Below, one piece after another: positions 1-64,000 of a stretch of 64,000 nt of DNA (its first letter is position 1; the number at the start of each line of letters is the position of its first letter). The stretch lies in assembly GCF_002407065.1 (NCBI RefSeq), contig NZ_CP023564.1:496001-560000 (forward strand). Reading direction: 5' to 3'. Below the pieces are notes generated by a model, which was given only the letters and a program-made list of their open reading frames with translations, had not been told where the DNA came from and did no database searches. This stretch comes from Brachybacterium ginsengisoli. Lineage in GTDB: Bacteria > Actinomycetota > Actinomycetes > Actinomycetales > Dermabacteraceae. Made by a program: the position numbers and the translations under genes.

Positions 1-953
1 GCCAGCGCCCACTCGAAGGAGTCGGCCACGCCGTCGGAGACCGGCAGCAGGTTGTAGGGGCCGGACTGGAACAGGGCGAGCTTGCCCTGGGTGAACAGGT
101 CGCGGGTGAAGTCGCCGTTCTCGTTGGTGTCCGCGGCGCTCGGGGCGATGTTCTGGACGTTGATGAGGTCCGCCATGTACTGGAAGGCCTCGATGCCCTC
201 GGGGGAGGCGAAGACGTACTTGTCGTCCTTCTGCCACTCGGCGCCGTTGGCGGCCAGCATCGGGCCGATGATCGCCTGGCGGTCGGCCTGGGAGTTGATG
301 CCGAACTGCTCGCGGGAGTCGACCTCGAAGCCGTCCTCGCCCGGGTGCTTGCCGGCGCCGTCGAGGGTCAGGGCGGCCCCGGCCTCGCGCAGGGTGTCCG
401 AGTCCGCTCTCGGGTCGAAGGCGAGGGTCGACGGGTCCACGCCCGCCTCCTCGACCAGGGCCTTGTTGTAGAACAGGGCGATCGAGTCCCAGATCTGGGG
501 CACGCCCCAGAGGCCGCCGTCGCGCGTGTAGAGGTCCACCACGGACTTCTCCCACTGCGCGGCGCCGTCGGGGACCACCTCGTTGATGTCCAGCAGCGCC
601 TCGGAGTCCTTCAGCTGGATGTAGTTCGCGGAGTTCATCCAGTACACGTCCGCCGCGTCACCGCTGGCGACGTCGAGCGGCAGGCGGGTCCAGTAGTCGG
701 CCCACGGCACCACGTCGATCGTGACGTTCCAGCCGGTCTTCTCGGTGAAGGCGGTGAACGACTCCTCGTAGGCGGCCACGGCGTTCTCGTCCCAGAGGCG
801 GAAGGTCAGCGAGCCCTTGTCACCCCCCGTGCTGCCGCCGGCGTCGCTGCCGCCGGAGCCGCCGGAGGTGTCCGACGAGGGCGAGCAGGCCGCAGCGGTG
901 CCGAGCAGGCCGGCCGCGGCGAAGGAGGAGAGGAGGGTACGGCGGTTCAGCAC
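1..953 (-). CDS. Sugar ABC transporter substrate-binding lipoprotein (partial)
   Basis: Extracellular solute-binding protein (family 1) that captures a sugar for the two permeases encoded just upstream in the same direction. The GTG at 951-953 is chosen because GGAAGGA lies 7 nt before it. The N-terminus reads VLNRRTLLSSFAAAGLLGTA and then AAC, so a twin-arginine-like, hydrophobic signal ends at Cys23, followed by a Ser/Gly linker. The mature part begins LTFRLWDENAVAAYEESF and continues with DINEVVPDGAAQW and GGLWGVPQIWDSIALFYN, typical of sugar-binding proteins. The C-terminus is cut by the window edge. The permeases end about 200 nt upstream, with a palindromic repeat in between. No ATPase gene is visible; actinobacterial sugar importers often share an MsiK-type ATPase. 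The substrate cannot be read from sequence. Confidence 0.9.
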   Translation of the reverse strand, partial: MLNRRTLLSSFAAAGLLGTAAACSPSSDTSGGSGGSDAGGSTGGDKGSLTFRLWDENAVAAYEESFTAFTEKTGWNVTIDVVPWADYWTRLPLDVASGDAADVYWMNSANYIQLKDSEALLDINEVVPDGAAQWEKSVVDLYTRDGGLWGVPQIWDSIALFYNKALVEEAGVDPSTLAFDPRADSDTLREAGAALTLDGAGKHPGEDGFEVDSREQFGINSQADRQAIIGPMLAANGAEWQKDDKYVFASPEGIEAFQYMADLINVQNIAPSAADTNENGDFTRDLFTQGKLALFQSGPYNLLPVSDGVADSFEWAL

Positions 954-1070
954 GGTGATGTCCTTCCGGGAGCACGAGTCCTCCCAGTATCGTCCGTCGG
1001 CCGAGGTTCCGGGGCGCCATATGACCTCCGGTGACACCGCGCCCTCACCCCCGGGCCCACGCCCCGTCGT

Positions 1071-1124
1071 GAGAGTGACAGACCTGGGGGAATGGCTGGC
1101 CCGTTCGCCCGTGTTCGTGACTCC
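1071..1124. repeat. Palindromic intergenic repeat, copy A
   Basis: Imperfect inverted repeat. The left arm is GTGACAGACCTGGGGGA and the reverse complement of the right arm is GGAGTCACGAACACGGGC. It belongs to the same family as the copies near 7.5 and 8.8 kb. It sits inside the sugar ABC operon, between the second permease and the binding protein, where a stem-loop could attenuate or stabilise parts of the transcript. Confidence 0.7.
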
Positions 1125-1155
1125 GGCTGGGCTGGGTGGGGCTGGTCCGGGCCGC

Positions 1156-2049
1156 TCAGCGCAGGGTCGCGTCGCCCACCGAGCGGGTGATCTGCTTCTG
1201 GAAGACCACCATGAGCAGCACCAGCGGCAGCATCGCGAGCGTGGTCCCCGCCATCACCAGGGTCCAGTTGTTGTTGTACTGCGACTGCAGCGCCGAGGTC
1301 GCGACCGTGATGACCCGCCATTCGGGGCCGGAGGTGATCACCATCGGCCACATGAAGTTGTTCCAGTGCGTCACCACGGTGATCAGCACCAGGGTGACGA
1401 TGATCGGCCGGTTCAGCGGCACCACCAGGTGCCACAGCAGGCGCAGGGTGCCGGCGCCGTCGATCCGCATCGCATCCATCAGCTCGCCGGGCACGCCGCG
1501 GAAGTTCTCCCGCAGCAGGAAGATCGCGTACGGGGAGCCGAGCACGAAGGGGAGGATCAGCGCCCAGAACGTGTTGCGCAGCCCCACCTCGCTCATCATC
1601 AGGTACAGCGGCACCACCACGACCACCTGCGGCACCATCAGCGTCGCGATGTACACCCAGAACAGCAGGTCACGGCCGGGGAAGCGGAGCTGTGCGAAGG
1701 CATAGGCGGCGAGCACCGAGAACACCATCTGACCCACCAGGATCACCGCGACCATCTGCACGGTCACCACCACCGGGGTCACGAAGCCGTCCGGCCCGGC
1801 CTCCGGGGAGAACAGGGCCAGGAAGCTGTCCAGCACCGGCGGCGCGGGGACGGACAGCGGGCCCTGCTGGGCGAACTGCTGCGTGGAGGTGAAGGCCGTC
1901 ATCACCGAGACCAGGAACGGACCCAGGGTGAGCACGGCCGCGACGGCCAGCACCAGGTAGGTCGCGGCGTGGGCAAGGAGGCGCCGGGCCAGGAGCGGCC
2001 CGGTCAGCGGGCGGCGACGGCGCGGGGGAGCCGGATTCTCGGTGGTCAT
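1156..2049 (-). CDS. Carbohydrate ABC transporter permease (MalG type)
   Basis: Inner-membrane permease of 297 residues, second of a sugar importer pair. It begins MTTENPAPPRRRRPLTGP, with a basic cytoplasmic N-terminus, then shows about six hydrophobic segments. The EAA-loop region that docks the ATPase reads DAMRIDGAGTLRLLWHLVV followed by PLNRP; the canonical EAA is replaced by DAM. It follows the MalF-type gene after 11 nt and has GAGGAG just before the ATG, so the two are co-transcribed. The substrate-binding protein gene follows after about 200 nt. Confidence 0.93.
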   Translation of the reverse strand: MTTENPAPPRRRRPLTGPLLARRLLAHAATYLVLAVAAVLTLGPFLVSVMTAFTSTQQFAQQGPLSVPAPPVLDSFLALFSPEAGPDGFVTPVVVTVQMVAVILVGQMVFSVLAAYAFAQLRFPGRDLLFWVYIATLMVPQVVVVVPLYLMMSEVGLRNTFWALILPFVLGSPYAIFLLRENFRGVPGELMDAMRIDGAGTLRLLWHLVVPLNRPIIVTLVLITVVTHWNNFMWPMVITSGPEWRVITVATSALQSQYNNNWTLVMAGTTLAMLPLVLLMVVFQKQITRSVGDATLR

Positions 2050-2060
2050 CTCGTCTCCTC

Positions 2061-2924
2061 TCAGCTCAGGTCGTAGGTGATGCGGCGGGAGAACCAGCGC
2101 TGCTGCGCCAGCGTGATCACCACCAGCAGGAGGAACAGGATCACGGCGACGGCGCTCGCCCGGCCCAGGCGGCTGCTCACGAACGCCTCGTGGTAGATCA
2201 GCGAGGCGATCACCTCGGTGCGGTGCTGGGGCCCGCCGCCGGTGAGGGCGAAGACCATGTCGAACACCTGGAAGCTCGCCACCACCTGGGTGACCGCGAG
2301 GAAGAAGGTGGTGGGGCGCAGCAGCGGGATCGTCATGTAGAGCATCGACTGCCACGGGGCGGCGCCGTCGATCCGCGCCGCCTCGTAGATCGAGCCGGGG
2401 ATCCGGGTCAGCCCCGCCTGGAAGAACAGCGAGATGTAGCCGACGTTCTGCCAGATCGCCACGAACGCCACCGCGGGCAGCGCCAGCGACGGATCGGTGA
2501 GCCACTCGACGCGCACGCCCAGGATCTGGTTCAGGGCGCCGACGGAGGGCTGGAAGATCCACTTCCACACCACGCCCAGAGCCAGCGGCGCGCACACCCA
2601 CGGGATCACCACGATGACCCGCACGATCGCCGATCCCGGCAGGGCCCGCACCAGCTGGGTCGCGAGCATCAGGCCCAGCGCCAGCGAGAGCGGCACGGAG
2701 ATCAGCGTGAACAGCGCGGTGACCAGCAGCGAGTTCAGCAGCGCCCCGTCGGACAGCAGCCCCTGATAGTTCTCCAGGCCGATGAACTGCCGCGAGCCCA
2801 GCAGGTCCCAGCGGAACAGGGAGACCACGAACGCGAGGACGACGGGCAGGATCAGGAAGGCCGCGACGCCGATCAGGCTGGGGGCGACGAGCAGCCACCC
2901 CAGCAGGGGGCGACGGGAGTTCAT
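2061..2924 (-). CDS. Carbohydrate ABC transporter permease (MalF/UgpA type)
   Basis: First membrane subunit of the sugar importer, 287 residues. The N-terminus is MNSRRPLLGWLLVAPSLIGV, and the classic early motif FIGLENYQGLL lies near residue 50. The EAA loop is EAARIDGAAPWQSMLYMTIP followed by LLRP, which fits the family well. A strong GGAGGGAG precedes the ATG at 2922-2924. It heads the minus-strand group permease-permease-binding protein. No sugar regulator or glycosidase is adjacent inside this window, so the substrate is open. Confidence 0.94.
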   Translation of the reverse strand: MNSRRPLLGWLLVAPSLIGVAAFLILPVVLAFVVSLFRWDLLGSRQFIGLENYQGLLSDGALLNSLLVTALFTLISVPLSLALGLMLATQLVRALPGSAIVRVIVVIPWVCAPLALGVVWKWIFQPSVGALNQILGVRVEWLTDPSLALPAVAFVAIWQNVGYISLFFQAGLTRIPGSIYEAARIDGAAPWQSMLYMTIPLLRPTTFFLAVTQVVASFQVFDMVFALTGGGPQHRTEVIASLIYHEAFVSSRLGRASAVAVILFLLLVVITLAQQRWFSRRITYDLS

Positions 2925-3005
2925 GCCGCTCCCTCCGGGGGACGGGTCGCGAAGGCATCCATCGGATCAACCTATAGCAGGTCGGGGCCCTTCCCGACGC
3001 GTCTG

Positions 3006-3848
3006 TCAGAGGGTGGCCGGTGCCCCGAGCATCGAGAGCAGCTGCAGCTTCTCGTGGCTCTCGCTGCCGGGCCGGGCGGTGTAGACCAGCAGCGCCTGCG
3101 AGCTGCCGGGATCGTGCAGCGACTGGCAGTCCAGCTCGAGCGGACCCACCTCGGGGTGGAGGAAGTGCTTCACCTCCCGCGGCCGCAGCCCCACCTCCTG
3201 CCGCGCCCACAGCTCGCGGAACTCCTCGCTGCGGGCGGTGAGATCCTCGGCCAGGTGCGCGGCGCGGGAGCTCGGACCGCGGCGGGTCGCGACCTCGCGC
3301 AGCCCAGAGGCCCACAGCCGGGACAGGAACCCGTGATCGGCGGGATCGTAGAGGTCGCGCGCGCCGGGATCGGTGAACCAGCGGTACCCGATGGCGCGGG
3401 AGGGGCCGGTGAGGGCGGTGAGGTCGCCGGTCAGGGCGATGCCGGGCGGGGTCTGGCGGAGGGTCTCGCCGAGCTCCGTGATGATCTCCGCCGGGGTGTC
3501 CTGCAGACGGTCCAGGATCCGCATCAGGCCGGGGCCGATGTGCTCGCCGCCGCCCTCGCGCTCGGGCGGGCGGTGACCGGCCAGCAGGAACAGATGGTCG
3601 CGCTCGTCGCGGGTGAGGTGGAGGCCCTGCGCGATCGAGACCAGCATCTGCTCGGAGGGCTGCGGGCCGCGCCGCTGCTCGAGCCGGGAGAGGTAGTCGG
3701 CGGACATGTGGCACAGCGCCGCGAGCTCCTCGCGGCGCAGACCGCTGGTGCGTCGTCGGCCGCCGCGCGGGAGGCCGACGTCCTCCGGCTGGAGCGCCTC
3801 GCGGCGTCCGCGCAGGAAGACGGCCAGACCGTCCCGGTCGATGCTCAT
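3006..3848 (-). CDS. MmyB-like XRE-family transcriptional regulator
   Basis: DNA-binding regulator of 280 residues. The N-terminal third is an XRE helix-turn-helix ([20 protein letters not shown], then [13 protein letters not shown]). The rest matches the MmyB-like ligand-binding domain, with late motifs LYDPADHGF and [20 protein letters not shown]. The ATG at 3846-3848 has GGAGGGGGA upstream. It is divergent from a short-chain dehydrogenase. In actinobacteria this regulator family is commonly paired with such a dehydrogenase and is thought to bind a lipid-like ligand, so it probably controls its neighbour. The target ligand is unknown. Confidence 0.92.
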
Positions 3849-3970
3849 CGGATCCCCCTCCGTGTCGGCGCCTGAAGGCCGGTCGCTGCGGGCTGGTCGC
3901 TGCGGGCCGCATCCGGCGGCCCGGCCGCCGTGGCGGGGCCCGTCGGGCGAGATGTCTCCGCCCGGTCCTC

Positions 3971-3999
3971 TTTCTAGTCCGACGGCGGCGCGCAGGCAA
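3971..3999 (-). promoter_or_regulatory. Candidate promoter of the MmyB-like regulator
   Basis: On the minus strand, TTGCCT (3994-3999) and TAGAAA (3971-3976) are separated by 17 nt, a reasonable -35/-10 pair. It lies about 120 nt upstream of the regulator start. Confidence 0.4.
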
Positions 4000-4024
4000 C
4001 GGTCTGCGCCGCCGCAGCGTAGGA

Positions 4025-4042
4025 GCATCTATCCCTGGATGC
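4025..4042. promoter_or_regulatory. Inverted repeat GCATC-N8-GATGC between regulator and dehydrogenase
   Basis: A 5-bp dyad lies in the divergent intergenic region, close to where a dehydrogenase promoter would be expected. It is a candidate operator for the MmyB-like protein; short dyads also occur by chance in GC-rich DNA. Confidence 0.3.
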
Positions 4043-4113
4043 GGCACGTCGGGCGCTTCAGGCTGGATCCCGTTCACCCCGACCACCCCGTCGGCCCGAC
4101 CCGAGGAGCCCCC

Positions 4114-5055
4114 ATGGCCCGCACCGCCCCCGATCTCGCCCTTCCCGATCTCACCGGCCGCCGTGCCGTCGTCACCGGCGCCTCCGACGGCATCGGCGTG
4201 GTCATCGCCCGCCGCCTCGCCGCCGCCGGGGCGGAGGTGATCCTGCCGGTGCGGAACCCCGCCAAGGGTGAGCGCGCGGCCGACGGGATCCGCGCCGCGG
4301 TGCCCGGAGCGCAGGTGTCGCTGCGTGCGCTGGACCTCGCCTCGCTCGCCTCCGTCGGCGCCCTGGCCGCGACCCTCCAGGACGAGGGCGTGCCGATCCA
4401 CCACCTCATCGCGAACGCCGGCGTGATGACCCCGCCCGAGCGGCGCACCACCGAGGACGGCTTCGAGCTGCAGCTGGGTGCGAACCACCTCGGTCACGCC
4501 GCGCTGGTCGCCGCGCTGATGCCGCTGCTGCGCGATGCGGGGGCGACCGTCGCCTGGCAGATCAGCATCGCGGCCGCCCGGGGCGGGATCCACTGGGAGG
4601 ACCCCCAGCACGAGCGCTCCTACGACCCGATGCGCGCCTACAGCCAGTCGAAGATCGCGCTCGGCCTGCTCGGGCTCGAGCTCGACCGCCGCAGCCGGGC
4701 CGGCGGCTGGGGCGTGCGCAGCGGCCTGGCCCATCCCGGCGTCGCCCCCACCAATCTGCTGGCCGCCCAGCCCACGCTCGGCCGGTCGGCGGAGACCCCG
4801 TCCCGCCGGATCATCGGCGCGCTCTCGCGGCGCGGGATCCTCGTCGGCACCCCGGAGAGCGCGGCGCTGCCCGCACTGCTCGCCGCCACGTCCCCCGAGA
4901 CCGCCGGGGGCCGGCTCCACGGGCCGACGGGCCCCGGCCATGTGGGCGGCGGCCCCGGGCCGCAGACGCTCTACCGATCGCTGCGCAGCGCCGACGAGGC
5001 GCGTCGCGTGTGGGAGTGGACGCAGGAGCTGACGGGCGTGCCCTTCCCCCGGTGA
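4114..5055 (+). CDS. Short-chain dehydrogenase/reductase
   Basis: NAD(P)-dependent oxidoreductase of 313 residues. The cofactor loop TGASDGIG sits near residue 25, NAGV near residue 105, and the catalytic YSQSK near residue 175. The serine is provided by the segment [11 protein letters not shown]. The spacing and the C-terminal half resemble the retinol dehydrogenase or protochlorophyllide-reductase-like branch, which acts on hydrophobic alcohols and ketones; the substrate is not predictable. CCGAGGAG lies 5-8 nt before the ATG at 4114. It is divergent from the MmyB-like regulator and probably controlled by it. Confidence 0.92.
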
Positions 5056-5101
5056 GCCCCGCTGAGCGGCGCGACGGGGCCCTGCGAGGGGGTGCCTGGA
5101 T

Positions 5102-5107
5102 TACGCT
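5102..5107 (+). promoter_or_regulatory. -10 element TACGCT, leaderless arrangement for nadE
   Basis: TACGCT ends 6 nt before the nadE ATG and no Shine-Dalgarno is present, so transcription is predicted to start at or next to the start codon. The same layout recurs before the ROK regulator, adenosine deaminase, HTH-MNT and GAP-family genes. Confidence 0.55.
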
Positions 5108-5113
5108 CGTTCC

Positions 5114-7477
<2,364 letters not shown>

Positions 7478-7494
7478 GCTCGGGGCGGCGGACC

Positions 7495-7556
7495 CGGGCG
7501 TGAGGGTGACGAACCGGGGCCTACGGCGACCTCTATCGCCCCTGTTCGTGACAACC
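7495..7556. repeat. Palindromic intergenic repeat, copy B
   Basis: A 62-bp unit starting CGGGCGTGAGGGTGACGAAC and ending CTGTTCGTGACAACC. The arms pair as GTGACGAACCGGGGC against GTCACGAACAGGGGC (reverse complement of the right arm). It lies between the convergent nadE and DUF559-like genes and may act as a bidirectional terminator. Confidence 0.8.
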
Positions 7557-7578
7557 GCGGGCCGGACCCAGGTGGGCT

Positions 7579-7640
7579 CGGGCGTGAGGGTGGCGAACCG
7601 GGGCCTACGGCGACCTCTATCGCCCCTGTTCGTGACAACC
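7579..7640. repeat. Palindromic intergenic repeat, copy C
   Basis: Identical to copy B over 62 bp except for one A-to-G change (TGACG to TGGCG), offset by 84 bp. The near-identity of the pair points to a recent duplication. Confidence 0.8.
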
Positions 7641-7669
7641 TCCAGGATCTCGTGCCCCCGGGGACCGTC

Positions 7670-8632
7670 TCAGGCGGCGGAGGCCTCGGGGCGCCAGCCT
7701 TGTCGTCTCAGCGCCTCCGCGATGCGCCGCACCCCTCGTCGGCACTGGTGGCGAAGGTCGGCGGCGACGGTCTGGAGCTCGACCCAGCCCTGTTCCTCAC
7801 GACTCTCGCGACGCCGGATGTCCTTGTCCTGCTGCTTCTTCGTGAGGTGGCTCGGGCCTTCGTGCTCGACGCACAGCCTCCAGTCGGGCCACGCGAGGTC
7901 GGGCTCGCCGAGATCGACGCCGTTCTCGCGGATGCGCACATTGAGCACTGGAGCCGGGAGTCCGGCGCGCATGGTGGCCAGGCGCAGGGCGGTCTCCGCC
8001 GGTGAATCGCTGCCCACTCGCACGAGATCGAGCGCCTCGCGGAGCCGAGGCCCGCCCGGGCTTCGAAACTCGTGGACGGCTGCGGTGAGCTGTGCCGGAG
8101 TCGCATGCGGGGCGGTCCTTCCGGCCTCCGCCCAGGGGCGAGGGATGCGCACCAGGTGGTCACCGATTGCCACGAGGTCGTCGAGGGAGAGCTCCCGGGC
8201 GAGATCGAGCCAGGTGCGGATCCTCCCGGTGACGCGGAGGTCGCTGATCGTGTCGATGTCGGAGTCGGGCAGCCGCTGCCGGGTCCAGAGCAGGATCGAG
8301 GTGTCGCGGTGCACGACGCCGTTCCCCGTCAGCTGGACCGGAGTGACCTTCGGACCGTCGAGCCACTCCTGTGACGAGGCGGGCAGCGGGAACTCCCAGT
8401 ACCGGGCCGCGCTGAGGCCCCGCGCCACCGCTCCTGGGACGGAGCGGGTCAGTGCGGTCAGCAGATCCGCCTCGGTGAGATCGACGTCGTCGCGGGCGTA
8501 GATGCCGTAGCCCAGCCGGCGCAGATCCTTCGAACGCAGCCGGTCGATGCTCACCCCGGCCTTCTTCGCCTCCGCGATCGTGAACACCGCGTGCGGCAAC
8601 GAGGGAGGGAGCGGAGCAGGTCGGCGAGGCAT
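7670..8632 (-). CDS. AbiEi-like/DUF559-type nuclease-fold protein
   Basis: 320-residue protein of a type common in actinobacteria and usually annotated as hypothetical. Residues 1-90 resemble the helix-turn-helix start of AbiEi antitoxin-like proteins (FTIAEAKKAGVSIDRLRSK, YGIYARDDV). The C-terminal 100 residues look like a Vsr/PD-(D/E)xK fold: SPAETALRLATMRAGLPAP, GEPDLAWPDW, LCVEHEGPSHLTKKQQ and EEQGWVELQ, giving acidic residues in the expected order. Whether it cuts DNA is unknown. The minus-strand ATG at 8632 has no clear Shine-Dalgarno; CACGAT lies 6 nt upstream. Repeat pairs lie on both sides. It has no AbiEii toxin partner next to it. Confidence 0.75.
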   Translation of the reverse strand: MPRRPAPLPPSLPHAVFTIAEAKKAGVSIDRLRSKDLRRLGYGIYARDDVDLTEADLLTALTRSVPGAVARGLSAARYWEFPLPASSQEWLDGPKVTPVQLTGNGVVHRDTSILLWTRQRLPDSDIDTISDLRVTGRIRTWLDLARELSLDDLVAIGDHLVRIPRPWAEAGRTAPHATPAQLTAAVHEFRSPGGPRLREALDLVRVGSDSPAETALRLATMRAGLPAPVLNVRIRENGVDLGEPDLAWPDWRLCVEHEGPSHLTKKQQDKDIRRRESREEQGWVELQTVAADLRHQCRRGVRRIAEALRRQGWRPEASAA

Positions 8633-8786
8633 GACGTCATCGTGGGGGAAAGACGCGACGAGGACCCTCGATCATCCACAGTGCCGTGGTCCTGGCGCCG
8701 GTGGCCTCTCCTCCACAAGGGCGAGGCCGCCAGCGCCTCGCCGGCGTGGGTGAAGGAGCGCTCTGCGTCATCGTGCGCGTCCCGTT

Positions 8787-8843
8787 CGGAGTCACAGACG
8801 TGGGCGATTGGGCGCCGGATAGCCCAATGTTCGTGACTCCGGT
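8787..8843. repeat. Palindromic intergenic repeat, copy D
   Basis: The left arm GGAGTCACAGACGTGGGCGA pairs imperfectly with the right arm, whose reverse complement is GGAGTCACGAACATTGGGCT. It is diverged from B and C but has the same arm core and spacing. Confidence 0.7.
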
Positions 8844-8888
8844 GCCGGGGAGAGCGCTGGCGAGGACGCCAGGTGGCGGTTTCGAGGC

Positions 8889-8945
8889 GTGAGAGTGACA
8901 GATGTGGGCGAATGAGCGCCGGATGGCCCCCTGTTCGTGACTCCG
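8889..8945. repeat. Palindromic intergenic repeat, copy E
   Basis: Begins GTGAGAGTGACAGATGTGGG and ends CCCTGTTCGTGACTCC. It is closest to copies A and D and lies about 100 bp after D in the same orientation. Confidence 0.7.
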
Positions 8946-9125
8946 GGCGCGGGAGCGGGACACGATCTCCTCCCCGGCGGCCCCGCGGAGGGTACGCCGC
9001 TGCCGCGCCCGCCGCGATCGCGGCGCGCCCGAGCCCGTGTTGTGCTGGTCACGCCCTCGCGGCGCGCTGACCTGGGAGCTTGTCTCGCATGCCGAGGCCG
9101 CTGGGGCCAGGACCAGGCATTTTCG

Positions 9126-9131
9126 TAGACT
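9126..9131 (+). promoter_or_regulatory. -10 element TAGACT upstream of lysC
   Basis: TAGACT is followed 7 nt later by an in-frame GTG (9139-9141) that stays open into lysC 87 codons further on. It could drive a 260-nt leader or a leaderless, N-terminally extended aspartokinase. No good -35 was found at the usual distance. Confidence 0.4.
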
Positions 9132-9399
9132 GGCTGCCGTGCCTGCGCGTCACCCTCGGGTCCGGCTCGGATCCGACGAGGGCCGCCGCGCCGGGCGTGA
9201 GCACGCACGACCATCCGGTCCGTCGGCACGTCACGACGCCGCCTCGGCGGCGGCGCGGTCTGCCCCGGCGGCGCCGAGGCCCTCACCACCCGGTGCGGCC
9301 CGCATCATCCGCAGGACCGGCTCCACCCGACACGACCCGCACGACCCGCAGCGCCCCGCACGATCCCGCACCGTCCTCGACAGTCAAAGGAACCCGCAC

Positions 9400-11882
<2,483 letters not shown>

Positions 11883-11901
11883 CCGGTGAAGGAGAACTCC
11901 G

Positions 11902-12738
11902 ATGACACTCGATGCTGCCAGCGCACCCCATGGACCGGGAACGGGCCCCACGCCGCTGTCATCGTTGTTCTCCGATCGGGTCGGCGAGGAGCTCTCCGAT
12001 GGTGGTGCCGTGGCGGCGGGCGTGGACCCGCTGGCCCAGGTGCTGCGCACGCTGGACGGGATCTCCGCGACGGAGCTCGCGGCCAGCCCGGGCGGCAGGG
12101 CGCTGATCGACACCTCGCTGGGCGGCCCGCCGGAGGATGAGGGCACGGCCGACCAGTCGGCGGCCTCCACCCGTCGCGAGGAGATCCTGGACTCCGCCTC
12201 GGCGCTGTTCGCCGAGCGCGGCTATCACGGCTCCAGCCTGCGGGACATCTCCCGGCGGGTGGGCATCTCGCATCCGGGGATGCTGCATCACTTCTCCTCC
12301 AAGGGGGCGCTGCTGAACGCGGTCATCGACCGCCTCGAGGCGCATGCGCAGGGCCTGCTGGACTCCGTCGAGGTGCTGCAGACCTCGCCGCAGTCGCTGA
12401 TCGCCGCGCTCACGGGGCCCTGGGACCCGCGCCAGCACTCCATGGCGCTGCTGGCCACGCTCTCCGCCGAGGTGGTGAACCCGGATCATCCGGGGCGGTT
12501 CCGCATCGCGCGGCTCCGGCTCGTGCACGAGTACGTGCTCGAGCAGGTGCTGACGGGACTGGCGGAGAACGATTGCCTGGTCCCGAAGGCGGATCCGAAG
12601 TTCCTGGCCAGGACCCTGTTCTCGCTGCTGATGAGCCTGACGGTGCGCGAGCGCACGGTGCGTGAGCTGCAGAAGACGGCCGACGGCGACCCTGCGGCCG
12701 ACGTGCGGGCGTTCGTGGAGCAGCTCATCTCGGAGTGA
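11902..12738 (+). CDS. TetR-family regulator downstream of lysC-asd
   Basis: 278-residue repressor-type protein. The TetR helix-turn-helix is unusually far in, at about residues 93-140 (RREEILDSASALFAERGYHG, SSLRDISRRVGISHPGMLHH). A 90-residue N-terminal extension contains LAQVLRTLDGISATELAAS. The C-terminal part is a helical ligand-binding domain. AAGGAG precedes the ATG, which lies 19 nt after asd, so it is probably read with the aspartate-family operon. The ligand and target are not evident; local autoregulation is possible. Confidence 0.88.
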   Translation: MTLDAASAPHGPGTGPTPLSSLFSDRVGEELSDGGAVAAGVDPLAQVLRTLDGISATELAASPGGRALIDTSLGGPPEDEGTADQSAASTRREEILDSASALFAERGYHGSSLRDISRRVGISHPGMLHHFSSKGALLNAVIDRLEAHAQGLLDSVEVLQTSPQSLIAALTGPWDPRQHSMALLATLSAEVVNPDHPGRFRIARLRLVHEYVLEQVLTGLAENDCLVPKADPKFLARTLFSLLMSLTVRERTVRELQKTADGDPAADVRAFVEQLISE

Positions 12739-12798
12739 GCCCGAAGTGAGCCCGGCGGGGGCCCTGGACTTCTTGTCCCCCGGGCGCGAACCGGTCGG

Positions 12799-12804
12799 TA
12801 GACT
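12799..12804 (+). promoter_or_regulatory. -10 element TAGACT before the PRC-like gene
   Basis: TAGACT lies 31 nt before the ATG, with TTGTCC at 12773-12778 as a poorly spaced -35 (20 nt). It is the same hexamer as at 9126. Confidence 0.4.
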
Positions 12805-12835
12805 CGGGCGTTGTGATCGCCTGCGGAGAGCCCCG

Positions 12836-13483
12836 ATGAGCCCCGGCGCGATGCCCGAGGTCGAGGGCGGCGCCGAGGGGTCTTCGCGATCCGTCGGCAC
12901 CTCCGGGGCAGGTCCCCGCGATGCCGCGTTCGTGGAGCGCCGACGGCGCCTGCTGGCCCTGGCCGGGCTGACGGTCCACGGCAGCGACGGTCGGACCGTG
13001 GGCCGGGTGCGGGACATCTATCTCGAGGACGCCACCGGCGAGCTGGCGGCGATCACCGTGATGCCCCGGCAGCTCAGCGCCCGCAGCGTGCTGATCCCCG
13101 CCGCGGCGATCGCCTCGCTTCCCGAGGTGCCTCCCGTCGAACCGGCCGACGACTCCTCGGCGAGCGTGATCCCCTCGAGCGAAGCCCCCGTCGCCCCGGC
13201 CGAGGCCTCCGTCGTCCCGTCCGGCACCGAGGACTCCGGCCGCCCGGCGGCCCCCGCCGTCGTGCCCACCGGGCGGACGGCACCGGCTCCCACGGATGCC
13301 GCTCCGCGCTCCGCCGACGACCACGACGCCGACCACGACGACGACCACGCGGTCCACCTCCTCGTCGACACCCGCACGGCGAAGGCCGGCACCAGCCCGC
13401 CGCAGACCCTGCACGTCACGCCCCAGGACCTGCACGAGGCGTCGGCCGCACTCCACCTCACCGAGCGGTCCGATCGCGGATGA
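12836..13483 (+). CDS. PRC-barrel-like hypothetical protein
   Basis: 215 residues. The segment near residues 43-85 (LLALAGLTVHGSDGRTVGRV, RDIYLEDATGELAAITVMP) reads like a PRC-barrel: a small beta domain of photosynthetic reaction centre H subunits and RimM. The rest is low complexity, rich in Ala, Pro, Asp and His (DDHDADHDDDHAVH near residue 165). GGAG lies 7 nt before the ATG. The stop overlaps the next start (ATGA), so it is translationally coupled to a glycosyltransferase. No signal peptide is seen. Its function is unknown. Confidence 0.7.
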   Translation: MSPGAMPEVEGGAEGSSRSVGTSGAGPRDAAFVERRRRLLALAGLTVHGSDGRTVGRVRDIYLEDATGELAAITVMPRQLSARSVLIPAAAIASLPEVPPVEPADDSSASVIPSSEAPVAPAEASVVPSGTEDSGRPAAPAVVPTGRTAPAPTDAAPRSADDHDADHDDDHAVHLLVDTRTAKAGTSPPQTLHVTPQDLHEASAALHLTERSDRG

Positions 13484-14763
13484 GACTGCTCCTCCTGACC
13501 CACTACTACGGCCCGGAGTTCGGGGCTCCCCAGCGGCGTTGGTCGGCGCTCATCGAGCGGTTCATCGCCGCCGGGCACCGGGTCACGGTCGCCGCACCGG
13601 TGCCGCACTATCCGGCCGGTCGCCCCACCGCCGAGCAGCGGCGGCATCACCGCATGGGAGCGGTCGAGAAGGGGCTCCACGGCGAGACCGTGCTGCGCAC
13701 CGCCTATCTCCCGCATCAGGCGGACATCGCCTCCCGCACCGCGGACCATCTCGTCGCGGCGCTCGACGCGATGCGCCGCCTGCGCCGTCGCTTCGCCCGT
13801 CCGGGGACCCGTCCCGACGTCATCGTGGCCACCGCCCCGGCGATCCCCACCCTGATGGTGGGGCGCGCGCTGTCCGTGCTGTGGGGCGTCCCGCTGGTGG
13901 TGGAGATGCGCGATGCCTGGCCGGATCTGGTCACCCATGTCGGCCCGGCCGGCGCGCTGACGCCCGAGGCCGTGCTCGCGCGCCGCAGCGCACCGCGACG
14001 GGCCCTGTCCTGGGCGGTGGCGGTCGCGAAGGAGCGGGTGCACCAGCAGGTCACGACCTGGCAGAGCGGTGCCCGTGCCGTGGTCACCACCACCGGTCGC
14101 TTCGCGGACGTGCTGAGCGAGCGCGGGGTGCTGGACGTGCAGGTGGTGCGCAACGGCACCGACCTCGCGATGGTGACCCGTCAGCGCGATCACGCGTCGG
14201 GCGACCATCGCGAGCTGCGCTGCCTGTATCTGGGCAACATGGGGCGCTCCCAGGGCCTGGGCACCGTGGTCCGCGCCGCCGCCGCTCTGCGGCGCGAGGG
14301 CGTGAACGTGCACGTGAGGATGGTGGGGCACGGGATCGCGGCGTCCGCCCTGGCGGCGCTGGCCCAGGAGCTGGACGCCCCGGTGGAGGTGATCCCGCGG
14401 ATCCCGCACCGCGAGGTCGGAGCCCAGTACGCCTGGGCGGACACGGTCATCGTCTCGCTGCGCGACTGGGAGCCGTTCTCCTGGACCGTGCCCTCGAAGC
14501 TCTACGAGATCCTCGCGACCGGCCGGCACATCACCGCGCTCCTCGCGGGGGAGGCGGCCGACGTGGTCCGGGACGCGCAGGCCGGGGACGTGCTCCCGCC
14601 CGAGGACGAGGAGGCGCTCATCGCGCTGTGGCGCGAGCTCGCCGCGGACCGCTCCCGGGCGGCGGTGCGCGCGAGCGGCCGCGACTGGGTGGCCGAGCAC
14701 GCCGATGACGACGTCCTCGCCCGCCGCTACCTGGAGATCCTCCGCAGCGTCACGCAGGGCTGA
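13480..14763 (+). CDS. Glycosyltransferase family 4
   Basis: 427-residue GT-B glycosyltransferase. The N-terminus is MRLLLLTHYYGPEFGAPQRR and includes the donor/acceptor loop GPEFGAPQRRW typical of WbuB-like family-4 enzymes. MRDAWPDLV lies near residue 140. The C-terminal half carries LRCLYLGNMGRSQGL and the nucleotide-sugar motif FSWTVPSKLYEILATGRHI with Glu. The retaining mechanism and use of an NDP-sugar are family knowledge. It overlaps the PRC-like gene by 4 nt and converges on kup. It lies 40 kb from the other polysaccharide genes. Confidence 0.88.
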   Translation: MRLLLLTHYYGPEFGAPQRRWSALIERFIAAGHRVTVAAPVPHYPAGRPTAEQRRHHRMGAVEKGLHGETVLRTAYLPHQADIASRTADHLVAALDAMRRLRRRFARPGTRPDVIVATAPAIPTLMVGRALSVLWGVPLVVEMRDAWPDLVTHVGPAGALTPEAVLARRSAPRRALSWAVAVAKERVHQQVTTWQSGARAVVTTTGRFADVLSERGVLDVQVVRNGTDLAMVTRQRDHASGDHRELRCLYLGNMGRSQGLGTVVRAAAALRREGVNVHVRMVGHGIAASALAALAQELDAPVEVIPRIPHREVGAQYAWADTVIVSLRDWEPFSWTVPSKLYEILATGRHITALLAGEAADVVRDAQAGDVLPPEDEEALIALWRELAADRSRAAVRASGRDWVAEHADDDVLARRYLEILRSVTQG

Positions 14764-14773
14764 CGCCCCGCCC

Positions 14774-17065
14774 TCACAGCTCCGTCTCGGCTCCCATCAC
14801 CAGGGTGCGGCTGGAGGGGAGGTTCAGCACCAGCGTGCGCTGGGCCGAGGCACGGCTCAGCTGACGGAACAGCGCCCGCTGCCAGCGCGGCATCCCGCCG
14901 GCCTGGGCGGCCGAGCCGCCGCCCGGCGCCGGCTCGAGACGCAGCGTGGAGAGCACGTAGATCGCGTCCTCGAGGTCCAGGTCGAGCTCGGGGATGTAGG
15001 ACGGGCAGTCGGCGGAGCAGTCGCCCTCGTGCCGGCCGTGCCGCTCCACGGCGTCGCGCAGCGCGGCGGGGACGTCCTGCGAGTCGTGGAAGCCCACCTC
15101 GTAGGTGATCTGCACGAGGGAGCCCGGCCCGCTGCTCAGCACGTTCACGTGCACCCGGTCGTCGCGGTGCACATGCGGGACACCGCGGTGCTGGAGGGTC
15201 AGGATCACCACGTGCTCGTGGAGGACGTGGTGCATCTCCACCCCGGTGCGCAGGGCGATCGGCACGGTGTCCGGCTCGGGATGGGGATAGACGGCCAGGC
15301 CCGGCACGCGCGGGACGCTGCGCGCGGGGCCGGCCACGAAGTCGGCGAGCGGGCCCTCCATCGACCGACGTCGGTCGGCCATCAGCCGGGCTCCGCGCCG
15401 CCAGGTGAGCATGATGGTGGTCAGGACCGCGGCGATCAGCAGCGGCAGCCAGCCGCCGTCGGGGATCTTCACCAGGTTCGCGGCCAGCAGCAGCAGCTCG
15501 AGCCCGCCCACTATCACCGCGAGCGTCACCACCTGCCAGGTGGGCCGGCGCAGGATCCGGTGGGCGTAGAGCAGGAACAGCGCCAGGACCAGGATGATCG
15601 TCGCCGTGACCGCGAGGCCGTAGGCGGCGGCGAGGGCCGAGGAGCGCTGGAAGACCAGCACCAGGGTGACCACGCCCAGGAACAGCAGCAGGTTCACGCT
15701 GCCCACGTAGATCTGCCCGCCGTGCTCGGAGGAGGTCTGGGTGACCTTCAGCTTGGGCAGCAGGGTGAGGCGCGTGGCCTGGCGCGACACGGAGAACGCC
15801 CCGGAGATCACGGCCTGGGAGGCGATGACGGTGGCCATCGCCGCGAGCACCACCAGCGGGATCCGCAGCCCCTCGGGGACCATCGAGAAGAAGGGGTTCG
15901 CGACCGCGCGCGGGTCGGCGAGGATCAGCGCGCCCTGGCCGAAGTAGTTCAGCAGCAGCGAGGGCAGCACCAGGCAGACCCAGGCCAGGGCGATGGGGCG
16001 GTGTCCGAAGTGGCCCATGTCCGCATACAGCGCCTCGGCGCCGGTGATGGTCAGCACCACCGCGCCCATCGCGATGAAGGCGATCAGCGGCCGGTCGATC
16101 ATGAAGGCGACGGCGTAGTGCGGGGACAGGGCGCGCAGGATCGTGGGATGCGCCAGCACGTGCGGCAGCCCCATCGCGGCGAGCGTCAGGAACCACACCG
16201 CCATCACCACGCCGAAGGAGCCGCCGATCCGGCCGGTGCCCCAGCGCTGCACCGCGAACAGAACGGTGAGCACCACCAGGGCGCCGGGCACGATCACGGC
16301 GTTGGGGACCGCGCCGGTGACCTCGATGCCCTCGAAGGCGGAGAGCACGGAGATCGCAGGGGTGATCAGCGAGTCGCCGAAGAACAGGGAGGCGCCGACC
16401 ACGCCGAGCACGAGCGCGACCGCCGCCTCCCGCGGGCCCACCGCGGGGCCGAGCTTGCGCAGGACCAGGGCGGTGAGGGCGAGGATCCCGCCCTCGCCCT
16501 GGTTGTGGGCGCGCATGATCAGGCCGATGTAGCTGACGGTGACGATGGTGATCAGGCACCAGGTGACCATCGAGATCACGCCGAGCACATCGGACTCGGT
16601 GGGGGCGACGGCGTTGTGGTGGGAGCTGAAGACCGTCTGCAGCGAGTACAGGGGGCTGGTGCCGATGTCGCCGAACACCACGCCGAGCGCGCCGAGCATC
16701 AGCAGCGGCAGCGGCTTGCGGGCGCGCGGCACGCCATGGAGGTCCAGGTGGCGGTGCGGATGGGCGTGGTCGTGCGGCGGGTGCACGGTGCGGGCCGACG
16801 GAGCGGGCGCCGGTGACGCCGCAGAGGGCGCGACGGCGGCGGGGTCGGCCGACGAGGACGCGTCCAGCGGTGCCGCGTCGGCGGGGCCGTCGGCCGACGG
16901 GGGTGCGTCGGCCGGGCCCGTGGTCGGCGGGGGAGCCGACGTCGCGGACGGGGGGACCGCGGGGGAGGGGGTCGACGGCGAGGGGTCGTCGGCCGGGAGG
17001 GGCTGCTCGGAAAGGGGGATGTGAGGCTCGTCGGAGCGGGGCGAGCGCGAGATGTCCTCGGGCAC
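14774..17065 (-). CDS. kup: Kup-family potassium uptake protein
   Basis: K+/H+ symporter with about 12 membrane spans, starting near residue 118 with LGALGVVFGDIGTSPLYSLQ, the Kup signature; GDSLITPAISVLSAFEG follows. The C-terminal 150 residues are cytoplasmic. It has 763 residues because a ~115-residue N-terminal tail precedes the first span, made of Pro/Ala/Ser-rich repeats (PADAPPSADGPADAAP) and a His-rich patch (HPPHDHAHPHRHLDLHG). The GTG at 17065 has no Shine-Dalgarno; CAGTAT lies 7 nt upstream. A shorter protein starting inside the tail cannot be excluded. The gene stands alone, converging on the glycosyltransferase after 10 nt. Confidence 0.92.
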   Translation of the reverse strand: MPEDISRSPRSDEPHIPLSEQPLPADDPSPSTPSPAVPPSATSAPPPTTGPADAPPSADGPADAAPLDASSSADPAAVAPSAASPAPAPSARTVHPPHDHAHPHRHLDLHGVPRARKPLPLLMLGALGVVFGDIGTSPLYSLQTVFSSHHNAVAPTESDVLGVISMVTWCLITIVTVSYIGLIMRAHNQGEGGILALTALVLRKLGPAVGPREAAVALVLGVVGASLFFGDSLITPAISVLSAFEGIEVTGAVPNAVIVPGALVVLTVLFAVQRWGTGRIGGSFGVVMAVWFLTLAAMGLPHVLAHPTILRALSPHYAVAFMIDRPLIAFIAMGAVVLTITGAEALYADMGHFGHRPIALAWVCLVLPSLLLNYFGQGALILADPRAVANPFFSMVPEGLRIPLVVLAAMATVIASQAVISGAFSVSRQATRLTLLPKLKVTQTSSEHGGQIYVGSVNLLLFLGVVTLVLVFQRSSALAAAYGLAVTATIILVLALFLLYAHRILRRPTWQVVTLAVIVGGLELLLLAANLVKIPDGGWLPLLIAAVLTTIMLTWRRGARLMADRRRSMEGPLADFVAGPARSVPRVPGLAVYPHPEPDTVPIALRTGVEMHHVLHEHVVILTLQHRGVPHVHRDDRVHVNVLSSGPGSLVQITYEVGFHDSQDVPAALRDAVERHGRHEGDCSADCPSYIPELDLDLEDAIYVLSTLRLEPAPGGGSAAQAGGMPRWQRALFRQLSRASAQRTLVLNLPSSRTLVMGAETEL

Positions 17066-17164
17066 GACCCAGATACTGCCACCGTTCCGCGCGGATGCAA
17101 CGTCCGGCGAGGTGCTGGATTCGTGGCGTGCGCGACATCGGCGGGACGGCGGACCGTCGCCGTC

Positions 17165-17215
17165 GGCCGGAGCGGACCAGCGGCGGCGGCCGGAGCGGAC
17201 CAGCGGCGGCGGCCG
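17165..17215. repeat. 23-bp tandem repeat upstream of the ROK regulator
   Basis: About two and a quarter units with a period of 23 bp (core AGCGGACCAGCGGCGGCGGC) between kup and the ROK gene. Its position just upstream of the ROK promoter allows a role in regulator binding, or it may be simple-sequence slippage. Confidence 0.6.
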
Positions 17216-17228
17216 GAACGCCCCCGTC

Positions 17229-17234
17229 TACGAT
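17229..17234 (+). promoter_or_regulatory. -10 element TACGAT, leaderless arrangement for the ROK gene
   Basis: TACGAT ends 6 nt before the ATG at 17241 and no Shine-Dalgarno is present. Confidence 0.55.
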
Positions 17235-17240
17235 GTGCCC

Positions 17241-18533
17241 ATGACGCAGTCGGGCAGTCCCTCGCGCGGGGCGGGGCGAGGGAGTCGCCGAGCGGTGCCG
17301 GTGGGGCACGCCGTGATGCGCTCGGCGAACCTCAGCCTGCTGCTGCGCCACCTGCACACCCGCGGCGGGCGCTCCCGCGCGACCCTGGCCCAGGAGACCG
17401 GGCTGTCCAAGGCGGCGGTCACCTCCCTCGTCGGCGACCTGGCCGAACGAGGGCTGGTGCAGGAGGGCGAGCTCGAACGGCGCGGCACCGTGGGTCGCCC
17501 CGGCACCGAGGTGCGCATCGCCCCGCACCACGTGGCCGGCATCGGGGTGGAGCTGAACGTCGACTACCTCGCCGTCTGCCTGCTGGATCTCTCCGGCGAG
17601 GTGCGGTTCTCCACCCAGGTCCCGACGCCCTACGAGCTCGACGACGGCGCGCCCGAGGGGCGTGCGTATCCGCCCGCCCTGCTGCTGGACGGCGTCGCGG
17701 AGCAGCTGCGGGTGAGCCTCGCGGCCGCGGAGCGCGAGGGGCTCTGGGTCTCCGGAATCACCGTCGCGCCACCGGGGCCGATCGATTACGAGGGCTCCAG
17801 CGTGCGCCTGGCCTCGAACCTCGGCTGGGCGGATGTGCCCCTCGGCGAGGAGCTCGCCGCCCGCCTCGGCCCCGACCATCCGGAGCTCGCCCTGGAGAAC
17901 GACGCGAAGCTCTCGGCCCTGGCGGAGGCGCCGCGGCTCGCCCGGCGGGGCATCACCGATCTCGTCTATCTCACCGGCGACATCGGGGTGGGCGCGGGCA
18001 TCATCGCCGGCGGCCGGCTGGTCCGCGGCTGGTCCGGCTTCTCCGGCGAGGTGGGGCACATCGGCCTGGATCCAGCAGGGGAGCGGTGCCGGTGCGGGCG
18101 CCGTGGCTGCTGGGAGACGATGGTCGGCTTCGGCACCGTGCTCGCCGTGCTGGACGAGGACGATCCCGCCCGGTCCGGGCGCCTGCCCATGGCCGAGCGC
18201 CTCGCGCGGATCCGCACGCTGCTGGACGCGGAGGACCCCCGGCTGCAGCAGCGGTTCACGAGCCTCGTGGACGATCTGGTGCGCGGCGTCGGCGTGCTGG
18301 TTGACGTGCTGAACCCCCAGGCCATCGTGCTGGGCGGCTACTTCGGTCACTTCGCGGATCTGCTGGTGGGGCCGGTGCAGTCCGCGCTGGATGCCAGGCT
18401 GCTCGCGGCCGACGGGCGGGTCGAGGTGAGCGGCTCCGTGCTCGGTCTCGACGCGGCGGCCGCGGGCGGTGCGGCCGTGGCGCTCGAGCGGGTGCTCGAG
18501 GACCCGCTGCTCGCCCCCGTGCTCCCCGCCTGA
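17241..18533 (+). CDS. ROK-family transcriptional regulator (NagC/XylR type)
   Basis: 430 residues. A winged helix lies at about residues 30-80 (SRATLAQETGLSKAAVTSLV). The sugar-kinase-like domain has the ROK zinc motif CRCGRRGCWE near residue 290, preceded by DIGVGAGIIAGG and GFSGEVGHIGLDP. Such proteins repress sugar genes and release DNA on binding a sugar or its phosphate. The ATG has a leaderless-type -10 box. It is followed, in the same direction and after a separate promoter, by the mutase-nucleotidyltransferase-kinase operon, which is its most likely target. Confidence 0.92.
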   Translation: MTQSGSPSRGAGRGSRRAVPVGHAVMRSANLSLLLRHLHTRGGRSRATLAQETGLSKAAVTSLVGDLAERGLVQEGELERRGTVGRPGTEVRIAPHHVAGIGVELNVDYLAVCLLDLSGEVRFSTQVPTPYELDDGAPEGRAYPPALLLDGVAEQLRVSLAAAEREGLWVSGITVAPPGPIDYEGSSVRLASNLGWADVPLGEELAARLGPDHPELALENDAKLSALAEAPRLARRGITDLVYLTGDIGVGAGIIAGGRLVRGWSGFSGEVGHIGLDPAGERCRCGRRGCWETMVGFGTVLAVLDEDDPARSGRLPMAERLARIRTLLDAEDPRLQQRFTSLVDDLVRGVGVLVDVLNPQAIVLGGYFGHFADLLVGPVQSALDARLLAADGRVEVSGSVLGLDAAAAGGAAVALERVLEDPLLAPVLPA

Positions 18534-18631
18534 GCGCGACCGACCTTCTTTGTCGCCGCTCCGGACCCGTCGGCATCTCGCTCGGTCGGGCGCTTGCGGC
18601 GCCTCGCGCCGCCCGTCGGCCCCTTCTCCTC

Positions 18632-18661
18632 TTGACACCTCGCCGCCGTCGGCCCTAGTTT
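18632..18661 (+). promoter_or_regulatory. Promoter of the sugar-activation operon
   Basis: TTGACA (18632-18637) and TAGTTT (18656-18661) are separated by 18 nt. Directly downstream lies an AT-richer patch with GTTC-N7-GAAC, a plausible ROK operator. The transcript would have a leader of about 90 nt before the AAGGAG of the mutase gene. Confidence 0.6.
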
Positions 18662-18760
18662 GTTCTGAACCTGAACGTTTTAGTCGACGGACCGCGCGAG
18701 AACCCTGCCCGATGCGGCAGGCCCTCCGACGGATCCGTCGCCCTCGGCGAAGGAGCGAGC

Positions 18761-20179
18761 ATGATCCGGTTCGGCACGGGTGGCTGGAGAGCCATCATCG
18801 GGGACGAGTTCACCAGGGAGAACGTGCGCCTGCTCGCCCAGGCCCTCGCCGACCGCATGCACGCCGAGGGGGTGGTGGAGCGCGGCCTGGTGATCAGCTA
18901 CGACCGCCGGTTCCTCTCCGACGTCTCGGCGTGGTGGGCGATCGAGGTGCTCGCCGGCAACGGCATCCCGGTGCGGGTGATCACCCGCCCCGTGCCCACG
19001 CCGATGTGCATGTGGACGGTACAGCAGACCGAAGCCGCCTACGGCATCGCCGTCACCGCCTCCCACAACCCGGCCCTGTACAACGGGCTGAAGATCTTCA
19101 CCGAGGGCGGGCGCGACGCGGACCTCGGCGTCACCAACGAGCTCACCGCGCACGTCGCGACGCTCTCCGCCGAGGACGTCCGCTCCCTGGCCCCGCACGA
19201 GGTGCGCGACAGCGAGCTGGTCACCGAGCAGAGCTCGATCAACTGGTACCTCGATGCGATCATCGAGCAGCTCGACCTCGAGGCCATCCGCCATGCGCAC
19301 CTGAACATCGTGCTGGACCCCATGTTCGGCGTGGCCCAGACCAGCCTGCAGACCATCCTGGTCAGCGCCCGCTGCCAGGTCGAGGTGATCAACGCCCGGC
19401 ACGACCCGCTGTTCGGCGGGCGCATGCCATCGCCCGCCGAGGGCAGCATGACGCCGCTGCGCCAGGCCGTGCTCGAGCACGGCGCCGATCTCGGCATCGC
19501 CACCGACGGCGACGCGGACCGGCTCGGCATCATCGATGACCTGGGGAACTATCTCAGCCCCAACCAGGTGCTGGTGCTGCTGTACGAGTACCTGCTCACC
19601 GGGAAGGGCTGGCGCGGCCCGGTGGTGCGCAACATGTCCACCACCCACCTGCTGGACCGGGTCGCCGCGGCGCACGGAGAGACCTGCCATGAGGTGCCGG
19701 TCGGCTTCAAGTGGATCAGCGCGAAGATGGCCGAGACCGACGCCGTGATCGGCGGGGAGTCCTCCGGCGGCCTCACCGTGCGCGGCCACATCCCCGGCAA
19801 GGACGGCATCCAGGCCGCCGGGCTCCTGGTGGAGATGGTGGCCCGCTCCGGCAAGAAGCTCTCTCAGCTCTACGCCGAGCTCGTGGAGCGCCACGGCTCG
19901 CTGGTGATGGAGGAGGCGGCCTACGAGTACACCCCCGAGCGCCGCGGGGAGCTGCAGCGGCGCATCTTCGAGGAGCACGAGCTGCCCGGATTCGACCGCG
20001 AGATCACCAGGATCTCCTGGGAGGACGGCTGCAAGATCTGCTTCGCCGACGACTCCTGGCTGACCATCCGCTTCTCCGGCACCGAGCCGGTGATCCGCGT
20101 CTTCTCCGAGGCGGAGACCGCCGACGAGGCGCAGCTGCTCTCGCACACCGTCGCCACCCACTACCGTCTGGGAGCATGA
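18761..20179 (+). CDS. Phosphohexomutase (phosphoglucomutase/phosphomannomutase family)
   Basis: 472 residues, alpha-D-phosphohexomutase superfamily. The phosphoserine loop is TASHNP (Ser101), the metal loop DGDADRLG lies near residue 248, the sugar-binding loop GGESSGG near 330, and the phosphate-binding loop RFSGTEPVIR near 445. It interconverts hexose 1- and 6-phosphates. AAGGAG precedes the ATG. The next gene overlaps its stop. With the nucleotidyltransferase and kinase behind it, it probably feeds a sugar 1-phosphate pool; glucose versus mannose specificity cannot be read safely. Confidence 0.94.
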   Translation: MIRFGTGGWRAIIGDEFTRENVRLLAQALADRMHAEGVVERGLVISYDRRFLSDVSAWWAIEVLAGNGIPVRVITRPVPTPMCMWTVQQTEAAYGIAVTASHNPALYNGLKIFTEGGRDADLGVTNELTAHVATLSAEDVRSLAPHEVRDSELVTEQSSINWYLDAIIEQLDLEAIRHAHLNIVLDPMFGVAQTSLQTILVSARCQVEVINARHDPLFGGRMPSPAEGSMTPLRQAVLEHGADLGIATDGDADRLGIIDDLGNYLSPNQVLVLLYEYLLTGKGWRGPVVRNMSTTHLLDRVAAAHGETCHEVPVGFKWISAKMAETDAVIGGESSGGLTVRGHIPGKDGIQAAGLLVEMVARSGKKLSQLYAELVERHGSLVMEEAAYEYTPERRGELQRRIFEEHELPGFDREITRISWEDGCKICFADDSWLTIRFSGTEPVIRVFSEAETADEAQLLSHTVATHYRLGA

Positions 20180-21027
20180 TGAGCACTCCGCCCTCCACCC
20201 CGCCCTCCGACTCGAGCGCGCCGTCGGCCGCGCCCACCATCACCACGGCCGTGGTGCTGGCCCGCGGGCTCGGGACCCGCATGCGCGCCGAGGGCGGGGC
20301 CGCGCTGACCGCCGAGCAGGCCGCCGCGGCGTCCTCGGGCCACAAGGCGCTGATGCCGATCGGCGGCCACCGCCTGATCGACTTCTCGCTCAGCGCCCTG
20401 GCCGACGCCGGGATCCGCCGCGCGGTGCTGGTCGTCGCCCCCGAGCACGAGGAGTTCACCCGGCACCTCGCCGATCTCGCCCCCTCCCGCCTCGAGGTGC
20501 TGCTCGCCGTGCAGGAGGAGCCCCGCGGCACGGCCGACGCCGTCGCCAGCGCGCGCGAGGCCGTGGGGGAGGTGCCCTTCGTCATGGTCAACGGCGACAA
20601 CCTCTACCCCGGCGACGGGGTGCGGCGCCTGCTACAGGAGCCCGGCAGCGCCCTGCTCGGCTTCGAGCGCTCCGCGCTGCTGCGCGAGAGCAATATCCCC
20701 GCCGACCGCATCGCCGCCTTCGCGCTCATCGAGCAGGAGGACGGGCGGCTCGAGCGGATCGTGGAGAAGCCCGACGCCGAGACCCTCGAGGCCGCCGGTC
20801 CGGACGCCCTGGTGAGCATGAACTGCTTCGCCTTCACCCCGGAGATCTTCGAGGCCTGCGCCCGGATCCAGCCCTCGCCCCGCGGTGAGCTCGAGATCGT
20901 GGACGCCGTGCGCGAGCTGGGCGAGATGCGCGTGATCCCCTTCGCGGGCGGGGTCCTGGACCTCTCGCGCCGCGAGGACATCGACGAGGTCGAGCGCCGC
21001 CTCGCGGGCGTCGAGGTCGCCCTGTGA
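20176..21027 (+). CDS. Sugar-1-phosphate nucleotidyltransferase
   Basis: 283 residues, GT-A Rossmann nucleotidyltransferase. After a Ser/Pro/Ala tail, the NTP-binding signature reads VVLARGLGTRMRAEGG (canonical G-x-GTRM) near residue 28; PFVMVNGDNLYP near residue 135 supplies the metal aspartate; ERIVEKPD near residue 193 contacts the sugar. It should join NTP and a sugar 1-phosphate to an NDP-sugar and pyrophosphate. The ATG (ATGATG) overlaps the mutase stop; a start 3 nt later is equally possible. The GHMP kinase overlaps its stop (GTGA), so translation of all three is coupled. Confidence 0.88.
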   Translation: MMSTPPSTPPSDSSAPSAAPTITTAVVLARGLGTRMRAEGGAALTAEQAAAASSGHKALMPIGGHRLIDFSLSALADAGIRRAVLVVAPEHEEFTRHLADLAPSRLEVLLAVQEEPRGTADAVASAREAVGEVPFVMVNGDNLYPGDGVRRLLQEPGSALLGFERSALLRESNIPADRIAAFALIEQEDGRLERIVEKPDAETLEAAGPDALVSMNCFAFTPEIFEACARIQPSPRGELEIVDAVRELGEMRVIPFAGGVLDLSRREDIDEVERRLAGVEVAL

Positions 21028-22340
21028 CGGCGACCGAGGTCACCTGGGCGATGCCCGGGCGGATCGAGGTGCTGGGCAAGCACACCGACTACGGCGGCGG
21101 CCGGGTGCTGGTGTGCGCGGTGGACCGCGGGATCACCGTCCGCACGGAGGAGATCGCCGGCGCGCCCGGCACCCTCGAGGCGGGCAGCGACGCCTTCCCC
21201 GGCGCCCTCCACCTCGAGGCCGGCACGGCCCCCGACCTCCCGGCAGGGCACTGGGGTCGCTACGTCCACACCGTCCTCGCCCGGCTCACCGACAACTTCG
21301 GCCCGCTGCGCCCGGCCCGGCTCACCGTCACCTCGGACCTCCCGCCGGCCTCCGGCATGTCCAGCTCCTCGGCCATGATCACCGGCGTCGCGATGGCGCT
21401 CGCGGACCTGAACGACCTGCCCTCCACCGCGGCCTGGACCGAGCAGCTGGCGGACCGGGTGGCGCTGGCCGGCTATGCGGCCTCGATCGAGAACGGGAAG
21501 AGCTTCGGGAGCCTCGCCGGACGGCCCGGCGTGGGCACCAGCGGCGGCTCCCTGGACCACACCGGCATGCTCACCAGCGAGGAGGGGCAGATCTCCTACG
21601 CGGAGTTCGATCCGATGCGTCTGCTCGACCGGGTCGCGCTACCGCCGGAATGGTCTTTCGTGGTCGCCGTCAGCGGGGTGCTCGCCGAGAAGACCGGCGC
21701 CGCCCAGGTGCTCTACAACCGGGGGCCGGAGCTGCTGGGGGACCTCGTGGCGCGCTGGAACCGGGAGACCGGGCGAGCCGACGCCACCGTGCAGGCAGCG
21801 CTGCGCTCCTTGGTGGGGGAGGACCTGGAGGCCCCGCTGCTGGAGGGTGTCGACCTCACGCACGCGCCCGGCCCCGGCGGAGCGCCGACCGACTCGCCCC
21901 TGGCCCACGACGAGCGCCTCGCGCCGCTGCGACGGCTCGCCGCCGACGGGGCGGAGCGGGACCGGCTGGATCAGTTCCTGCTCGAATCCGCCGTGCTCGT
22001 GCCGCGCGCCCACACGGCGCTCCGCGACGGTGACCTCGACGCCTTCGCCGCGGCGACGGCCACCTCGCAGCGCCTCGCGGAGACGCACCTGCGCAACCAG
22101 GTCCCGCAGACCATCACGCTGGCGGACTCCGCCGTCCAGCTCGGCGCCCGCGCGGCCTCCGCGTTCGGGGCGGGCTTCGGCGGCAGCGTCTGGGCGCTGG
22201 TCCCCACGGCCGACGCCGACGGTTTCGCGGAGCAGTGGCGCGAGTGCTACCGGCGCACCGAGGGTGCGCCGGAGACGGCCAGCACCCTGGTCACGAGGCC
22301 GGGAGCTCCGGGCCGACGGGTGGGCGCGGCCCGGGTCTGA
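21024..22340 (+). CDS. GHMP kinase, galactokinase-like
   Basis: 438 residues. The galactokinase-type N-terminal signature is GRIEVLGKHTDYGGGRVL at residues 12-29; canonical galactokinase has GEHTDY, so Lys replaces the Glu. The ATP loop is PPASGMSSSSAM at residues 107-118, and the C-terminal GFGGSVWALV matches the third GHMP motif. It phosphorylates a sugar at C1. With a mutase and nucleotidyltransferase in the same operon it completes a salvage route from free sugar to NDP-sugar. The changed residue and absence of galT/galE nearby argue against calling it plain GalK; related sugars are possible. Confidence 0.85.
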   Translation: MTATEVTWAMPGRIEVLGKHTDYGGGRVLVCAVDRGITVRTEEIAGAPGTLEAGSDAFPGALHLEAGTAPDLPAGHWGRYVHTVLARLTDNFGPLRPARLTVTSDLPPASGMSSSSAMITGVAMALADLNDLPSTAAWTEQLADRVALAGYAASIENGKSFGSLAGRPGVGTSGGSLDHTGMLTSEEGQISYAEFDPMRLLDRVALPPEWSFVVAVSGVLAEKTGAAQVLYNRGPELLGDLVARWNRETGRADATVQAALRSLVGEDLEAPLLEGVDLTHAPGPGGAPTDSPLAHDERLAPLRRLAADGAERDRLDQFLLESAVLVPRAHTALRDGDLDAFAAATATSQRLAETHLRNQVPQTITLADSAVQLGARAASAFGAGFGGSVWALVPTADADGFAEQWRECYRRTEGAPETASTLVTRPGAPGRRVGAARV

Positions 22341-22380
22341 GCGTCGACCCGCGCCGGGCGCCGGACGGAGGACGCCGCGC

Positions 22381-22420
22381 GACGTGCGCCGGGCGACGTG
22401 CGCCGGGCGACGTGCGTCGA
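22381..22420. repeat. 14-bp tandem repeat (three units)
   Basis: GACGTGCGCCGGGC is repeated nearly three times between the convergent kinase and adenosine deaminase genes. No hairpin terminator was recognised here. Confidence 0.6.
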
Positions 22421-22463
22421 GCGCTGAACGCCGGGCGACACGTCGAGCCCGAGCCCAGCCCGG

Positions 22464-23765
22464 TCAGCCCTCCAGGGTCTCCTCGGCGTCGGAGGCGGGC
22501 GCCGGGTGCTCGGCCTGGGCCTGATCCGCGACACGGATGGCGTGGAACGCGGGCACCACCACCTCGTCCCGCAGCGCCTCGCGCTGGGCGGCCGGGGCGA
22601 AGCCCGCCTCGAGCCCGGTGAGCACCATCCGCTCGAGGTCCTCGAGGGTCCAGTCGAAGGCCTGCGCCGCCAGCAGCATCTCGCGGGTGGTGCCGGTGCG
22701 GCTCATCAGACGGTTGTCGCTGCTGATCGCGAGGGCGAAGCCGAGGCGGTGCAGCGGGCCCACGGGATGCGCGGCCACGACGTCGGCCACGCCGGTCTGC
22801 AGGTTCGAGCTGGGGCACACCTCGAGGCAGATCTGATCGCGGAGCACGCGGGCGGCGACCCGGCCGAGGCCCGCGGCGCCGTCGGACTCCGCTGCACCGA
22901 CAGTCGTGCCCTCCGCAGTGCCCTCCGCCGTGCCCCCCACTGAAGAGCCCGCCGTCCTCGAGCCCTCCGCCGGCTCCGCGAGGGCGAGGTCGATGTCCTC
23001 CACCAGGCGGACGCCGTGCCCGATCCGCTCGGCGCCGCAGTCCAGGGCGTCGGCGATCGAGGCGGGACCGTCGGCCTCCCCGGCGTGGATCGTGACCCGC
23101 AGTCCGAGCTCACGAGCGCGCTCGAACTGGGCGCGGAACCAGGAGGCGGGGAAGCCGGCCTCAGGGCCGGCGAGATCCAGGCCGAGAACGCCGGAGTCCC
23201 GGCGTGCCAGTGCGATCTCCACCAGGTCGTCGGTGGGATCGAGGTGGCGCAGGTAGCACAGCAGCTGGCCGACCACGATCCGTCGGCCGGACTCCGCCGC
23301 CGCGGCGACGCCCTCGTCCATCCCGTCCTGGACGGCCTGGACGGCCTCGTCGAGGGTGAGCCCGCCGTCGGTGTGCTGGTGGGGTGCCCAGCGGGTCTCG
23401 GCGTAGACCACGCCGTCGGCCACCATGTCCTCCACGAACTCGCGGGCGATGCGGCGCAGGTGGGGGGCCGACTGCATCAGGGCGACCGTGTGCTCGAAGG
23501 TCGAGAGGTAGGCGGGCAGGGAGCCGGAGTCGGCGGTGGAGCGGAACCAGTCGGCGACCGCACGCGTCTCGTCGGCTCCGGCGGGGGCGGTCGAGGACTC
23601 GGCCGCGGCGTGGGTGGCGCCCTCGGCATCGGGCCCGAGGCCGGGGACATCGAGTCCCTGCTCGCGGCTGAGCTCGATGACGGTCGCGGCGCGCAGGCCG
23701 CCGTCGAGATGATCATGGAGCGCCACCTTGGGGAGGGCACCGAGGAGAGGAGGGGAGGGATCCAT
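22464..23765 (-). CDS. add: Adenosine deaminase
   Basis: Converts adenosine (and deoxyadenosine) to inosine in purine salvage. 433 residues; zinc ligands appear as HDHLDGG (His17, His19), the substrate/zinc site HAGEADGP, and SSDN near the end. The family is usually about 340-370 residues. The extra length is two low-complexity inserts: one at residues 45-65 and one of about 35 residues after LVEDIDLALAEPAEG (repeats of GTAEG/GTTVG). The ATG at 23765 has TATCCT exactly 6 nt upstream and no Shine-Dalgarno, so it looks leaderless. It stands alone. Confidence 0.95.
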   Translation of the reverse strand: MDPSPPLLGALPKVALHDHLDGGLRAATVIELSREQGLDVPGLGPDAEGATHAAAESSTAPAGADETRAVADWFRSTADSGSLPAYLSTFEHTVALMQSAPHLRRIAREFVEDMVADGVVYAETRWAPHQHTDGGLTLDEAVQAVQDGMDEGVAAAAESGRRIVVGQLLCYLRHLDPTDDLVEIALARRDSGVLGLDLAGPEAGFPASWFRAQFERARELGLRVTIHAGEADGPASIADALDCGAERIGHGVRLVEDIDLALAEPAEGSRTAGSSVGGTAEGTAEGTTVGAAESDGAAGLGRVAARVLRDQICLEVCPSSNLQTGVADVVAAHPVGPLHRLGFALAISSDNRLMSRTGTTREMLLAAQAFDWTLEDLERMVLTGLEAGFAPAAQREALRDEVVVPAFHAIRVADQAQAEHPAPASDAEETLEG

Positions 23766-23771
23766 CGCGGC

Positions 23772-23777
23772 AGGATA
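23772..23777 (-). promoter_or_regulatory. -10 element TATCCT, leaderless arrangement for add
   Basis: On the minus strand TATCCT is separated from the add ATG by 6 nt (GCCGCG). Confidence 0.55.
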
Positions 23778-23839
23778 CGCCGTGGCCCGCCGCGAGCCGC
23801 GGACGCAGGGGCCGGAGGGGCGGCCCCGATCCCTGACGG

Positions 23840-24289
23840 CTACGCCTTCCGGTAGCCGAGGGACAGCAGGTGATCGGCCACGGCCCCGGCATCCTCGAGG
23901 GAGATCTGGCCGAGCGCACGGGCAAGCTCGCCGCGTTCGGTCGTGCCGGAGTGGTCGGCTGCGACGGCCTCCGCCGCAGCCTCCAGCGCGAGGTCCACCG
24001 CCTCGCGCAGGGGGACGGACTCCGCATGCCGGGCGAAGGCGGCCCAGGCCCGCTCGCGCGCGCCCAGGGGAACCTCCGCGACGGGCTGCTGCTCGGGGCG
24101 TCCGATCATCACGGCGGACCCGCCGTCAGCGTCCGACCCTGACAGGACCGTCCTGCGGAGCAGGTGGGCGGGGAAGGGGCCCACGGTGACCTCGTCCCGG
24201 CCGCTGGTGCACGTGATCCAGGCGCGGTTCCCGTTCCTGATGATCGTGAGGGCGTCCCCGTCGACGTCCGACATCTCGATGCTGTTCAT
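23840..24289 (-). CDS. Small protein with TCTSG motif, paralogue 1
   Basis: 149 residues, family not recognised. The start ATG at 24287-24289 has GGAG 5 nt upstream. Residues 8-50 read DVDGDALTIIRNGNRAW then ITCTSGRDEVTVGPFPAHLL. The same pattern (DGDALT, W-TCTSG-DEVT-GPFPA) recurs in the small protein at 30166. The remaining 100 residues are Ala/Glu-rich and helical. There is no signal peptide. It is divergent from the ECF sigma/anti-sigma fusion, and its paralogue lies just after the LuxR regulator. The pairing suggests a role in the same signalling unit; the function is unknown. Confidence 0.75.
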   Translation of the reverse strand: MNSIEMSDVDGDALTIIRNGNRAWITCTSGRDEVTVGPFPAHLLRRTVLSGSDADGGSAVMIGRPEQQPVAEVPLGARERAWAAFARHAESVPLREAVDLALEAAAEAVAADHSGTTERGELARALGQISLEDAGAVADHLLSLGYRKA

Positions 24290-24536
24290 GGTTCTCCGTA
24301 CTGAGCTTCGGACCGCAGCCCCTGTGGCGCCGTCCACACAGTTCCACGCACCGGTTCCGCTTCTATGACGCGGCGAGCATGATGTGGTGACAACAGTCCG
24401 GAAAGTACGAGATCTGCCTCACTGTCGAGTCATGGTCCGACCGGTCGCACGTTGTTCTGAGTGGGGGGACGGGGACTGCCGCGCCCCTCGCGCAGCCCCG
24501 AGGGCCCGCAGCGCATCGAGGAGACAGGTGAGGTGC

Positions 24537-26702
24537 ATGACCGATCGACGTGACCGCGAGGTCGGCGCGCGCCTCGACTCCCTGTCGGACGTGGAGCTGC
24601 TCTCGGCGGTGCGTTCGGGGGACACGGGCGCCTACTCCGGGCTCTACCACCGACACCTCGGGGCCGCGCTCGCCCAGGCACGGCGCCTCGGTGGCGGGCA
24701 CGACCCGCAGGACGTGGCGCACGAGGCCTTCCTGAAGATCCTGAGGTCGATCCTCGACGGCGGCGGGCCGAAGGACGGCTTCGCCGGATACCTGATGCGG
24801 GCCGTTCGCAACGAGGCCATCGACCGCTCCCGGAAGACGCGGGAGATCGCCGTCGAGGACGTCGAAGCAGCGGATCCGATCGGGCTGCTGATCTCCGACG
24901 GTGTCAACGAGCGGATCGAGAAGACGATGATGCAGAGAGCCCTCAACAGCCTGCCGCCGGCCTGGCAGCAGATCCTCTGGCTGACCGAGGTGGAGGGGCT
25001 GCGCCCCCGTGAGGTCGCCCCTCGGCTCCAGCTCAGCCCGAATGCGGTGGCGCAGCTCTCGCGCAGGGCCCGGAACGGGCTCCGCACGGCGTGGCTGCAG
25101 GCGCATGTGGACGTCGCCTCCGCCGAGGGAGGATGCCGGGCGACAGCCGCGCTGCTCGGCGCGTACGAGAGCGATCAGCTCGGCGCCGCGCGGGCGGCCC
25201 AGGTCGAAGAGCATCTGGAGGGATGCCTTCGCTGCGCCGCCGCGCTGGAGGAGCTGCGTCAGCTCTCCACGGGAATGCGCGCCCTGCTGCTCCCGGCGGT
25301 CCTCGGCTCACCTCTGCTGCTGGGCAGGCTGTCCGACACGCTGGCAGGTGCAGGAGCGAGTCTCGCGCTCGCCACCGCTCAGGGCGTCACCGGGGGCGGT
25401 GGCACCGGGGGAGTCGTGGCCGGCGGCGGCGCCGCGGGGAAGGCGCTCTGGTGGAAGATGGCGACCTCGCTGTCGAGCTGGCCGGTGGTGATGGCGGGAT
25501 CCGCCGTGGCGGTCGCGGGCATCGTGCTCCTGGCCCAGCTCCCGAGCACGCCGGGTGGCTCGGGCCGGAGTCCTGAGGCGTCCGCCGTCCGCGCGCCGGT
25601 GGAAGCGCCGTCCTCGTCGCGCCCTCTTCCCGAGGCCACGGCCCCGGGTGGCTCGGAGGCGGAGGACCCGTCGCAGCTCGACCGGTCGTCAGGTGCCGCG
25701 GACGGCGCTTCGACCGTCGCGCCGGGTGGGGCGACGCCGGCCGTCGGCACCGAGCCGCTCGAGGCCGAGGGTGAGCTGGAGGCCCTGGCAGACGGCTCGG
25801 CTCCGGTGCCTGCACCGACTCCGGAGGAGGGGCAGCCTGCCTCGGAACCGGCGGCGTCGCCGGCTCCGGTCGCCCCACCTGCGCTGTGGCCGCTTCCGCC
25901 GTCGATGCCCGACCCGTCGCCGGGGCAGATCGTCGAGCCTCCGCAGGAGCCGCTGGAGCCGGAGCCGACGGAGGACCCGGTGGAGCCGACGGAGGACCCG
26001 GTCGAGCCGGAGCCGACGGCTGAGACGATGGAGGAGCCGGAGCCGACGGACGAGCCGACCGTGCCGGAGCCGACGGACGAGCCGGTGCCGACGGACGAGC
26101 CGACGGCGCCGGTGCCGACGGAGGAGCCCTCGGAACCGGAACCCGCCCTCGGGGCGCCCACGATCGCCTTCCCTGCAGGGGGAGCCTATGCCGTCCCGCT
26201 CACGCTGTCGGGGGAGGGGACGCCCGGCGGCGTCGTACGCATCCGGGACGCGGAGGGTCGCGAGGTGGGGTCGAGCGCTGTCGGCGAGGACGGCACCTGG
26301 AGCATCTCGCCGACGCCCGGCGCCCCGGATGTCCCCACCCGGTACCGCGCCACGCAGGAGGCGGACGGCGCGTCCTCGCCGAGCAGCGCCTGGACCGAGG
26401 AGTACCTCTACCTCGCTCCCGAGCTCCTCGACCCGGCGGCCGGTTCCGCGATCCCGGCGAACACCTCGCACGGCGTCTGGTCCGGGGCCTGGATGGTGAT
26501 GACCTTCGGGGTCGTGGAGGAGCAGGGGTACGCCGTGATCATCGACGGTCAGCGATGGGACCTTCCGGCGCAGGACTCGGCGGAGCCTGCGCGGTACCTC
26601 GCCCTGCTCGGGCGCGGGACGCACACGATCGAGCTCGTCTACGTCGATCCCGCCGACGGTCGGCTCGGAGCGAGCCGGACGGTGTCCCTGACGGTCACCT
26701 GA
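24537..26702 (+). CDS. Membrane-tethered ECF sigma factor fused to zinc-finger anti-sigma and extracellular domain
   Basis: 721 residues. Sigma region 2 lies at about 30-90 (QDVAHEAFLKILRS), region 4 at 135-185 (LNSLPPAWQQILWLTEVEG, LQLSPNAVAQLSRRARN). A zf-HC2-like anti-sigma motif follows with Cys200, His226, Cys230 and Cys233 (HLEGCLRCAAALEEL). After a Gly-rich stretch, one membrane span occupies 315-335. The outside part is a Pro/Glu/Thr stalk with many EPT/DEPT repeats (about 340-545) and an Ig-like C-terminus. Tethered ECF sigma factors with such C-terminal extensions are known in Actinobacteria. Release by proteolysis or a conformational signal from the wall is inferred. The GTG-free start is set by the ATG at 24537 with GAGG upstream. 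Confidence 0.88.
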   Translation: MTDRRDREVGARLDSLSDVELLSAVRSGDTGAYSGLYHRHLGAALAQARRLGGGHDPQDVAHEAFLKILRSILDGGGPKDGFAGYLMRAVRNEAIDRSRKTREIAVEDVEAADPIGLLISDGVNERIEKTMMQRALNSLPPAWQQILWLTEVEGLRPREVAPRLQLSPNAVAQLSRRARNGLRTAWLQAHVDVASAEGGCRATAALLGAYESDQLGAARAAQVEEHLEGCLRCAAALEELRQLSTGMRALLLPAVLGSPLLLGRLSDTLAGAGASLALATAQGVTGGGGTGGVVAGGGAAGKALWWKMATSLSSWPVVMAGSAVAVAGIVLLAQLPSTPGGSGRSPEASAVRAPVEAPSSSRPLPEATAPGGSEAEDPSQLDRSSGAADGASTVAPGGATPAVGTEPLEAEGELEALADGSAPVPAPTPEEGQPASEPAASPAPVAPPALWPLPPSMPDPSPGQIVEPPQEPLEPEPTEDPVEPTEDPVEPEPTAETMEEPEPTDEPTVPEPTDEPVPTDEPTAPVPTEEPSEPEPALGAPTIAFPAGGAYAVPLTLSGEGTPGGVVRIRDAEGREVGSSAVGEDGTWSISPTPGAPDVPTRYRATQEADGASSPSSAWTEEYLYLAPELLDPAAGSAIPANTSHGVWSGAWMVMTFGVVEEQGYAVIIDGQRWDLPAQDSAEPARYLALLGRGTHTIELVYVDPADGRLGASRTVSLTVT

Positions 26703-26732
26703 CCGCGGTCACACGATGTGCGGTCGGTGACC
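26693..26732. terminator. Stem-loop at the end of the sigma fusion gene
   Basis: GGTCAC-ct-GACCGC pairs with GCGGTC-g-GTGACC around a 13-nt loop. It overlaps the sigma gene stop and lies between convergent genes, so it may end both transcripts. No U-tract is present. Confidence 0.55.
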
Positions 26733-26744
26733 CCGTGCGGCGGC

Positions 26745-27281
26745 TCAGCGCGGTTCGACGGCGGCAGCGGCGTTCGCCGCGCGGTGCTTCGCGGCCAGTC
26801 CGAGATACACCCGGGCGTTCTCCCGCAGTGCCGTCGAACCCTCCTCGTCCAGCGCCTTGCGCACCCTGGCCGGCACCCCGGCCACCAGCGAGCCGGGCGG
26901 GATCTGCATGCCCTCGGTGACGACGGCGCCGGCGGCGACCAGGCTGCCGGCCCCGACCACCGCGCCGTTGAGCACCACCGCTCCCATGCCGATCAGGGAG
27001 TCGTCCTCGATGGTGCAGCCGTGCAGCACTGCACGGTGGCCCACCGAGACACCGGAGCCCACCACGGTGGGGAAGCCGGCGTCGGTGTGGACCACGCAGC
27101 CGTCCTGGATGTTGCTGCGCGGGCCGATGGAGATCGAGTCCATGTCCCCGCGCAGCACGGCGCCGTAGAACACGCTGGCCTCCTCGGCCAGGGTCACGGC
27201 ACCGATGAGGGTGGCGTTCGGCGCCACCCAGGCGGTCTCGGGCACCTCGGGCGCACTGCCCTCGAAGTCGATCGTGGTCAC
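26745..27281 (-). CDS. Gamma-carbonic-anhydrase-like hexapeptide protein
   Basis: 178 residues, left-handed beta-helix of hexapeptide repeats (GAVTLAEEASVFYGAVLRGD, GVSVGHRAVLHGC, IGMGAVVLNGAVVGAGSLV). Histidines in CVVHTD and GHRAVLHGC match the three zinc ligands of the gamma-CA/YrdA/PaaY group. These proteins form trimers; some hydrate CO2, others have no known activity. The GTG at 27279-27281 is preceded by AAGGAG and 8 nt. It lies between the two regulators in the opposite direction and is probably independent of them. Confidence 0.92.
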   Translation of the reverse strand: MTTIDFEGSAPEVPETAWVAPNATLIGAVTLAEEASVFYGAVLRGDMDSISIGPRSNIQDGCVVHTDAGFPTVVGSGVSVGHRAVLHGCTIEDDSLIGMGAVVLNGAVVGAGSLVAAGAVVTEGMQIPPGSLVAGVPARVRKALDEEGSTALRENARVYLGLAAKHRAANAAAAVEPR

Positions 27282-27536
27282 GGCAGGTTCTCCTTCGTCG
27301 CTGAGCGGTTCCTCCTGGGGACGACGGTACGTGCTCGGCGCTGCGATGGTGGACCGGGCACCGGGGTGCTGCAGTGGGACGAGCTCGGCGGTGAGCGGAA
27401 CATGGATATCTGCCACCTCTCGGCTGGTGGATGTGATGAAGTGTGAACCCAAGGGGAGAGCATCTCGTGGCAGCGCCGGATTCGGTCGGAGGGACCTCGG
27501 CGCCGCGCACGGCCGGATGCGGACGAAAGGACCGGG

Positions 27537-29969
27537 ATGCTGCACCGTCGGGCAGTGGACGCTCTGGATGCATCGGCACCGCTGCTGTTCTTCGAGGCGG
27601 TCCATGGCAGCGGGAAATGGACCGTGCTGCGGCAGTGGGAGAGCGGCGCCGGGAGCCGTCGCAGCGAGCTCCGCCTCCTGTACCGCTCGGAGGGTCTTCC
27701 TGCGACCTCGGCAGGCCTGACACGGCTGCTCTGGTCCTCGCTGCAGCATCAGCTGGGCCATGACCTGACGGACCTGCCCGAGGACGACGCCCTGCTCGAT
27801 GATGCCGTGGCACGTGGTCTGCGCCAGATCCGGCGGCCGGTCGCGGTGGCGGTCCATGGCGTCGAGCGTCTCGACGACGGGGCGTTCGACGCGCTCATGC
27901 ACCTGCTCGGGTCCGGGATCCGTCTGATCCTCGCCGGGATCGACGTCTCGCCCCTGGCCCTGCGCGCGCAGCGGCGCGGGGTGTACTACTCCATGCTGAG
28001 GGATCGCGAGACGCTGCTGACGCTCTCGGAGACCCGTGCTCTGGTCGAGGAGCGGGGTGCGGCGCTCACCGAGATGGCCTCGAAGGTCCTCCACGAGGCC
28101 ACCACGGGACATCCCGGCCTGATCGTGACCTGTCTGGAGTCCCTGCCGGTGGAGACCACCGCCGGCCTGGTCACCCGTGACCGCGCCCTCATGGAGTTCC
28201 TCCTGGGGGAGCCGCTGGACGAGGAGGGCTCCGACTTCGTGGACTTCTTGCGGACGGCGGCGCGCGTGCCGCGCCTGACCACCGCCGAGGCGGCGGTCCT
28301 GACCGAGCAGGAGCTCGCCCCTCGCTACCTGAGCAGGCTGCTGGAGCTGTCCCTGGGGCGGATGGTCTGGCATCCCCTGCTCCAGGAGCGGGTCTTCCGC
28401 TGGGATGAGAGCCTGCGCCTGGTCCTCATGCAGTCGGCGCCGCCGCCGCGCGAGCGCAAGGACGATCTCGTCGATCGCTTCGTCGCCGCGGCCCGGGTCG
28501 CGGGCGATGACGAGCTCCTGATCTCCTCGCTGGTGCACACCGGGCGTCTGGACGAGGCGGAGGCCCTGCTGCGAGAGCAGATCTGGGACCTGCTGCCCAA
28601 TGCGATGGATCCGCTGTGGTCATCTCTCGCGCGGCTCAGCCCCCTGCAGCTGGTGGACCGGCCCGCGCTGCTCAGCGCGCGTCTGCGGCTCAGCCAGTCG
28701 GGCCCGCCGTCGCCGGCCTCGCTGCGCGCGGTGTCCGGCGCCGCGAAGGTCCTCGTCGACTGCGTGGATGCCGGTGCGCCGTGGAAGCGGATGGGCAGTC
28801 TGATCTACTCGATCGAGTTCGCGCTCCATGCCAGGGAGCGGGAACGGGTGATCGAACTGTTCCGGCGGGCGCGGGGCCTGCTGGGCGACCTCGTGGACGC
28901 CGACGCCGCGGAGGCGGCGGGCGGCCGGGAGATGTCCGAGCTGCTGCTCCTGGCCGAGACCGTCTTCCGCAGCGGGAACACGATTCCGGCGGCGGAGATC
29001 GCGCAGCTCGCCGCGCAGCTCATCGAGGCGGATCCCGTGGGCCGCGACCCTCGCGGCGAGCGCCTGGCCTTCGCGCGCCGGCTGATGCTCCACGACCACC
29101 GGGCGCGGGGTCTCGAGGACGGCTTCTCCCCGGAGGAGCTGCTGAGCGGCCCCGAGCTCCTGTGGCGCGACGCGGATCTCGTGGTGACGGCGATGACGCT
29201 CATGTGGAACGACCTCGACGACGGGGACTTCGCCGCGGCGGACGCACAGCTGCACGCCGCCGCGGTCCGGGTCCATGATCCCGAGGCGTGGCCGATCCTC
29301 ATGCTCATGCGGGCGCACATCGCCGTGTACCGGCAGTCGCCCGGTGAGCTCGAGGCCTTCATCGCCGCCTTCGAGCGGGGAACGCTCTCCGTCCCGGGCC
29401 CGTTCGCCCAGCAGTCCCTGAGCCAGATGCAGCGCGTGACCGACCATCTGAGCCGCAAGGTGGGGCGGGCCGTCCCCAGTCCCGGATACCTCCCCGCATT
29501 CCCGGACGGAGGGCGCCCGTTCTACCCGCGCACCCAGTTCACCGTGCATCTCATGGAGGCGCTGTACGCCCTGCGCGCCGGTCGACGGGAAGCCCTCGCG
29601 ACCGCGCTCTCCCAGGCGGTCGCGCTCACCCCGCGCCGTGAGCTGGGCCTGTACACGCTCTCGAGCGCGAGCGGTGAGGAGGTGCAGAGCCTGCGCGAGA
29701 TCGCCGAGGACGTCCCGGGAGGGACGCGGCTGGGCCTCGAGAGGGCTCTGCGCTTCGCCGGCAACACGCTGAACCCGGGCGTCGACCTCTCCGAACGGGA
29801 GCAGGAGGTGCTGCGGCATCTGCGGGCAGGGGCCACGAATCCGGAGATGGCGCGGGCGCTGTTCGTCTCGGTCAACACCGTGAAGTTCCATCGGGCGAAT
29901 CTCATGCGCAAGCTCGACGTCACCAGCCGTGATCGGCTCCTCCAGAAGGCCGACCAGTTCGGCCTGTGA
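27537..29969 (+). CDS. MalT/LAL-like LuxR-family transcriptional regulator
   Basis: 810 residues. The C-terminus (about 740-808) is a LuxR helix-turn-helix: LSEREQEVLRHLRAGATNPE, MARALFVSVNTVKFHRANL, then MRKLDVTSRD. The N-terminus has a P-loop-like HGSGKWTVLRQW near residue 24; Trp sits where Ser/Thr normally follows Lys, so ATP binding may be lost. The middle is helical, TPR-like. Family members sense inducers such as maltotriose, or act in secondary metabolism. AAAGGA lies 6 nt before the ATG. It is followed by a palindrome and a TCTSG-motif gene in the same direction, likely targets. The inducer is unknown. Confidence 0.9.
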   Translation: MLHRRAVDALDASAPLLFFEAVHGSGKWTVLRQWESGAGSRRSELRLLYRSEGLPATSAGLTRLLWSSLQHQLGHDLTDLPEDDALLDDAVARGLRQIRRPVAVAVHGVERLDDGAFDALMHLLGSGIRLILAGIDVSPLALRAQRRGVYYSMLRDRETLLTLSETRALVEERGAALTEMASKVLHEATTGHPGLIVTCLESLPVETTAGLVTRDRALMEFLLGEPLDEEGSDFVDFLRTAARVPRLTTAEAAVLTEQELAPRYLSRLLELSLGRMVWHPLLQERVFRWDESLRLVLMQSAPPPRERKDDLVDRFVAAARVAGDDELLISSLVHTGRLDEAEALLREQIWDLLPNAMDPLWSSLARLSPLQLVDRPALLSARLRLSQSGPPSPASLRAVSGAAKVLVDCVDAGAPWKRMGSLIYSIEFALHARERERVIELFRRARGLLGDLVDADAAEAAGGREMSELLLLAETVFRSGNTIPAAEIAQLAAQLIEADPVGRDPRGERLAFARRLMLHDHRARGLEDGFSPEELLSGPELLWRDADLVVTAMTLMWNDLDDGDFAAADAQLHAAAVRVHDPEAWPILMLMRAHIAVYRQSPGELEAFIAAFERGTLSVPGPFAQQSLSQMQRVTDHLSRKVGRAVPSPGYLPAFPDGGRPFYPRTQFTVHLMEALYALRAGRREALATALSQAVALTPRRELGLYTLSSASGEEVQSLREIAEDVPGGTRLGLERALRFAGNTLNPGVDLSEREQEVLRHLRAGATNPEMARALFVSVNTVKFHRANLMRKLDVTSRDRLLQKADQFGL

Positions 29970-29978
29970 CCTGCATCG

Positions 29979-29996
29979 CCTACCCCTCTGGGTAGG
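29979..29996. promoter_or_regulatory. Perfect palindrome CCTACCC-N4-GGGTAGG
   Basis: A 7-bp inverted repeat with a CTCT centre, 10 nt after the LuxR stop and about 170 nt before the small TCTSG gene. There is no U-tract, so an operator is as likely as a terminator. The left half TACCCCT fits a NarL-type heptamer (TACYYMT). Confidence 0.45.
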
Positions 29997-30165
29997 TGCT
30001 GCGAGCCGTTCCCTGCACAGGCGTGCAGTCTTCCCTCGGCGGTCGACCACGGAGGCCGGACGTCCGGCACAGTGGGGAGAGGGCATCGACGACTGGATGG
30101 TCTGTCGATGCGTCGGCCGCACTCATCCCTGCCATGCCGCGCATGCAGACCTGGAGGGGACAACG

Positions 30166-30462
30166 ATGAGTACACGACACGAGGGCAGCGGGAGCAGCGC
30201 CGCAGGGCTGCCCGGAGCGTCCGAGGAGAGCAGCCGCAGCTCGGCGAGATTCGCGCTGATGGCGATGGCCGGGCAGGAGATGCCGGTCCATGCCGTCGAG
30301 GCGACCGATCCCGACGGCGATGCGCTCACCGTCACGATGGACGCCCAGGGTCTGTGGGTGACGTGCACGTCCGGAGCGGACGAGGTGACGCTTGGCCCGT
30401 TCCCGGCCGAGGCGATGGCCGAGGCGCTGAGCGACCTGATGGCGGCTTCTCGCACGGTGTGA
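30166..30462 (+). CDS. Small protein with TCTSG motif, paralogue 2
   Basis: 98 residues. GGAGGGG lies about 5 nt before the ATG at 30166. The N-terminal 50 residues are Ser/Ala-rich; residues 50-85 read DPDGDALTVTMDAQGLWVTC then TSGADEVTLGPFPAEAMAEA, closely matching the protein at 23840-24289. No signal peptide or membrane span is seen. It follows the LuxR-type regulator in the same direction. The family is not recognised; a small regulatory or binding partner is only a guess. Confidence 0.72.
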   Translation: MSTRHEGSGSSAAGLPGASEESSRSSARFALMAMAGQEMPVHAVEATDPDGDALTVTMDAQGLWVTCTSGADEVTLGPFPAEAMAEALSDLMAASRTV

Positions 30463-30539
30463 GGCGGGCGGCCCCCGGAGATGCGGCGGCAGGTCCCACA
30501 TGCTCCGTCACACTGGGAGCTCCAGCTCCGGCCATGATC

Positions 30540-30545
30540 TACGGT
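30540..30545 (+). promoter_or_regulatory. Candidate -10 element TACGGT before the M20 dipeptidase
   Basis: TACGGT lies about 78 nt before the GTG start; a GGAAGGA ribosome site follows. No convincing -35 was found. Confidence 0.35.
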
Positions 30546-30622
30546 GAGGAGCGCCCTCGTCGCCGGGACGGTTCCATGCCCCGTCGGCCGGGGACCCGGA
30601 ACCCCCTGGAAGGACCTGCCCG

Positions 30623-31981
30623 GTGACCATCGCCGACCCCACCCCCGAACAGCTCGCCCTCGTGCAGGACGAGGCCGTGCGCATCACCCGCGACCTGATC
30701 CGCATCGACTCCTCGAACTACGGCGGCCATGACCCGGCGACCTGGGGTCCGGGCGAACGCGAGGCCGCGGAATACGTCGTCGCGCAGCTCGAGGAGGTGG
30801 GGCTCGAGCCGGAGATCCTCGAGTCCGCGCCGGGTCGATCGAGCGTGGTGGTGCGCCTGCCGGGGGAGGACCGCGAGCGCGGCGGGCTGGTGATCCACGG
30901 CCATCTCGACGTGGTGCCGGCGAACGCCGAGGACTGGACGGTGGACCCCTTCGCCGCCGAGGTCATCGACGGCGTGCTCTACGGCCGCGGCGCGGTGGAC
31001 ATGAAGGACATGGACGGCATGATCCTCGCGATCGTGCGCCACCTCGCCCGCACGGGCCAGAAGCCTCCCCGCGACCTGGTGATCGTCCTGTTCGCGGACG
31101 AGGAGGCCGGAGGCACCTACGGATCCCGCTGGATGATCGAGCACCGCCCGGACGTCTTCGAGGGCTGCACCGAGGCCATCAGCGAGGTGGGCGGCTACTC
31201 CATCACCCTGCCCCGCCAGGGCGGCGGAGAGGACGTCCGCGCCTACCTGCTGCAGACCGCGGAGAAGGGCTACGCCTGGCTGCGGCTGAAGGCGACCGGC
31301 CGGGCAGGACACGGCTCGGTGCCCAATGACGAGAACGCCATCGTGCGTCTCTCCCAGGCGATCGCGGCGATCGACGCCCACGACTTCCCCCGCGAGTACG
31401 TGGCCAGCGTGCGCACCCTGCTGGACTCGGTCTCCGAGATCACGGGCACCCGGTGGCAGGAGGACCAGGTCGAGGAGTTCCTGCCCCTGCTGGGCGGGGC
31501 GAAGCAGTTCGTCGCCGGCACCCTCGCCGACTCCGCGAACGTCACCACCTTCCACGCCGGGTACAAGGGCAACGTCATCCCCCAGACCGCCGAGGCGGAG
31601 CTCGACTGCCGCTTCCTGCCGTGCCATCAGGATGATCTGCTCGCCCTGGTCGACGAGCTCTCCGGCCCCCACGTGGAGGTGGTCGTGGACAAGATCGGCA
31701 TCTCCCTGGATGCCCCGCACGACACCGACTTCGTGCGCTCCATGCACCGCGCGATCCTCGCCGAGGACCCGGGTGCCGAGCTGATCCCGTACTGCCTCAG
31801 CGCCGGGACGGACAACAAACAGCTCGCCCAGATAGGCATCGACGGCTACGGCTTCGCACCGCTCCAGCTCCCCGCCGATCTCGACTTCGCCCCGCTGTTC
31901 CACGGCATCGACGAGCGCGTCCCGGTGGACGCGATCCGCTTCGGCGCCCGCGTGCTGCTGCGGCTGGTGCAGGACTGCTGA
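30623..31981 (+). CDS. M20-family metallopeptidase (dipeptidase-like)
   Basis: 452 residues. Zinc-site motifs: VIHGHLDVVP (His, Asp), RGAVDMKDMDG, and ADEEAGGTYGS with the catalytic Glu. The dimerisation domain contains GRAGHGSVPNDENA. A final histidine lies in PLFHGIDERVP. Family members release amino acids from dipeptides or N-acylated amino acids in the cytoplasm. The GTG at 30623 is preceded by GGAAGGA and 8 nt. It stands alone and ends in a strong terminator. Confidence 0.94.
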   Translation: MTIADPTPEQLALVQDEAVRITRDLIRIDSSNYGGHDPATWGPGEREAAEYVVAQLEEVGLEPEILESAPGRSSVVVRLPGEDRERGGLVIHGHLDVVPANAEDWTVDPFAAEVIDGVLYGRGAVDMKDMDGMILAIVRHLARTGQKPPRDLVIVLFADEEAGGTYGSRWMIEHRPDVFEGCTEAISEVGGYSITLPRQGGGEDVRAYLLQTAEKGYAWLRLKATGRAGHGSVPNDENAIVRLSQAIAAIDAHDFPREYVASVRTLLDSVSEITGTRWQEDQVEEFLPLLGGAKQFVAGTLADSANVTTFHAGYKGNVIPQTAEAELDCRFLPCHQDDLLALVDELSGPHVEVVVDKIGISLDAPHDTDFVRSMHRAILAEDPGAELIPYCLSAGTDNKQLAQIGIDGYGFAPLQLPADLDFAPLFHGIDERVPVDAIRFGARVLLRLVQDC

Positions 31982-31996
31982 GGGTCGTGATGCGTG

Positions 31997-32030
31997 AAGG
32001 GCCCGCCGGGACAGTTCCCGGCGGGCCCTT
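31997..32030. terminator. Strong hairpin terminator
   Basis: A perfect 15-bp stem (AAGGGCCCGCCGGGA and its complement) around a 4-nt CAGT loop, starting 15 nt after the M20 gene. It faces the Ltp fragment on the other strand and can end both. Confidence 0.9.
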
Positions 32031-32060
32031 CTGCGGTCCGATCGGCCGCCGACGAGGAAC

Positions 32061-32455
32061 TCAGCCCTCGAGGTTCGCGATCGCGTAGTCGGCCTGCTCC
32101 GCGGTGAACTGGTCTCCGTAGTCGGAGGTCAGCTGGTCATGGATGGCGTCGGGGGACATGGCCAGCTCGTCCTGGTAGACCTTCGCCGACTCCAGCGCGT
32201 TCTCGTTCCAGTCCGCCTCCATGGTGTCGATCGCGTACTGGGCCTCCTCCGGCGTGAACTGGTCGGCATGCTCGGAGATGAGCTGGTCGTAGATGCCCTG
32301 CTTCGACATGTGCAGGGTGTCGGAGTAGGACTCGGCCTGGGTCAGCGCGGACCTGTGGTCGGCCGGGACGTCGGCGTCCTCCGCCGGTGCCTCGGCAGCT
32401 GCTTCCTCGCCGTCGACGGCCTCATCGCCCTCTGCCGGAGCGTCCTCCGGGGCTG
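32061..32455 (-). pseudogene. Ltp-type surface lipoprotein repeat fragment
   Basis: The C-terminal ~95 residues hold two copies of the Ltp/host-cell-surface lipoprotein repeat: SKQGIYDQLISEHADQFTPE with EAQYAIDTMEADWNENAL, and SPDAIHDQLTSDYGDQFTAE with QADYAIANLEG. Upstream is a linker rich in Ala, Glu and Asp. No ATG, GTG or TTG lies in frame until well inside the oppositely coded membrane protein gene, and no signal peptide or lipobox appears in any minus-strand frame there. The gene seems to have lost its 5' end. The left limit of the remnant is approximate. Confidence 0.55.
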
Positions 32456-32543
32456 CGGCCCTCCGGGTGAACGCTCCGGGGCAACTCGACGACGATCCGG
32501 GGTCGGCCCGCCGGATCGGGGGAGAGCCGCCGACACTGGAGGC

Positions 32544-33338
32544 GTGAGCAGACTGATCGTCGCGATCCTCGTCGGGGCCGGGGCGTCGGCCGTCCTCTTC
32601 GCCGTCGCGACCAGCGACGCCTCCCGGATCTGGGGCGTGCTCGGCATCGCCGTGGCCGTCGGGATCCTGGCCGCCCTGCTGCGCCGGGTGCGGGGGTCGG
32701 CGGCTCGAGCATCGTCCTCGCCGGGTGCGGGAGGCGCCGTTGCTCCGCGGCCGACGGGCGGTGGGCGCCGGATCGCGCGCCGTGCGCTCCTCCTCACCGC
32801 CGGTCTCGGTGGCGCGGCCGTGGTGGCCTGGCCGATCCGCGACGAGGTCGCGGCGCAGGCCCGTGTGCTCCCGTTCCGCCACGACCTGAGCGACTACGTG
32901 CGCGGCCCCGGCCGGGCGGAGACGGCGATCGAGGCCTTCATCGTGGCGCGCGGCGACCCGACCGTCACCGACGTCGTGGTCTATCCGCGATATGTGCTGT
33001 TCACGGCGCCGACCTCACCTGGAGCCAGCACCTACGACAGCTTCCAGGTGCGCGGCGGCCGGCTCACCCGCACCGGGCCGTCGTCGATCCAGCCCGACGC
33101 TGTCGCGGAGTTCTCCGTGGAGGACATCGCCTGGGGCGCGATTCCTGCTCTGCACGAGCAGCTCGGCGAGGCGATGCAGGCCGACGGCGGGGAGCTGGGC
33201 GGAGCTCGCCGCCAGGCCGGCGTGCAGCGATCCTCGAGAGACGGCGGCCCGACCCGGATCTCGGTGCTCCTGTATGACGCGTACCGCGACGGGACGCTGA
33301 TCGCCGATCAGGACGGGACGGTCCTCGAGATCAGCTGA
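32544..33338 (+). CDS. Membrane protein of unknown function
   Basis: 264 residues. Two hydrophobic segments fill residues 3-45 (LIVAILVGAGASAVLFAVA, IWGVLGIAVAVGILAALL). After a Gly/Ala/Arg stretch a third lies near residues 80-95 (ALLLTAGLGGAAVVAW). The C-terminal 160 residues are probably extracytoplasmic, with VTDVVVYPRYVLFTAPTSPG and FQVRGGRLTRTGPSSIQP. The GTG at 32544 has GGAG 4 nt upstream. It shares no operon with its neighbours. No family is recognised. Confidence 0.78.
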   Translation: MSRLIVAILVGAGASAVLFAVATSDASRIWGVLGIAVAVGILAALLRRVRGSAARASSSPGAGGAVAPRPTGGGRRIARRALLLTAGLGGAAVVAWPIRDEVAAQARVLPFRHDLSDYVRGPGRAETAIEAFIVARGDPTVTDVVVYPRYVLFTAPTSPGASTYDSFQVRGGRLTRTGPSSIQPDAVAEFSVEDIAWGAIPALHEQLGEAMQADGGELGGARRQAGVQRSSRDGGPTRISVLLYDAYRDGTLIADQDGTVLEIS

Positions 33339-33361
33339 GGCGGTTCGGAGGCAGGACCGGT

Positions 33362-33382
33362 CCGCTGCGCCGGAAGCAGCGG
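33362..33382. terminator. Hairpin between convergent genes
   Basis: CCGCTGC and GCAGCGG flank a 7-nt loop between the membrane protein and the HepT-like gene. It has no U-tract. Confidence 0.5.
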
Positions 33383-33389
33383 CGGGCCC

Positions 33390-33803
33390 TCAGAGGTTCG
33401 CTGCGCGGATCCGCTCGATGACCCCGGGCAGCCGCTCGGTCACCGTCCGCCAGAAGATGTCGATGTCCATCGAGCTGTACCCGCTATGGGCGGCGATGTT
33501 CCGGGTGGTGATGATCCCGCGGCGCTCCGCGGTGGTGACGACGCCGAGCACTGCGCGGAAGCGGTCCTCCTCGAACAACGACGCGAGGCGGAGAACCGCG
33601 ACCGTCGCGCGATCGTAGGAGTCCGACCCCTCGGAGAACTCGTGTCTGCCCTGTGCGATGACCGCTTCGAGGCGGCGTTCGATGCGTGAGAGCTCTTCGT
33701 GGAGGACCGCTGAGGGCGCCGGCGCTCCATCGCTCGGGGCATCGGTGCGACGGCGCGGCGTCCAACGATCGCTGCTGTCGGGGAGGTGATCGGAGGTGGT
33801 CAC
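33390..33803 (-). CDS. hepT: HepT-like toxin (RNase or AMPylation target)
   Basis: 137 residues, helical, DUF86/HepT family. Residues 101-109 (RNIAAHSGY) match the R-x4-H...Y active motif, but two residues separate His106 from Tyr109 instead of one. The first 30 residues are an unusual polar extension. The GTG start overlaps the stop of the HTH-MNT gene by 4 nt, the usual antitoxin-first or coupled order. In this family an MNT-type nucleotidyltransferase adds AMP to HepT at the motif tyrosine and silences it. Confidence 0.8.
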   Translation of the reverse strand: MTTSDHLPDSSDRWTPRRRTDAPSDGAPAPSAVLHEELSRIERRLEAVIAQGRHEFSEGSDSYDRATVAVLRLASLFEEDRFRAVLGVVTTAERRGIITTRNIAAHSGYSSMDIDIFWRTVTERLPGVIERIRAANL

Positions 33804-34261
33804 AGGCGCACCGCTGTGCTCGCGATATGCGGGTGGACGTTCTCGCTGTCGACGACCACGTCCACCGGGAAGCCGAGGAGATCGGTCGCCTCGGCGACGA
33901 AGAGGGGGAAGGCCAGGGGGTCGGCAGCTCGATCGAAGCGGACGAGCAGATCGATGTCCGAGGAATGGTGGTCGGCACCCCGGGCGACCGAACCGAACAC
34001 GCGGATCTCGCTCACGCCGTGACGGAGACCGAGGTCGATCAGAGCATCCCGCTGTTCGGCGAGCGCGAGCGACGGGCGGTAGTCGGTCGCGGTGAGCAGA
34101 CGATCCAGCAGATCGGCGGAGACGGGACGGCGACCGGATTCGATCCCGGCGATGTGCGGCTGCCGGGCACCGACGGCGTCAGCCAGGGCGCGCTGGGTCA
34201 TTCCGGCGTCCTCGCGCGCGGCGCGCAGGAGCCGGGGCGCGTCGACCTCCGGTGCTGCCAT
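33800..34261 (-). CDS. HTH-MNT antitoxin (XRE helix-turn-helix fused to minimal nucleotidyltransferase)
   Basis: 153 residues. Residues 10-60 are an XRE-type DNA-binding domain (DAGMTQRALADAVGARQPHI, AGIESGRRPVS). Residues 70-153 are a minimal nucleotidyltransferase with GSVARG (90-95) and SDIDLLV (101-107), the metal-binding Asp pair. It should repress its own promoter through the HTH and modify the HepT partner. TATCAT lies 6 nt before the ATG and there is no Shine-Dalgarno, so it is probably leaderless. The pair lies between unrelated genes, as expected for a mobile toxin-antitoxin module. Confidence 0.85.
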   Translation of the reverse strand: MAAPEVDAPRLLRAAREDAGMTQRALADAVGARQPHIAGIESGRRPVSADLLDRLLTATDYRPSLALAEQRDALIDLGLRHGVSEIRVFGSVARGADHHSSDIDLLVRFDRAADPLAFPLFVAEATDLLGFPVDVVVDSENVHPHIASTAVRL

Positions 34262-34267
34262 GCCCTG

Positions 34268-34273
34268 ATGATA
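34268..34273 (-). promoter_or_regulatory. -10 element TATCAT, leaderless arrangement for HTH-MNT
   Basis: On the minus strand TATCAT is followed by 6 nt and the ATG of the antitoxin gene. Confidence 0.55.
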
Positions 34274-34308
34274 CCGGCGCTGATATGTCTGCCGCCAGGT
34301 CGGCGATC

Positions 34309-35739
34309 TCAGGACGCCGTGACCACCGCGGGGCTCTCCGCCTGCTCGGCCTTCCACCGCGCCCAGGCGGCGTAGCTGCCCTCGAGCTCGATGACGTCGT
34401 GGCCGGCGCGACGCAGGGCGGAGGCGGCCACGGTGTTGCGCAGTCCCGACTGGCAGAAGGCCACGAGGGGCCCGGCCTCCTGCGAGGGCAGCTGGTCCTG
34501 GTGGAACAGCACCTTCCCGGCGGAGAGCTGCCGGGCGCCGGGGATGGTGCCCGCGGCGTGCTCGGTGCGGGTGCGCACATCCAGCAGCGTCACCGCCTCG
34601 CCGAGGTCGTCGAGCTCGGCGGCGGTGATGACGGACGGCACGGTGGTGGGCAGGCCCTCGAGCGAGGGGACGAAGCCCACGAGCGCGTCGATGCCCACGC
34701 GCACGAAGTGATCGGCGTACTCCGCGGCGCGGGCGGCGTCCGGGGCGAGGACCACGAGCTGGGCGTCGTCGGTGTCCGGGTCGAAGGCCCAGGCGATGTG
34801 CCCGGCGGCCTTGGACAGCATCGGGATGTTCAGGGCGCCGGGCACGGTGCCGGCGTGGACCTCGGCCGCGGGGCGGGTGTCCACCAGGGCGAGGGTGCGA
34901 CCCTCGAGGCCGCGCGCCAGCTCCTCGGCGGAGACCTCGCGCGGGGCGGTGCGCTCGCCGAGCAGGGCAGGCCCCTCCTGGTTCTGGCGCTTCATCCGCG
35001 CGAAGTAGGCGTGGGCGTCGGGCTGGCCGTTCAGCAGCTCGTCGATGAAGCCCTGCTCGTCGTCGTTCTGCAGGAACGGGCCCCACCAGGCGAAGTGCCG
35101 CTCATAGCCCACGGAGGTGGAGGGCAGGGAGCCGATCGCCTTCCCGCAGGCGGAGCCGGAGCCGTGGCCGGGGAACACCTGCACGTGGTCGGGCAGTGCC
35201 AGGAACACCGACTTCAGGGACGCGAACAGCTGCTTGGCGCCGGTGAAGCGGGTGTCCTGCAGGCCCACGGCCTCGTCGAGCAGGTCCGGCCGGCCCAGGT
35301 CCCCGGAGAACACGAAGTCGCCGGAGAGCAGGTAGCCGGGCTCGTCCGCGAAGGCGCCGTCGGCGAGGAGGTAGCTGAGGTGCTCGGGGGTGTGGCCCGG
35401 GGTGTGACGGGCGGTCACCGTGATCCGGCCCAGCTGGATCGTGTCGTGGTCCATCAGGCGCTCGGCCTCGAAGCCGTACTGCCAGTCCTCACCGCCGGTG
35501 CCGGGCACGTACGGGGTCGCCCCGGTGACCGCGGCGATCTCGCGCACGCCGGAGAGGAAGTCCGCGTGGAGATGGGTCTCGGTGACCGCGGTGATGGTGA
35601 GCCCGTGCTGCGCGGCCAGGTCGAGATACACCTGGATGTCGCGCCGCGGATCCACCACCAGCGCCTCGCCGCTCTCCTGACAGGCGATCAGGTAGCTGGT
35701 CTGGGACAGGTCCTCGTCGTAGATGCGTTCGAGAAGCAC
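34309..35739 (-). CDS. CstB-like persulfide dioxygenase-rhodanese fusion
   Basis: 476 residues: a metallo-beta-lactamase-fold persulfide dioxygenase (residues 1-240; ETHLHADFLSG, HTPGHTPEHLSY, SGDFVFSGDLGRPDL, VFPGHGSGSACG), then a rhodanese domain without a cysteine (residues 270-360), then an active rhodanese (residues 375-470) with VAFCQSGLRNT as the catalytic loop. This is the domain order of staphylococcal CstB, which turns low-molecular-weight persulfides into thiosulfate. The GTG at 35739 is preceded by AGGAGG and 4 nt; a 20-residue upstream extension is rejected because it covers the operator. It is divergent from a CstR-like repressor. Confidence 0.93.
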   Translation of the reverse strand: MLLERIYDEDLSQTSYLIACQESGEALVVDPRRDIQVYLDLAAQHGLTITAVTETHLHADFLSGVREIAAVTGATPYVPGTGGEDWQYGFEAERLMDHDTIQLGRITVTARHTPGHTPEHLSYLLADGAFADEPGYLLSGDFVFSGDLGRPDLLDEAVGLQDTRFTGAKQLFASLKSVFLALPDHVQVFPGHGSGSACGKAIGSLPSTSVGYERHFAWWGPFLQNDDEQGFIDELLNGQPDAHAYFARMKRQNQEGPALLGERTAPREVSAEELARGLEGRTLALVDTRPAAEVHAGTVPGALNIPMLSKAAGHIAWAFDPDTDDAQLVVLAPDAARAAEYADHFVRVGIDALVGFVPSLEGLPTTVPSVITAAELDDLGEAVTLLDVRTRTEHAAGTIPGARQLSAGKVLFHQDQLPSQEAGPLVAFCQSGLRNTVAASALRRAGHDVIELEGSYAAWARWKAEQAESPAVVTAS

Positions 35740-35790
35740 GATTCCTCCTGGTCGGGGCGTCGAGGGGGCACCGACGCCCGATGGCATCAT

Positions 35791-35806
35791 ATACCCCATG
35801 GGGTAT
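35791..35806. promoter_or_regulatory. CsoR/CstR operator 1, before the CstB-like gene
   Basis: ATACCCCATGGGGTAT is a perfect 7-2-7 palindrome of the type bound by CsoR-family repressors. On the minus strand it follows directly on a -10-like TATGAT (35787-35792), overlapping it. Confidence 0.85.
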
Positions 35807-35901
35807 GACGGGGATGTTCTGTGTGACTGGACCCCGTGTCCTGCAAGTCATTGTCGCGTTCGATCGAGCGCTCTCGCCAGTCCTGGCGGCGCGCGCACAG
35901 A

Positions 35902-35917
35902 ACACCCCCGGGGGTAT
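35902..35917. promoter_or_regulatory. CsoR/CstR operator 2, before the repressor gene
   Basis: ACACCCCCGGGGGTAT is a near-perfect palindrome (one mismatch) with the same outer bases as operator 1. It runs into TATAGG, a candidate -10 of the repressor gene, implying autoregulation. Confidence 0.8.
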
Positions 35918-35967
35918 AGGCTCCATGACTTGTGCACCGCGCATTCCGAAGCCACCAGGAGAGCACC

Positions 35968-36225
35968 ATGGAACTCGACGCCGCGAGCATGACCCCGGTC
36001 GTCAACCGGCTCAAGCGTGCCCAGGGGCAGCTTGCCGCCGTCACCCGGATGCTCGAGGAGGGTAGGGAGTGCAAGGACGTTGTCACGCAGCTCTCCGCTG
36101 TCTCCAAGGCCCTGGACCGAGCCGGCTTCGCGATCATCGCCAGCGGGATGGAGCAGTGCATGAGCAGCCCCGATCAGGACCTGGACCGCAAGGAGCTGGA
36201 GAAGCTCTTCCTGAGCCTCGCCTGA
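35968..36225 (+). CDS. CsoR-family repressor, CstR-like
   Basis: 85 residues, all-helical CsoR/RcnR family. Cysteines are Cys35 (GRECKDVV) and Cys64 (GMEQCMSS). The copper-binding His found four residues before the second Cys in CsoR is Gly60 here, so copper sensing is unlikely; two Cys without that His is the CstR pattern, which reacts with sulfane sulfur. AGGAG lies before the ATG. It is divergent from the CstB-like enzyme, with one matching operator in front of each gene. Confidence 0.9.
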   Translation: MELDAASMTPVVNRLKRAQGQLAAVTRMLEEGRECKDVVTQLSAVSKALDRAGFAIIASGMEQCMSSPDQDLDRKELEKLFLSLA

Positions 36226-36281
36226 CCTGTTGCCCAGCGGATGCCGTTCAGGAAGGCACGTCGCCTCCCAGTCAGGACACG

Positions 36282-36287
36282 TACCGT
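36282..36287 (+). promoter_or_regulatory. -10 element TACCGT before the family-2 glycosyltransferase
   Basis: TACCGT is 8 nt before the ATG at 36296 and there is no Shine-Dalgarno, so a leaderless transcript is possible. Confidence 0.45.
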
Positions 36288-36295
36288 AGCGCTCC

Positions 36296-37099
36296 ATGCG
36301 AGAGTCCTCCCCGGCAGATCGGTTGAGCTGCTCCGTCGTCGTCCCTGTGAGGGACGATGCAGAGCACCTGCGCCGCCTTCTCGCGGATCTCTCCGAGCAG
36401 ACGACAGCTCCTGATGAGGTGATCGTGGTGGACAACGGGTCGAGGGACGAGAGCGCGCTGCTCGCGCGCCGTGCCGGCTGCGTCGTCGTCCACGAGACCG
36501 CTCCGGGCATCCCGGCGGCGGCTGCGGCAGGCTACGACGCCGCACGTGGCGACCTCATCCTGCGCTGCGATGCCGACAGCAGACTCCCCGCGAGGTGGAT
36601 CTCCGCGCATCTCCGCTCCCACAGCCTCGCCCCGGACTCCGTCGTGCTGGTGACAGGGCCGGCCAGCTTCGTCATGCCGCGCCCCTGGGGGGCGCTCGCC
36701 GCGATCGTCTATCTCGGCGCCTACATGGCGTGCGCAGGAGCTGCCCTGGGCCATCTCCCCGCCTTCGGCACCACCATGTCGATGCGGAGGGTCTGGTGGG
36801 AACGAGTGCGGGGGGAGGTGTCCCTCAGCGCGGAGGTCCACGACGACATGGATCTGTCGTTCCGAGTGGCCCCCGATGAGCGTGTGCGCTGGGCCTGGGG
36901 GGTCAGAGTGGGGATGTCCCCGAGAGCGCTGCGTCCGGGACGTCTCGCCACGCTGCGCGGGAGGCGCGCGGTGAGCACCCTGCGACGCAACTGGGTGATG
37001 CAGCGACCGTGGGAGCGATGGGGGGCGAGGCTGGGCCTCTGCCGGGCGGATCGCTGCGTCGACGACCGGTCGGCGGCACCGCGAGGAAGACGGAGGTGA
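36296..37099 (+). CDS. Glycosyltransferase family 2
   Basis: 267 residues, GT-A fold. The start SCSVVVPVRDDAEHLRRLL and VIVVDNGSRDES form the nucleotide-binding half; RCDADSRLP is the DxD metal motif near residue 90. Middle segment GALAAIVYLGAYMACAGAAL is hydrophobic and may be a membrane contact or span. HDDMDLSFRV near residue 185 carries the acceptor-site acid. It overlaps the following small membrane protein gene by 4 nt. The acceptor is unknown; a lipid- or wall-linked sugar transfer is likely. Confidence 0.88.
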   Translation: MRESSPADRLSCSVVVPVRDDAEHLRRLLADLSEQTTAPDEVIVVDNGSRDESALLARRAGCVVVHETAPGIPAAAAAGYDAARGDLILRCDADSRLPARWISAHLRSHSLAPDSVVLVTGPASFVMPRPWGALAAIVYLGAYMACAGAALGHLPAFGTTMSMRRVWWERVRGEVSLSAEVHDDMDLSFRVAPDERVRWAWGVRVGMSPRALRPGRLATLRGRRAVSTLRRNWVMQRPWERWGARLGLCRADRCVDDRSAAPRGRRR

Positions 37100-37638
37100 G
37101 CTCCGAGGGGCGCACGGAGGCGTGGCCGCGGTTCCGGGCCCTGGCCCTGGTCCCCGTGCGCTGGTCCGGCCTCGCCCTCGCCGTCGCGTTCGCAGCCTGC
37201 GGAATGTGGACGGAGTTCGCGGTGGCGATGCTCGTCGCACTCGCCCAGGTCATCGCCTGGCGTTCTGCTCTGCCTCGGGAATGGGAGTGCGCCGTCTCCG
37301 CCGCCAGTCTGTTCGCCGCAGTGAGCTCCTACCTCCTGCTCTTCGAGCGCTTTCCCTGGTGGGACATTCCCACGCACTTCGTGCTGAACGGGCTGGTCGC
37401 CGTGCTGGTCGCACGTGTCCTGCGCTCCGGGGATCCGACGCCCGCTGTGATCGTGGCGAGCGGCGCCGCGGTAGCCGTGGTGTGGGAGCTGCTGGAGGTG
37501 GCCGGTGCGAGGTGGGTGGACTCCTCGATACACACCGCCCCGGCGGACACCGTCGGCGACATCATCGCGGGCATCCTGGGTGCCGTCGTGGCCGCGCTGC
37601 TGTGGCGGCGCGGTCGCGGACAGGAAGCGGAAGAATAG
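37096..37638 (+). CDS. Small multi-span membrane protein (YjdF/DUF2238-like)
   Basis: 180 residues with about five hydrophobic segments. WWDIPTHFVLNGLVAVLVA near residue 93 places Asp and His as in the WWD-x3-H pattern of YjdF/DUF2238 proteins. VDSSIHTAPADTVGDIIAGI near residue 145 is the second conserved block of that kind. The GTG (37096) overlaps the glycosyltransferase stop, and GGAAGACGGAG precedes it. Coupled translation suggests work on the same lipid or glycan. The function is unknown. Confidence 0.75.
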   Translation: MSSEGRTEAWPRFRALALVPVRWSGLALAVAFAACGMWTEFAVAMLVALAQVIAWRSALPREWECAVSAASLFAAVSSYLLLFERFPWWDIPTHFVLNGLVAVLVARVLRSGDPTPAVIVASGAAVAVVWELLEVAGARWVDSSIHTAPADTVGDIIAGILGAVVAALLWRRGRGQEAEE

Positions 37639-37813
37639 CTCTGGCCGAGCGCCGCCTTCTCCTCGTTTCCGCCGCGGCGTCTCGGGATCCGCGCGCGCTG
37701 AGCGAGGTCATGGCCCTGTCGGCACTCTCGTCGACCCGGGCGGTCGGGGGCCGGCTGGCGTAGAGCCCCCGCTGATCTCTCCGAGGCGGACCCCGTTCTG
37801 CGCAGCGCCGAGA

Positions 37814-39445
37814 TCAGGCGTCCTCGACCACCACGTCGTTCAGCCTGAACGGCACGGTGCCGAGCACCGAGGGCTGTTCGACGATGAGTGAGGCCACCCC
37901 GGGCTGGTCCCGGTAGAGGGCTGTGAACTGCAAGATATCGCCGTCGGCGGCGCGGTCCGAGGTGGCGGTGTCGGTGGCGTTGCGCCATTCCGTGGACCCT
38001 TCGATCGCCGAATCGCCCAGCAGGTAGTCCAGGGGATAGATGGCGGTCGACCCCAGCAGCAGCCGAGGGGCGAAGCCGGCGAAGGTCGAGGAGTACCCCG
38101 TGTTCTCCCCGCGGTAGCTGTACACGCCCGCCCCCAGGTCGACGGGCTGGGTCTGCGCGGCGTCGGCGGGTCCGCCGCTCCGCTGCGCTGTGACGGTCAG
38201 GACCAGCAACCCGTCGACCCGCAGCATCGACGGGGCGGTGATCCGGTACGAGACGCCTCCGTCCTCTCGCTCGAAGCCCTCGCGGGCGTCGGCCTCGGTG
38301 CCATCGCCCAAGATCCCGTCGTCGAAGGGAGGCACATCTCCGGAAGCGTCGACCTCGGTCTGCTGGATCTTCTGCGAGGTCAGCGTGAGGGTCACACGAC
38401 GGTTCAGCTGTCGGTTCGCGTCCGAGGTGTTGGGTGCCACGGGGCTGCTCTCACCGAGACCGTGCTTCTTCAACGCGTAAAGGGACGGATCGATACGGGT
38501 CGAGAGTGCTCGCGCGACAGACTCGGCCCGGGCTTGCGACAGGGAGAGGTTCTCCGCGGAGGGCCCGACATCGTCAGTGTGCCCCACGATATCCACGGCG
38601 CCCTCCTCATATCCCGCGATGTTCGCGGCAGCTGCGTCCAGGATCTCTCCCGCTTCCGGTCTGAGCTCCGCGGAGCTGCTGTCGAAGAGCACGTCGCCGG
38701 CGAGCTGGATCTCCACCTTCTCGACGGACTCGATCACGCCCACCCCGCCGTCGAGCTGCCGCGTATATCCCTCCAGCGGCAGGACCGGGATCACCTCGGC
38801 CATCCCGAGCATCTCCGCCGCCTCGAGGGGCTCTGCATCCGGGGGCGGTGGCACCTGGGGGACCTCACCGTCGATGACAGGGATGCCGGGCACGTACCAC
38901 CCCGGGAGGAGGAGCCCCAGCTGCTCGATACCCGTCTCGGGGGCGGCGTAGACGAGCTGCAGTCTCGCCCCCGTCTCAGGGACCTCCTGGAACGCCACGG
39001 AGGCCCGGGAAGCGAGGGAGCCGTTCTGTGCGGACGCGGGAAGCCGTATGCGTGCCCCCTCCGGGTCCACGAGACGCACCGCAGCCCAGTCCTCCATGAC
39101 CACGGGCCGACCCGCCAGCGTCGCATCGCCCGAGAACCGCCGTGCCGGCACCGCGTCCCCTCCCTCCGGCAGCGACGTCGCGACGAGGTCGAGTGTCAGG
39201 ACGCACCGGTTGTCCGCCCGGACGACGGGAAGGATGGCGACCTCGATGCTGCCGCCTTCGGTGACCACGGTGCGTGAGGCCACGACCCCCTCGGGGTCCC
39301 CCGGCGATGACGCGTCCTCGCTCTCCTCGGGCGTGGAGGACTGCCCGGGACCGGAATCGCCGTCAGGCTGACATGCGGCGAGCATCGGAAGCGCGGCCCC
39401 GAGCCCCAGCATGGCGAGGGTCTGTCGGCGTGACACGGCATCCAT
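37814..39445 (-). CDS. OmpA-domain lipoprotein
   Basis: 543 residues. The N-terminus (SRRQTLAMLGLGAALPMLA then AC) is a twin-arginine-like lipoprotein signal with the lipobox Cys near residue 25. The central OmpA_C-like peptidoglycan-binding domain reads DVLFDSSSAELRPEAGEILD, VDIVGHTDDVGPSAENLSLS, QARAESVARAL and ANRQLNRRVTLTL. The segments before (110-220) and after (350-543) are not recognised and look beta-rich. The ATG at 39445 has GAGGAG 4 nt upstream. It is predicted to be anchored to the outer leaflet of the membrane and to bind the wall. It stands alone. Confidence 0.9.
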   Translation of the reverse strand: MDAVSRRQTLAMLGLGAALPMLAACQPDGDSGPGQSSTPEESEDASSPGDPEGVVASRTVVTEGGSIEVAILPVVRADNRCVLTLDLVATSLPEGGDAVPARRFSGDATLAGRPVVMEDWAAVRLVDPEGARIRLPASAQNGSLASRASVAFQEVPETGARLQLVYAAPETGIEQLGLLLPGWYVPGIPVIDGEVPQVPPPPDAEPLEAAEMLGMAEVIPVLPLEGYTRQLDGGVGVIESVEKVEIQLAGDVLFDSSSAELRPEAGEILDAAAANIAGYEEGAVDIVGHTDDVGPSAENLSLSQARAESVARALSTRIDPSLYALKKHGLGESSPVAPNTSDANRQLNRRVTLTLTSQKIQQTEVDASGDVPPFDDGILGDGTEADAREGFEREDGGVSYRITAPSMLRVDGLLVLTVTAQRSGGPADAAQTQPVDLGAGVYSYRGENTGYSSTFAGFAPRLLLGSTAIYPLDYLLGDSAIEGSTEWRNATDTATSDRAADGDILQFTALYRDQPGVASLIVEQPSVLGTVPFRLNDVVVEDA

Positions 39446-39719
39446 GGAGCTCCTCGGAGGTGCGGCGGAATGTCCGAAAGCGATGATCGGGTGCTTCACC
39501 TGCAGGAATGCACTCTTTCGAGTCGATCGCCCAGGGTGTCACAGTACACCGCGGGCAGGGTCGGAACGGGGCCCGGGTGCCCATCCTGGCCGGGCTCCCG
39601 GACGCCGCCGGCGTTGGCGGCGTGGGAGCAGATGGGCGGCTTCATCACTTCCCGTCGTACCGGTCGGGACTCGTTGCTTCGCCCGTGCTCCGCAATCGCA
39701 CCGCTATGCCCTGCAACAG

Positions 39720-40424
39720 CTAGCCGAGCTCCTCGTCGATCTGTGCGTGCGAGGGTCGACGCCGGTTGCGAGCCCCCGCGGCACCGAGGACGCGCACGTC
39801 CGCAAGGGGCGTCCACCCCAGGTTTTCGTAGAGGTCGACCCCCCGTCCTGTCGCCATCAGCAGCCCCGTTTCGACGTCCTGCTCATGGGCGATGGCCAGG
39901 AGAGCACGGGTGACATAGGTGCCCAGGCCCTGTCGGCGGTGGGAGCTGGCGGTGTAGATGCGGTCCAGTACGGCGCAGCTGTCGACGATCGCCATGCGTC
40001 CCCGAGCGACGACTCGACCTTCCTGGATGACGGACAGGAGCGTCCAGCGGTCGAAGCTCTCTCGGGCGACCGTGCAGGAGTCCGGCGTGATCGGGTTCTC
40101 CACATCTTGCAGTGCCATGTCCGTGACCATGAGTCTCTCCTGGTCGCTGATCAGGTCGAGATCGCCACAGGATTCGAGGTCCGGAGGCGTCTCGTCGACA
40201 GCGGAGATGAGAGTCAGCAGGTGGTGCGGTGCGTCGGTGACGGAGGCTGATGCCCGGCGGAGCTCGTCCTCGCTCCAGCGGTACAGGATCGTCTCCGAGC
40301 CTGCGTCCCCGTCGCGCGGGCCGACGGTGTGCATGCCGCCCTCGTGGACGGCTTCATGGCCTCGGGTGCGGGCCCAGCCGTCCACCCAGAGTCGTACCAG
40401 GGTCTCGCTCAGCTGGTCATGCAC
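39720..40424 (-). CDS. GNAT-family acetyltransferase
   Basis: 234 residues. The C-terminal GNAT fold has the acetyl-CoA loop SSHRRQGLGTYVTRALLA near residue 165 and GVDLYENLGWTPLADV near 205. The N-terminal half (VHDQLSETLVRLWVDGWART, YRWSEDEL) resembles acetyltransferases with a substrate-recognition extension. The GTG at 40424 is chosen because AGAGAGG lies 11 nt upstream; a GTG at 40433 is also possible. The further upstream ATG (40484) is in the loop of the Hsp20 terminator and is rejected. The substrate is unknown. Confidence 0.85.
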   Translation of the reverse strand: MHDQLSETLVRLWVDGWARTRGHEAVHEGGMHTVGPRDGDAGSETILYRWSEDELRRASASVTDAPHHLLTLISAVDETPPDLESCGDLDLISDQERLMVTDMALQDVENPITPDSCTVARESFDRWTLLSVIQEGRVVARGRMAIVDSCAVLDRIYTASSHRRQGLGTYVTRALLAIAHEQDVETGLLMATGRGVDLYENLGWTPLADVRVLGAAGARNRRRPSHAQIDEELG

Positions 40425-40465
40425 TGCGATCACGTCCTCTCTGACGGTGCGACGGGTCGACCTCC

Positions 40466-40503
40466 CCCGGGCCCTCGGCGTCATGGGGTGCCGAGGGCCC
40501 GGG
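40466..40503. terminator. Hairpin after hsp20
   Basis: A 14-bp stem (CCCGGGCCCTCGGC and its complement) with a 10-nt loop, beginning 14 nt after the hsp20 stop. It has no U-tract. Confidence 0.75.
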
Positions 40504-40517
40504 CGGCAGGCAGCGGA

Positions 40518-40949
40518 TCAGGTTGCGGCGGACTCGATCTGCGCCGGCGCGTTGTCCACGGTGACGTCGATCCTGCGGGGCTTGGCCCTCTCACTGAGCG
40601 GGATCGTGACGCTGAGCACGCCGTTGCTGTAGCTCGCGGAGATCCGCTCGGTGTCCAGTCCCTGACCGAGGCTGAGCTGGCGCAGGAATGTCCCGCCGGT
40701 GCGCTCGCGGGTGATCCACTGTGCACCCTCGTCGGCCGGAAGGGTGCGCTCCGCGCGGATCGTCAGGAGCTGACCGTCGACGTCGACGTCGACCGATCCG
40801 GGATCGATGCCCGGAAGGTCGGCCGACAGGACGTAGTGGTCGCCGGCACGGTAGAGGTCCATCGGCATCTGCCGTGGTCCTCGACGTCCAGCATCGAGAA
40901 AAGTATGTGCGAAGCGTTCCATCTCCCGGAACGGATCGGTGGTGGCCAT
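40518..40949 (-). CDS. Hsp20/alpha-crystallin small heat-shock protein
   Basis: 143 residues. The alpha-crystallin domain starts near residue 32 with PMDLYRAGDHYVLSADLPGI; motifs GQLLTIRAERT, FLRQLSLGQGLDTERISA and NGVLSVTIPL are typical. The C-terminus keeps no clear I-x-I tail. It holds unfolding proteins as an ATP-independent chaperone. GAGAGGAG precedes the ATG at 40949. A HAIR and a CIRCE element lie 47-104 nt upstream, so it is under both HspR and HrcA control. Confidence 0.95.
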   Translation of the reverse strand: MATTDPFREMERFAHTFLDAGRRGPRQMPMDLYRAGDHYVLSADLPGIDPGSVDVDVDGQLLTIRAERTLPADEGAQWITRERTGGTFLRQLSLGQGLDTERISASYSNGVLSVTIPLSERAKPRRIDVTVDNAPAQIESAAT

Positions 40950-40995
40950 GGCGTCTCCTCTCTGATGTGACCCCGGGATTCCGGTGGTCGCCGAC

Positions 40996-41016
40996 CTTGA
41001 GCCCCCTCGACTCAAG
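40996..41016. promoter_or_regulatory. HAIR element (HspR operator)
   Basis: CTTGAGC-N7-ACTCAAG, one mismatch from the consensus CTTGAGT-N7-ACTCAAG, 47 nt before the hsp20 start. Confidence 0.85.
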
Positions 41017-41026
41017 TGGCGGCAGA

Positions 41027-41053
41027 TTAGCACTCTGCACGAGAGAGTGCCAG
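41027..41053. promoter_or_regulatory. CIRCE element (HrcA operator)
   Basis: TTAGCACTC-N9-GAGTGCCAG. The left arm is perfect; the right arm differs from GAGTGCTAA at two positions. It lies 10 bp beyond the HAIR element. Confidence 0.85.
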
Positions 41054-41084
41054 AGTCTGGCGCGGTGGTGCCGACTGCTGCGCG

Positions 41085-42098
41085 TCATCGGAGCGGGGCG
41101 GTGCTCCGTCGAGGTACCAGCGTCATGGGCAGGCGTGCCGGCGAGTCGACTCCCGCGCCCGTCTCGTCATCGATCAGGCTGATCAGCAGCTCGACCGCGG
41201 TGGCGGCCTTCAGGCGAACGTCCTGGGCGACAGTGGTCAGCTGCGGGCGCACCCAGCGGCTGACGGCCATGTCGTCGAATCCCACGAGGGATATCTGGCC
41301 GGGCACGTCGATGCCACGGTCCAGGAGCTCCCCCAGCAGCTCTGCCGCCAAGGTGTCACTCGCGGCGACCACTGCCGTAGGGCGGTCAGGTCCCAGCATG
41401 ATCTGCTCGACGACGCGAGCCGCAGCTCGGGGTGCGTGATCCGCGTGTAGGGCGCGCACGGTGTCGATGCCCGCTCCTGCGGCAGCCGCGCGGAGCCCTG
41501 TGAGTCGTCGGGCCACGACGCCGTCGCCGGGAGTCATGGGGCCGACGAAGGCCAGGCGGCGATGCCCGAGCGCGATGAGGTGCTCTCCGGCTTCCACCCC
41601 ACCCTGGTGATCGGCGACTCCGACCGTCCTCACGTGCTCGTCGCGAGAGTAGTTGTCGAGGAACACCAGGGGGCGCGCCTGAGTGCGCTCGAGCTCGTTG
41701 ATCTCATCGGACACCGATCCGTAGACGATCAGGCCGTCTGCGCGCCAGGATCCGAGCGTCCGGGCCGTAGAGACCACGTCCGCGCTGGATGCGGTGATGA
41801 ACGCGAAGCCGGCAGCGGAGACGGCCTGCTCGACGGCTCCGACCAGGATCGCGTCGTGGGGGTTCTCGAGGAGTTCGCGGCGTTCGTCCGGGTGGTGCAC
41901 GACCAGGCCCAGCATTCGGGATCTGTTCGCGGCGAGGGAGCGGGCCTGAGCATCCGGGACGTACTCGAGCTCGGCGATGACCTTCCGGACGCGGGCGATG
42001 GTCGCCGACGACACCTTGTGCTCGCGGCCGTTGATGACGTTCGAGACCGTCATGCGGCTCACGCCGGCGGCTGCAGCGACGTCCCGAAGACTGCTCAC
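41085..42098 (-). CDS. LacI-family transcriptional regulator
   Basis: 337 residues. The helix-turn-helix with hinge occupies residues 1-55 (SSLRDVAAAAGVSRMTVSNV, EYVPDAQARSLAANRS). The periplasmic-binding-like core has DGLIVYGSVSDE, DNYSRDEHVRTVGVADHQGG, RRLAFVGPMTPGD and SLVGFDDMAVSRW. The GTG at 42098 is preceded by GAGGAG. It is divergent from an LplABC-type importer and presumably represses it until the imported sugar binds. Confidence 0.94.
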   Translation of the reverse strand: MSSLRDVAAAAGVSRMTVSNVINGREHKVSSATIARVRKVIAELEYVPDAQARSLAANRSRMLGLVVHHPDERRELLENPHDAILVGAVEQAVSAAGFAFITASSADVVSTARTLGSWRADGLIVYGSVSDEINELERTQARPLVFLDNYSRDEHVRTVGVADHQGGVEAGEHLIALGHRRLAFVGPMTPGDGVVARRLTGLRAAAAGAGIDTVRALHADHAPRAAARVVEQIMLGPDRPTAVVAASDTLAAELLGELLDRGIDVPGQISLVGFDDMAVSRWVRPQLTTVAQDVRLKAATAVELLISLIDDETGAGVDSPARLPMTLVPRRSTAPLR

Positions 42099-42118
42099 TA
42101 CGGCTCCTCAGCTGCTTG

Positions 42119-42138
42119 TCGACCGACCTACCGGTCGA
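42119..42138. promoter_or_regulatory. Palindrome TCGACCG-N6-CGGTCGA, candidate LacI operator
   Basis: A perfect 7-bp inverted repeat next to the -35 of the importer promoter and in front of the regulator gene. A second ACCGGT core occurs just downstream near 42182. Confidence 0.55.
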
Positions 42139-42141
42139 TGC

Positions 42142-42170
42142 TTGACCACCTGTACGGCGAAGCCTACTGT
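42142..42170 (+). promoter_or_regulatory. Promoter of the LplABC-type importer operon
   Basis: TTGACC (42142-42147) and TACTGT (42165-42170) are separated by 17 nt. The leader to the ATG is about 110 nt. Confidence 0.65.
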
Positions 42171-42286
42171 GACCGAGGTGGACCGGTAAACCATCACAGA
42201 CCGGACCACATGAGGATGTCCCGCTCGGACGCCTCCCACGGGGGCGGGCAACGCCGCCTGCCTCCGCTGCTGATGAAGGAGCCCCG

Positions 42287-43933
42287 ATGACCGATCGAAC
42301 CGCACCCTCCCGCAGCTATGCCTCTCGCCGTGCACTGCTCGGCGGTGTCGGTCTAGCGGCGTTGTTCCCGACTCTCGCGGCGTGCGGGGGAGAAGCCCCG
42401 AGCGAGAAGGCCGCGGGCGACGTCGCCGCGAATTCCGAGGTGGACCTGCCGACGTATGTCGAGGAGACGGCGGTGACCCCGGACATCCCCGGGAGGAACG
42501 GATCCACCCCCGGATACACGACGTACCCCGAGGAGCTCCCTCGGACCGTGGACGCGCCCCCCGGTGCGGGTAGCACCTTCGAGCTGATGGTCCCCACCTG
42601 GAGCGCGGTCGCCTCGAATCTCGACAACGAGTACACGCGAGCACTCGACGAGGCGCTGGGCGCGACCCTGAGCTACCAGATGACGACCGGCAATGACTAC
42701 GGCGACAAGCAGGCGGCAGTCTTCGCCTCGCCCGATGACGTGGCCGATTGGGTCTCGGTCTTCGGATGGAACCCGCCTCCGCGCTTCTCGCAGGCCGTCG
42801 AGTCCGTGTTCCAGGACCTGACTCCCTACCTCGCGGGCGACGGCATCTCGAAGTGGCCGAATCTGGCGAACCTTCCCACCGCGGCATGGAAGTTCGGTGT
42901 GTTCGGCGGCAAGATCTACGGCATCCCCGTCCAAGGTGAGATCGTCACGGATGCGATCTTCTATCGGGCAGATCTCTTCGACTCCCTGGGGCTCCAGCCG
43001 CCGGCGTCCGCCGACGAGTTCCTGGCGGTGTGCGAGGAGCTGACCGACCCCGGCGCCAACCGGTGGGCGACCAACGATCTGAACGTCGGCGCGCCGAACC
43101 TTTTGTTCGGGGCACCTCCGAGCTGGCGGATCGATGGTGATGCGCTGGTCTACCGCTGGGAGACGAAGGAGTACCGCGACGCGCTCGGCTTCCAGGTCAC
43201 GCTGTTCGAGAAGGGTCTGGTGCATCCGGACGTGGTGGCCGACTCCGGGGATGCCAAGCAGCGCTTCGAATCCGGCCAGGTGGCGATCCATTACGACGGG
43301 ATCGGCGCCTGGGGGGAAGCGATGACGCGAGTTCAGGCCTCGAACCCTGACTATCGTCAAGTGCCGATGAGCGGCCTCTCGGCCGACGGATCGACCCCGC
43401 TCCGGTATGCCGGCAATGCCGCCAACTTCTTCAGCTTCCTCAAGAAGTCCGATGACTCGGCCCGTATCGAGGAGCTGCTCGGCATCGCGAACTATCTTGC
43501 GGCGCCCTTCGGGACCAAGGAGTGGGAGTTGGTGAACTTCGGGGTCGAGGGCGCTCATTTCCAGCGCGGCCAGGGGGGCGTTCCGGAGGCGACGGAGAAG
43601 CTCGCGGAGCAGCACCCCGGAGTGCTCTCCACGCTCGTGACGGGGCCGGTCGCGAAGTTCGACTTCGAGAACCCGGAGCACGTCCGTGAGTACTGCGAGT
43701 GGATGGCCGGCGAGACCGAGCACATGGTCGAGGACCCGTTCTACGGTCATCAGATCCCGCGACCGCCGGAGTACGCCTCCCTCGACCAGCCGATGTACGA
43801 CCTGGAGAAGGATGTCGTGCGCGGTCGCAAGACGATGGACGACTTCGATGCGGCAGTGGAGACCTGGCGTTCATCGGGCGGTGACCGGATGCGCGAGTAC
43901 TACCAGGGCGTGCTCGACGAGATCGGACAGTGA
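42287..43933 (+). CDS. Extracellular solute-binding lipoprotein (LplA/LipO type)
   Basis: 548 residues. The signal (SYASRRALLGGVGLAALFPT then LAAC) has twin arginines and a lipobox Cys near residue 33. The length, the early block TFELMVPTWSAV, and late YCEWMAGETEHM and QPMYDLEKDVVRGRKTMDDF match the long LplA/YtcQ-type binding proteins used for oligo- or uronic-acid sugars. AAGGAG precedes the ATG. Its stop overlaps the next permease start (GTGA). No sugar hydrolase accompanies the operon here, so the ligand is not predicted. Confidence 0.92.
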   Translation: MTDRTAPSRSYASRRALLGGVGLAALFPTLAACGGEAPSEKAAGDVAANSEVDLPTYVEETAVTPDIPGRNGSTPGYTTYPEELPRTVDAPPGAGSTFELMVPTWSAVASNLDNEYTRALDEALGATLSYQMTTGNDYGDKQAAVFASPDDVADWVSVFGWNPPPRFSQAVESVFQDLTPYLAGDGISKWPNLANLPTAAWKFGVFGGKIYGIPVQGEIVTDAIFYRADLFDSLGLQPPASADEFLAVCEELTDPGANRWATNDLNVGAPNLLFGAPPSWRIDGDALVYRWETKEYRDALGFQVTLFEKGLVHPDVVADSGDAKQRFESGQVAIHYDGIGAWGEAMTRVQASNPDYRQVPMSGLSADGSTPLRYAGNAANFFSFLKKSDDSARIEELLGIANYLAAPFGTKEWELVNFGVEGAHFQRGQGGVPEATEKLAEQHPGVLSTLVTGPVAKFDFENPEHVREYCEWMAGETEHMVEDPFYGHQIPRPPEYASLDQPMYDLEKDVVRGRKTMDDFDAAVETWRSSGGDRMREYYQGVLDEIGQ

Positions 43934-44919
43934 ACGTTCTGCGTCGGGGCCGTGACAGATCCCTCGGCTCCGCGGACCGGGCCCTCCCCTCCGCCCCTCG
44001 GCGGCGCGTCCCACTTTCCAAGCGCCTGCGCCGGGATTGGCCGTTCCTGGCCATGGTGGTGCCGGCAGTCGGGCTGATGATCCTGTTCATGTACGTCCCG
44101 ATGTTCGGCAACGTCATCGCATGGCAGCACTATTCGCCGTACGTAGCCCTCTTCGAGAACCCGTGGGCCGGCTGGGAGAACTTCGTGCGGGTGTTCCGCA
44201 CGCCCTCGTTCTGGGACGCGGTGGTCAATACGCTGGCGATCACCACGTTCCAGCTGATCTTCTACTTCCCGGTGCCGATCGCGCTCGCACTCCTGCTGAA
44301 CTCGATCCTCACGCCCTGGTTGCGCACCACCATCCAATCGATCATCTACCTCCCCCATTTCTTCTCCTGGGTGCTGGTGGTGACGATCTTCCAGCAGATC
44401 CTCGGCGGTGCCGGGCTGCTGAATCGCGTGCTCCGCGACGCCGGCATGCAGCCGGTGGAGATCATGACCAACCCGGACACCTTCCTGCTCCTGGTCACCG
44501 CACAGGCGGTATGGAAGGACGCCGGGTGGGGCATGATCATCTTCCTCGCGGCGCTCAGCACGATCGATCCCGCACAGTACGAAGCGGCCGCGGTGGACGG
44601 TGCGGGGAAGTGGCGGCGGATGTGGTCGATCACGCTCCCGGCGATCCGACCCACGATCATCCTGCTGCTCATCCTGCGCCTCGGGGACGCCCTCACCGTC
44701 GGTTTCGAGCAGTTGATCCTGCAGCGGGGAGCGGTGGGACAGGGTGCTGCGGAGGTGCTCGACACCTACGTCTACTACCAGGGTGTGATCGGCGGGGACT
44801 GGTCGTTCGCCGCCGCCGCCGGACTGATCAAGGGGATCGTCTCGCTGCTGCTGGTGCTGGGCGCGAACAAGCTCGCGCACGTCTTCGGTGAAGCCGGTGT
44901 GTACAGGAAGGAGTCGTGA
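43930..44919 (+). CDS. ABC transporter permease (LplB/YteP type)
   Basis: 329 residues with six predicted spans. It begins with a basic cytoplasmic tail, then FLAMVVPAVGLMILFMYVPM and ENFVRVFRTPSFWDAVVNTL. The EAA loop reads YEAAAVDGAGKWRRMWSITL followed by PAIRP. Members pair with YtcP/LplC permeases and import complex carbohydrates. It starts within the stop of the binding-protein gene and its own stop overlaps the next gene. Confidence 0.93.
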   Translation: MNVLRRGRDRSLGSADRALPSAPRRRVPLSKRLRRDWPFLAMVVPAVGLMILFMYVPMFGNVIAWQHYSPYVALFENPWAGWENFVRVFRTPSFWDAVVNTLAITTFQLIFYFPVPIALALLLNSILTPWLRTTIQSIIYLPHFFSWVLVVTIFQQILGGAGLLNRVLRDAGMQPVEIMTNPDTFLLLVTAQAVWKDAGWGMIIFLAALSTIDPAQYEAAAVDGAGKWRRMWSITLPAIRPTIILLLILRLGDALTVGFEQLILQRGAVGQGAAEVLDTYVYYQGVIGGDWSFAAAAGLIKGIVSLLLVLGANKLAHVFGEAGVYRKES

Positions 44920-45956
44920 TGGGCCTGGAGTCACCTGGGTCGGGCGTTACGGAGCGGTCCGTGCCCCTCGCCCGAAGAGCGCGCGGAACCAGGCGCCCGC
45001 CGGGTGCGGGGGGATGGCTGGGACGCTTCGGCCGGATCGGTGCCGGCTCCTCGACATCGACTCGACGTCCCGCCTGGGCGGAACCGCCCAGCGCGGGAGA
45101 GCGGATCGGCAAGGCCCTCGCTCTGGCCGGGATCGTGCTGGTGGTGCTGCTGCCGCTGTATACCGTGGTGCTGACGTCGCTCTCGACCGACGCCACCATC
45201 ACGGCGGCCGGCGGGATGGTGCTGATCCCGGGCGAGATCACCAGCTCGGCCTACTCCGCGATCCTCAGCGGAGGAGTGGTGACTCGTTCGATCCTGGTCA
45301 GCATCGGTGTAACAGCCGTGGGAACAGCGTTGTCGACGGTCGTCTCGGTGCTGGCCGCCTACGGCTTGAGTCGCACCAGCACGGTGTTGCACCGGCCCAT
45401 CCTGTTCCTGTTCATCATCACGATGTTCTTCTCCGCCGGGATGATCCCGACCTACCTGGTGGTCTCCGGGCTGGGCCTGATCGACTCCTACCTCGCTCTG
45501 ATCCTTCCCGGCGCCGTCTCGGCGTTCAACATCCTGATCCTGCGCGCCTTCTTCATGGGGGTGGACACCAGCATCCTCGAAGCGGCACGGATCGACGGGG
45601 CGGGAGAGTTCCGGATCCTGGCGAGGATCATCCTGCCGATGTCGACCGCCGTGATCGCGGTCATCGCCCTCTTCTACGGCGTCGGGTACTGGAACGCCTT
45701 CTTCAACGCCATGCTCTACCTGCAGGACAGCGCGAAGTGGCCGCTTCAGATGGTGCTGCGCTCCTACGTGCTCGAAGGCGTGGAGCTGCCCGGCTCCGCG
45801 CTCACCCCGGCGGGCGTGGGGTCCTCGCAGCCCCCTGCGAGCCTGGCCGTGAAGATGGCGATCGTCGTGTTCGCGCTGGTGCCGATCCTCCTCGTCTACC
45901 CCTTCGTGCAGCGACATTTCACCAAGGGAGTGATCTTCGGCGCGATCAAGGGGTGA
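44919..45956 (+). CDS. ABC transporter permease (LplC/YtcP type)
   Basis: 345 residues. A long Arg/Pro/Ser cytoplasmic tail (about 60 residues) precedes the first span (ALALAGIVLVVLLPLYTVVL). The EAA loop is LEAARIDGAGEFRILARIIL followed by PMSTA. The ending RHFTKGVIFGAIKG is the family hallmark. The ATG at 44919 has GGAAGGAG 5 nt upstream and shares one base with the LplB stop; a GTG 3 nt earlier is less well spaced. It is the last gene of the operon. Confidence 0.93.
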   Translation: MGLESPGSGVTERSVPLARRARGTRRPPGAGGWLGRFGRIGAGSSTSTRRPAWAEPPSAGERIGKALALAGIVLVVLLPLYTVVLTSLSTDATITAAGGMVLIPGEITSSAYSAILSGGVVTRSILVSIGVTAVGTALSTVVSVLAAYGLSRTSTVLHRPILFLFIITMFFSAGMIPTYLVVSGLGLIDSYLALILPGAVSAFNILILRAFFMGVDTSILEAARIDGAGEFRILARIILPMSTAVIAVIALFYGVGYWNAFFNAMLYLQDSAKWPLQMVLRSYVLEGVELPGSALTPAGVGSSQPPASLAVKMAIVVFALVPILLVYPFVQRHFTKGVIFGAIKG

Positions 45957-46073
45957 TCCGCTCCGTGAGCCGGGGCGCTGTTCCCGGCCACGTGGGAACT
46001 CCTGGTCGCGACCGCATGGTCGGTCAGCGTCCGTGGCCTGTCCTCAGATCGGAACGGCTGGCAGGGTGTCTCT

Positions 46074-47156
46074 ATGAGTGAAGGACAACCCCCCGGCGCT
46101 TCGCGCCCGTCCGTCGGAGTGCGGGTGCTGCTGGTCGCGGATCCGGGCCTGCCCAGCACCAGGGCTGCCACGGTCAAGGACGCGATGGAGCGGGAGCTGA
46201 ACAGCATGTACGGTCCACCCATCGAGCTCGAGATGAAGACGGCGACGCTCCGGCTGCAGCCGGACGACACCCTGGACCTCACCCAGGCACTGGAACAGTC
46301 ACGAGCCTTCGGCGACCCCGATGCGGTGCTGCTGCTCACCGAGATCCCACGAGTGCACGAGGGCAGGCCGCTGATCGCCGAGATCTTCCCCGAGCACAAC
46401 ATCGCCGTCATCTCCTGTCCCACCCTGGGAGTGTTCACCACGCGGCGACGAATCCTGGATACGCTGCTGGCCTGCACCGTACGGATGCGACCCACCCAGG
46501 AGCGGCGCGACAGCTCGCGCTATGAGCGCGGCTGGGCGCGGTGGAACGAAGCGCTCGACACCGAGGACCATCAACTGCTGACCGGGACCCGGGTCGTCGG
46601 GGGAATGCGCACCGTGGCGGGCATGGTGCGCGGCAATGAGCCTCTGCGCACCGTGCCGAAGCTCTCGGGCGCTTTGGCGGCGGCCTCCGCGACCGGAGCA
46701 TTCGGTGTGTTCTACAACTCGATCTGGTCGATGTCGATGTATCTCACCCCCCAGCGACTGGTGAGCATCGGTGTCCTCGCCGTTCTCGCGATCACCGCCT
46801 GGCTGATCATCGGCAACCGCCTGTGGGACGTGCCCAAGAGCCAGAGCCTGGCGCGGGTGGTGCTGCTCTACAACCTCTCCACGGTGCTGACGCTGCTCAT
46901 GGTGGGCGGCCTTCTGTATCTCGCCCTGGTGATGGGCATCTTCCTCACAGCGGTCATCGTCATCGATCCGGACTATCTGGCGGCGACCATCGAGCGGGAG
47001 GCGAGCGTTGCGCGTTACGTGGACATCGCGTGGTTGAGCGCGGCGATGGGAGTGGTTGCCGGCGCCCTCGGTTCGAGCTTCGACAAGGACGCAGACCTGC
47101 GCACCCTTACGCACGGCCAGCGCGAGAGGCAGCGTCGGTACGCCGAGGGGGAGTAG
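46074..47156 (+). CDS. Membrane protein of unknown function
   Basis: 360 residues. Residues 15-150 look like a soluble alpha/beta domain (GVRVLLVADPGLPSTRAATV, DAVLLLTEIPRVHEGRPLIA, EHNIAVISCPTLG). Four to five hydrophobic segments follow (SIGVLAVLAITAWLIIGN, VVLLYNLSTVLTLLMVGGL, LALVMGIFLTAVIVI, AAMGVVAGALGSSF). Only a weak AGGG precedes the ATG. It lies 117 nt after the importer and may have its own promoter. No family is recognised. Confidence 0.8.
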   Translation: MSEGQPPGASRPSVGVRVLLVADPGLPSTRAATVKDAMERELNSMYGPPIELEMKTATLRLQPDDTLDLTQALEQSRAFGDPDAVLLLTEIPRVHEGRPLIAEIFPEHNIAVISCPTLGVFTTRRRILDTLLACTVRMRPTQERRDSSRYERGWARWNEALDTEDHQLLTGTRVVGGMRTVAGMVRGNEPLRTVPKLSGALAAASATGAFGVFYNSIWSMSMYLTPQRLVSIGVLAVLAITAWLIIGNRLWDVPKSQSLARVVLLYNLSTVLTLLMVGGLLYLALVMGIFLTAVIVIDPDYLAATIEREASVARYVDIAWLSAAMGVVAGALGSSFDKDADLRTLTHGQRERQRRYAEGE

Positions 47157-47273
47157 TGCAGACTCCCGACCTTTCTGCCCGCCGCACGGGACCGATCGGC
47201 CACGCCTGCGGGGCGGTGTGGACCCGTTCCCCCTCGCAGAGTTCCCGAGAGCCAGGTTGCGCTGTCTGAGGTC

Positions 47274-47993
47274 TCACCGCAGCAGGAGCAGCTGGCGCAG
47301 CCAGGGCACGTGCCCGCCCATCAGGGCGTAGACCCCGTCGCCGAGCACGGCGACGCCGCCGAGCGCGAGCAGCACGGCCAGCGCCGTCTGCAGCGCGCTG
47401 CGGCGCGGGCCCACGACCTCCATCACCCGCGCCGCCAGCTGTTCGTGCTTGCCGAACAGCGCCGCGGTGATCACCGCGACCAGCGGCGCCTGGTAGAGGA
47501 GGTTCCACCCCACCAGCAGCGCCACGTGCAGTGCGAGGTTCTTCTCCTGGGACGCCATGCCCACGGCGAGCGGGAACGCCGGATCGGCCAGCGCGGTCCC
47601 GGCGAACCCCATCCCGGCCAGCACGAGCGGGGCGATGGCCAGCCGTTTCGGGGTGGCGCGCTGCTCGAGCCGCCCGTGCGGTGTGGGCGGCCGGGACGCG
47701 GCCCGGAACTGGTGCAGGCTCACGGCGAGCAGGGCGAGGCCCACCACGATCTCCACCACCCCGATCGCATCGTTCGAATCGAGCACGGGCCGCAGCCAGC
47801 GGTGCAGCAGCGCCATCAGCGGATGCAGGATCAGCGTGGCCGCCACGATCACCACGGAGTAGCCGCCGGCGAAGGCCAGCAGATGGCGCACCGTGCCCCC
47901 GCGCAGCATCACCCCGATGGCGATGACGCCGCCGAGCACGTCCACTGCCACCACGGCGAGCCCGAAGAAGGCGAGGATCCCGGCGAACGTCAT
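47274..47993 (-). CDS. GAP/Sap-family membrane protein (LysE-like)
   Basis: 239 residues with six hydrophobic segments and a cytoplasmic loop (ASRPPTPHGRLEQRATPKRL) in the middle, the layout of GAP-family (Sap, sulfolipid-addressing) and LysE-like proteins. LALGGVAVLGDGVYALMGG near the end fits that family. The ATG at 47993 has TACGCT 7 nt upstream and no Shine-Dalgarno. Roles in glycolipid or small-molecule export are known for relatives; the cargo here is open. Confidence 0.8.
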   Translation of the reverse strand: MTFAGILAFFGLAVVAVDVLGGVIAIGVMLRGGTVRHLLAFAGGYSVVIVAATLILHPLMALLHRWLRPVLDSNDAIGVVEIVVGLALLAVSLHQFRAASRPPTPHGRLEQRATPKRLAIAPLVLAGMGFAGTALADPAFPLAVGMASQEKNLALHVALLVGWNLLYQAPLVAVITAALFGKHEQLAARVMEVVGPRRSALQTALAVLLALGGVAVLGDGVYALMGGHVPWLRQLLLLR

Positions 47994-48000
47994 GGTGAGA

Positions 48001-48006
48001 AGCGTA
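48001..48006 (-). promoter_or_regulatory. -10 element TACGCT, leaderless arrangement for the GAP-family gene
   Basis: TACGCT, then 7 nt, then ATG on the minus strand; the same hexamer as before nadE. Confidence 0.55.
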
Positions 48007-48094
48007 GAAGACGCCGCCGAGGGCGCACGACGGGGTAGGCGCCCGGACGGGGTGGGGGTTTTCCGCAGGGTGGGGCGGGGCTGCCCGGCGCGGC

Positions 48095-49723
48095 TCAGGC
48101 TCGGAACACGGTCTCGCCGTCCTTGATCGTCTCGAGCACGGCGAGTTCCCGCAGGTCGCGCGGCGGGGTGGCCAGCGGATCGCCGGAGAGGATCACCAGG
48201 TCCGCCCGCATGCCCTCGCGGAGCTGTCCCTTGGAGTCCTCCTCGCCGTACTGGTAGGCGGCCTCGCAGGTGACGGCGCGCAGCGCCTCCCAGGTCGTGA
48301 TCCGCTGCTCGGGCCCCACCTCCTGCCCGGTGCGGCTGATGCGGTTCACGGCCGCCCAGATCGTCAGCAGCATGTCCGGGGGAGTGACCGGGGTGTCCTG
48401 GTGCAGGGTGACCCGTACACCGCGGTCCAGGGCGGAGCGGGCGGGGGAGATGCGTCGGCCCCGCTCGGGGCCGAAGTTCCGCAGATGCACGTCGCCCCAG
48501 AACCAGGTGTGGCAGGAGAAGATCGAGGCGATCATCCCCAGCGGCGCCATCCGCTCCAGCTGGTCGTCCCGCACGGTCTGCGCGTGGATCATCACCGGGC
48601 GCGCCTCGAGCAGGGCCGGGAGCTCGGCACCGATGCGCTCGGCGGTGTCCACCCAGAGCTGCGCGGCGGCGTCGCCGTTGCAGTGCACGATGAGCTGCCT
48701 GCCCTGCTCGGCGACGGCGCGGACGAACGCCTCCACCTCGGCCGGGGTGTGGATCGGGTAGGCGCAGCCGGGATGCTCGTCCCCCTCGATCGGGGCGTAG
48801 GGCTCGCTCATCCAGGCCGAGCGGGCCTGCGGGGAGCCGTCGAGGATCATCTTGTACCCGCCGAGGCGCAGGCCGTCCGCATAGTCGCCGGCGAACTCGG
48901 GGTGCGCATCGAACGCGGAGGTGCCGGACTGCACCACGGGGTACACCACGACGTCGAGCCCGAGCGTCCCGGCCCGGGCCGCGCCGACCAGGCCTTCGAT
49001 GGTCGCCGGATCCGCGGCGCCCTCCTGCGCGGTGGTGATGCCGTGGCGCAGGTAGTCGGCCACGGCCAGCTCGGCGGCGAGCAGCGGGTCCGCGACCCCG
49101 GCGGGCAGCAGGCCGCCGCTGTCGCCGGGGGAGAGGACCTCGGCGAAGGCGGCCATCGCCGGATGCTCCTCGACGTAGCCGTCGGGCGTGCCGTCGGCGA
49201 AGCGGCCGAAGCGCCCGCCGTCGGGGTCCGGGGTATGGGCGGTGAGGCCGGCCCCGTCGACGAGGACCGAGTTGCCCACGGCGACGTGCATGCTGCGGTG
49301 CAGGGCGAAGACGGGCAGGTCCGTGCTGACGGCGTCGAGGTCGGTGCACGTGGGGTGGCGGCCCTCCTCCAGCATCTGGGGGTCGTACTTCGCGCCGACC
49401 AGCGGGCTGCGGTCGCCCTCCTCCCGCTGCGCGAGCCGGTCGCGGAAGGCGGTGACGATGTCGGCGATGCTGCGGGCGTGCTCGAGGTCCACGAGCGAGG
49501 CGAGCATGCCGTGCTGGAGCAGGTGGCCGTGCGGGTCGATGAACGAGGGCATCAGGGTGCGCCCGTCGAGATCCACCTCCGTCGCGGCGTCGGCGGCGCG
49601 GACGCGCAGCTGGTCCAGGGGGCCGACGGCGGCGATGCGGCCGTCGCGCACCAACACCGCCTCCGGGGCGTCCTCCTCCTCGACCATCGTGAGGATGCGG
49701 CCGGAGTGGTAGAGGGTCTCCAC
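48095..49723 (-). CDS. YtcJ-like amidohydrolase
   Basis: 542 residues, metal-dependent amidohydrolase superfamily. FIDPHGHLLQHG near residue 62 is the H-x-H site (here H-G-H), the carboxylated-lysine region is GGYKMILDGSPQ, further His ligands lie in IVHCNGDAAAQ and MIHAQTV, and the Asp is in TLHQDTPVTPP. The C-terminus has GMRADLVILSGDPL. YtcJ-like enzymes hydrolyse C-N or ester bonds in small molecules. The GTG at 49723 is preceded by GGAAGGA. The gene follows the GltS-like transporter by 76 nt, suggesting uptake and hydrolysis of one compound. Confidence 0.92.
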   Translation of the reverse strand: METLYHSGRILTMVEEEDAPEAVLVRDGRIAAVGPLDQLRVRAADAATEVDLDGRTLMPSFIDPHGHLLQHGMLASLVDLEHARSIADIVTAFRDRLAQREEGDRSPLVGAKYDPQMLEEGRHPTCTDLDAVSTDLPVFALHRSMHVAVGNSVLVDGAGLTAHTPDPDGGRFGRFADGTPDGYVEEHPAMAAFAEVLSPGDSGGLLPAGVADPLLAAELAVADYLRHGITTAQEGAADPATIEGLVGAARAGTLGLDVVVYPVVQSGTSAFDAHPEFAGDYADGLRLGGYKMILDGSPQARSAWMSEPYAPIEGDEHPGCAYPIHTPAEVEAFVRAVAEQGRQLIVHCNGDAAAQLWVDTAERIGAELPALLEARPVMIHAQTVRDDQLERMAPLGMIASIFSCHTWFWGDVHLRNFGPERGRRISPARSALDRGVRVTLHQDTPVTPPDMLLTIWAAVNRISRTGQEVGPEQRITTWEALRAVTCEAAYQYGEEDSKGQLREGMRADLVILSGDPLATPPRDLRELAVLETIKDGETVFRA

Positions 49724-49799
49724 GGTGAGAGGTCCTTCCGTCGGTGCGGGTGGTGCGGGTGTTCCGGGTGGTGCGGGCGATGCAGGTGGTGCGGGCGGG

Positions 49800-51218
49800 T
49801 CAGGCGGGGACCGAGGGCTCGGGGTCGGCGGCGGCGCTCTCCCCGTCGGTCGCCCCGCGGAGCGTCCAGGTGCGCTTTCCGAAGCTTTGCGTGATCAGCA
49901 TGATCACGAAGTACCCCGCGGTGAGGGCGGCCATCACGCCGACGGCGGCCCAGAGGCCGAGCTCTCCGGCGAAGGCCGCGGAGATGGTGAGCATCGCCGG
50001 GATGTAGAGCATCTCGGGCAGGTTCATCAGCCCCATCTCGGCCATCGTGGTGGTGCGCATGCGGGGATCCAGGATCCGCACCAGCGCCAGGCCGGTCGGG
50101 GTGGTGCCGGTGAGCGTGCCGTACATGCCCATGGTGCGCTCGAAGTCGTGGTCGCTGCCGTAGCGCTGACCGATCGCGACGCAGAGCAGCACCGTGATCG
50201 CGGTGATGATCACGCAGGTGATCAGGATCGGCACGAGCCAGGCGACCACCACGGCGGCCTGGACGGCCATGAAGGAGGCGACCACGACGTAGTCGGTGGT
50301 GAAGCCGGTGAGCTTGGCCTGCATCTGCCGGTTCAGCAGGTGCTCCACCTGGAGACGGCGCAGCACCCAGCGCACGAAGTACGCGGCCAGGAGGCCGTTC
50401 ATGAACATCATGCCGCTGATGGTCTGGCCCACGAATCCGGGGATGTGCCCGAAGATCCAGGCCAGGCCGTGCGCGAGGAGGTAGGCGATGCCCATCATCG
50501 TCATGTGGAAGCCGAGGGTGTCGACGCTGCCCGAGAACGTGGTCTCGGTGCCCATCGACTCCGTCTCCTCGTCCTTGCGGAAGTAGCCCTTGGCCACGGA
50601 GTCGGAGATGCCCATCGAGTGGGTGGCGAGGCCCTTGCTCATGCCCCACTTCGCCAGCGGCACGCCCACCAGGAACGCGGCGGCGAAGCCGGCGGAGGCG
50701 AAGGCGAGGCCCACGTTCACGGCGTCGTCCCAGCCCTGCTGCTCGAAGATCCCGGCGAAGGTGACGGCCTGGCCGGGTCCCTGGGCGAAGGCGAAGGGCA
50801 CCATGAAGCCGTACATGGCGTCCATCCCGCCGAAGCGGCCGGTGGCGGCGACCACGCCCACGCCGATCAGCGCCTGGACCGCGAAGACGAAGGTCCAGGT
50901 GAGCCCCATGGCCCAGGCGCCGCGCAGCAGGACCTTCTGGGTCCGGCCGCCGTCGCCGGCCGCGCTCGGAGGCGGCGGGGTGAGGCCGATCGAGATGAAG
51001 GAGAGCGTGAACAGCTGCGCCGTGAGCATGGTGAACAGCTCGTGGTCCACGCCGTCGAGCACCCCGGAGAGGCCGATGTTCATCGCGATCGCGCCGAGGA
51101 ACCCCGCGATCACGAAGGCGGGGACGAGATTGGTGCGGAAGCTCGGGATCCAGCGGCGCAGCACCATGCCGATCGCGCAGAAGATCCCGATCAGGGAGAG
51201 GCCGAACAGTGCGGACAC
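49800..51218 (-). CDS. GltS-like sodium/glutamate symporter family transporter
   Basis: 472 residues, about 11-12 membrane spans. SALFGLSLIGIFCAIGMVLR begins the first span; FAQGPGQAVTFAGIFEQQGW and GTLTGTTPTGLALVRILDP are the paired re-entrant loops typical of the glutamate:Na+ symporter family. The GTG at 51218 is preceded by GAGGAG and 7 nt. It precedes the amidohydrolase in the same direction. The substrate may be an acidic amino acid or a related carboxylate taken up for hydrolysis. Confidence 0.88.
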   Translation of the reverse strand: MSALFGLSLIGIFCAIGMVLRRWIPSFRTNLVPAFVIAGFLGAIAMNIGLSGVLDGVDHELFTMLTAQLFTLSFISIGLTPPPPSAAGDGGRTQKVLLRGAWAMGLTWTFVFAVQALIGVGVVAATGRFGGMDAMYGFMVPFAFAQGPGQAVTFAGIFEQQGWDDAVNVGLAFASAGFAAAFLVGVPLAKWGMSKGLATHSMGISDSVAKGYFRKDEETESMGTETTFSGSVDTLGFHMTMMGIAYLLAHGLAWIFGHIPGFVGQTISGMMFMNGLLAAYFVRWVLRRLQVEHLLNRQMQAKLTGFTTDYVVVASFMAVQAAVVVAWLVPILITCVIITAITVLLCVAIGQRYGSDHDFERTMGMYGTLTGTTPTGLALVRILDPRMRTTTMAEMGLMNLPEMLYIPAMLTISAAFAGELGLWAAVGVMAALTAGYFVIMLITQSFGKRTWTLRGATDGESAAADPEPSVPA

Positions 51219-51296
51219 GGGAATGCTCCTCGTGGCACCCGGGGAGTGCTCGCCGTGCGGTGGCGGGCGGGTGCGCGATGGTCGTCGTGGGAGAGG

Positions 51297-51302
51297 ACGG
51301 TA
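51297..51302 (-). promoter_or_regulatory. Candidate -10 TACCGT for the GltS-like gene
   Basis: TACCGT in GGTACCGTCCTC on the minus strand, about 80 nt before the transporter start. The same 12-mer occurs on the plus strand at 51454-51465, so both divergent promoters share sequence. Confidence 0.4.
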
Positions 51303-51455
51303 CCGGGTGGGACGGTCCGGGTGACGGGACCGTTCACTGCGCTGAGGTGAACAGCGGGCGAGGACGTCGTGCACCGATGCCCGTTCTCTGGCGGTTCGAC
51401 CGGTTCGAGGAGATCGATCTCCCGTACGGGGCAGGCGCTTGCTCGCCGGGAGCGG

Positions 51456-51461
51456 TACCGT
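51456..51461 (+). promoter_or_regulatory. Candidate -10 TACCGT for the ABC permease gene
   Basis: TACCGT in the plus-strand copy of GGTACCGTCCTC, 43 nt before the permease ATG. Confidence 0.4.
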
Positions 51462-51504
51462 CCTCCCAGCAACTGGGCGAGACCGGACGGAGCTGACGCG
51501 ACCC

Positions 51505-52449
51505 ATGGACGACGGCGCGAGAACGACGGGAGCTGTGCCCTCCCGTGCCCCGGACCTGGACCCGACGGCACCACCGGAGGCCCCGGAGAAGGTACCGGAG
51601 GCGTCCGAGCACGTGGCCCGAGCCGCCCGCCGCGGTCGGTCCCGGCGCCTGCGACGGAACCGCCTGCTGCAGGGCGGGGTGCTCCTGGCGATCCTGCTGC
51701 TGTGGTGGCTCATCACCCTGCTGAAGCTGGTCGATCCGCTGTACCTCCCCAGCCCGCTGGCCGTGCTGCGGGCCTTCATCGACGCGAACCGCTGCCTGGT
51801 CATCGACGAAGCCACCGGGCGGACCGTCTGCGGCGTCCAGAACTACTACCTCTGGGAGCACCTGATCGCCTCGCTCCAGCGGATCGGCGTGGGTGTCGCG
51901 CTCGCCGCCGTGCTGGGCGTCGCCCTCGGCGCGCTCATGAGCATGTGGGAGCCGGCGAACACCGCCTTCGCGCCCCTGCTGAACTTCCTGCGCGCGCTGC
52001 CGCCGCTGGGCTACATCGGCCTGATCATCGTGTGGGTGGGCATCGGCGACACCTCGAAGTACCTGCTCCTGTTCCTCGCCGCCTTCCCGCCGATCGTCAT
52101 CGCGACCATCGACGGCGTGCGCGGCGTGAAGGAGGACTACCTCTCCGCCGCCCGCAGCATGGGCGCCGACTCCTCGCAGATGGCGCGCTTCGTGGTCCTG
52201 CCCGCGGCGACCGCCTCGATCTTCTCCGGGGTGCGCCTCGCCGTCGGCTTCGCCTGGACCACGGTGGTCGCGGCCGAGCTCAACAACGGCATCCCCGGCA
52301 TCGGCGGGCTCGCCTACATCTCCGGCACCCAGCTCAACACCGCGCTCACCATCGCCTGCATCATCGTGATCGGCCTCGTCGCGCTCGCGCTCGACGGAGT
52401 GATCCGGTGGGTGGGCGACCGGCTGGTGCCCTGGCACGGAAAGGTCTGA
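51505..52449 (+). CDS. ABC transporter permease (TauC/SsuC/NrtB type)
   Basis: 314 residues. After a Pro/Ala/Glu-rich 55-residue N-terminus come six spans. YLPSPLAVLRAFIDANRC and EDYLSAARSMGADSSQMARF (EAA loop) mark the taurine/sulfonate/nitrate class of importers. The ATG at 51505 is the best start, though only a distant GGAG precedes it. It is followed after 4 nt by the binding protein gene and then the ATPase, a complete importer. Confidence 0.92.
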   Translation: MDDGARTTGAVPSRAPDLDPTAPPEAPEKVPEASEHVARAARRGRSRRLRRNRLLQGGVLLAILLLWWLITLLKLVDPLYLPSPLAVLRAFIDANRCLVIDEATGRTVCGVQNYYLWEHLIASLQRIGVGVALAAVLGVALGALMSMWEPANTAFAPLLNFLRALPPLGYIGLIIVWVGIGDTSKYLLLFLAAFPPIVIATIDGVRGVKEDYLSAARSMGADSSQMARFVVLPAATASIFSGVRLAVGFAWTTVVAAELNNGIPGIGGLAYISGTQLNTALTIACIIVIGLVALALDGVIRWVGDRLVPWHGKV

Positions 52450-52453
52450 CCCC

Positions 52454-53542
52454 GTGAACCCGAGAACCGTCCCCTCCCGCCGCGGCGCCGCGCTGCGCCT
52501 CGCCGCCGCCTCCCTGGGCGTGGTGCTGGCGCTCAGCGGCTGCGTGCAGTCCGGCCGCACCAGCCATCCCGACAACTACGCGGGCGAGGTCGCCTGCCCC
52601 GTCGACCCCGACCCGTCGATCACCACCTCGGCGCGGATCGCCTGGCAGGCGATCCCCAACGGCGACCTCGTGGTCAAGGACCTCCAGCTGCTCGAGGCCT
52701 GCATGCCGGAGGCGGACATCTCCTGGCTGAAGATGAACTCCGGCGGCGACGTCATCCAGGCCTTCGGCTCGGACTCGCTGGACATCTCCCAGGTGGGCTC
52801 GAGCCCCGTGGTCAAGGCCGCCTCCCCGCCGCTGTCCAAGGACCTGAAGGTGGTCTGGATCAGCGACGTGATCGGCGATGCCGAGTCGCTCGTGGTCAAG
52901 GACCCCGACATCGAGTCGCTGAAGGACATGTCCGGCAAGACCATCGGCGTGCCCTTCGGCTCCACCGCGCACTACTCGCTGCTCACGGCGCTCGGTGAGG
53001 AGGGCATGATCGACGACGTGCGGGTCATCAACCTCGCGACCGACGCGATCCTCGCCGCCTGGCAGCGGGACGAGATCGACGCCGCCTGGGTCTGGGAGCC
53101 CACGCTCAGCGAGCTCCTCGCCGCCGAGGGGCACACCATCCTCTCCAGCGAGGACAGCGCGGGCCTCGGCTCGCCCACCTTCGACCTGGTGGCCGCGACC
53201 GACAAGTTCGTCACCGAGAATCCCGAGTTCATGCGGATGTGGACGATCGTGCAGGCCGAGGGGACCCGCCTGCTGAACGAGGAGCCGGAGCTCGCCGCGA
53301 CCTCCCTCGCCGTCCAGCTCGGCGTGGAGCCCGCGGAGGCGAAGAAGCTCATGCCCGGCTACATCTACCCGAGCCTCGAGGAGCAGGCCGGCCCCGACTA
53401 CTTCGGCGGGGACGGGCTCGGGAAGGCACTCACCGGCACCGGCGAGTTCCTCGACAAGCAGGGGGAGATCGACTCCCCGGCGAAGGACGGCGTGTACTCG
53501 GACATGCCCTACGGCGACGCGATCGAGGAGGTCTCGAAGTGA
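52454..53542 (+). CDS. ABC transporter substrate-binding lipoprotein (TauA/SsuA type)
   Basis: 362 residues. The signal (LRLAAASLGVVLALSGC) ends in a lipobox Cys near residue 33. The mature part has ITTSARIAWQAIPNGDLVVK, FGSDSLDISQVGSSPVVKAA and LKDMSGKTIGVPFGSTAHYS, the periplasmic-binding type II fold of taurine/sulfonate proteins. WEPTLSELLAAEGHTI is the usual domain-closing segment. GTG start 4 nt after the permease; its stop overlaps the ATPase start. The ligand is not certain. Confidence 0.92.
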   Translation: MNPRTVPSRRGAALRLAAASLGVVLALSGCVQSGRTSHPDNYAGEVACPVDPDPSITTSARIAWQAIPNGDLVVKDLQLLEACMPEADISWLKMNSGGDVIQAFGSDSLDISQVGSSPVVKAASPPLSKDLKVVWISDVIGDAESLVVKDPDIESLKDMSGKTIGVPFGSTAHYSLLTALGEEGMIDDVRVINLATDAILAAWQRDEIDAAWVWEPTLSELLAAEGHTILSSEDSAGLGSPTFDLVAATDKFVTENPEFMRMWTIVQAEGTRLLNEEPELAATSLAVQLGVEPAEAKKLMPGYIYPSLEEQAGPDYFGGDGLGKALTGTGEFLDKQGEIDSPAKDGVYSDMPYGDAIEEVSK

Positions 53543-54327
53543 GCGATGCACCGGCCACGTCCCCCGTGGTGACCCTCGACCAGGTGTCCCAGCGCTTCGT
53601 CACCGACTCCGGCGACGTGGTCCACGCCCTGGCGGAGACGGACCTGACCATCCCTCAGGGGCAGTTCGTCTGCGTGGTGGGACCCTCCGGCTGCGGCAAG
53701 ACGACGCTGCTGAAGATCATCGCCGGCTTCCTCGCCCCGACCGGCGGCTCCGCGCACTACCGGGAGCAGCGGATCACCAAGCCCGGCGCCGAGCGCGGCG
53801 TGGTCTTCCAGCAGCCGAACCTCTACCCCTGGTTCTCCGTGCGGGACAACGTGGCCCTCGGCATGCGGATGCGAAAGGTGGGCAAGAAGGAGCGCACCGA
53901 GAAGGCCCAGGAGCACCTCGAGCTGGTGGGCCTCGGCGACTTCGGCGACGCGAAGCCCTACGAGCTCTCCGGCGGCATGCAGCAGCGCGCCCAGATCGCC
54001 CGTGTGCTCGCCAACGAGACCGACGTGATCCTCATGGACGAGCCCTTCGGTGCGCTGGACGCGATCACGCGCGCCCAGGTCCAGGTGGACCTGCTGAGGA
54101 TCCAGCGGGCCGAGCAGCGCACCGTCTTCTTCATCACCCACGACGTGGACGAGGCCGTGTTCCTCGGCGACCGGGTGCTCGTGATGAGCGCACGGCCCGG
54201 CCGCGTGGTGCTGGACCAGGAGGTGACGCTCTCCGCCCAGGCCGGTCGCGTGCTGGGGGAGGACATGCGGCGCCTGCCGGAGTTCGTGGAGCTGAGGGAG
54301 AAGATCGCCGGGGCGATCGAGCACTGA
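53539..54327 (+). CDS. ABC transporter ATPase (TauB/SsuB type)
   Basis: 262 residues. Walker A GPSGCGKTT near residue 50, Q-loop FQQPNLYPWF, signature LSGGMQQR, Walker B VILMDEPFGALD and switch FITHDVDEA are all intact. It powers the importer encoded just upstream. The GTG at 53539 overlaps the stop of the binding-protein gene by 4 nt. Confidence 0.95.
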   Translation: MSDAPATSPVVTLDQVSQRFVTDSGDVVHALAETDLTIPQGQFVCVVGPSGCGKTTLLKIIAGFLAPTGGSAHYREQRITKPGAERGVVFQQPNLYPWFSVRDNVALGMRMRKVGKKERTEKAQEHLELVGLGDFGDAKPYELSGGMQQRAQIARVLANETDVILMDEPFGALDAITRAQVQVDLLRIQRAEQRTVFFITHDVDEAVFLGDRVLVMSARPGRVVLDQEVTLSAQAGRVLGEDMRRLPEFVELREKIAGAIEH

Positions 54328-54498
54328 TCCCGCCGCCGGGTGAACGGAGGGCCACGGGCGGAGGACGGGCGTATGACGGGATGACTCGTCCGGGTGGTGA
54401 TGCTCTCTCGGGAGCTGGCCCCAGGGGTGCTCTGACGGGGTGATCGGTAAGCTACGCACCGTCTTGGACCTCGCGCCCCGGCGCTCGAAAGGAGGATC

Positions 54499-56301
54499 GT
54501 GCCTGAAGCCCACCGCGTGCTGCGGAACGCACGGCTCCTCACGCAGGCGGTCGTCCAGCATCTGCTCGATGACCCCGCTCTGCTCCCGATCCAGGTCAGC
54601 CGACGCCTGCCCCTGCGTGCGCGCCGACGCATCGGGAACGGCCTGAGGGCTGCGTTCGGCTCGCTGCCCGGAGGGCAGGGCCTGGCGGCGCTCGGCGCCT
54701 CCATGGCGGGGGATGAGGACAGGGCGCTCCACCTGCTCCGCGCGGAGGGCGTGCAGCGGTCACGCGCCGCCGGCGAGGTGGCCGTGCTCCTGGACCGGGC
54801 GGATCTCCTGCCCGCCGACGCCGCTCCCGCGGTCCGTGCGCGGGGGCAGTGGCAGCTCGGCGAGCTCGGCGGGGCCGTGCGCACCCTCGAGGCCGCAGGC
54901 CGTGGTGAGCGGTCCCAGGCCCGGCAGTACCGCAGCGAGCTCCGACTCCTGGGCGAGGACCACAGGCTGCGGGTCCGCAGCGAACGGTCGCAGAGCGGAC
55001 CGTCGGCCGACGGCCCCCTGCGGGTCCTCCACCTGCTCACCAACTCCCTGCCGCACACGCAGTCCGGGTACGCGCTGCGCACGCACAACATCCTCACGTC
55101 ACTCGCAGCGCAGGGGATCGAGTCCCTGGCACTAACGCGCACCGGATATCCCGTGATGCTCGGCAAGCCGTTCTGCGAGGACGAGGACGTCATCGACGGG
55201 ATCCGATACCGGCGGACGCTCCCGTCACGGCTCGGGGCGAGTCCGGAGGAACGCCTGGAGCAGGAGGTGGACGAGGCGCTCCGCCTGGTGGGGGAGTTCC
55301 GCCCGCATGTCCTGCACACGACCAGCGACTACCGCAATGCTCTCGTCGCGCAGGCGGTGAGCGCCGCGACCGGCCTGCCCTGGGCCTACGAGGTGCGCGG
55401 CCTGATGGAGCAGACCTGGATCGCCTCGCACCGCAGTGCGACCACCCGTGCCGCCGCGGCACAGTCCGAGAAGGTCGAGAGGATCATCGCGGCGGAGGCA
55501 TCGCTGGCCCGGGAGGCGAGCGCCGTGGTCACGCTCAGCCGCACCATGGCCGAGGTGCTCGAAGCACGAGGCGTGCCCGGGGAGCGCATCTCGCTCGTCC
55601 CCAACGGGGTCGACGAGACCCTGCTCGCCGAGACCCTCGACCCGGCCCTCGCAAGGGACCAGATCGGGTTGGACCTCCCCGCAGGGGCGTTCGTCGTCGG
55701 CGCGGTCAGCGCCCTCGTCGACTACGAAGGGTTCGACGTGCTGCTCCGCGCCGTCGCCCTGCTCCTGGAGGATCCGGGCGTGTCCCAGGAGGACCGCGAC
55801 CGGCTCCACGTCCTGCTGGTCGGGGACGGGGTCGCCGCCCCGGCGCTCCAGGAGCTCGCCGGCGCCCTCGGGATCCGCGAGCGGCTGCACATGCCGGGCA
55901 GGGTGCCGGCGCCCTCGGCTCGCACCTGGGTCCAGGCGCTCGACGTCGTCGTGGTGCCCCGCAAGGATCTCGAGGTCACCCGCACGGTCACCCCGCAGAA
56001 GCCGGCGGAGGCCCTCGCCCTGGGACGCCCGGTGGTGGTCAGCGATCTTCCCGCGCTGCGGGAGACGGTCCTCGACCAGGCCGGGCACCTCGTGGGGGAG
56101 CCCGTGCGGGCCGACGATCCGTCCGCTCTGGCGGGCGCTCTGAGCCGGCTGATGTCCGACCGGACCTGTCGTGAAGATCTCGCGCGACGGGGCAGGCGGG
56201 CCGCTGCGGCGAGGAGCTGGGCGGCGTCGATGAGAACATACGAGCACATGTACAGATCGGTCATGGCGTCTGGAGTCGAGGAGCGGGTCAGTGGCGAGTG
56301 A
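54499..56301 (+). CDS. Glycosyltransferase family 4 with helical N-terminal extension
   Basis: 600 residues. The first ~170 are helical and Ala/Leu/Arg-rich (RALHLLRAEGVQRSRAAGEV, LGELGGAVRTLEAAGRGER), TPR-like. A GT-B enzyme follows: RVLHLLTNSLPHTQSGYALR, AYEVRGLMEQTWIASH, VTLSRTMAEVLEARGVPGER, ISLVPNGVDE, and the donor-site ALALGRPVVVSDLPALRETV. The GTG at 54499 has AAAGGAGGA upstream. It opens the polysaccharide cluster; the ABC permease gene starts 11 nt inside its 3' end. It probably adds a sugar to the polymer repeat or linker. Confidence 0.9.
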   Translation: MPEAHRVLRNARLLTQAVVQHLLDDPALLPIQVSRRLPLRARRRIGNGLRAAFGSLPGGQGLAALGASMAGDEDRALHLLRAEGVQRSRAAGEVAVLLDRADLLPADAAPAVRARGQWQLGELGGAVRTLEAAGRGERSQARQYRSELRLLGEDHRLRVRSERSQSGPSADGPLRVLHLLTNSLPHTQSGYALRTHNILTSLAAQGIESLALTRTGYPVMLGKPFCEDEDVIDGIRYRRTLPSRLGASPEERLEQEVDEALRLVGEFRPHVLHTTSDYRNALVAQAVSAATGLPWAYEVRGLMEQTWIASHRSATTRAAAAQSEKVERIIAAEASLAREASAVVTLSRTMAEVLEARGVPGERISLVPNGVDETLLAETLDPALARDQIGLDLPAGAFVVGAVSALVDYEGFDVLLRAVALLLEDPGVSQEDRDRLHVLLVGDGVAAPALQELAGALGIRERLHMPGRVPAPSARTWVQALDVVVVPRKDLEVTRTVTPQKPAEALALGRPVVVSDLPALRETVLDQAGHLVGEPVRADDPSALAGALSRLMSDRTCREDLARRGRRAAAARSWAASMRTYEHMYRSVMASGVEERVSGE

Positions 56302-57187
56302 GGTGAAGAGCACCACCGATGTGAAGCGCGCCCTCGAGGCCAAGGGCCTCGATCCGAGCGCGCTCACGCGGATCGGGGTGCGCCCGCCGCTGGGCGAGTA
56401 CATCCAGCAGCTGTGGCAGCGGCGGCATTTCATCTGGTACGACTCCAGGCATCGCGCATCGACCCAGAACTCAGGGATGCTCCTGGGCAACGTGTGGCTC
56501 TTCCTCCGCCCCCTGGTCGACGTGGCGTTCTACTTCGTCATCTTCGGCCTGGTGCTGGACTCCGGACGCGGCATGGAGAACTTCGCAGCTTTCCTCACCA
56601 TCGGGATCCTGCTCTACCGCTCGACCGCGACCTCGATCTCCTCCGGCACGGGTCTGCTCCGGAGCAACAAGGCGATGATCAAGGCCTTCACCTTCCCCAG
56701 GGCGTCGATCCCGATCTCGGCGGTGCTCCAGGCCACGATGACGGCGGTCTTCACGACTTTCGTCATGTGCATCGCCATCATGGTGATCCCGCCGTTCGTC
56801 GTCCCGAAGGCCACGTGGGTGCTGGTGGTCCCGATCTTCCTGATCCAGGCGGTGCTGAACCTGGGCGTCATGCTCATCACGGCGCGGATCGGGTTCCATC
56901 TTCCCGACCTGGCGAATGTGCTGGGCGTGGTGAGCAGGTTCCTGATGTACGCCTCGGGTGTCATGTTCCCCATCGAGAGGTTCGTCCACAACGAGACCGC
57001 TCTGAGCATCGTGACCCTCAACCCGCTGTATCAGATCATCGACATGATGCGCACTGCTCTGATGGACGGGCAGGTCCCCGATCTGCGGGCATGGACGATC
57101 TCCATGCTGTGGGCCGTGGGCATCCTGGTCGTGGGGTTCATCTACTTCTGGCGGGCGGAGGAGAGCTATGGCCGAGAGCTCGGATGA
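56291..57187 (+). CDS. Polysaccharide export ABC permease (Wzm/TagG type)
   Basis: 298 residues, ABC-2 permease with about six spans. LWQRRHFIWYDSRHRAST, then GNVWLFLRPLVDVAFYFVIF, GTGLLRSNKAMIKAFTFPRA and TLNPLYQIIDMMRTALMDGQ match exporters of O-antigen, teichoic acid and capsule. GAGGAGCGGGTCA precedes the GTG; it overlaps the glycosyltransferase end by 11 nt and the ATPase start by 20 nt. Confidence 0.93.
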   Translation: MASEVKSTTDVKRALEAKGLDPSALTRIGVRPPLGEYIQQLWQRRHFIWYDSRHRASTQNSGMLLGNVWLFLRPLVDVAFYFVIFGLVLDSGRGMENFAAFLTIGILLYRSTATSISSGTGLLRSNKAMIKAFTFPRASIPISAVLQATMTAVFTTFVMCIAIMVIPPFVVPKATWVLVVPIFLIQAVLNLGVMLITARIGFHLPDLANVLGVVSRFLMYASGVMFPIERFVHNETALSIVTLNPLYQIIDMMRTALMDGQVPDLRAWTISMLWAVGILVVGFIYFWRAEESYGRELG

Positions 57188-58271
57188 CCTCGCCCTGCCG
57201 GAGGACGATGACCAGCAGGAGACCCTGTGGGTCGCGCCCGAGGAGTCGCCCCTCACGGTCGTGGCCCATCGCGTGCGGATGCGCTACAAGGTGCCGCGCA
57301 CCGATCGGGCGCCCCGGACCGGCCTCCTCGGAAAGCTCGCGCCGCGTCGCTCCATGGTCTCCGTCTCCGCCGTGCGCGGCGTGGACCTGCTGGTGCGCGA
57401 AGGCGAGTTCGTGGGCATCATCGGCCGGAACGGGTCGGGCAAGTCCACTCTGCTGAGGATGCTCGCGGGCGTGGAGCCGCCGACGTCCGGATCGGTGTAC
57501 ACCAGTGCGAGGCCTCAGCTCCTGGGAGTGAGCGCGGCGCTGATGAGCGAGCTCACCGGGGCCGAGAACATCAAGCTCGGGTTCCTGGCTCTGGGGATGA
57601 CCCCGGAGAAGGCCGAGGAGCTGATGCCGCAGGCCGCCGAGCTCTCCGCTCTCGGAGGAGCGGTCGATCTGCCCATGCGGACGTACTCCTCCGGAATGTC
57701 CTCCCGCCTCAAGTTCGCGATCTCGGTGATGGCCCAGCCCAAGATCCTGATGGTCGATGAAGCGCTCTCGACGGGCGACGCGACCTTCTCCAAGAGGTCC
57801 AAGGCGAAGATGGACGAGCTGCTGGAGAACGCAGGGACGGTCTTCATGGTGAACCACGCGCCGCGCGCGATCGAGAACGTGTGCTCACGCGTCATCTGGA
57901 TGGAGAAGGGCCGCATCGTGATGGACGGCGACACCAAAGAGGTCTCCGCCATGTACCGCTCCTTCACGTACCGCATGGCGCGCGATCGTCAGGATGAGGC
58001 CGACGCGATCCTGCGCGAGGCGGTCGCCCACGGGGAGGCTCAACGATCAGCGTCCGCGCTCACCCTCCCGGACGACTCCGCGACGTCACCGGTCGATGCG
58101 GCTGACGATGTCCCGGAGCTCGAGCCCGATCCGTTCGTGTCCATCTTCGAGCGCCAGATGAGACCTCAGAGCTTCCCCGGGGCGAGTCTGCCCAGAGACC
58201 ACGACACCGACAGCAGCAGTGCTGCTGTCTCCGAGAACAATTCCCCCGAACGACGAGGACGGCACGCATGA
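57168..58271 (+). CDS. Polysaccharide export ABC ATPase (Wzt/TagH type)
   Basis: 367 residues. Walker A GRNGSGKST near residue 88, the YSSGMSSRLKF signature of Wzt/TagH, and Walker B ILMVDEALSTGD are intact. The C-terminal ~110 residues (ALTLPDDSATSPVDAADD, RRGRHA) are acidic and disordered, without the carbohydrate-binding domain of long Wzt proteins. GAGGAG precedes the ATG. It drives export of the lipid-linked polymer. The epimerase gene overlaps its stop by ATGA. Confidence 0.93.
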   Translation: MAESSDDLALPEDDDQQETLWVAPEESPLTVVAHRVRMRYKVPRTDRAPRTGLLGKLAPRRSMVSVSAVRGVDLLVREGEFVGIIGRNGSGKSTLLRMLAGVEPPTSGSVYTSARPQLLGVSAALMSELTGAENIKLGFLALGMTPEKAEELMPQAAELSALGGAVDLPMRTYSSGMSSRLKFAISVMAQPKILMVDEALSTGDATFSKRSKAKMDELLENAGTVFMVNHAPRAIENVCSRVIWMEKGRIVMDGDTKEVSAMYRSFTYRMARDRQDEADAILREAVAHGEAQRSASALTLPDDSATSPVDAADDVPELEPDPFVSIFERQMRPQSFPGASLPRDHDTDSSSAAVSENNSPERRGRHA

Positions 58272-59440
58272 CTCTCCGCATCATGACCATCTACGGCACC
58301 CGACCCGAGGCGATCAAGGTCGCCCCGATCATCAAGGCGATCGAGGCGGAGGACGGGCTCGACAGCATCACCGTGGTGACGGGTCAGCACCGCGAGATGC
58401 TCGACCAGGTGAACACCATGTTCGGCATCGTCCCCGACCACGACATGAACATCATGAGCGCCGGTCAGTCGCTCAACACCATCGTCGCCAAGGTGATCTC
58501 CGGCGTGGATGAGATCCTCGAGCAGGAGACTCCTGACGCGGTGATCGTCCAGGGCGACACCTCGACGGTGATGGGCGCGGCCGTCGCCTCGTTCAACCGT
58601 CAGATCCCGGTCATCCACCTCGAGGCGGGACTCCGCTCGGGTGACATCAACTCGCCCTTCCCGGAGGAGGCGAACCGGAAGCTGACGAGCCAGATCGCGG
58701 CTCTCCACCTGGCCCCCACCTCGACCAGCCGTGACAACCTCACCCGAGAGGACGTCAGCGAGAACGACATCGTCGTCACCGGCAACAGCGTGATCGACAC
58801 GCTCATGTTCGCCACCGAGAACCTGCGCGTGCCCTTCGAGGACCCGCGCCTCGAGGACCTCCGCGCCGCGAAGGAGGCCGGCACCGCCGGCCGCGTTCTG
58901 CTGGTCACCGCGCATCGTCGCGAGAACCTGGGCACGGCGATGGAGGACATCGGCCAGGCTGTGGCCGAGCTCGCCCGCAAGTACCCGGACCTCGCCGTGG
59001 TCTTCCCGATCCACAAGAACCCGAAGGTCCGCTCCGCGATCCGTCCGGCCGTCGAGGGGCTCGAGAACGTCTACCTCATCGAGCCGCTCGCCTATGCCGA
59101 GTTCACCCAGGTGCTCAGCCTCGCCGATGTGGTGCTCACCGATTCCGGCGGCGTCCAGGAGGAGGCCCCGAGCCTCGGGAAGCCTGTCCTGGTCATGCGG
59201 GAGAACACCGAGCGCCCCGAGGCCGTGGTCGCAGGTACCGTGAAGCTCATCGGAACCCACAAGCAGCGACTGGTCGACGAGGTCTCGCTCCTTCTGGACT
59301 CCGGTGAGGCGTACGCGGGTATGGCGAACGCCGTGAACCCCTACGGTGATGGCAAGGCCGCCGTGCGGACCATCGAGGCCATTCGATGGAAGTTCAACGG
59401 GGCCGAGCGCCCCCGGGACTTCGGCAGCGCCCCCCGCTGA
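58268..59440 (+). CDS. wecB: UDP-N-acetylglucosamine 2-epimerase (non-hydrolysing)
   Basis: 390 residues. Converts UDP-GlcNAc to UDP-ManNAc. IYGTRPEAIKVAPIIKA near the N-terminus, VTGQHREMLDQ, VQGDTSTVMGA, HLEAGLRSGD, FPEEANRK, TAHRRENLG and DSGGVQEEAPSLGKPVLVMR are all hallmarks. The ATG overlaps the export ATPase stop. ManNAc is a common linkage or repeat-unit sugar of actinobacterial and Gram-positive wall polymers, which supports the role of the cluster. Confidence 0.97.
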   Translation: MTLRIMTIYGTRPEAIKVAPIIKAIEAEDGLDSITVVTGQHREMLDQVNTMFGIVPDHDMNIMSAGQSLNTIVAKVISGVDEILEQETPDAVIVQGDTSTVMGAAVASFNRQIPVIHLEAGLRSGDINSPFPEEANRKLTSQIAALHLAPTSTSRDNLTREDVSENDIVVTGNSVIDTLMFATENLRVPFEDPRLEDLRAAKEAGTAGRVLLVTAHRRENLGTAMEDIGQAVAELARKYPDLAVVFPIHKNPKVRSAIRPAVEGLENVYLIEPLAYAEFTQVLSLADVVLTDSGGVQEEAPSLGKPVLVMRENTERPEAVVAGTVKLIGTHKQRLVDEVSLLLDSGEAYAGMANAVNPYGDGKAAVRTIEAIRWKFNGAERPRDFGSAPR

Positions 59441-59527
59441 TCCGTCGGGCCCGGGTCGCGAGGCGACGCGGGTCGATCGGGTGGCGTTCGACGTTTCGGT
59501 ATCACTGGGAGGAGGCTCGCTCTGGAG

Positions 59528-61360
59528 ATGAACGACCACGACACCTCGTCGCGGGAGGGCCTGCGCGGCGACCTCCCGGTGCTCGTGAGCTTCTACGGCG
59601 GGGACGAGTACTACCACCGCAGTGCGGAGCGGCTCCGGGCGGACTGCGATGCTCTCGGCATGCGCCACCACATCGAGGAGCGCGACGTCACCGGTCTGGC
59701 ATGGCCGGAGATCTGCCGGGAGAAGATCAGCTTCTACGGCCGGATGCGTGAGCAGTACGGCGCCTTCCTCTGGACGGACGTCGACAACCGGCTGCTCGCG
59801 GTTCCGGAGGTCCTGTCCGGGAGCAGAGCGGACTTCGGCGGCTTCATCGGGCGGCGGAAGTACCTGCGGGACTACGACCCCTACGAGGTGGCGCGCTTCT
59901 GGATCCCCGCGGTGCTGTACTTCGGCTCGTCCGAGATCACGGGGCGGTTCATCGACGCGCTCGGGGAGCGGGAAGCCTCCACCGAGGAGGACGTGACCGA
60001 TGACTGGGTGCTCCAGGAGACGTGGAGGACGTTCCCCGAGGAGATGAGCCTCCTCGTCCTGCCCCCGAGCCTGCTCGAACGCGAGGGTGACGAGGAGGTC
60101 GGCGCTGCGGTCTTCCACATCGGGGACAGCGGTCATGTGCGGGACTTCCGCGGGAAGGTCGCACAGCACGCCTCGAAGGGTGCGGATCTCCAGCTCCGCG
60201 GCAAGATGCTCGCAGCGGAGAGCCGAGACGCGATGAAGGAGGGGGCCCGGGAGGACGCCCTGGTCCTCGCCGAGCATGCGCACCGCCGGCTGCCCGACGA
60301 CAGCGAGGCCGTGCTGCGCCTGTCCAACTACCTCCTCTCCTCCGGTGACCTCGATCGTTCGGATGCGGTGCTGAAGGAGTTCGTGGCCGGTCATCCCGGG
60401 AATCTCGCCGTGCGCGATGCCCTGGTGCGGCGCCTCTCCCGCCGAGGTGAGCACGACGCGGTCGGCGACCAGCTGACGGAGATGCTCGGCGCCGAGGAGC
60501 CACGAGTGATCGCCCGCGCCCAGGCGCTCGCCTACGAGACCGAGCTCGACCGGCGCGCTCAGGAGAGCGGGGAGAGCGACCGGTCGCGTCCGTCGGTGTG
60601 GTGGGCGCGCATCCCGGCTCCGGGCCACTTCGCCGAGGTCCTCAAGCCGTGGGTCGTCGATCAGGTCGTGCAGGGAACCCCACGGTTCGGCCGACGCCAG
60701 CGTGCACTCCTGACGGGTGAGGGCTCGCTGGCGACCGCCACCGAGTCGAGCGTCGTCTGGGGCAGCGGGCTGCGCGACGCCGAGGAGGTCCCGCAGAGCG
60801 GGGCGACCTACCTCGCGGTACGAGGCCCTCGAACGCGCCGAGCGCTGCTCGCGGCGGGTGGCTCCTGCCCCGAGACGTTCGGCGACCCCGCGCAGCTGCT
60901 CCCGGAGCTCCTGCCCATGGCGAAGCCCGCCAGGCGCCGCCACTATCTCGGGTTCTTCCGCGGAGCAGGGGACCTCTCGACATCGGTCGTCCTGGACGGT
61001 GTGCACGAGATCGACCCCGTGGGCACGCCCCCGGGAGTCATCGAGCGGGTCGTCGAGGAGTTCTTGCACTGCCGAGGCATCCTCACGACGAGCCTGGCCG
61101 GACTGGTGGCGGCGCACGCCTACGGCATCCCCGCGAGGTGGTGCACCCTGGGCAGCGGACCGGCGGAGACGGACGGAGAGGATTTCCGCGACTACTTCGA
61201 TGCCGTCGGGCTCGCTCCGCAGGAGCCACTCGACCTCTCCACCCTTCCGGCCATCACCAGGGATCTGCTGCGCGAAGTTCCGTCGCTGAAGGCGGCCCCT
61301 CCCGTCGATCCGACCTTCTCCCGCGCGTTGAGCCAGCACTACGTCATGGAGGTGGGGTGA
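59528..61360 (+). CDS. Glycosyltransferase-TPR-polysaccharide pyruvyltransferase fusion
   Basis: 610 residues. Residues 15-190 look like a GT-A-type transferase (LVSFYGGDEYYHRSAERL, then AFLWTDVDNRLL with Asp84 and Asp86). Residues 215-335 are helical, TPR-like (ALVLAEHAHRRLPDDSEAVL). Residues 345-600 match the polysaccharide pyruvyl transferase family: VVWGSGLRDAEEVP, YLAVRGPRTRRALLAAGGSC, FGDPAQLLPELLP, GILTTSLAGLVAAHAYGIPA. That domain adds pyruvate ketals to sugars. AGGAGG lies 12 nt before the ATG. The next gene starts directly after the stop. Confidence 0.82.
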   Translation: MNDHDTSSREGLRGDLPVLVSFYGGDEYYHRSAERLRADCDALGMRHHIEERDVTGLAWPEICREKISFYGRMREQYGAFLWTDVDNRLLAVPEVLSGSRADFGGFIGRRKYLRDYDPYEVARFWIPAVLYFGSSEITGRFIDALGEREASTEEDVTDDWVLQETWRTFPEEMSLLVLPPSLLEREGDEEVGAAVFHIGDSGHVRDFRGKVAQHASKGADLQLRGKMLAAESRDAMKEGAREDALVLAEHAHRRLPDDSEAVLRLSNYLLSSGDLDRSDAVLKEFVAGHPGNLAVRDALVRRLSRRGEHDAVGDQLTEMLGAEEPRVIARAQALAYETELDRRAQESGESDRSRPSVWWARIPAPGHFAEVLKPWVVDQVVQGTPRFGRRQRALLTGEGSLATATESSVVWGSGLRDAEEVPQSGATYLAVRGPRTRRALLAAGGSCPETFGDPAQLLPELLPMAKPARRRHYLGFFRGAGDLSTSVVLDGVHEIDPVGTPPGVIERVVEEFLHCRGILTTSLAGLVAAHAYGIPARWCTLGSGPAETDGEDFRDYFDAVGLAPQEPLDLSTLPAITRDLLREVPSLKAAPPVDPTFSRALSQHYVMEVG

Positions 61361-61993
61361 ATGTCGTCCGCACCGCTCGAGCCCTCACGCGGCACCACCG
61401 ATCAGCTGCGGGAGCTCGTCGCCGACCTCCCGGCGGCGTTCCGCTACGGACGCCGACTGGACGAGAGGAAGGCCCGCGTCCTCTCGATCCTCGACATCTA
61501 CCAGCACCGGGCGCTCAGCGCTCGAGCGGAGCTCGTCGAGGTGGGGATCCTGGACGGGGCGATGGCCGTGCGTCGCCTCCGCCCGGACGTCGTCCTCGTG
61601 CAGACCACCGGGGCGACCGAGCACACCGCATGGGCTGGGAAGATCGCCACCGGGAGCAGGGTCAACGACCACCTGGCGCAGCTCGTCGACGCCGCGAAGG
61701 AGTCGGGCGTGCGCGTCGTCGTGCTCTGCACCGCCGTCCCGGACGCCCTCGCTGACCACTCCGGCCTGCTGGCCCTCGCCGACCTGGTCATCTCGCCGCG
61801 GAGCGACACCTCCGCGGTGCTGCGCTCTCGGGAGGATCTCGGAGGCCGACTGCTGACGGGGTCGGATGCCGTGGAACGGTTCGGCCCCCGCTCGACCACC
61901 CGCGATGACGATCCGGTGCTGCGGGTCCTCGTGGAGACCTTTTGCGCAGCGGCGCTGAACGGTGCCGCCGCACCGGCGGGAGGACCTCGATGA
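61361..61993 (+). CDS. Polysaccharide-cluster protein of unknown function
   Basis: 210 residues, no family recognised. VGILDGAMAVRRLRPDVVLV and ESGVRVVVLCTAVPDALADH suggest a Rossmann-like or hydrolase-like alpha/beta fold; the segment ILDGAMAVRRLRPDVVLV resembles the N-terminal half of CgeB/glycosyltransferase-like proteins. GGAGG lies near the ATG, which directly follows the stop of the pyruvyltransferase fusion. The CgeB-like gene overlaps its stop by ATGA, so both are translated together. Confidence 0.7.
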   Translation: MSSAPLEPSRGTTDQLRELVADLPAAFRYGRRLDERKARVLSILDIYQHRALSARAELVEVGILDGAMAVRRLRPDVVLVQTTGATEHTAWAGKIATGSRVNDHLAQLVDAAKESGVRVVVLCTAVPDALADHSGLLALADLVISPRSDTSAVLRSREDLGGRLLTGSDAVERFGPRSTTRDDDPVLRVLVETFCAAALNGAAAPAGGPR

Positions 61994-64000
61994 GGATCGT
62001 GCTCTTCGACGCCATCATGGAGACCCACGTCGTCTCCTCGCTCGCACGCGCCCTGGGGGAGCGTGGGCATGCGGTCGCCACCACCGGGCAGCTGTCGTGG
62101 GGGCACGTCCCCATCTCCGATCCCGTCGACCTCCGGCGCGTGGATGCGGCGATCGACGATGCGCTGGCCTTCGGCCCCGATGTCGTCCTGGTGTTCCGCC
62201 CGACCAGCCTCCCGCACGCCCAGCTGCGCCGACTGCGGCGTTCAGGGGCACAGCTCATGGCGTGGTTCTCAGACGACCCCGTGCTCTGGGGGCTCTCCTA
62301 CGGTGCGGCGGTCGACCTCTACGATGTGATCCTCCACTGCGGGAACGCCGATGTCCTGGCCTTCTACGAGACGACCCACGGCCGCGCCACCGGGGTGAAC
62401 ATCCCGTTCTGGACGGACGAGGTCGAGTTCCCGCGCGTGGGAGCCACGCTTCCCGCGGAGACGGAGGTCCTCTTCCTCGGCAACGTCGGGGATCGCATCC
62501 GCCGCGGGCGGTACTTCGACCTCGGGCTCCTCGATCTCGACCTCCGGGTCCATGGCAGGACGGGCGACGACTACTTCGACCTGTCGGGCGGTTACCTCGA
62601 TACCCGGGAGGAGGTGCTCGATGCTGCCGCACGATCGCGACTGGCCGTGAACATCCCCCAGCTCTTCACCGATCACCACGGGGCCCCGACATGGTTCGAC
62701 GGACTCGGCGATCTCGGCGTCTTCGACACTCCGAGCAGGATCGTGCAGTACGCCGCGATGGGGCTTCCCGTCGTCTCCCTGCAGCCTGCAGGTGCCGGTC
62801 CCCTCGGATTCGCGGACATCCCGATCGCGCGGGACCCGGCGGAGCTGAGGGGAATCGTCCACGAGCTCCTCACCTCCGAGGAGCTCCCCGCGCTCGCCGA
62901 GTCCCTCCACGGGACCTTCCAGCAGCACTTCAGCGCCGCCTCCAGGGCGCTCGCCCTCGAGAGCCTGGCGACCGACGATTCGTGGCGCCGACTGGATCCG
63001 GTCGGGCGCGCGGAGTGGTTCCTCGGATTCCCCGCCCAGCGCGAGGCACGAAGCGGGCATGCCCCGGAGAGGGCGACCGCGACCATCGGCCCGCACGCGG
63101 GTCGCGAGGTCGAGGCGCTGCCGTCGACCTCCCGGCAACGAGTGGCCGTGATCGGCATCGGACATGGCGAGTACTTCTCGCCGTACCGCACAGCCACCCG
63201 AGCTCTCGCCAGCGCCGGCCACGACGTCGTCGAGGTGTCCGCAGCATTGCTCGGGGAGCATTCGACCACGGACCCGACCGGCAGGTTCTCCCGCGTCGTG
63301 GACCTCGAGTCCCTCGACGGAGCAGTGGGCGGAGCGGACACCTTCCTGTTCGTCGGAGATCGGTACCTGCCCTCGCCGACGTCACGCCGGAAGATGCTCG
63401 AACACGGAACGGCTCGCGTCGCCGTCCATGCGCTCGGTGCGACCGGCCACTCGGAGCGGCTCGCCGCACTCGTCACGACGGCGGACGCCGCATCGTTCCT
63501 CCACCAGTCCGCGCTCGAGGCCTTCCGCGGCCGAGAGATCAGCGCCGCGATCCACCTCCCGCATCTAGTCGATGCCGTCTACCGCGAGACCACCGAGAGG
63601 CTCGCCGCACAGGGTGAGCGCCATGCTCGTGCGGCAGTCGTCGCGGAGTCGGCGAGCGACCTCCTGGCGCACGAGGACCTCCTCGGCGCGCTGGGGCCGT
63701 TGTCGAAGCAGATCTACATCCTCGAGGAGGAGAAGGGGCGTCCTCACGGTCTCGCGAATCTCGCACGCATCGCGCGCAGCGAGATCGTCGTCGCCGTCGG
63801 CGCCGCCTCCCGCGGCGCCGGGCACCAGCTCCTGCCCCACCTGCTCACCGGCGCGGGCGTCGTGGTGCTGCCGCGATCGGAGCAGCCGAAAGGCGTCGCA
63901 GAGGGAGAGCAGGCGTGGGTCCTCGCCGCCTCGGGGCGCGAGCTCAACCAGAAGCTCCACCGTCTCGCATCCCACCCGGCGGCGGTCACCTCCCTGCGCC
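61990..64000 (+). CDS. CgeB-like glycosyltransferase (partial)
   Basis: At least 670 residues, open to the window edge; the stop is outside. Residues 1-330 form a GT-B, CgeB-like enzyme: MRIVLFDAIMETHVVSSLAR, MAWFSDDPVLWGLSYG, EVLFLGNVGDRIRRGRYF, and the donor-site TPSRIVQYAAMGLPVVS. After a linker rich in Arg/Ala, a second Rossmann-like unit starts near residue 382 (RVAVIGIGHGEYFSPYRTAT). The ATG overlaps the preceding stop. CgeB proteins glycosylate surface layers or polymers. The second half may be a further transferase domain. Confidence 0.8.
   Translation, partial: MRIVLFDAIMETHVVSSLARALGERGHAVATTGQLSWGHVPISDPVDLRRVDAAIDDALAFGPDVVLVFRPTSLPHAQLRRLRRSGAQLMAWFSDDPVLWGLSYGAAVDLYDVILHCGNADVLAFYETTHGRATGVNIPFWTDEVEFPRVGATLPAETEVLFLGNVGDRIRRGRYFDLGLLDLDLRVHGRTGDDYFDLSGGYLDTREEVLDAAARSRLAVNIPQLFTDHHGAPTWFDGLGDLGVFDTPSRIVQYAAMGLPVVSLQPAGAGPLGFADIPIARDPAELRGIVHELLTSEELPALAESLHGTFQQHFSAASRALALESLATDDSWRRLDPVGRAEWFLGFPAQREARSGHAPERATATIGPHAGREVEALPSTSRQRVAVIGIGHGEYFSPYRTATRALASAGHDVVEVSAALLGEHSTTDPTGRFSRVVDLESLDGAVGGADTFLFVGDRYLPSPTSRRKMLEHGTARVAVHALGATGHSERLAALVTTADAASFLHQSALEAFRGREISAAIHLPHLVDAVYRETTERLAAQGERHARAAVVAESASDLLAHEDLLGALGPLSKQIYILEEEKGRPHGLANLARIARSEIVVAVGAASRGAGHQLLPHLLTGAGVVVLPRSEQPKGVAEGEQAWVLAASGRELNQKLHRLASHPAAVTSLR

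Follow-up and report, generated by a model that had tools for sequence, protein, structure and literature searches.

How are two small genes connected with the regulators that stand beside them, a tethered sigma factor and a LuxR-type protein? The question arises in the window, that is, the whole stretch of 64,000 nucleotides of Brachybacterium ginsengisoli that was analysed. A previous sequence-only reading had placed two small ORFs and two large regulators here, and all four were found at those positions. Small gene A (23840–24289, minus strand, 149 aa) is divergent from the sigma gene, and small gene B (30166–30462, plus strand, 98 aa) lies behind the LuxR gene. The block described as common to both was confirmed: with gene B as the query against its own genome, gene A was recovered with E 1.0e-12 and 48% over 48 residues. 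The match is therefore more than chance, and neither chance nor low complexity was retained as its source. The block is not restricted to this pair, since a third copy is located at G000:C1:948560 of the same genome.

In gene A the shared domain covers residues 1–51 (24137–24289, minus strand; alignment A1) and is followed by a less certain helical tail, while in gene B it covers residues 41–91 (30286–30438). The start of gene A was called as the ATG at 24289. The longer GTG start proposed before is less likely because most copies have their domain starting at the first codon or close to it. Among 24 domain copies the differences at the third codon position (0.459) exceeded those at the first (0.263) and second (0.239), which matches the expectation for coding DNA.

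The Tethered Sigma Factor and Its Candidate Promoter

In the product of the gene at 24537–26702 (plus strand, 721 aa) an ECF sigma factor and a zinc-finger anti-sigma domain are fused, followed by a hydrophobic, probably membrane, segment, a P/T/E-rich stalk, and a Big_6 Ig domain. The sigma2 and sigma4 regions were each detected above cut-off (PF04542, 2.8e-8; PF08281, 1.7e-7). The zinc finger occupies residues 200–234 of the window protein (PF13490, 5.7e-6) and was also found in a G025 copy, and in the G010 homologue no zinc-finger match appeared at E<=1. The hydrophobic stretch and the stalk were read by eye from the translation. In the C-terminal part the Pfam scan gave Big_6 alone, without a carbohydrate-binding domain as in ECF52.

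Homologues of the fusion (E<=1e-20) are present in six of the 38 genomes of the genus, and in every one a domain gene is divergent from a sigma gene. The six loci fall into two neighbourhoods, with an adenosine-deaminase-like gene adjoining in five and another location in G010, whose sigma factor is just 43% identical. Five of the six are syntenic, hence not independent.

Upstream of all six sigma-divergent domain genes, at 80–88 nt, stands the element GCGTCA-N16-GCGTGG, with hexamers and spacing identical in 6/6 loci, these being the same six loci whose alignment defined it. In the window this putative sigma promoter lies at 24344–24371 (minus strand), before gene A. None of 1000 resampled sets shared any 6+6 pattern. 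All 20 other domain copies lack the element in the 300 nt ahead of them, where the best matrix scores ranged from -6.2 to 7.0 versus 28.0–32.8 at the six loci. Exact matches number one in the own genome (the gene A site) and eight across the six sigma genomes, of which six are these sites; a longer pattern occurs with 0-1 mismatch at these six sites only. The exact element is also present in 16 genomes without this sigma factor, at a frequency about equal to that of a control pattern. A wider sigma regulon was rejected, as a relaxed form of the pattern turned up at 32 places, fewer than the 85 of its control.

The search was extended to sigma loci of other genera. Within 400 nt upstream, five of 16 had a site with a matrix score of 12.0–20.6 (p 7e-4 against 426 background windows), and a good site was missing at the other 11. 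Three of the five (G149, G066, and G305) carry a further site, scoring 18.0–19.1, before the gene next after sigma, which is of Big_8 type and adhesin-like. Taking into account that in some of these genera similar sites precede the sigma gene itself and a neighbouring adhesin-like gene, the small gene of Brachybacterium appears to have moved into the place of the nearest target of the sigma factor. One background window (L207) holds an unexplained site scoring 19.2. High scores at L043 8717 and L105 8203, apparently inside coding sequence, and a few others of 13–15 were taken as chance.

Distribution of the Shared Domain

By profile search, confident copies were found in Brachybacterium only, 26 of them in 15 of the 38 genomes; most of the same copies are part of the profile, so that the E-values are partly circular. 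This count leaves out G022, which has a partial match (6.5e-5; 16/38 with it), and takes a broken copy in G037 once, its second piece being excluded. Two weak single-query matches, at G000:C1:186315 and in G014, were dropped, the latter lying inside an adenosine-deaminase-like gene. Outside the genus, 396 genomes drawn from the order gave one weak match, inside a 2051-aa frame (G055, 1.8e-5). With a single degenerate pattern, GTDB gave nine loci, all of them in Brachybacterium; none was confirmed in IMG/VR and none was found in plasmids. Phage relatives searched by tblastn gave matches with E of 1–10 at best, or none, and one match that was inspected ran antisense to an annotated gene. The search with phrog_14011 found nothing in 297 genomes and nothing in its controls either, and was hence uninformative.

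Considering this distribution, the two copies of the window could belong to a dispersed, phage-related orphan family and have landed by the regulators and stayed there, functionally unconnected with them. The 26 copies are spread over many neighbourhoods, and for 18 of them neither of these regulator genes, sigma or LuxR, is a neighbour (for 17, if a G021 copy 13 kb off is counted as linked). Two are located among prophage genes, one near exonuclease and WhiB-like genes and the other near an SSB gene. Weak PHROG matches (best E 0.003) and Foldseek matches to small phage proteins that are themselves uncharacterised (probability 1.00, none with E <0.001) go in the same direction. Against this stand the pairing in all six sigma genomes and all three LuxR genomes and the lack of the sigma-side element at the 20 other copies, and we consider the explanation unlikely. 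The sequence-only reading had itself named scattered homologues as evidence against a link; most copies are indeed scattered, yet two slots, sigma and LuxR, recur. A tie between small genes and regulators is supported beyond the own genome for these two slots.

Gene A could also act by feedback, its product binding the adjacent sigma factor as a second anti-sigma or an anti-anti-sigma factor. A divergent gene behind an apparent promoter of that sigma factor would fit a feedback loop, and many of the domains are acidic. However, nine of the 15 domain-bearing genomes have no homologue of this sigma factor at E<=1e-20, so the partner of the domain is probably more general, and we give the modulator a small chance.

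The LuxR-Type Regulator and the Palindrome

The second regulator (27537–29969, plus strand, 810 aa) had been called MalT-like. It is LuxR-type by its C-terminal LuxR/GerE HTH only; PRK04841 (MalT) scored 22.7 bits, for the HTH alone, against a cut-off of 537. Homologues are present in 3/38 genomes of the genus (G000, G021, and G025), and each has a domain gene on its downstream side, next to the LuxR gene in two and roughly 13 kb off in G021.

A palindrome, CTACCC-CTCT-GGGTAG, is located at 29980–29995 (no strand assigned), 170 nt upstream of gene B, and is a putative LuxR operator. The pattern CTACCC-N4-GGGTRG with <=1 mismatch has five matches in the 452,848 bases of sequence from the genus that were scanned. 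Four of these sites precede domain genes, at a distance of 135–182 nt, and the fifth is located 170 nt ahead of the SdrD_B/SpaA surface-protein gene behind the LuxR gene in G021. Elsewhere lie 11 of the 16 palindrome places in the genus. One of the domain genes is that of G008, in which a LuxR homologue was not found at E<=1e-20. The sequence GCAGTCTTC (30025–30033, plus strand) follows 29 nt past the palindrome, and the same sequence and spacing occur before the G021 surface-protein gene. It is missing after the palindrome at the G021 domain gene, in G025 (where AGTCTT stands one base further), and in G008.

The palindrome lies past the stop codon of the LuxR gene, at 10 nt in G000, 79 nt in G021, and 65 nt in G025, a position where it could form the terminator hairpin of the LuxR gene rather than an operator. 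This is decidedly unlikely: it also precedes the distant G021 domain gene and the G008 domain gene, neither of which is behind a LuxR gene, the distance to GCAGTCTTC is exactly 29 nt in both G000 and the G021 surface-gene site, and no T run follows it in the sequences inspected.

Fold and Charge of the Domain

The shared domain has about 45 residues and a predicted beta4-alpha fold (AlphaFold2, mean pLDDT 94.3), and no clear match was found in Pfam, NCBIfam, or PHROGs. Across 22 alignment rows the invariant positions are E5, D8, T15, W24, T26, E33, T35, and G37. The cysteine formerly described as invariant is replaced by A, G, or T in three of these rows, and its proposed role as a docking element falls with it. 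In the tree of a 36-residue block, support was mostly weak and the LuxR-linked copy of G025 grouped among sigma-linked copies; therefore A and B designate positions, their lineages being unproven. A profile match to the LysM-domain protein 4oit (E 0.0021), spanning 26 residues, was set aside.

In the structural comparison, chains of PUR, Whirly, MRP, and PC4 appeared among the rows with Z 4.2–6.5, and PUR repeat III was superimposed with Z 6.0–6.5 and rmsd 1.8–2.5 over 49–56 residues, values of Z <8 which may reflect just a common arrangement. Such rows hint at binding of single-stranded nucleic acid, an activity of PUR-alpha, Whirly, and PC4, which have a beta4-alpha fold. This is very improbable, as Z is in that low range, the KhtT N-domain scores equally, and the domains are acidic, with a mean net charge of -6.6 (that of gene A just -1).

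Proposed Circuits

The sequence-only reading had joined all four genes in one signalling unit. The LuxR gene is absent from three of the six sigma genomes and the upstream elements of the two slots differ; therefore we abandoned the single unit for two parallel signal circuits with paralogous small proteins as outputs, a reading which, with the adaptor role described below, we hold to be somewhat probable. As far as the sequences indicate, each slot owns a conserved upstream element of its own. An envelope signal would free the tethered sigma factor, which would then transcribe gene A from GCGTCA-N16-GCGTGG. In the other circuit, the LuxR protein would bind CTACCC-N4-GGGTRG and activate gene B and, in G021, also the large SdrD-like surface-protein gene. 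The weakest step concerns the products. The small proteins, in which neither a signal peptide nor a membrane segment was seen by eye, would remain cytoplasmic and, as charge and fold alone suggest, may be compact, mostly acidic protein-binding adaptors that tune a shared partner in envelope or adhesion responses.

A broader proposal, which we regard as doubtful, is that a genus-specific, phage-related beta4-alpha family came to serve inside the cell as a second step shared by several surface-sensing regulators. The tethered sigma factor and the LuxR type would each drive one paralogue as main target, which would replace or join the surface-protein genes that regulators of this sort seem to control in relatives, and envelope signals would converge on one partner, which may be RNA polymerase or some other general factor.

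Comparison with Known Systems

Modules that combine a regulator with a small protein are a kind of system already known; the small-protein family itself is undescribed. According to PMC8999054 and PMC5826349, sigma factors extended at the C-terminus by a zinc finger, a membrane segment, and an extracellular part occur in ECF48, ECF52, and ECF53, and SCO4117 is called by its authors the first characterised ECF52 member (PMC5826349). The window protein shares with them sigma2, sigma4, zf-HC2, a hydrophobic segment, a proline-rich stalk, and a probably extracellular beta domain. It differs in having a Big_6 Ig domain in place of a carbohydrate-binding module, in its element, GCGTCA-N16-GCGTGG versus the CSGYN-17bps-SRHA proposed for SCO4117, and in its nearest inferred target, a small protein.

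The TF-smORF modules of prophages (PMC10432266) likewise have a transcription factor adjoining a small-protein gene whose activation is inferred; here the likeness would consist of conserved adjacency and upstream elements. Relatives of the small protein are also found among prophage genes, whereas the present genes are chromosomal, with two regulator types, sigma and LuxR, and paralogous small proteins. In those modules the small protein inactivates a phage repressor. The XRE-DUF397 pairs of Streptomyces (PMC10364602) are likewise multi-copy small proteins beside transcription regulators in Actinobacteria, but the regulators here are not XRE. DUF397 gave no Pfam row at E<=10 for the two window proteins or the 22 domain rows, in a search where weak matches can be lost to the filters of HMMER.

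The number of tethered ECF sigma factors studied so far is small. In this one a candidate promoter and a nearest target can be read from the sequence, and they recur in some other genera by adhesin-like genes. The small-protein family, without a clear library match, may provide a way into the intracellular relay of envelope signals in actinobacteria. Between the sigma and LuxR genes, on the opposite strand, sits a gamma-carbonic-anhydrase-like gene, whose best NCBIfam model gave 161.5 bits, under the cut-off of 250.

Two small genes with a common domain

A domain of about 45 residues is common to gene A (23840-24289, minus strand, 149 aa) and gene B (30166-30462, plus strand, 98 aa). Between them lie the 721-residue sigma fusion (24537-26702, plus strand), formed by an ECF sigma, a fused zinc-finger anti-sigma domain and a Big_6 Ig domain near the far end; the 810-residue LuxR protein (27537-29969, plus strand), in which a C-terminal GerE/LuxR HTH was the sole Pfam domain over the cut-off; and a gamma-carbonic-anhydrase-like gene on the opposite strand to both. 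Pfam and NCBIfam scans of the two small products gave no rows at E<=10, their relatives had weak PHROG matches, at a best E of 0.003, to functionally uncharacterised families of small phage proteins, and no paper naming the family was found in a limited literature search.

The domain was modelled with AlphaFold2 as a confident beta4-alpha fold (mean pLDDT 94.3), the helical tail of gene A being less certain. Solved structures gave middling scores only (PUR repeats, KhtT N-domain, Whirly proteins, Z up to 6.5). Among predicted viral proteins, Foldseek found many small uncharacterised phage proteins at probability 1.00, none with E below 0.001. The acidity of the domains, whose net charge averages -6.6 and runs from -10 to -1 (the value for gene A), argues against nucleic-acid binding.

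A domain profile search detected 26 copies in 15 of the 38 genus genomes, counting a broken copy in G037 and leaving out a partial match in G022 (the tool tally with it is 16 genomes). Confident copies were confined to Brachybacterium among 396 genomes sampled from the order, and 9/9 GTDB domain loci belonged to this genus. Residues E5, D8, T15, W24, T26, E33, T35 and G37 were invariant in a 22-row alignment; the Cys that the sequence-only reading took as invariant is another residue in three rows. The majority of copies are short stand-alone genes in diverse neighbourhoods, for example adjoining RNase J-, UvrB- or ribonucleotide-reductase-like genes (named by eye). In G036 two copies are the N-terminal portion of long proteins amid prophage genes. 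It was also possible to see a long, apparently coiled-coil region in these proteins (L043 7486-8382 and L049 8297-9382) and, in the former, a C-terminal motif resembling the gene A tail (DHLxxxG).

Probable sigma partnership and the sigma-side element

Sigma homologues were searched with query residues 1-242 at E<=1e-20 and were present in 6 of the 38 genus genomes; in each of them a domain gene and a sigma gene diverge from one another. Five of these loci adjoin a gene read by eye as adenosine-deaminase-like. The G010 pair occupies a different place from the other five, its sigma is 43% identical, and a zinc-finger match looked for in it gave none at E<=1. G025 has a second sigma gene past the adenosine-deaminase-like gene, without a divergent small gene of its own; the two sigma copies enclose both the adenosine-deaminase-like gene and a single small gene (L050, contig C12, 11975-17995). 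The sigma family is common across the order (132 of 396 genomes at E<=1e-30, six Brachybacterium genomes among them), occurring elsewhere without the domain.

In the six aligned sigma-domain gene intergenic regions, GCGTCA-N16-GCGTGG toward gene A (CCACGC-N16-TGACGC on the other strand), a putative sigma promoter, was identical throughout, and little else aligned except a stretch at the gene A start. Its first base is 80-88 nt upstream of the start codon in every case, and 0/1000 first-order Markov resampled sets had any common 6+6 at common spacing. A matrix built from these same six sites scored them at 28.0-32.8, the best scores before 20 other copies (300 nt each) being -6.2 to 7.0. The exact element has a single match in the window's genome and eight in the six sigma genomes, six of these at gene A-type sites. 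Since 16 genomes that lack this sigma carry it too, at a frequency close to that of a control pattern, it is informative by position only. A longer pattern with 0 or 1 mismatch found only the six gene A sites, and with two mismatches 32 places vs 85 for the control; this genome-wide search of the six sigma genomes detected no wider sigma regulon.

LuxR protein and palindrome

Homologues of the LuxR protein (E<=1e-20) were found in 3 of the 38 genus genomes (the window's genome G000, G021 and G025), all three also with the sigma. A domain gene directly follows the LuxR gene in G000 and G025. In G021 it lies about 13 kb downstream. Recurrence of the block beside sigma or LuxR genes, a check proposed in the sequence-only reading, was thus seen in the sigma genomes (6/6) and, with the more distant G021 copy counted, in the LuxR genomes (3/3), but most copies lie elsewhere.

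The putative LuxR operator, CTACCC-N4-GGGTAG with <=1 mismatch, was located at five places in 452,848 scanned bases of genus stretches, picked around domain genes. Four precede domain genes, 170 (G000), 182 (G021), 135 (G025) and 163 nt (G008) upstream of the start, and the fifth is 170 nt upstream of the gene behind LuxR in G021, with SdrD_B and SpaA domains within the 1835 residues analysed of a partial sequence. A search of whole genomes located CTACCC-N4-GGGTRG at 16 distinct places, spread over 14 genomes, and these domain-gene and surface-gene sites make up five of them. The 9-nt sequence GCAGTCTTC (30025-30033, plus strand) lies exactly 29 nt past the palindrome in G000 and at the G021 surface-gene site; it is absent after the palindrome at the G021 and G008 domain genes, and in G025 AGTCTT follows one base further than this spacing. 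The palindrome could instead be a terminator of the LuxR gene, consistent with its location 10-79 nt past the LuxR stop in 3/3 LuxR genomes. A LuxR protein acting through the palindrome does not account for G008, which bears it and in which the search for LuxR homologues at E<=1e-20 found none.

By eye, the Walker-A-like stretch is GSGKWT in the window protein and GSGTRS in that of G025 (L050 7824-10256), a difference by which nucleotide binding may have been lost in some members of the family.

The element in other genera

The sample comprised 16 sigma loci in 14 genomes from other genera; most were the top-scoring loci, and the sole match from the same family was added. Five had matrix scores of 12.0 (11.98 unrounded), 12.4, 12.8, 17.5 and 20.6 at <=400 nt upstream of sigma, and the remaining 11 scored 8.2 or less; enrichment upstream of sigma gave p 7e-4 vs 426 background windows, which lends independent support to assigning the element to the sigma. 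Three of the four top background windows were additional sites before the gene behind sigma, 94 (G149), 95 (G066) and 107 nt (G305) upstream of the start codon, the G066 distance following a manual start reading (gene caller start 137 nt away); the fourth, a 19.2 site in L207, is unexplained. These three genes behind sigma appear by eye to encode exported proteins, with Big_8 over cut-off in 2/3, Collagen_bind in 1/3 and an LPXTG match under cut-off.

In three genomes outside the genus, at L197 7736, L198 7673 and L199 7723, a sigma-type element also stands before a Big_8 adhesin-like gene directly 3' of sigma, and a PIG-L deacetylase-like gene comes after the adhesin-like gene in both scanned other-genus cases. 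In L204 (G222:C2:42000-54000, 1-7731) two AAA ATPase genes diverge from a sigma-fusion relative, and one of them encodes a LuxR HTH. The sigma-type element there is oriented toward both, a second sigma-LuxR pairing with what appears to be a different LuxR family; no relationship of this ATPase to the window LuxR protein was detected at E<=1e-3.

Possible role and known systems

From motif and gene order, the sigma and LuxR genes look like drivers, each of one small-protein gene. Because of this, and because similar sites also lie upstream of surface-protein genes (sigma-type in relatives, the palindrome in G021), the small proteins would act inside the cell as the outputs of circuits related to the envelope or to adhesion; any role assigned to them there is an inference. 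The layout is similar to prophage regulator-plus-small-protein modules (PMC10432266) and XRE-DUF397 pairs (PMC10364602), a likeness of arrangement. The sigma belongs to the type that a review covers as ECF48/52/53 (PMC8999054). SCO4117 is the studied example, and the motif proposed for it differs from the sigma-side element (PMC5826349).

The adenosine-deaminase-like protein of the window (22464-23765) carries a low-complexity insert, SSVGGTAEGTAEGTTVGAAE, and by eye its G014 homologue is without it.
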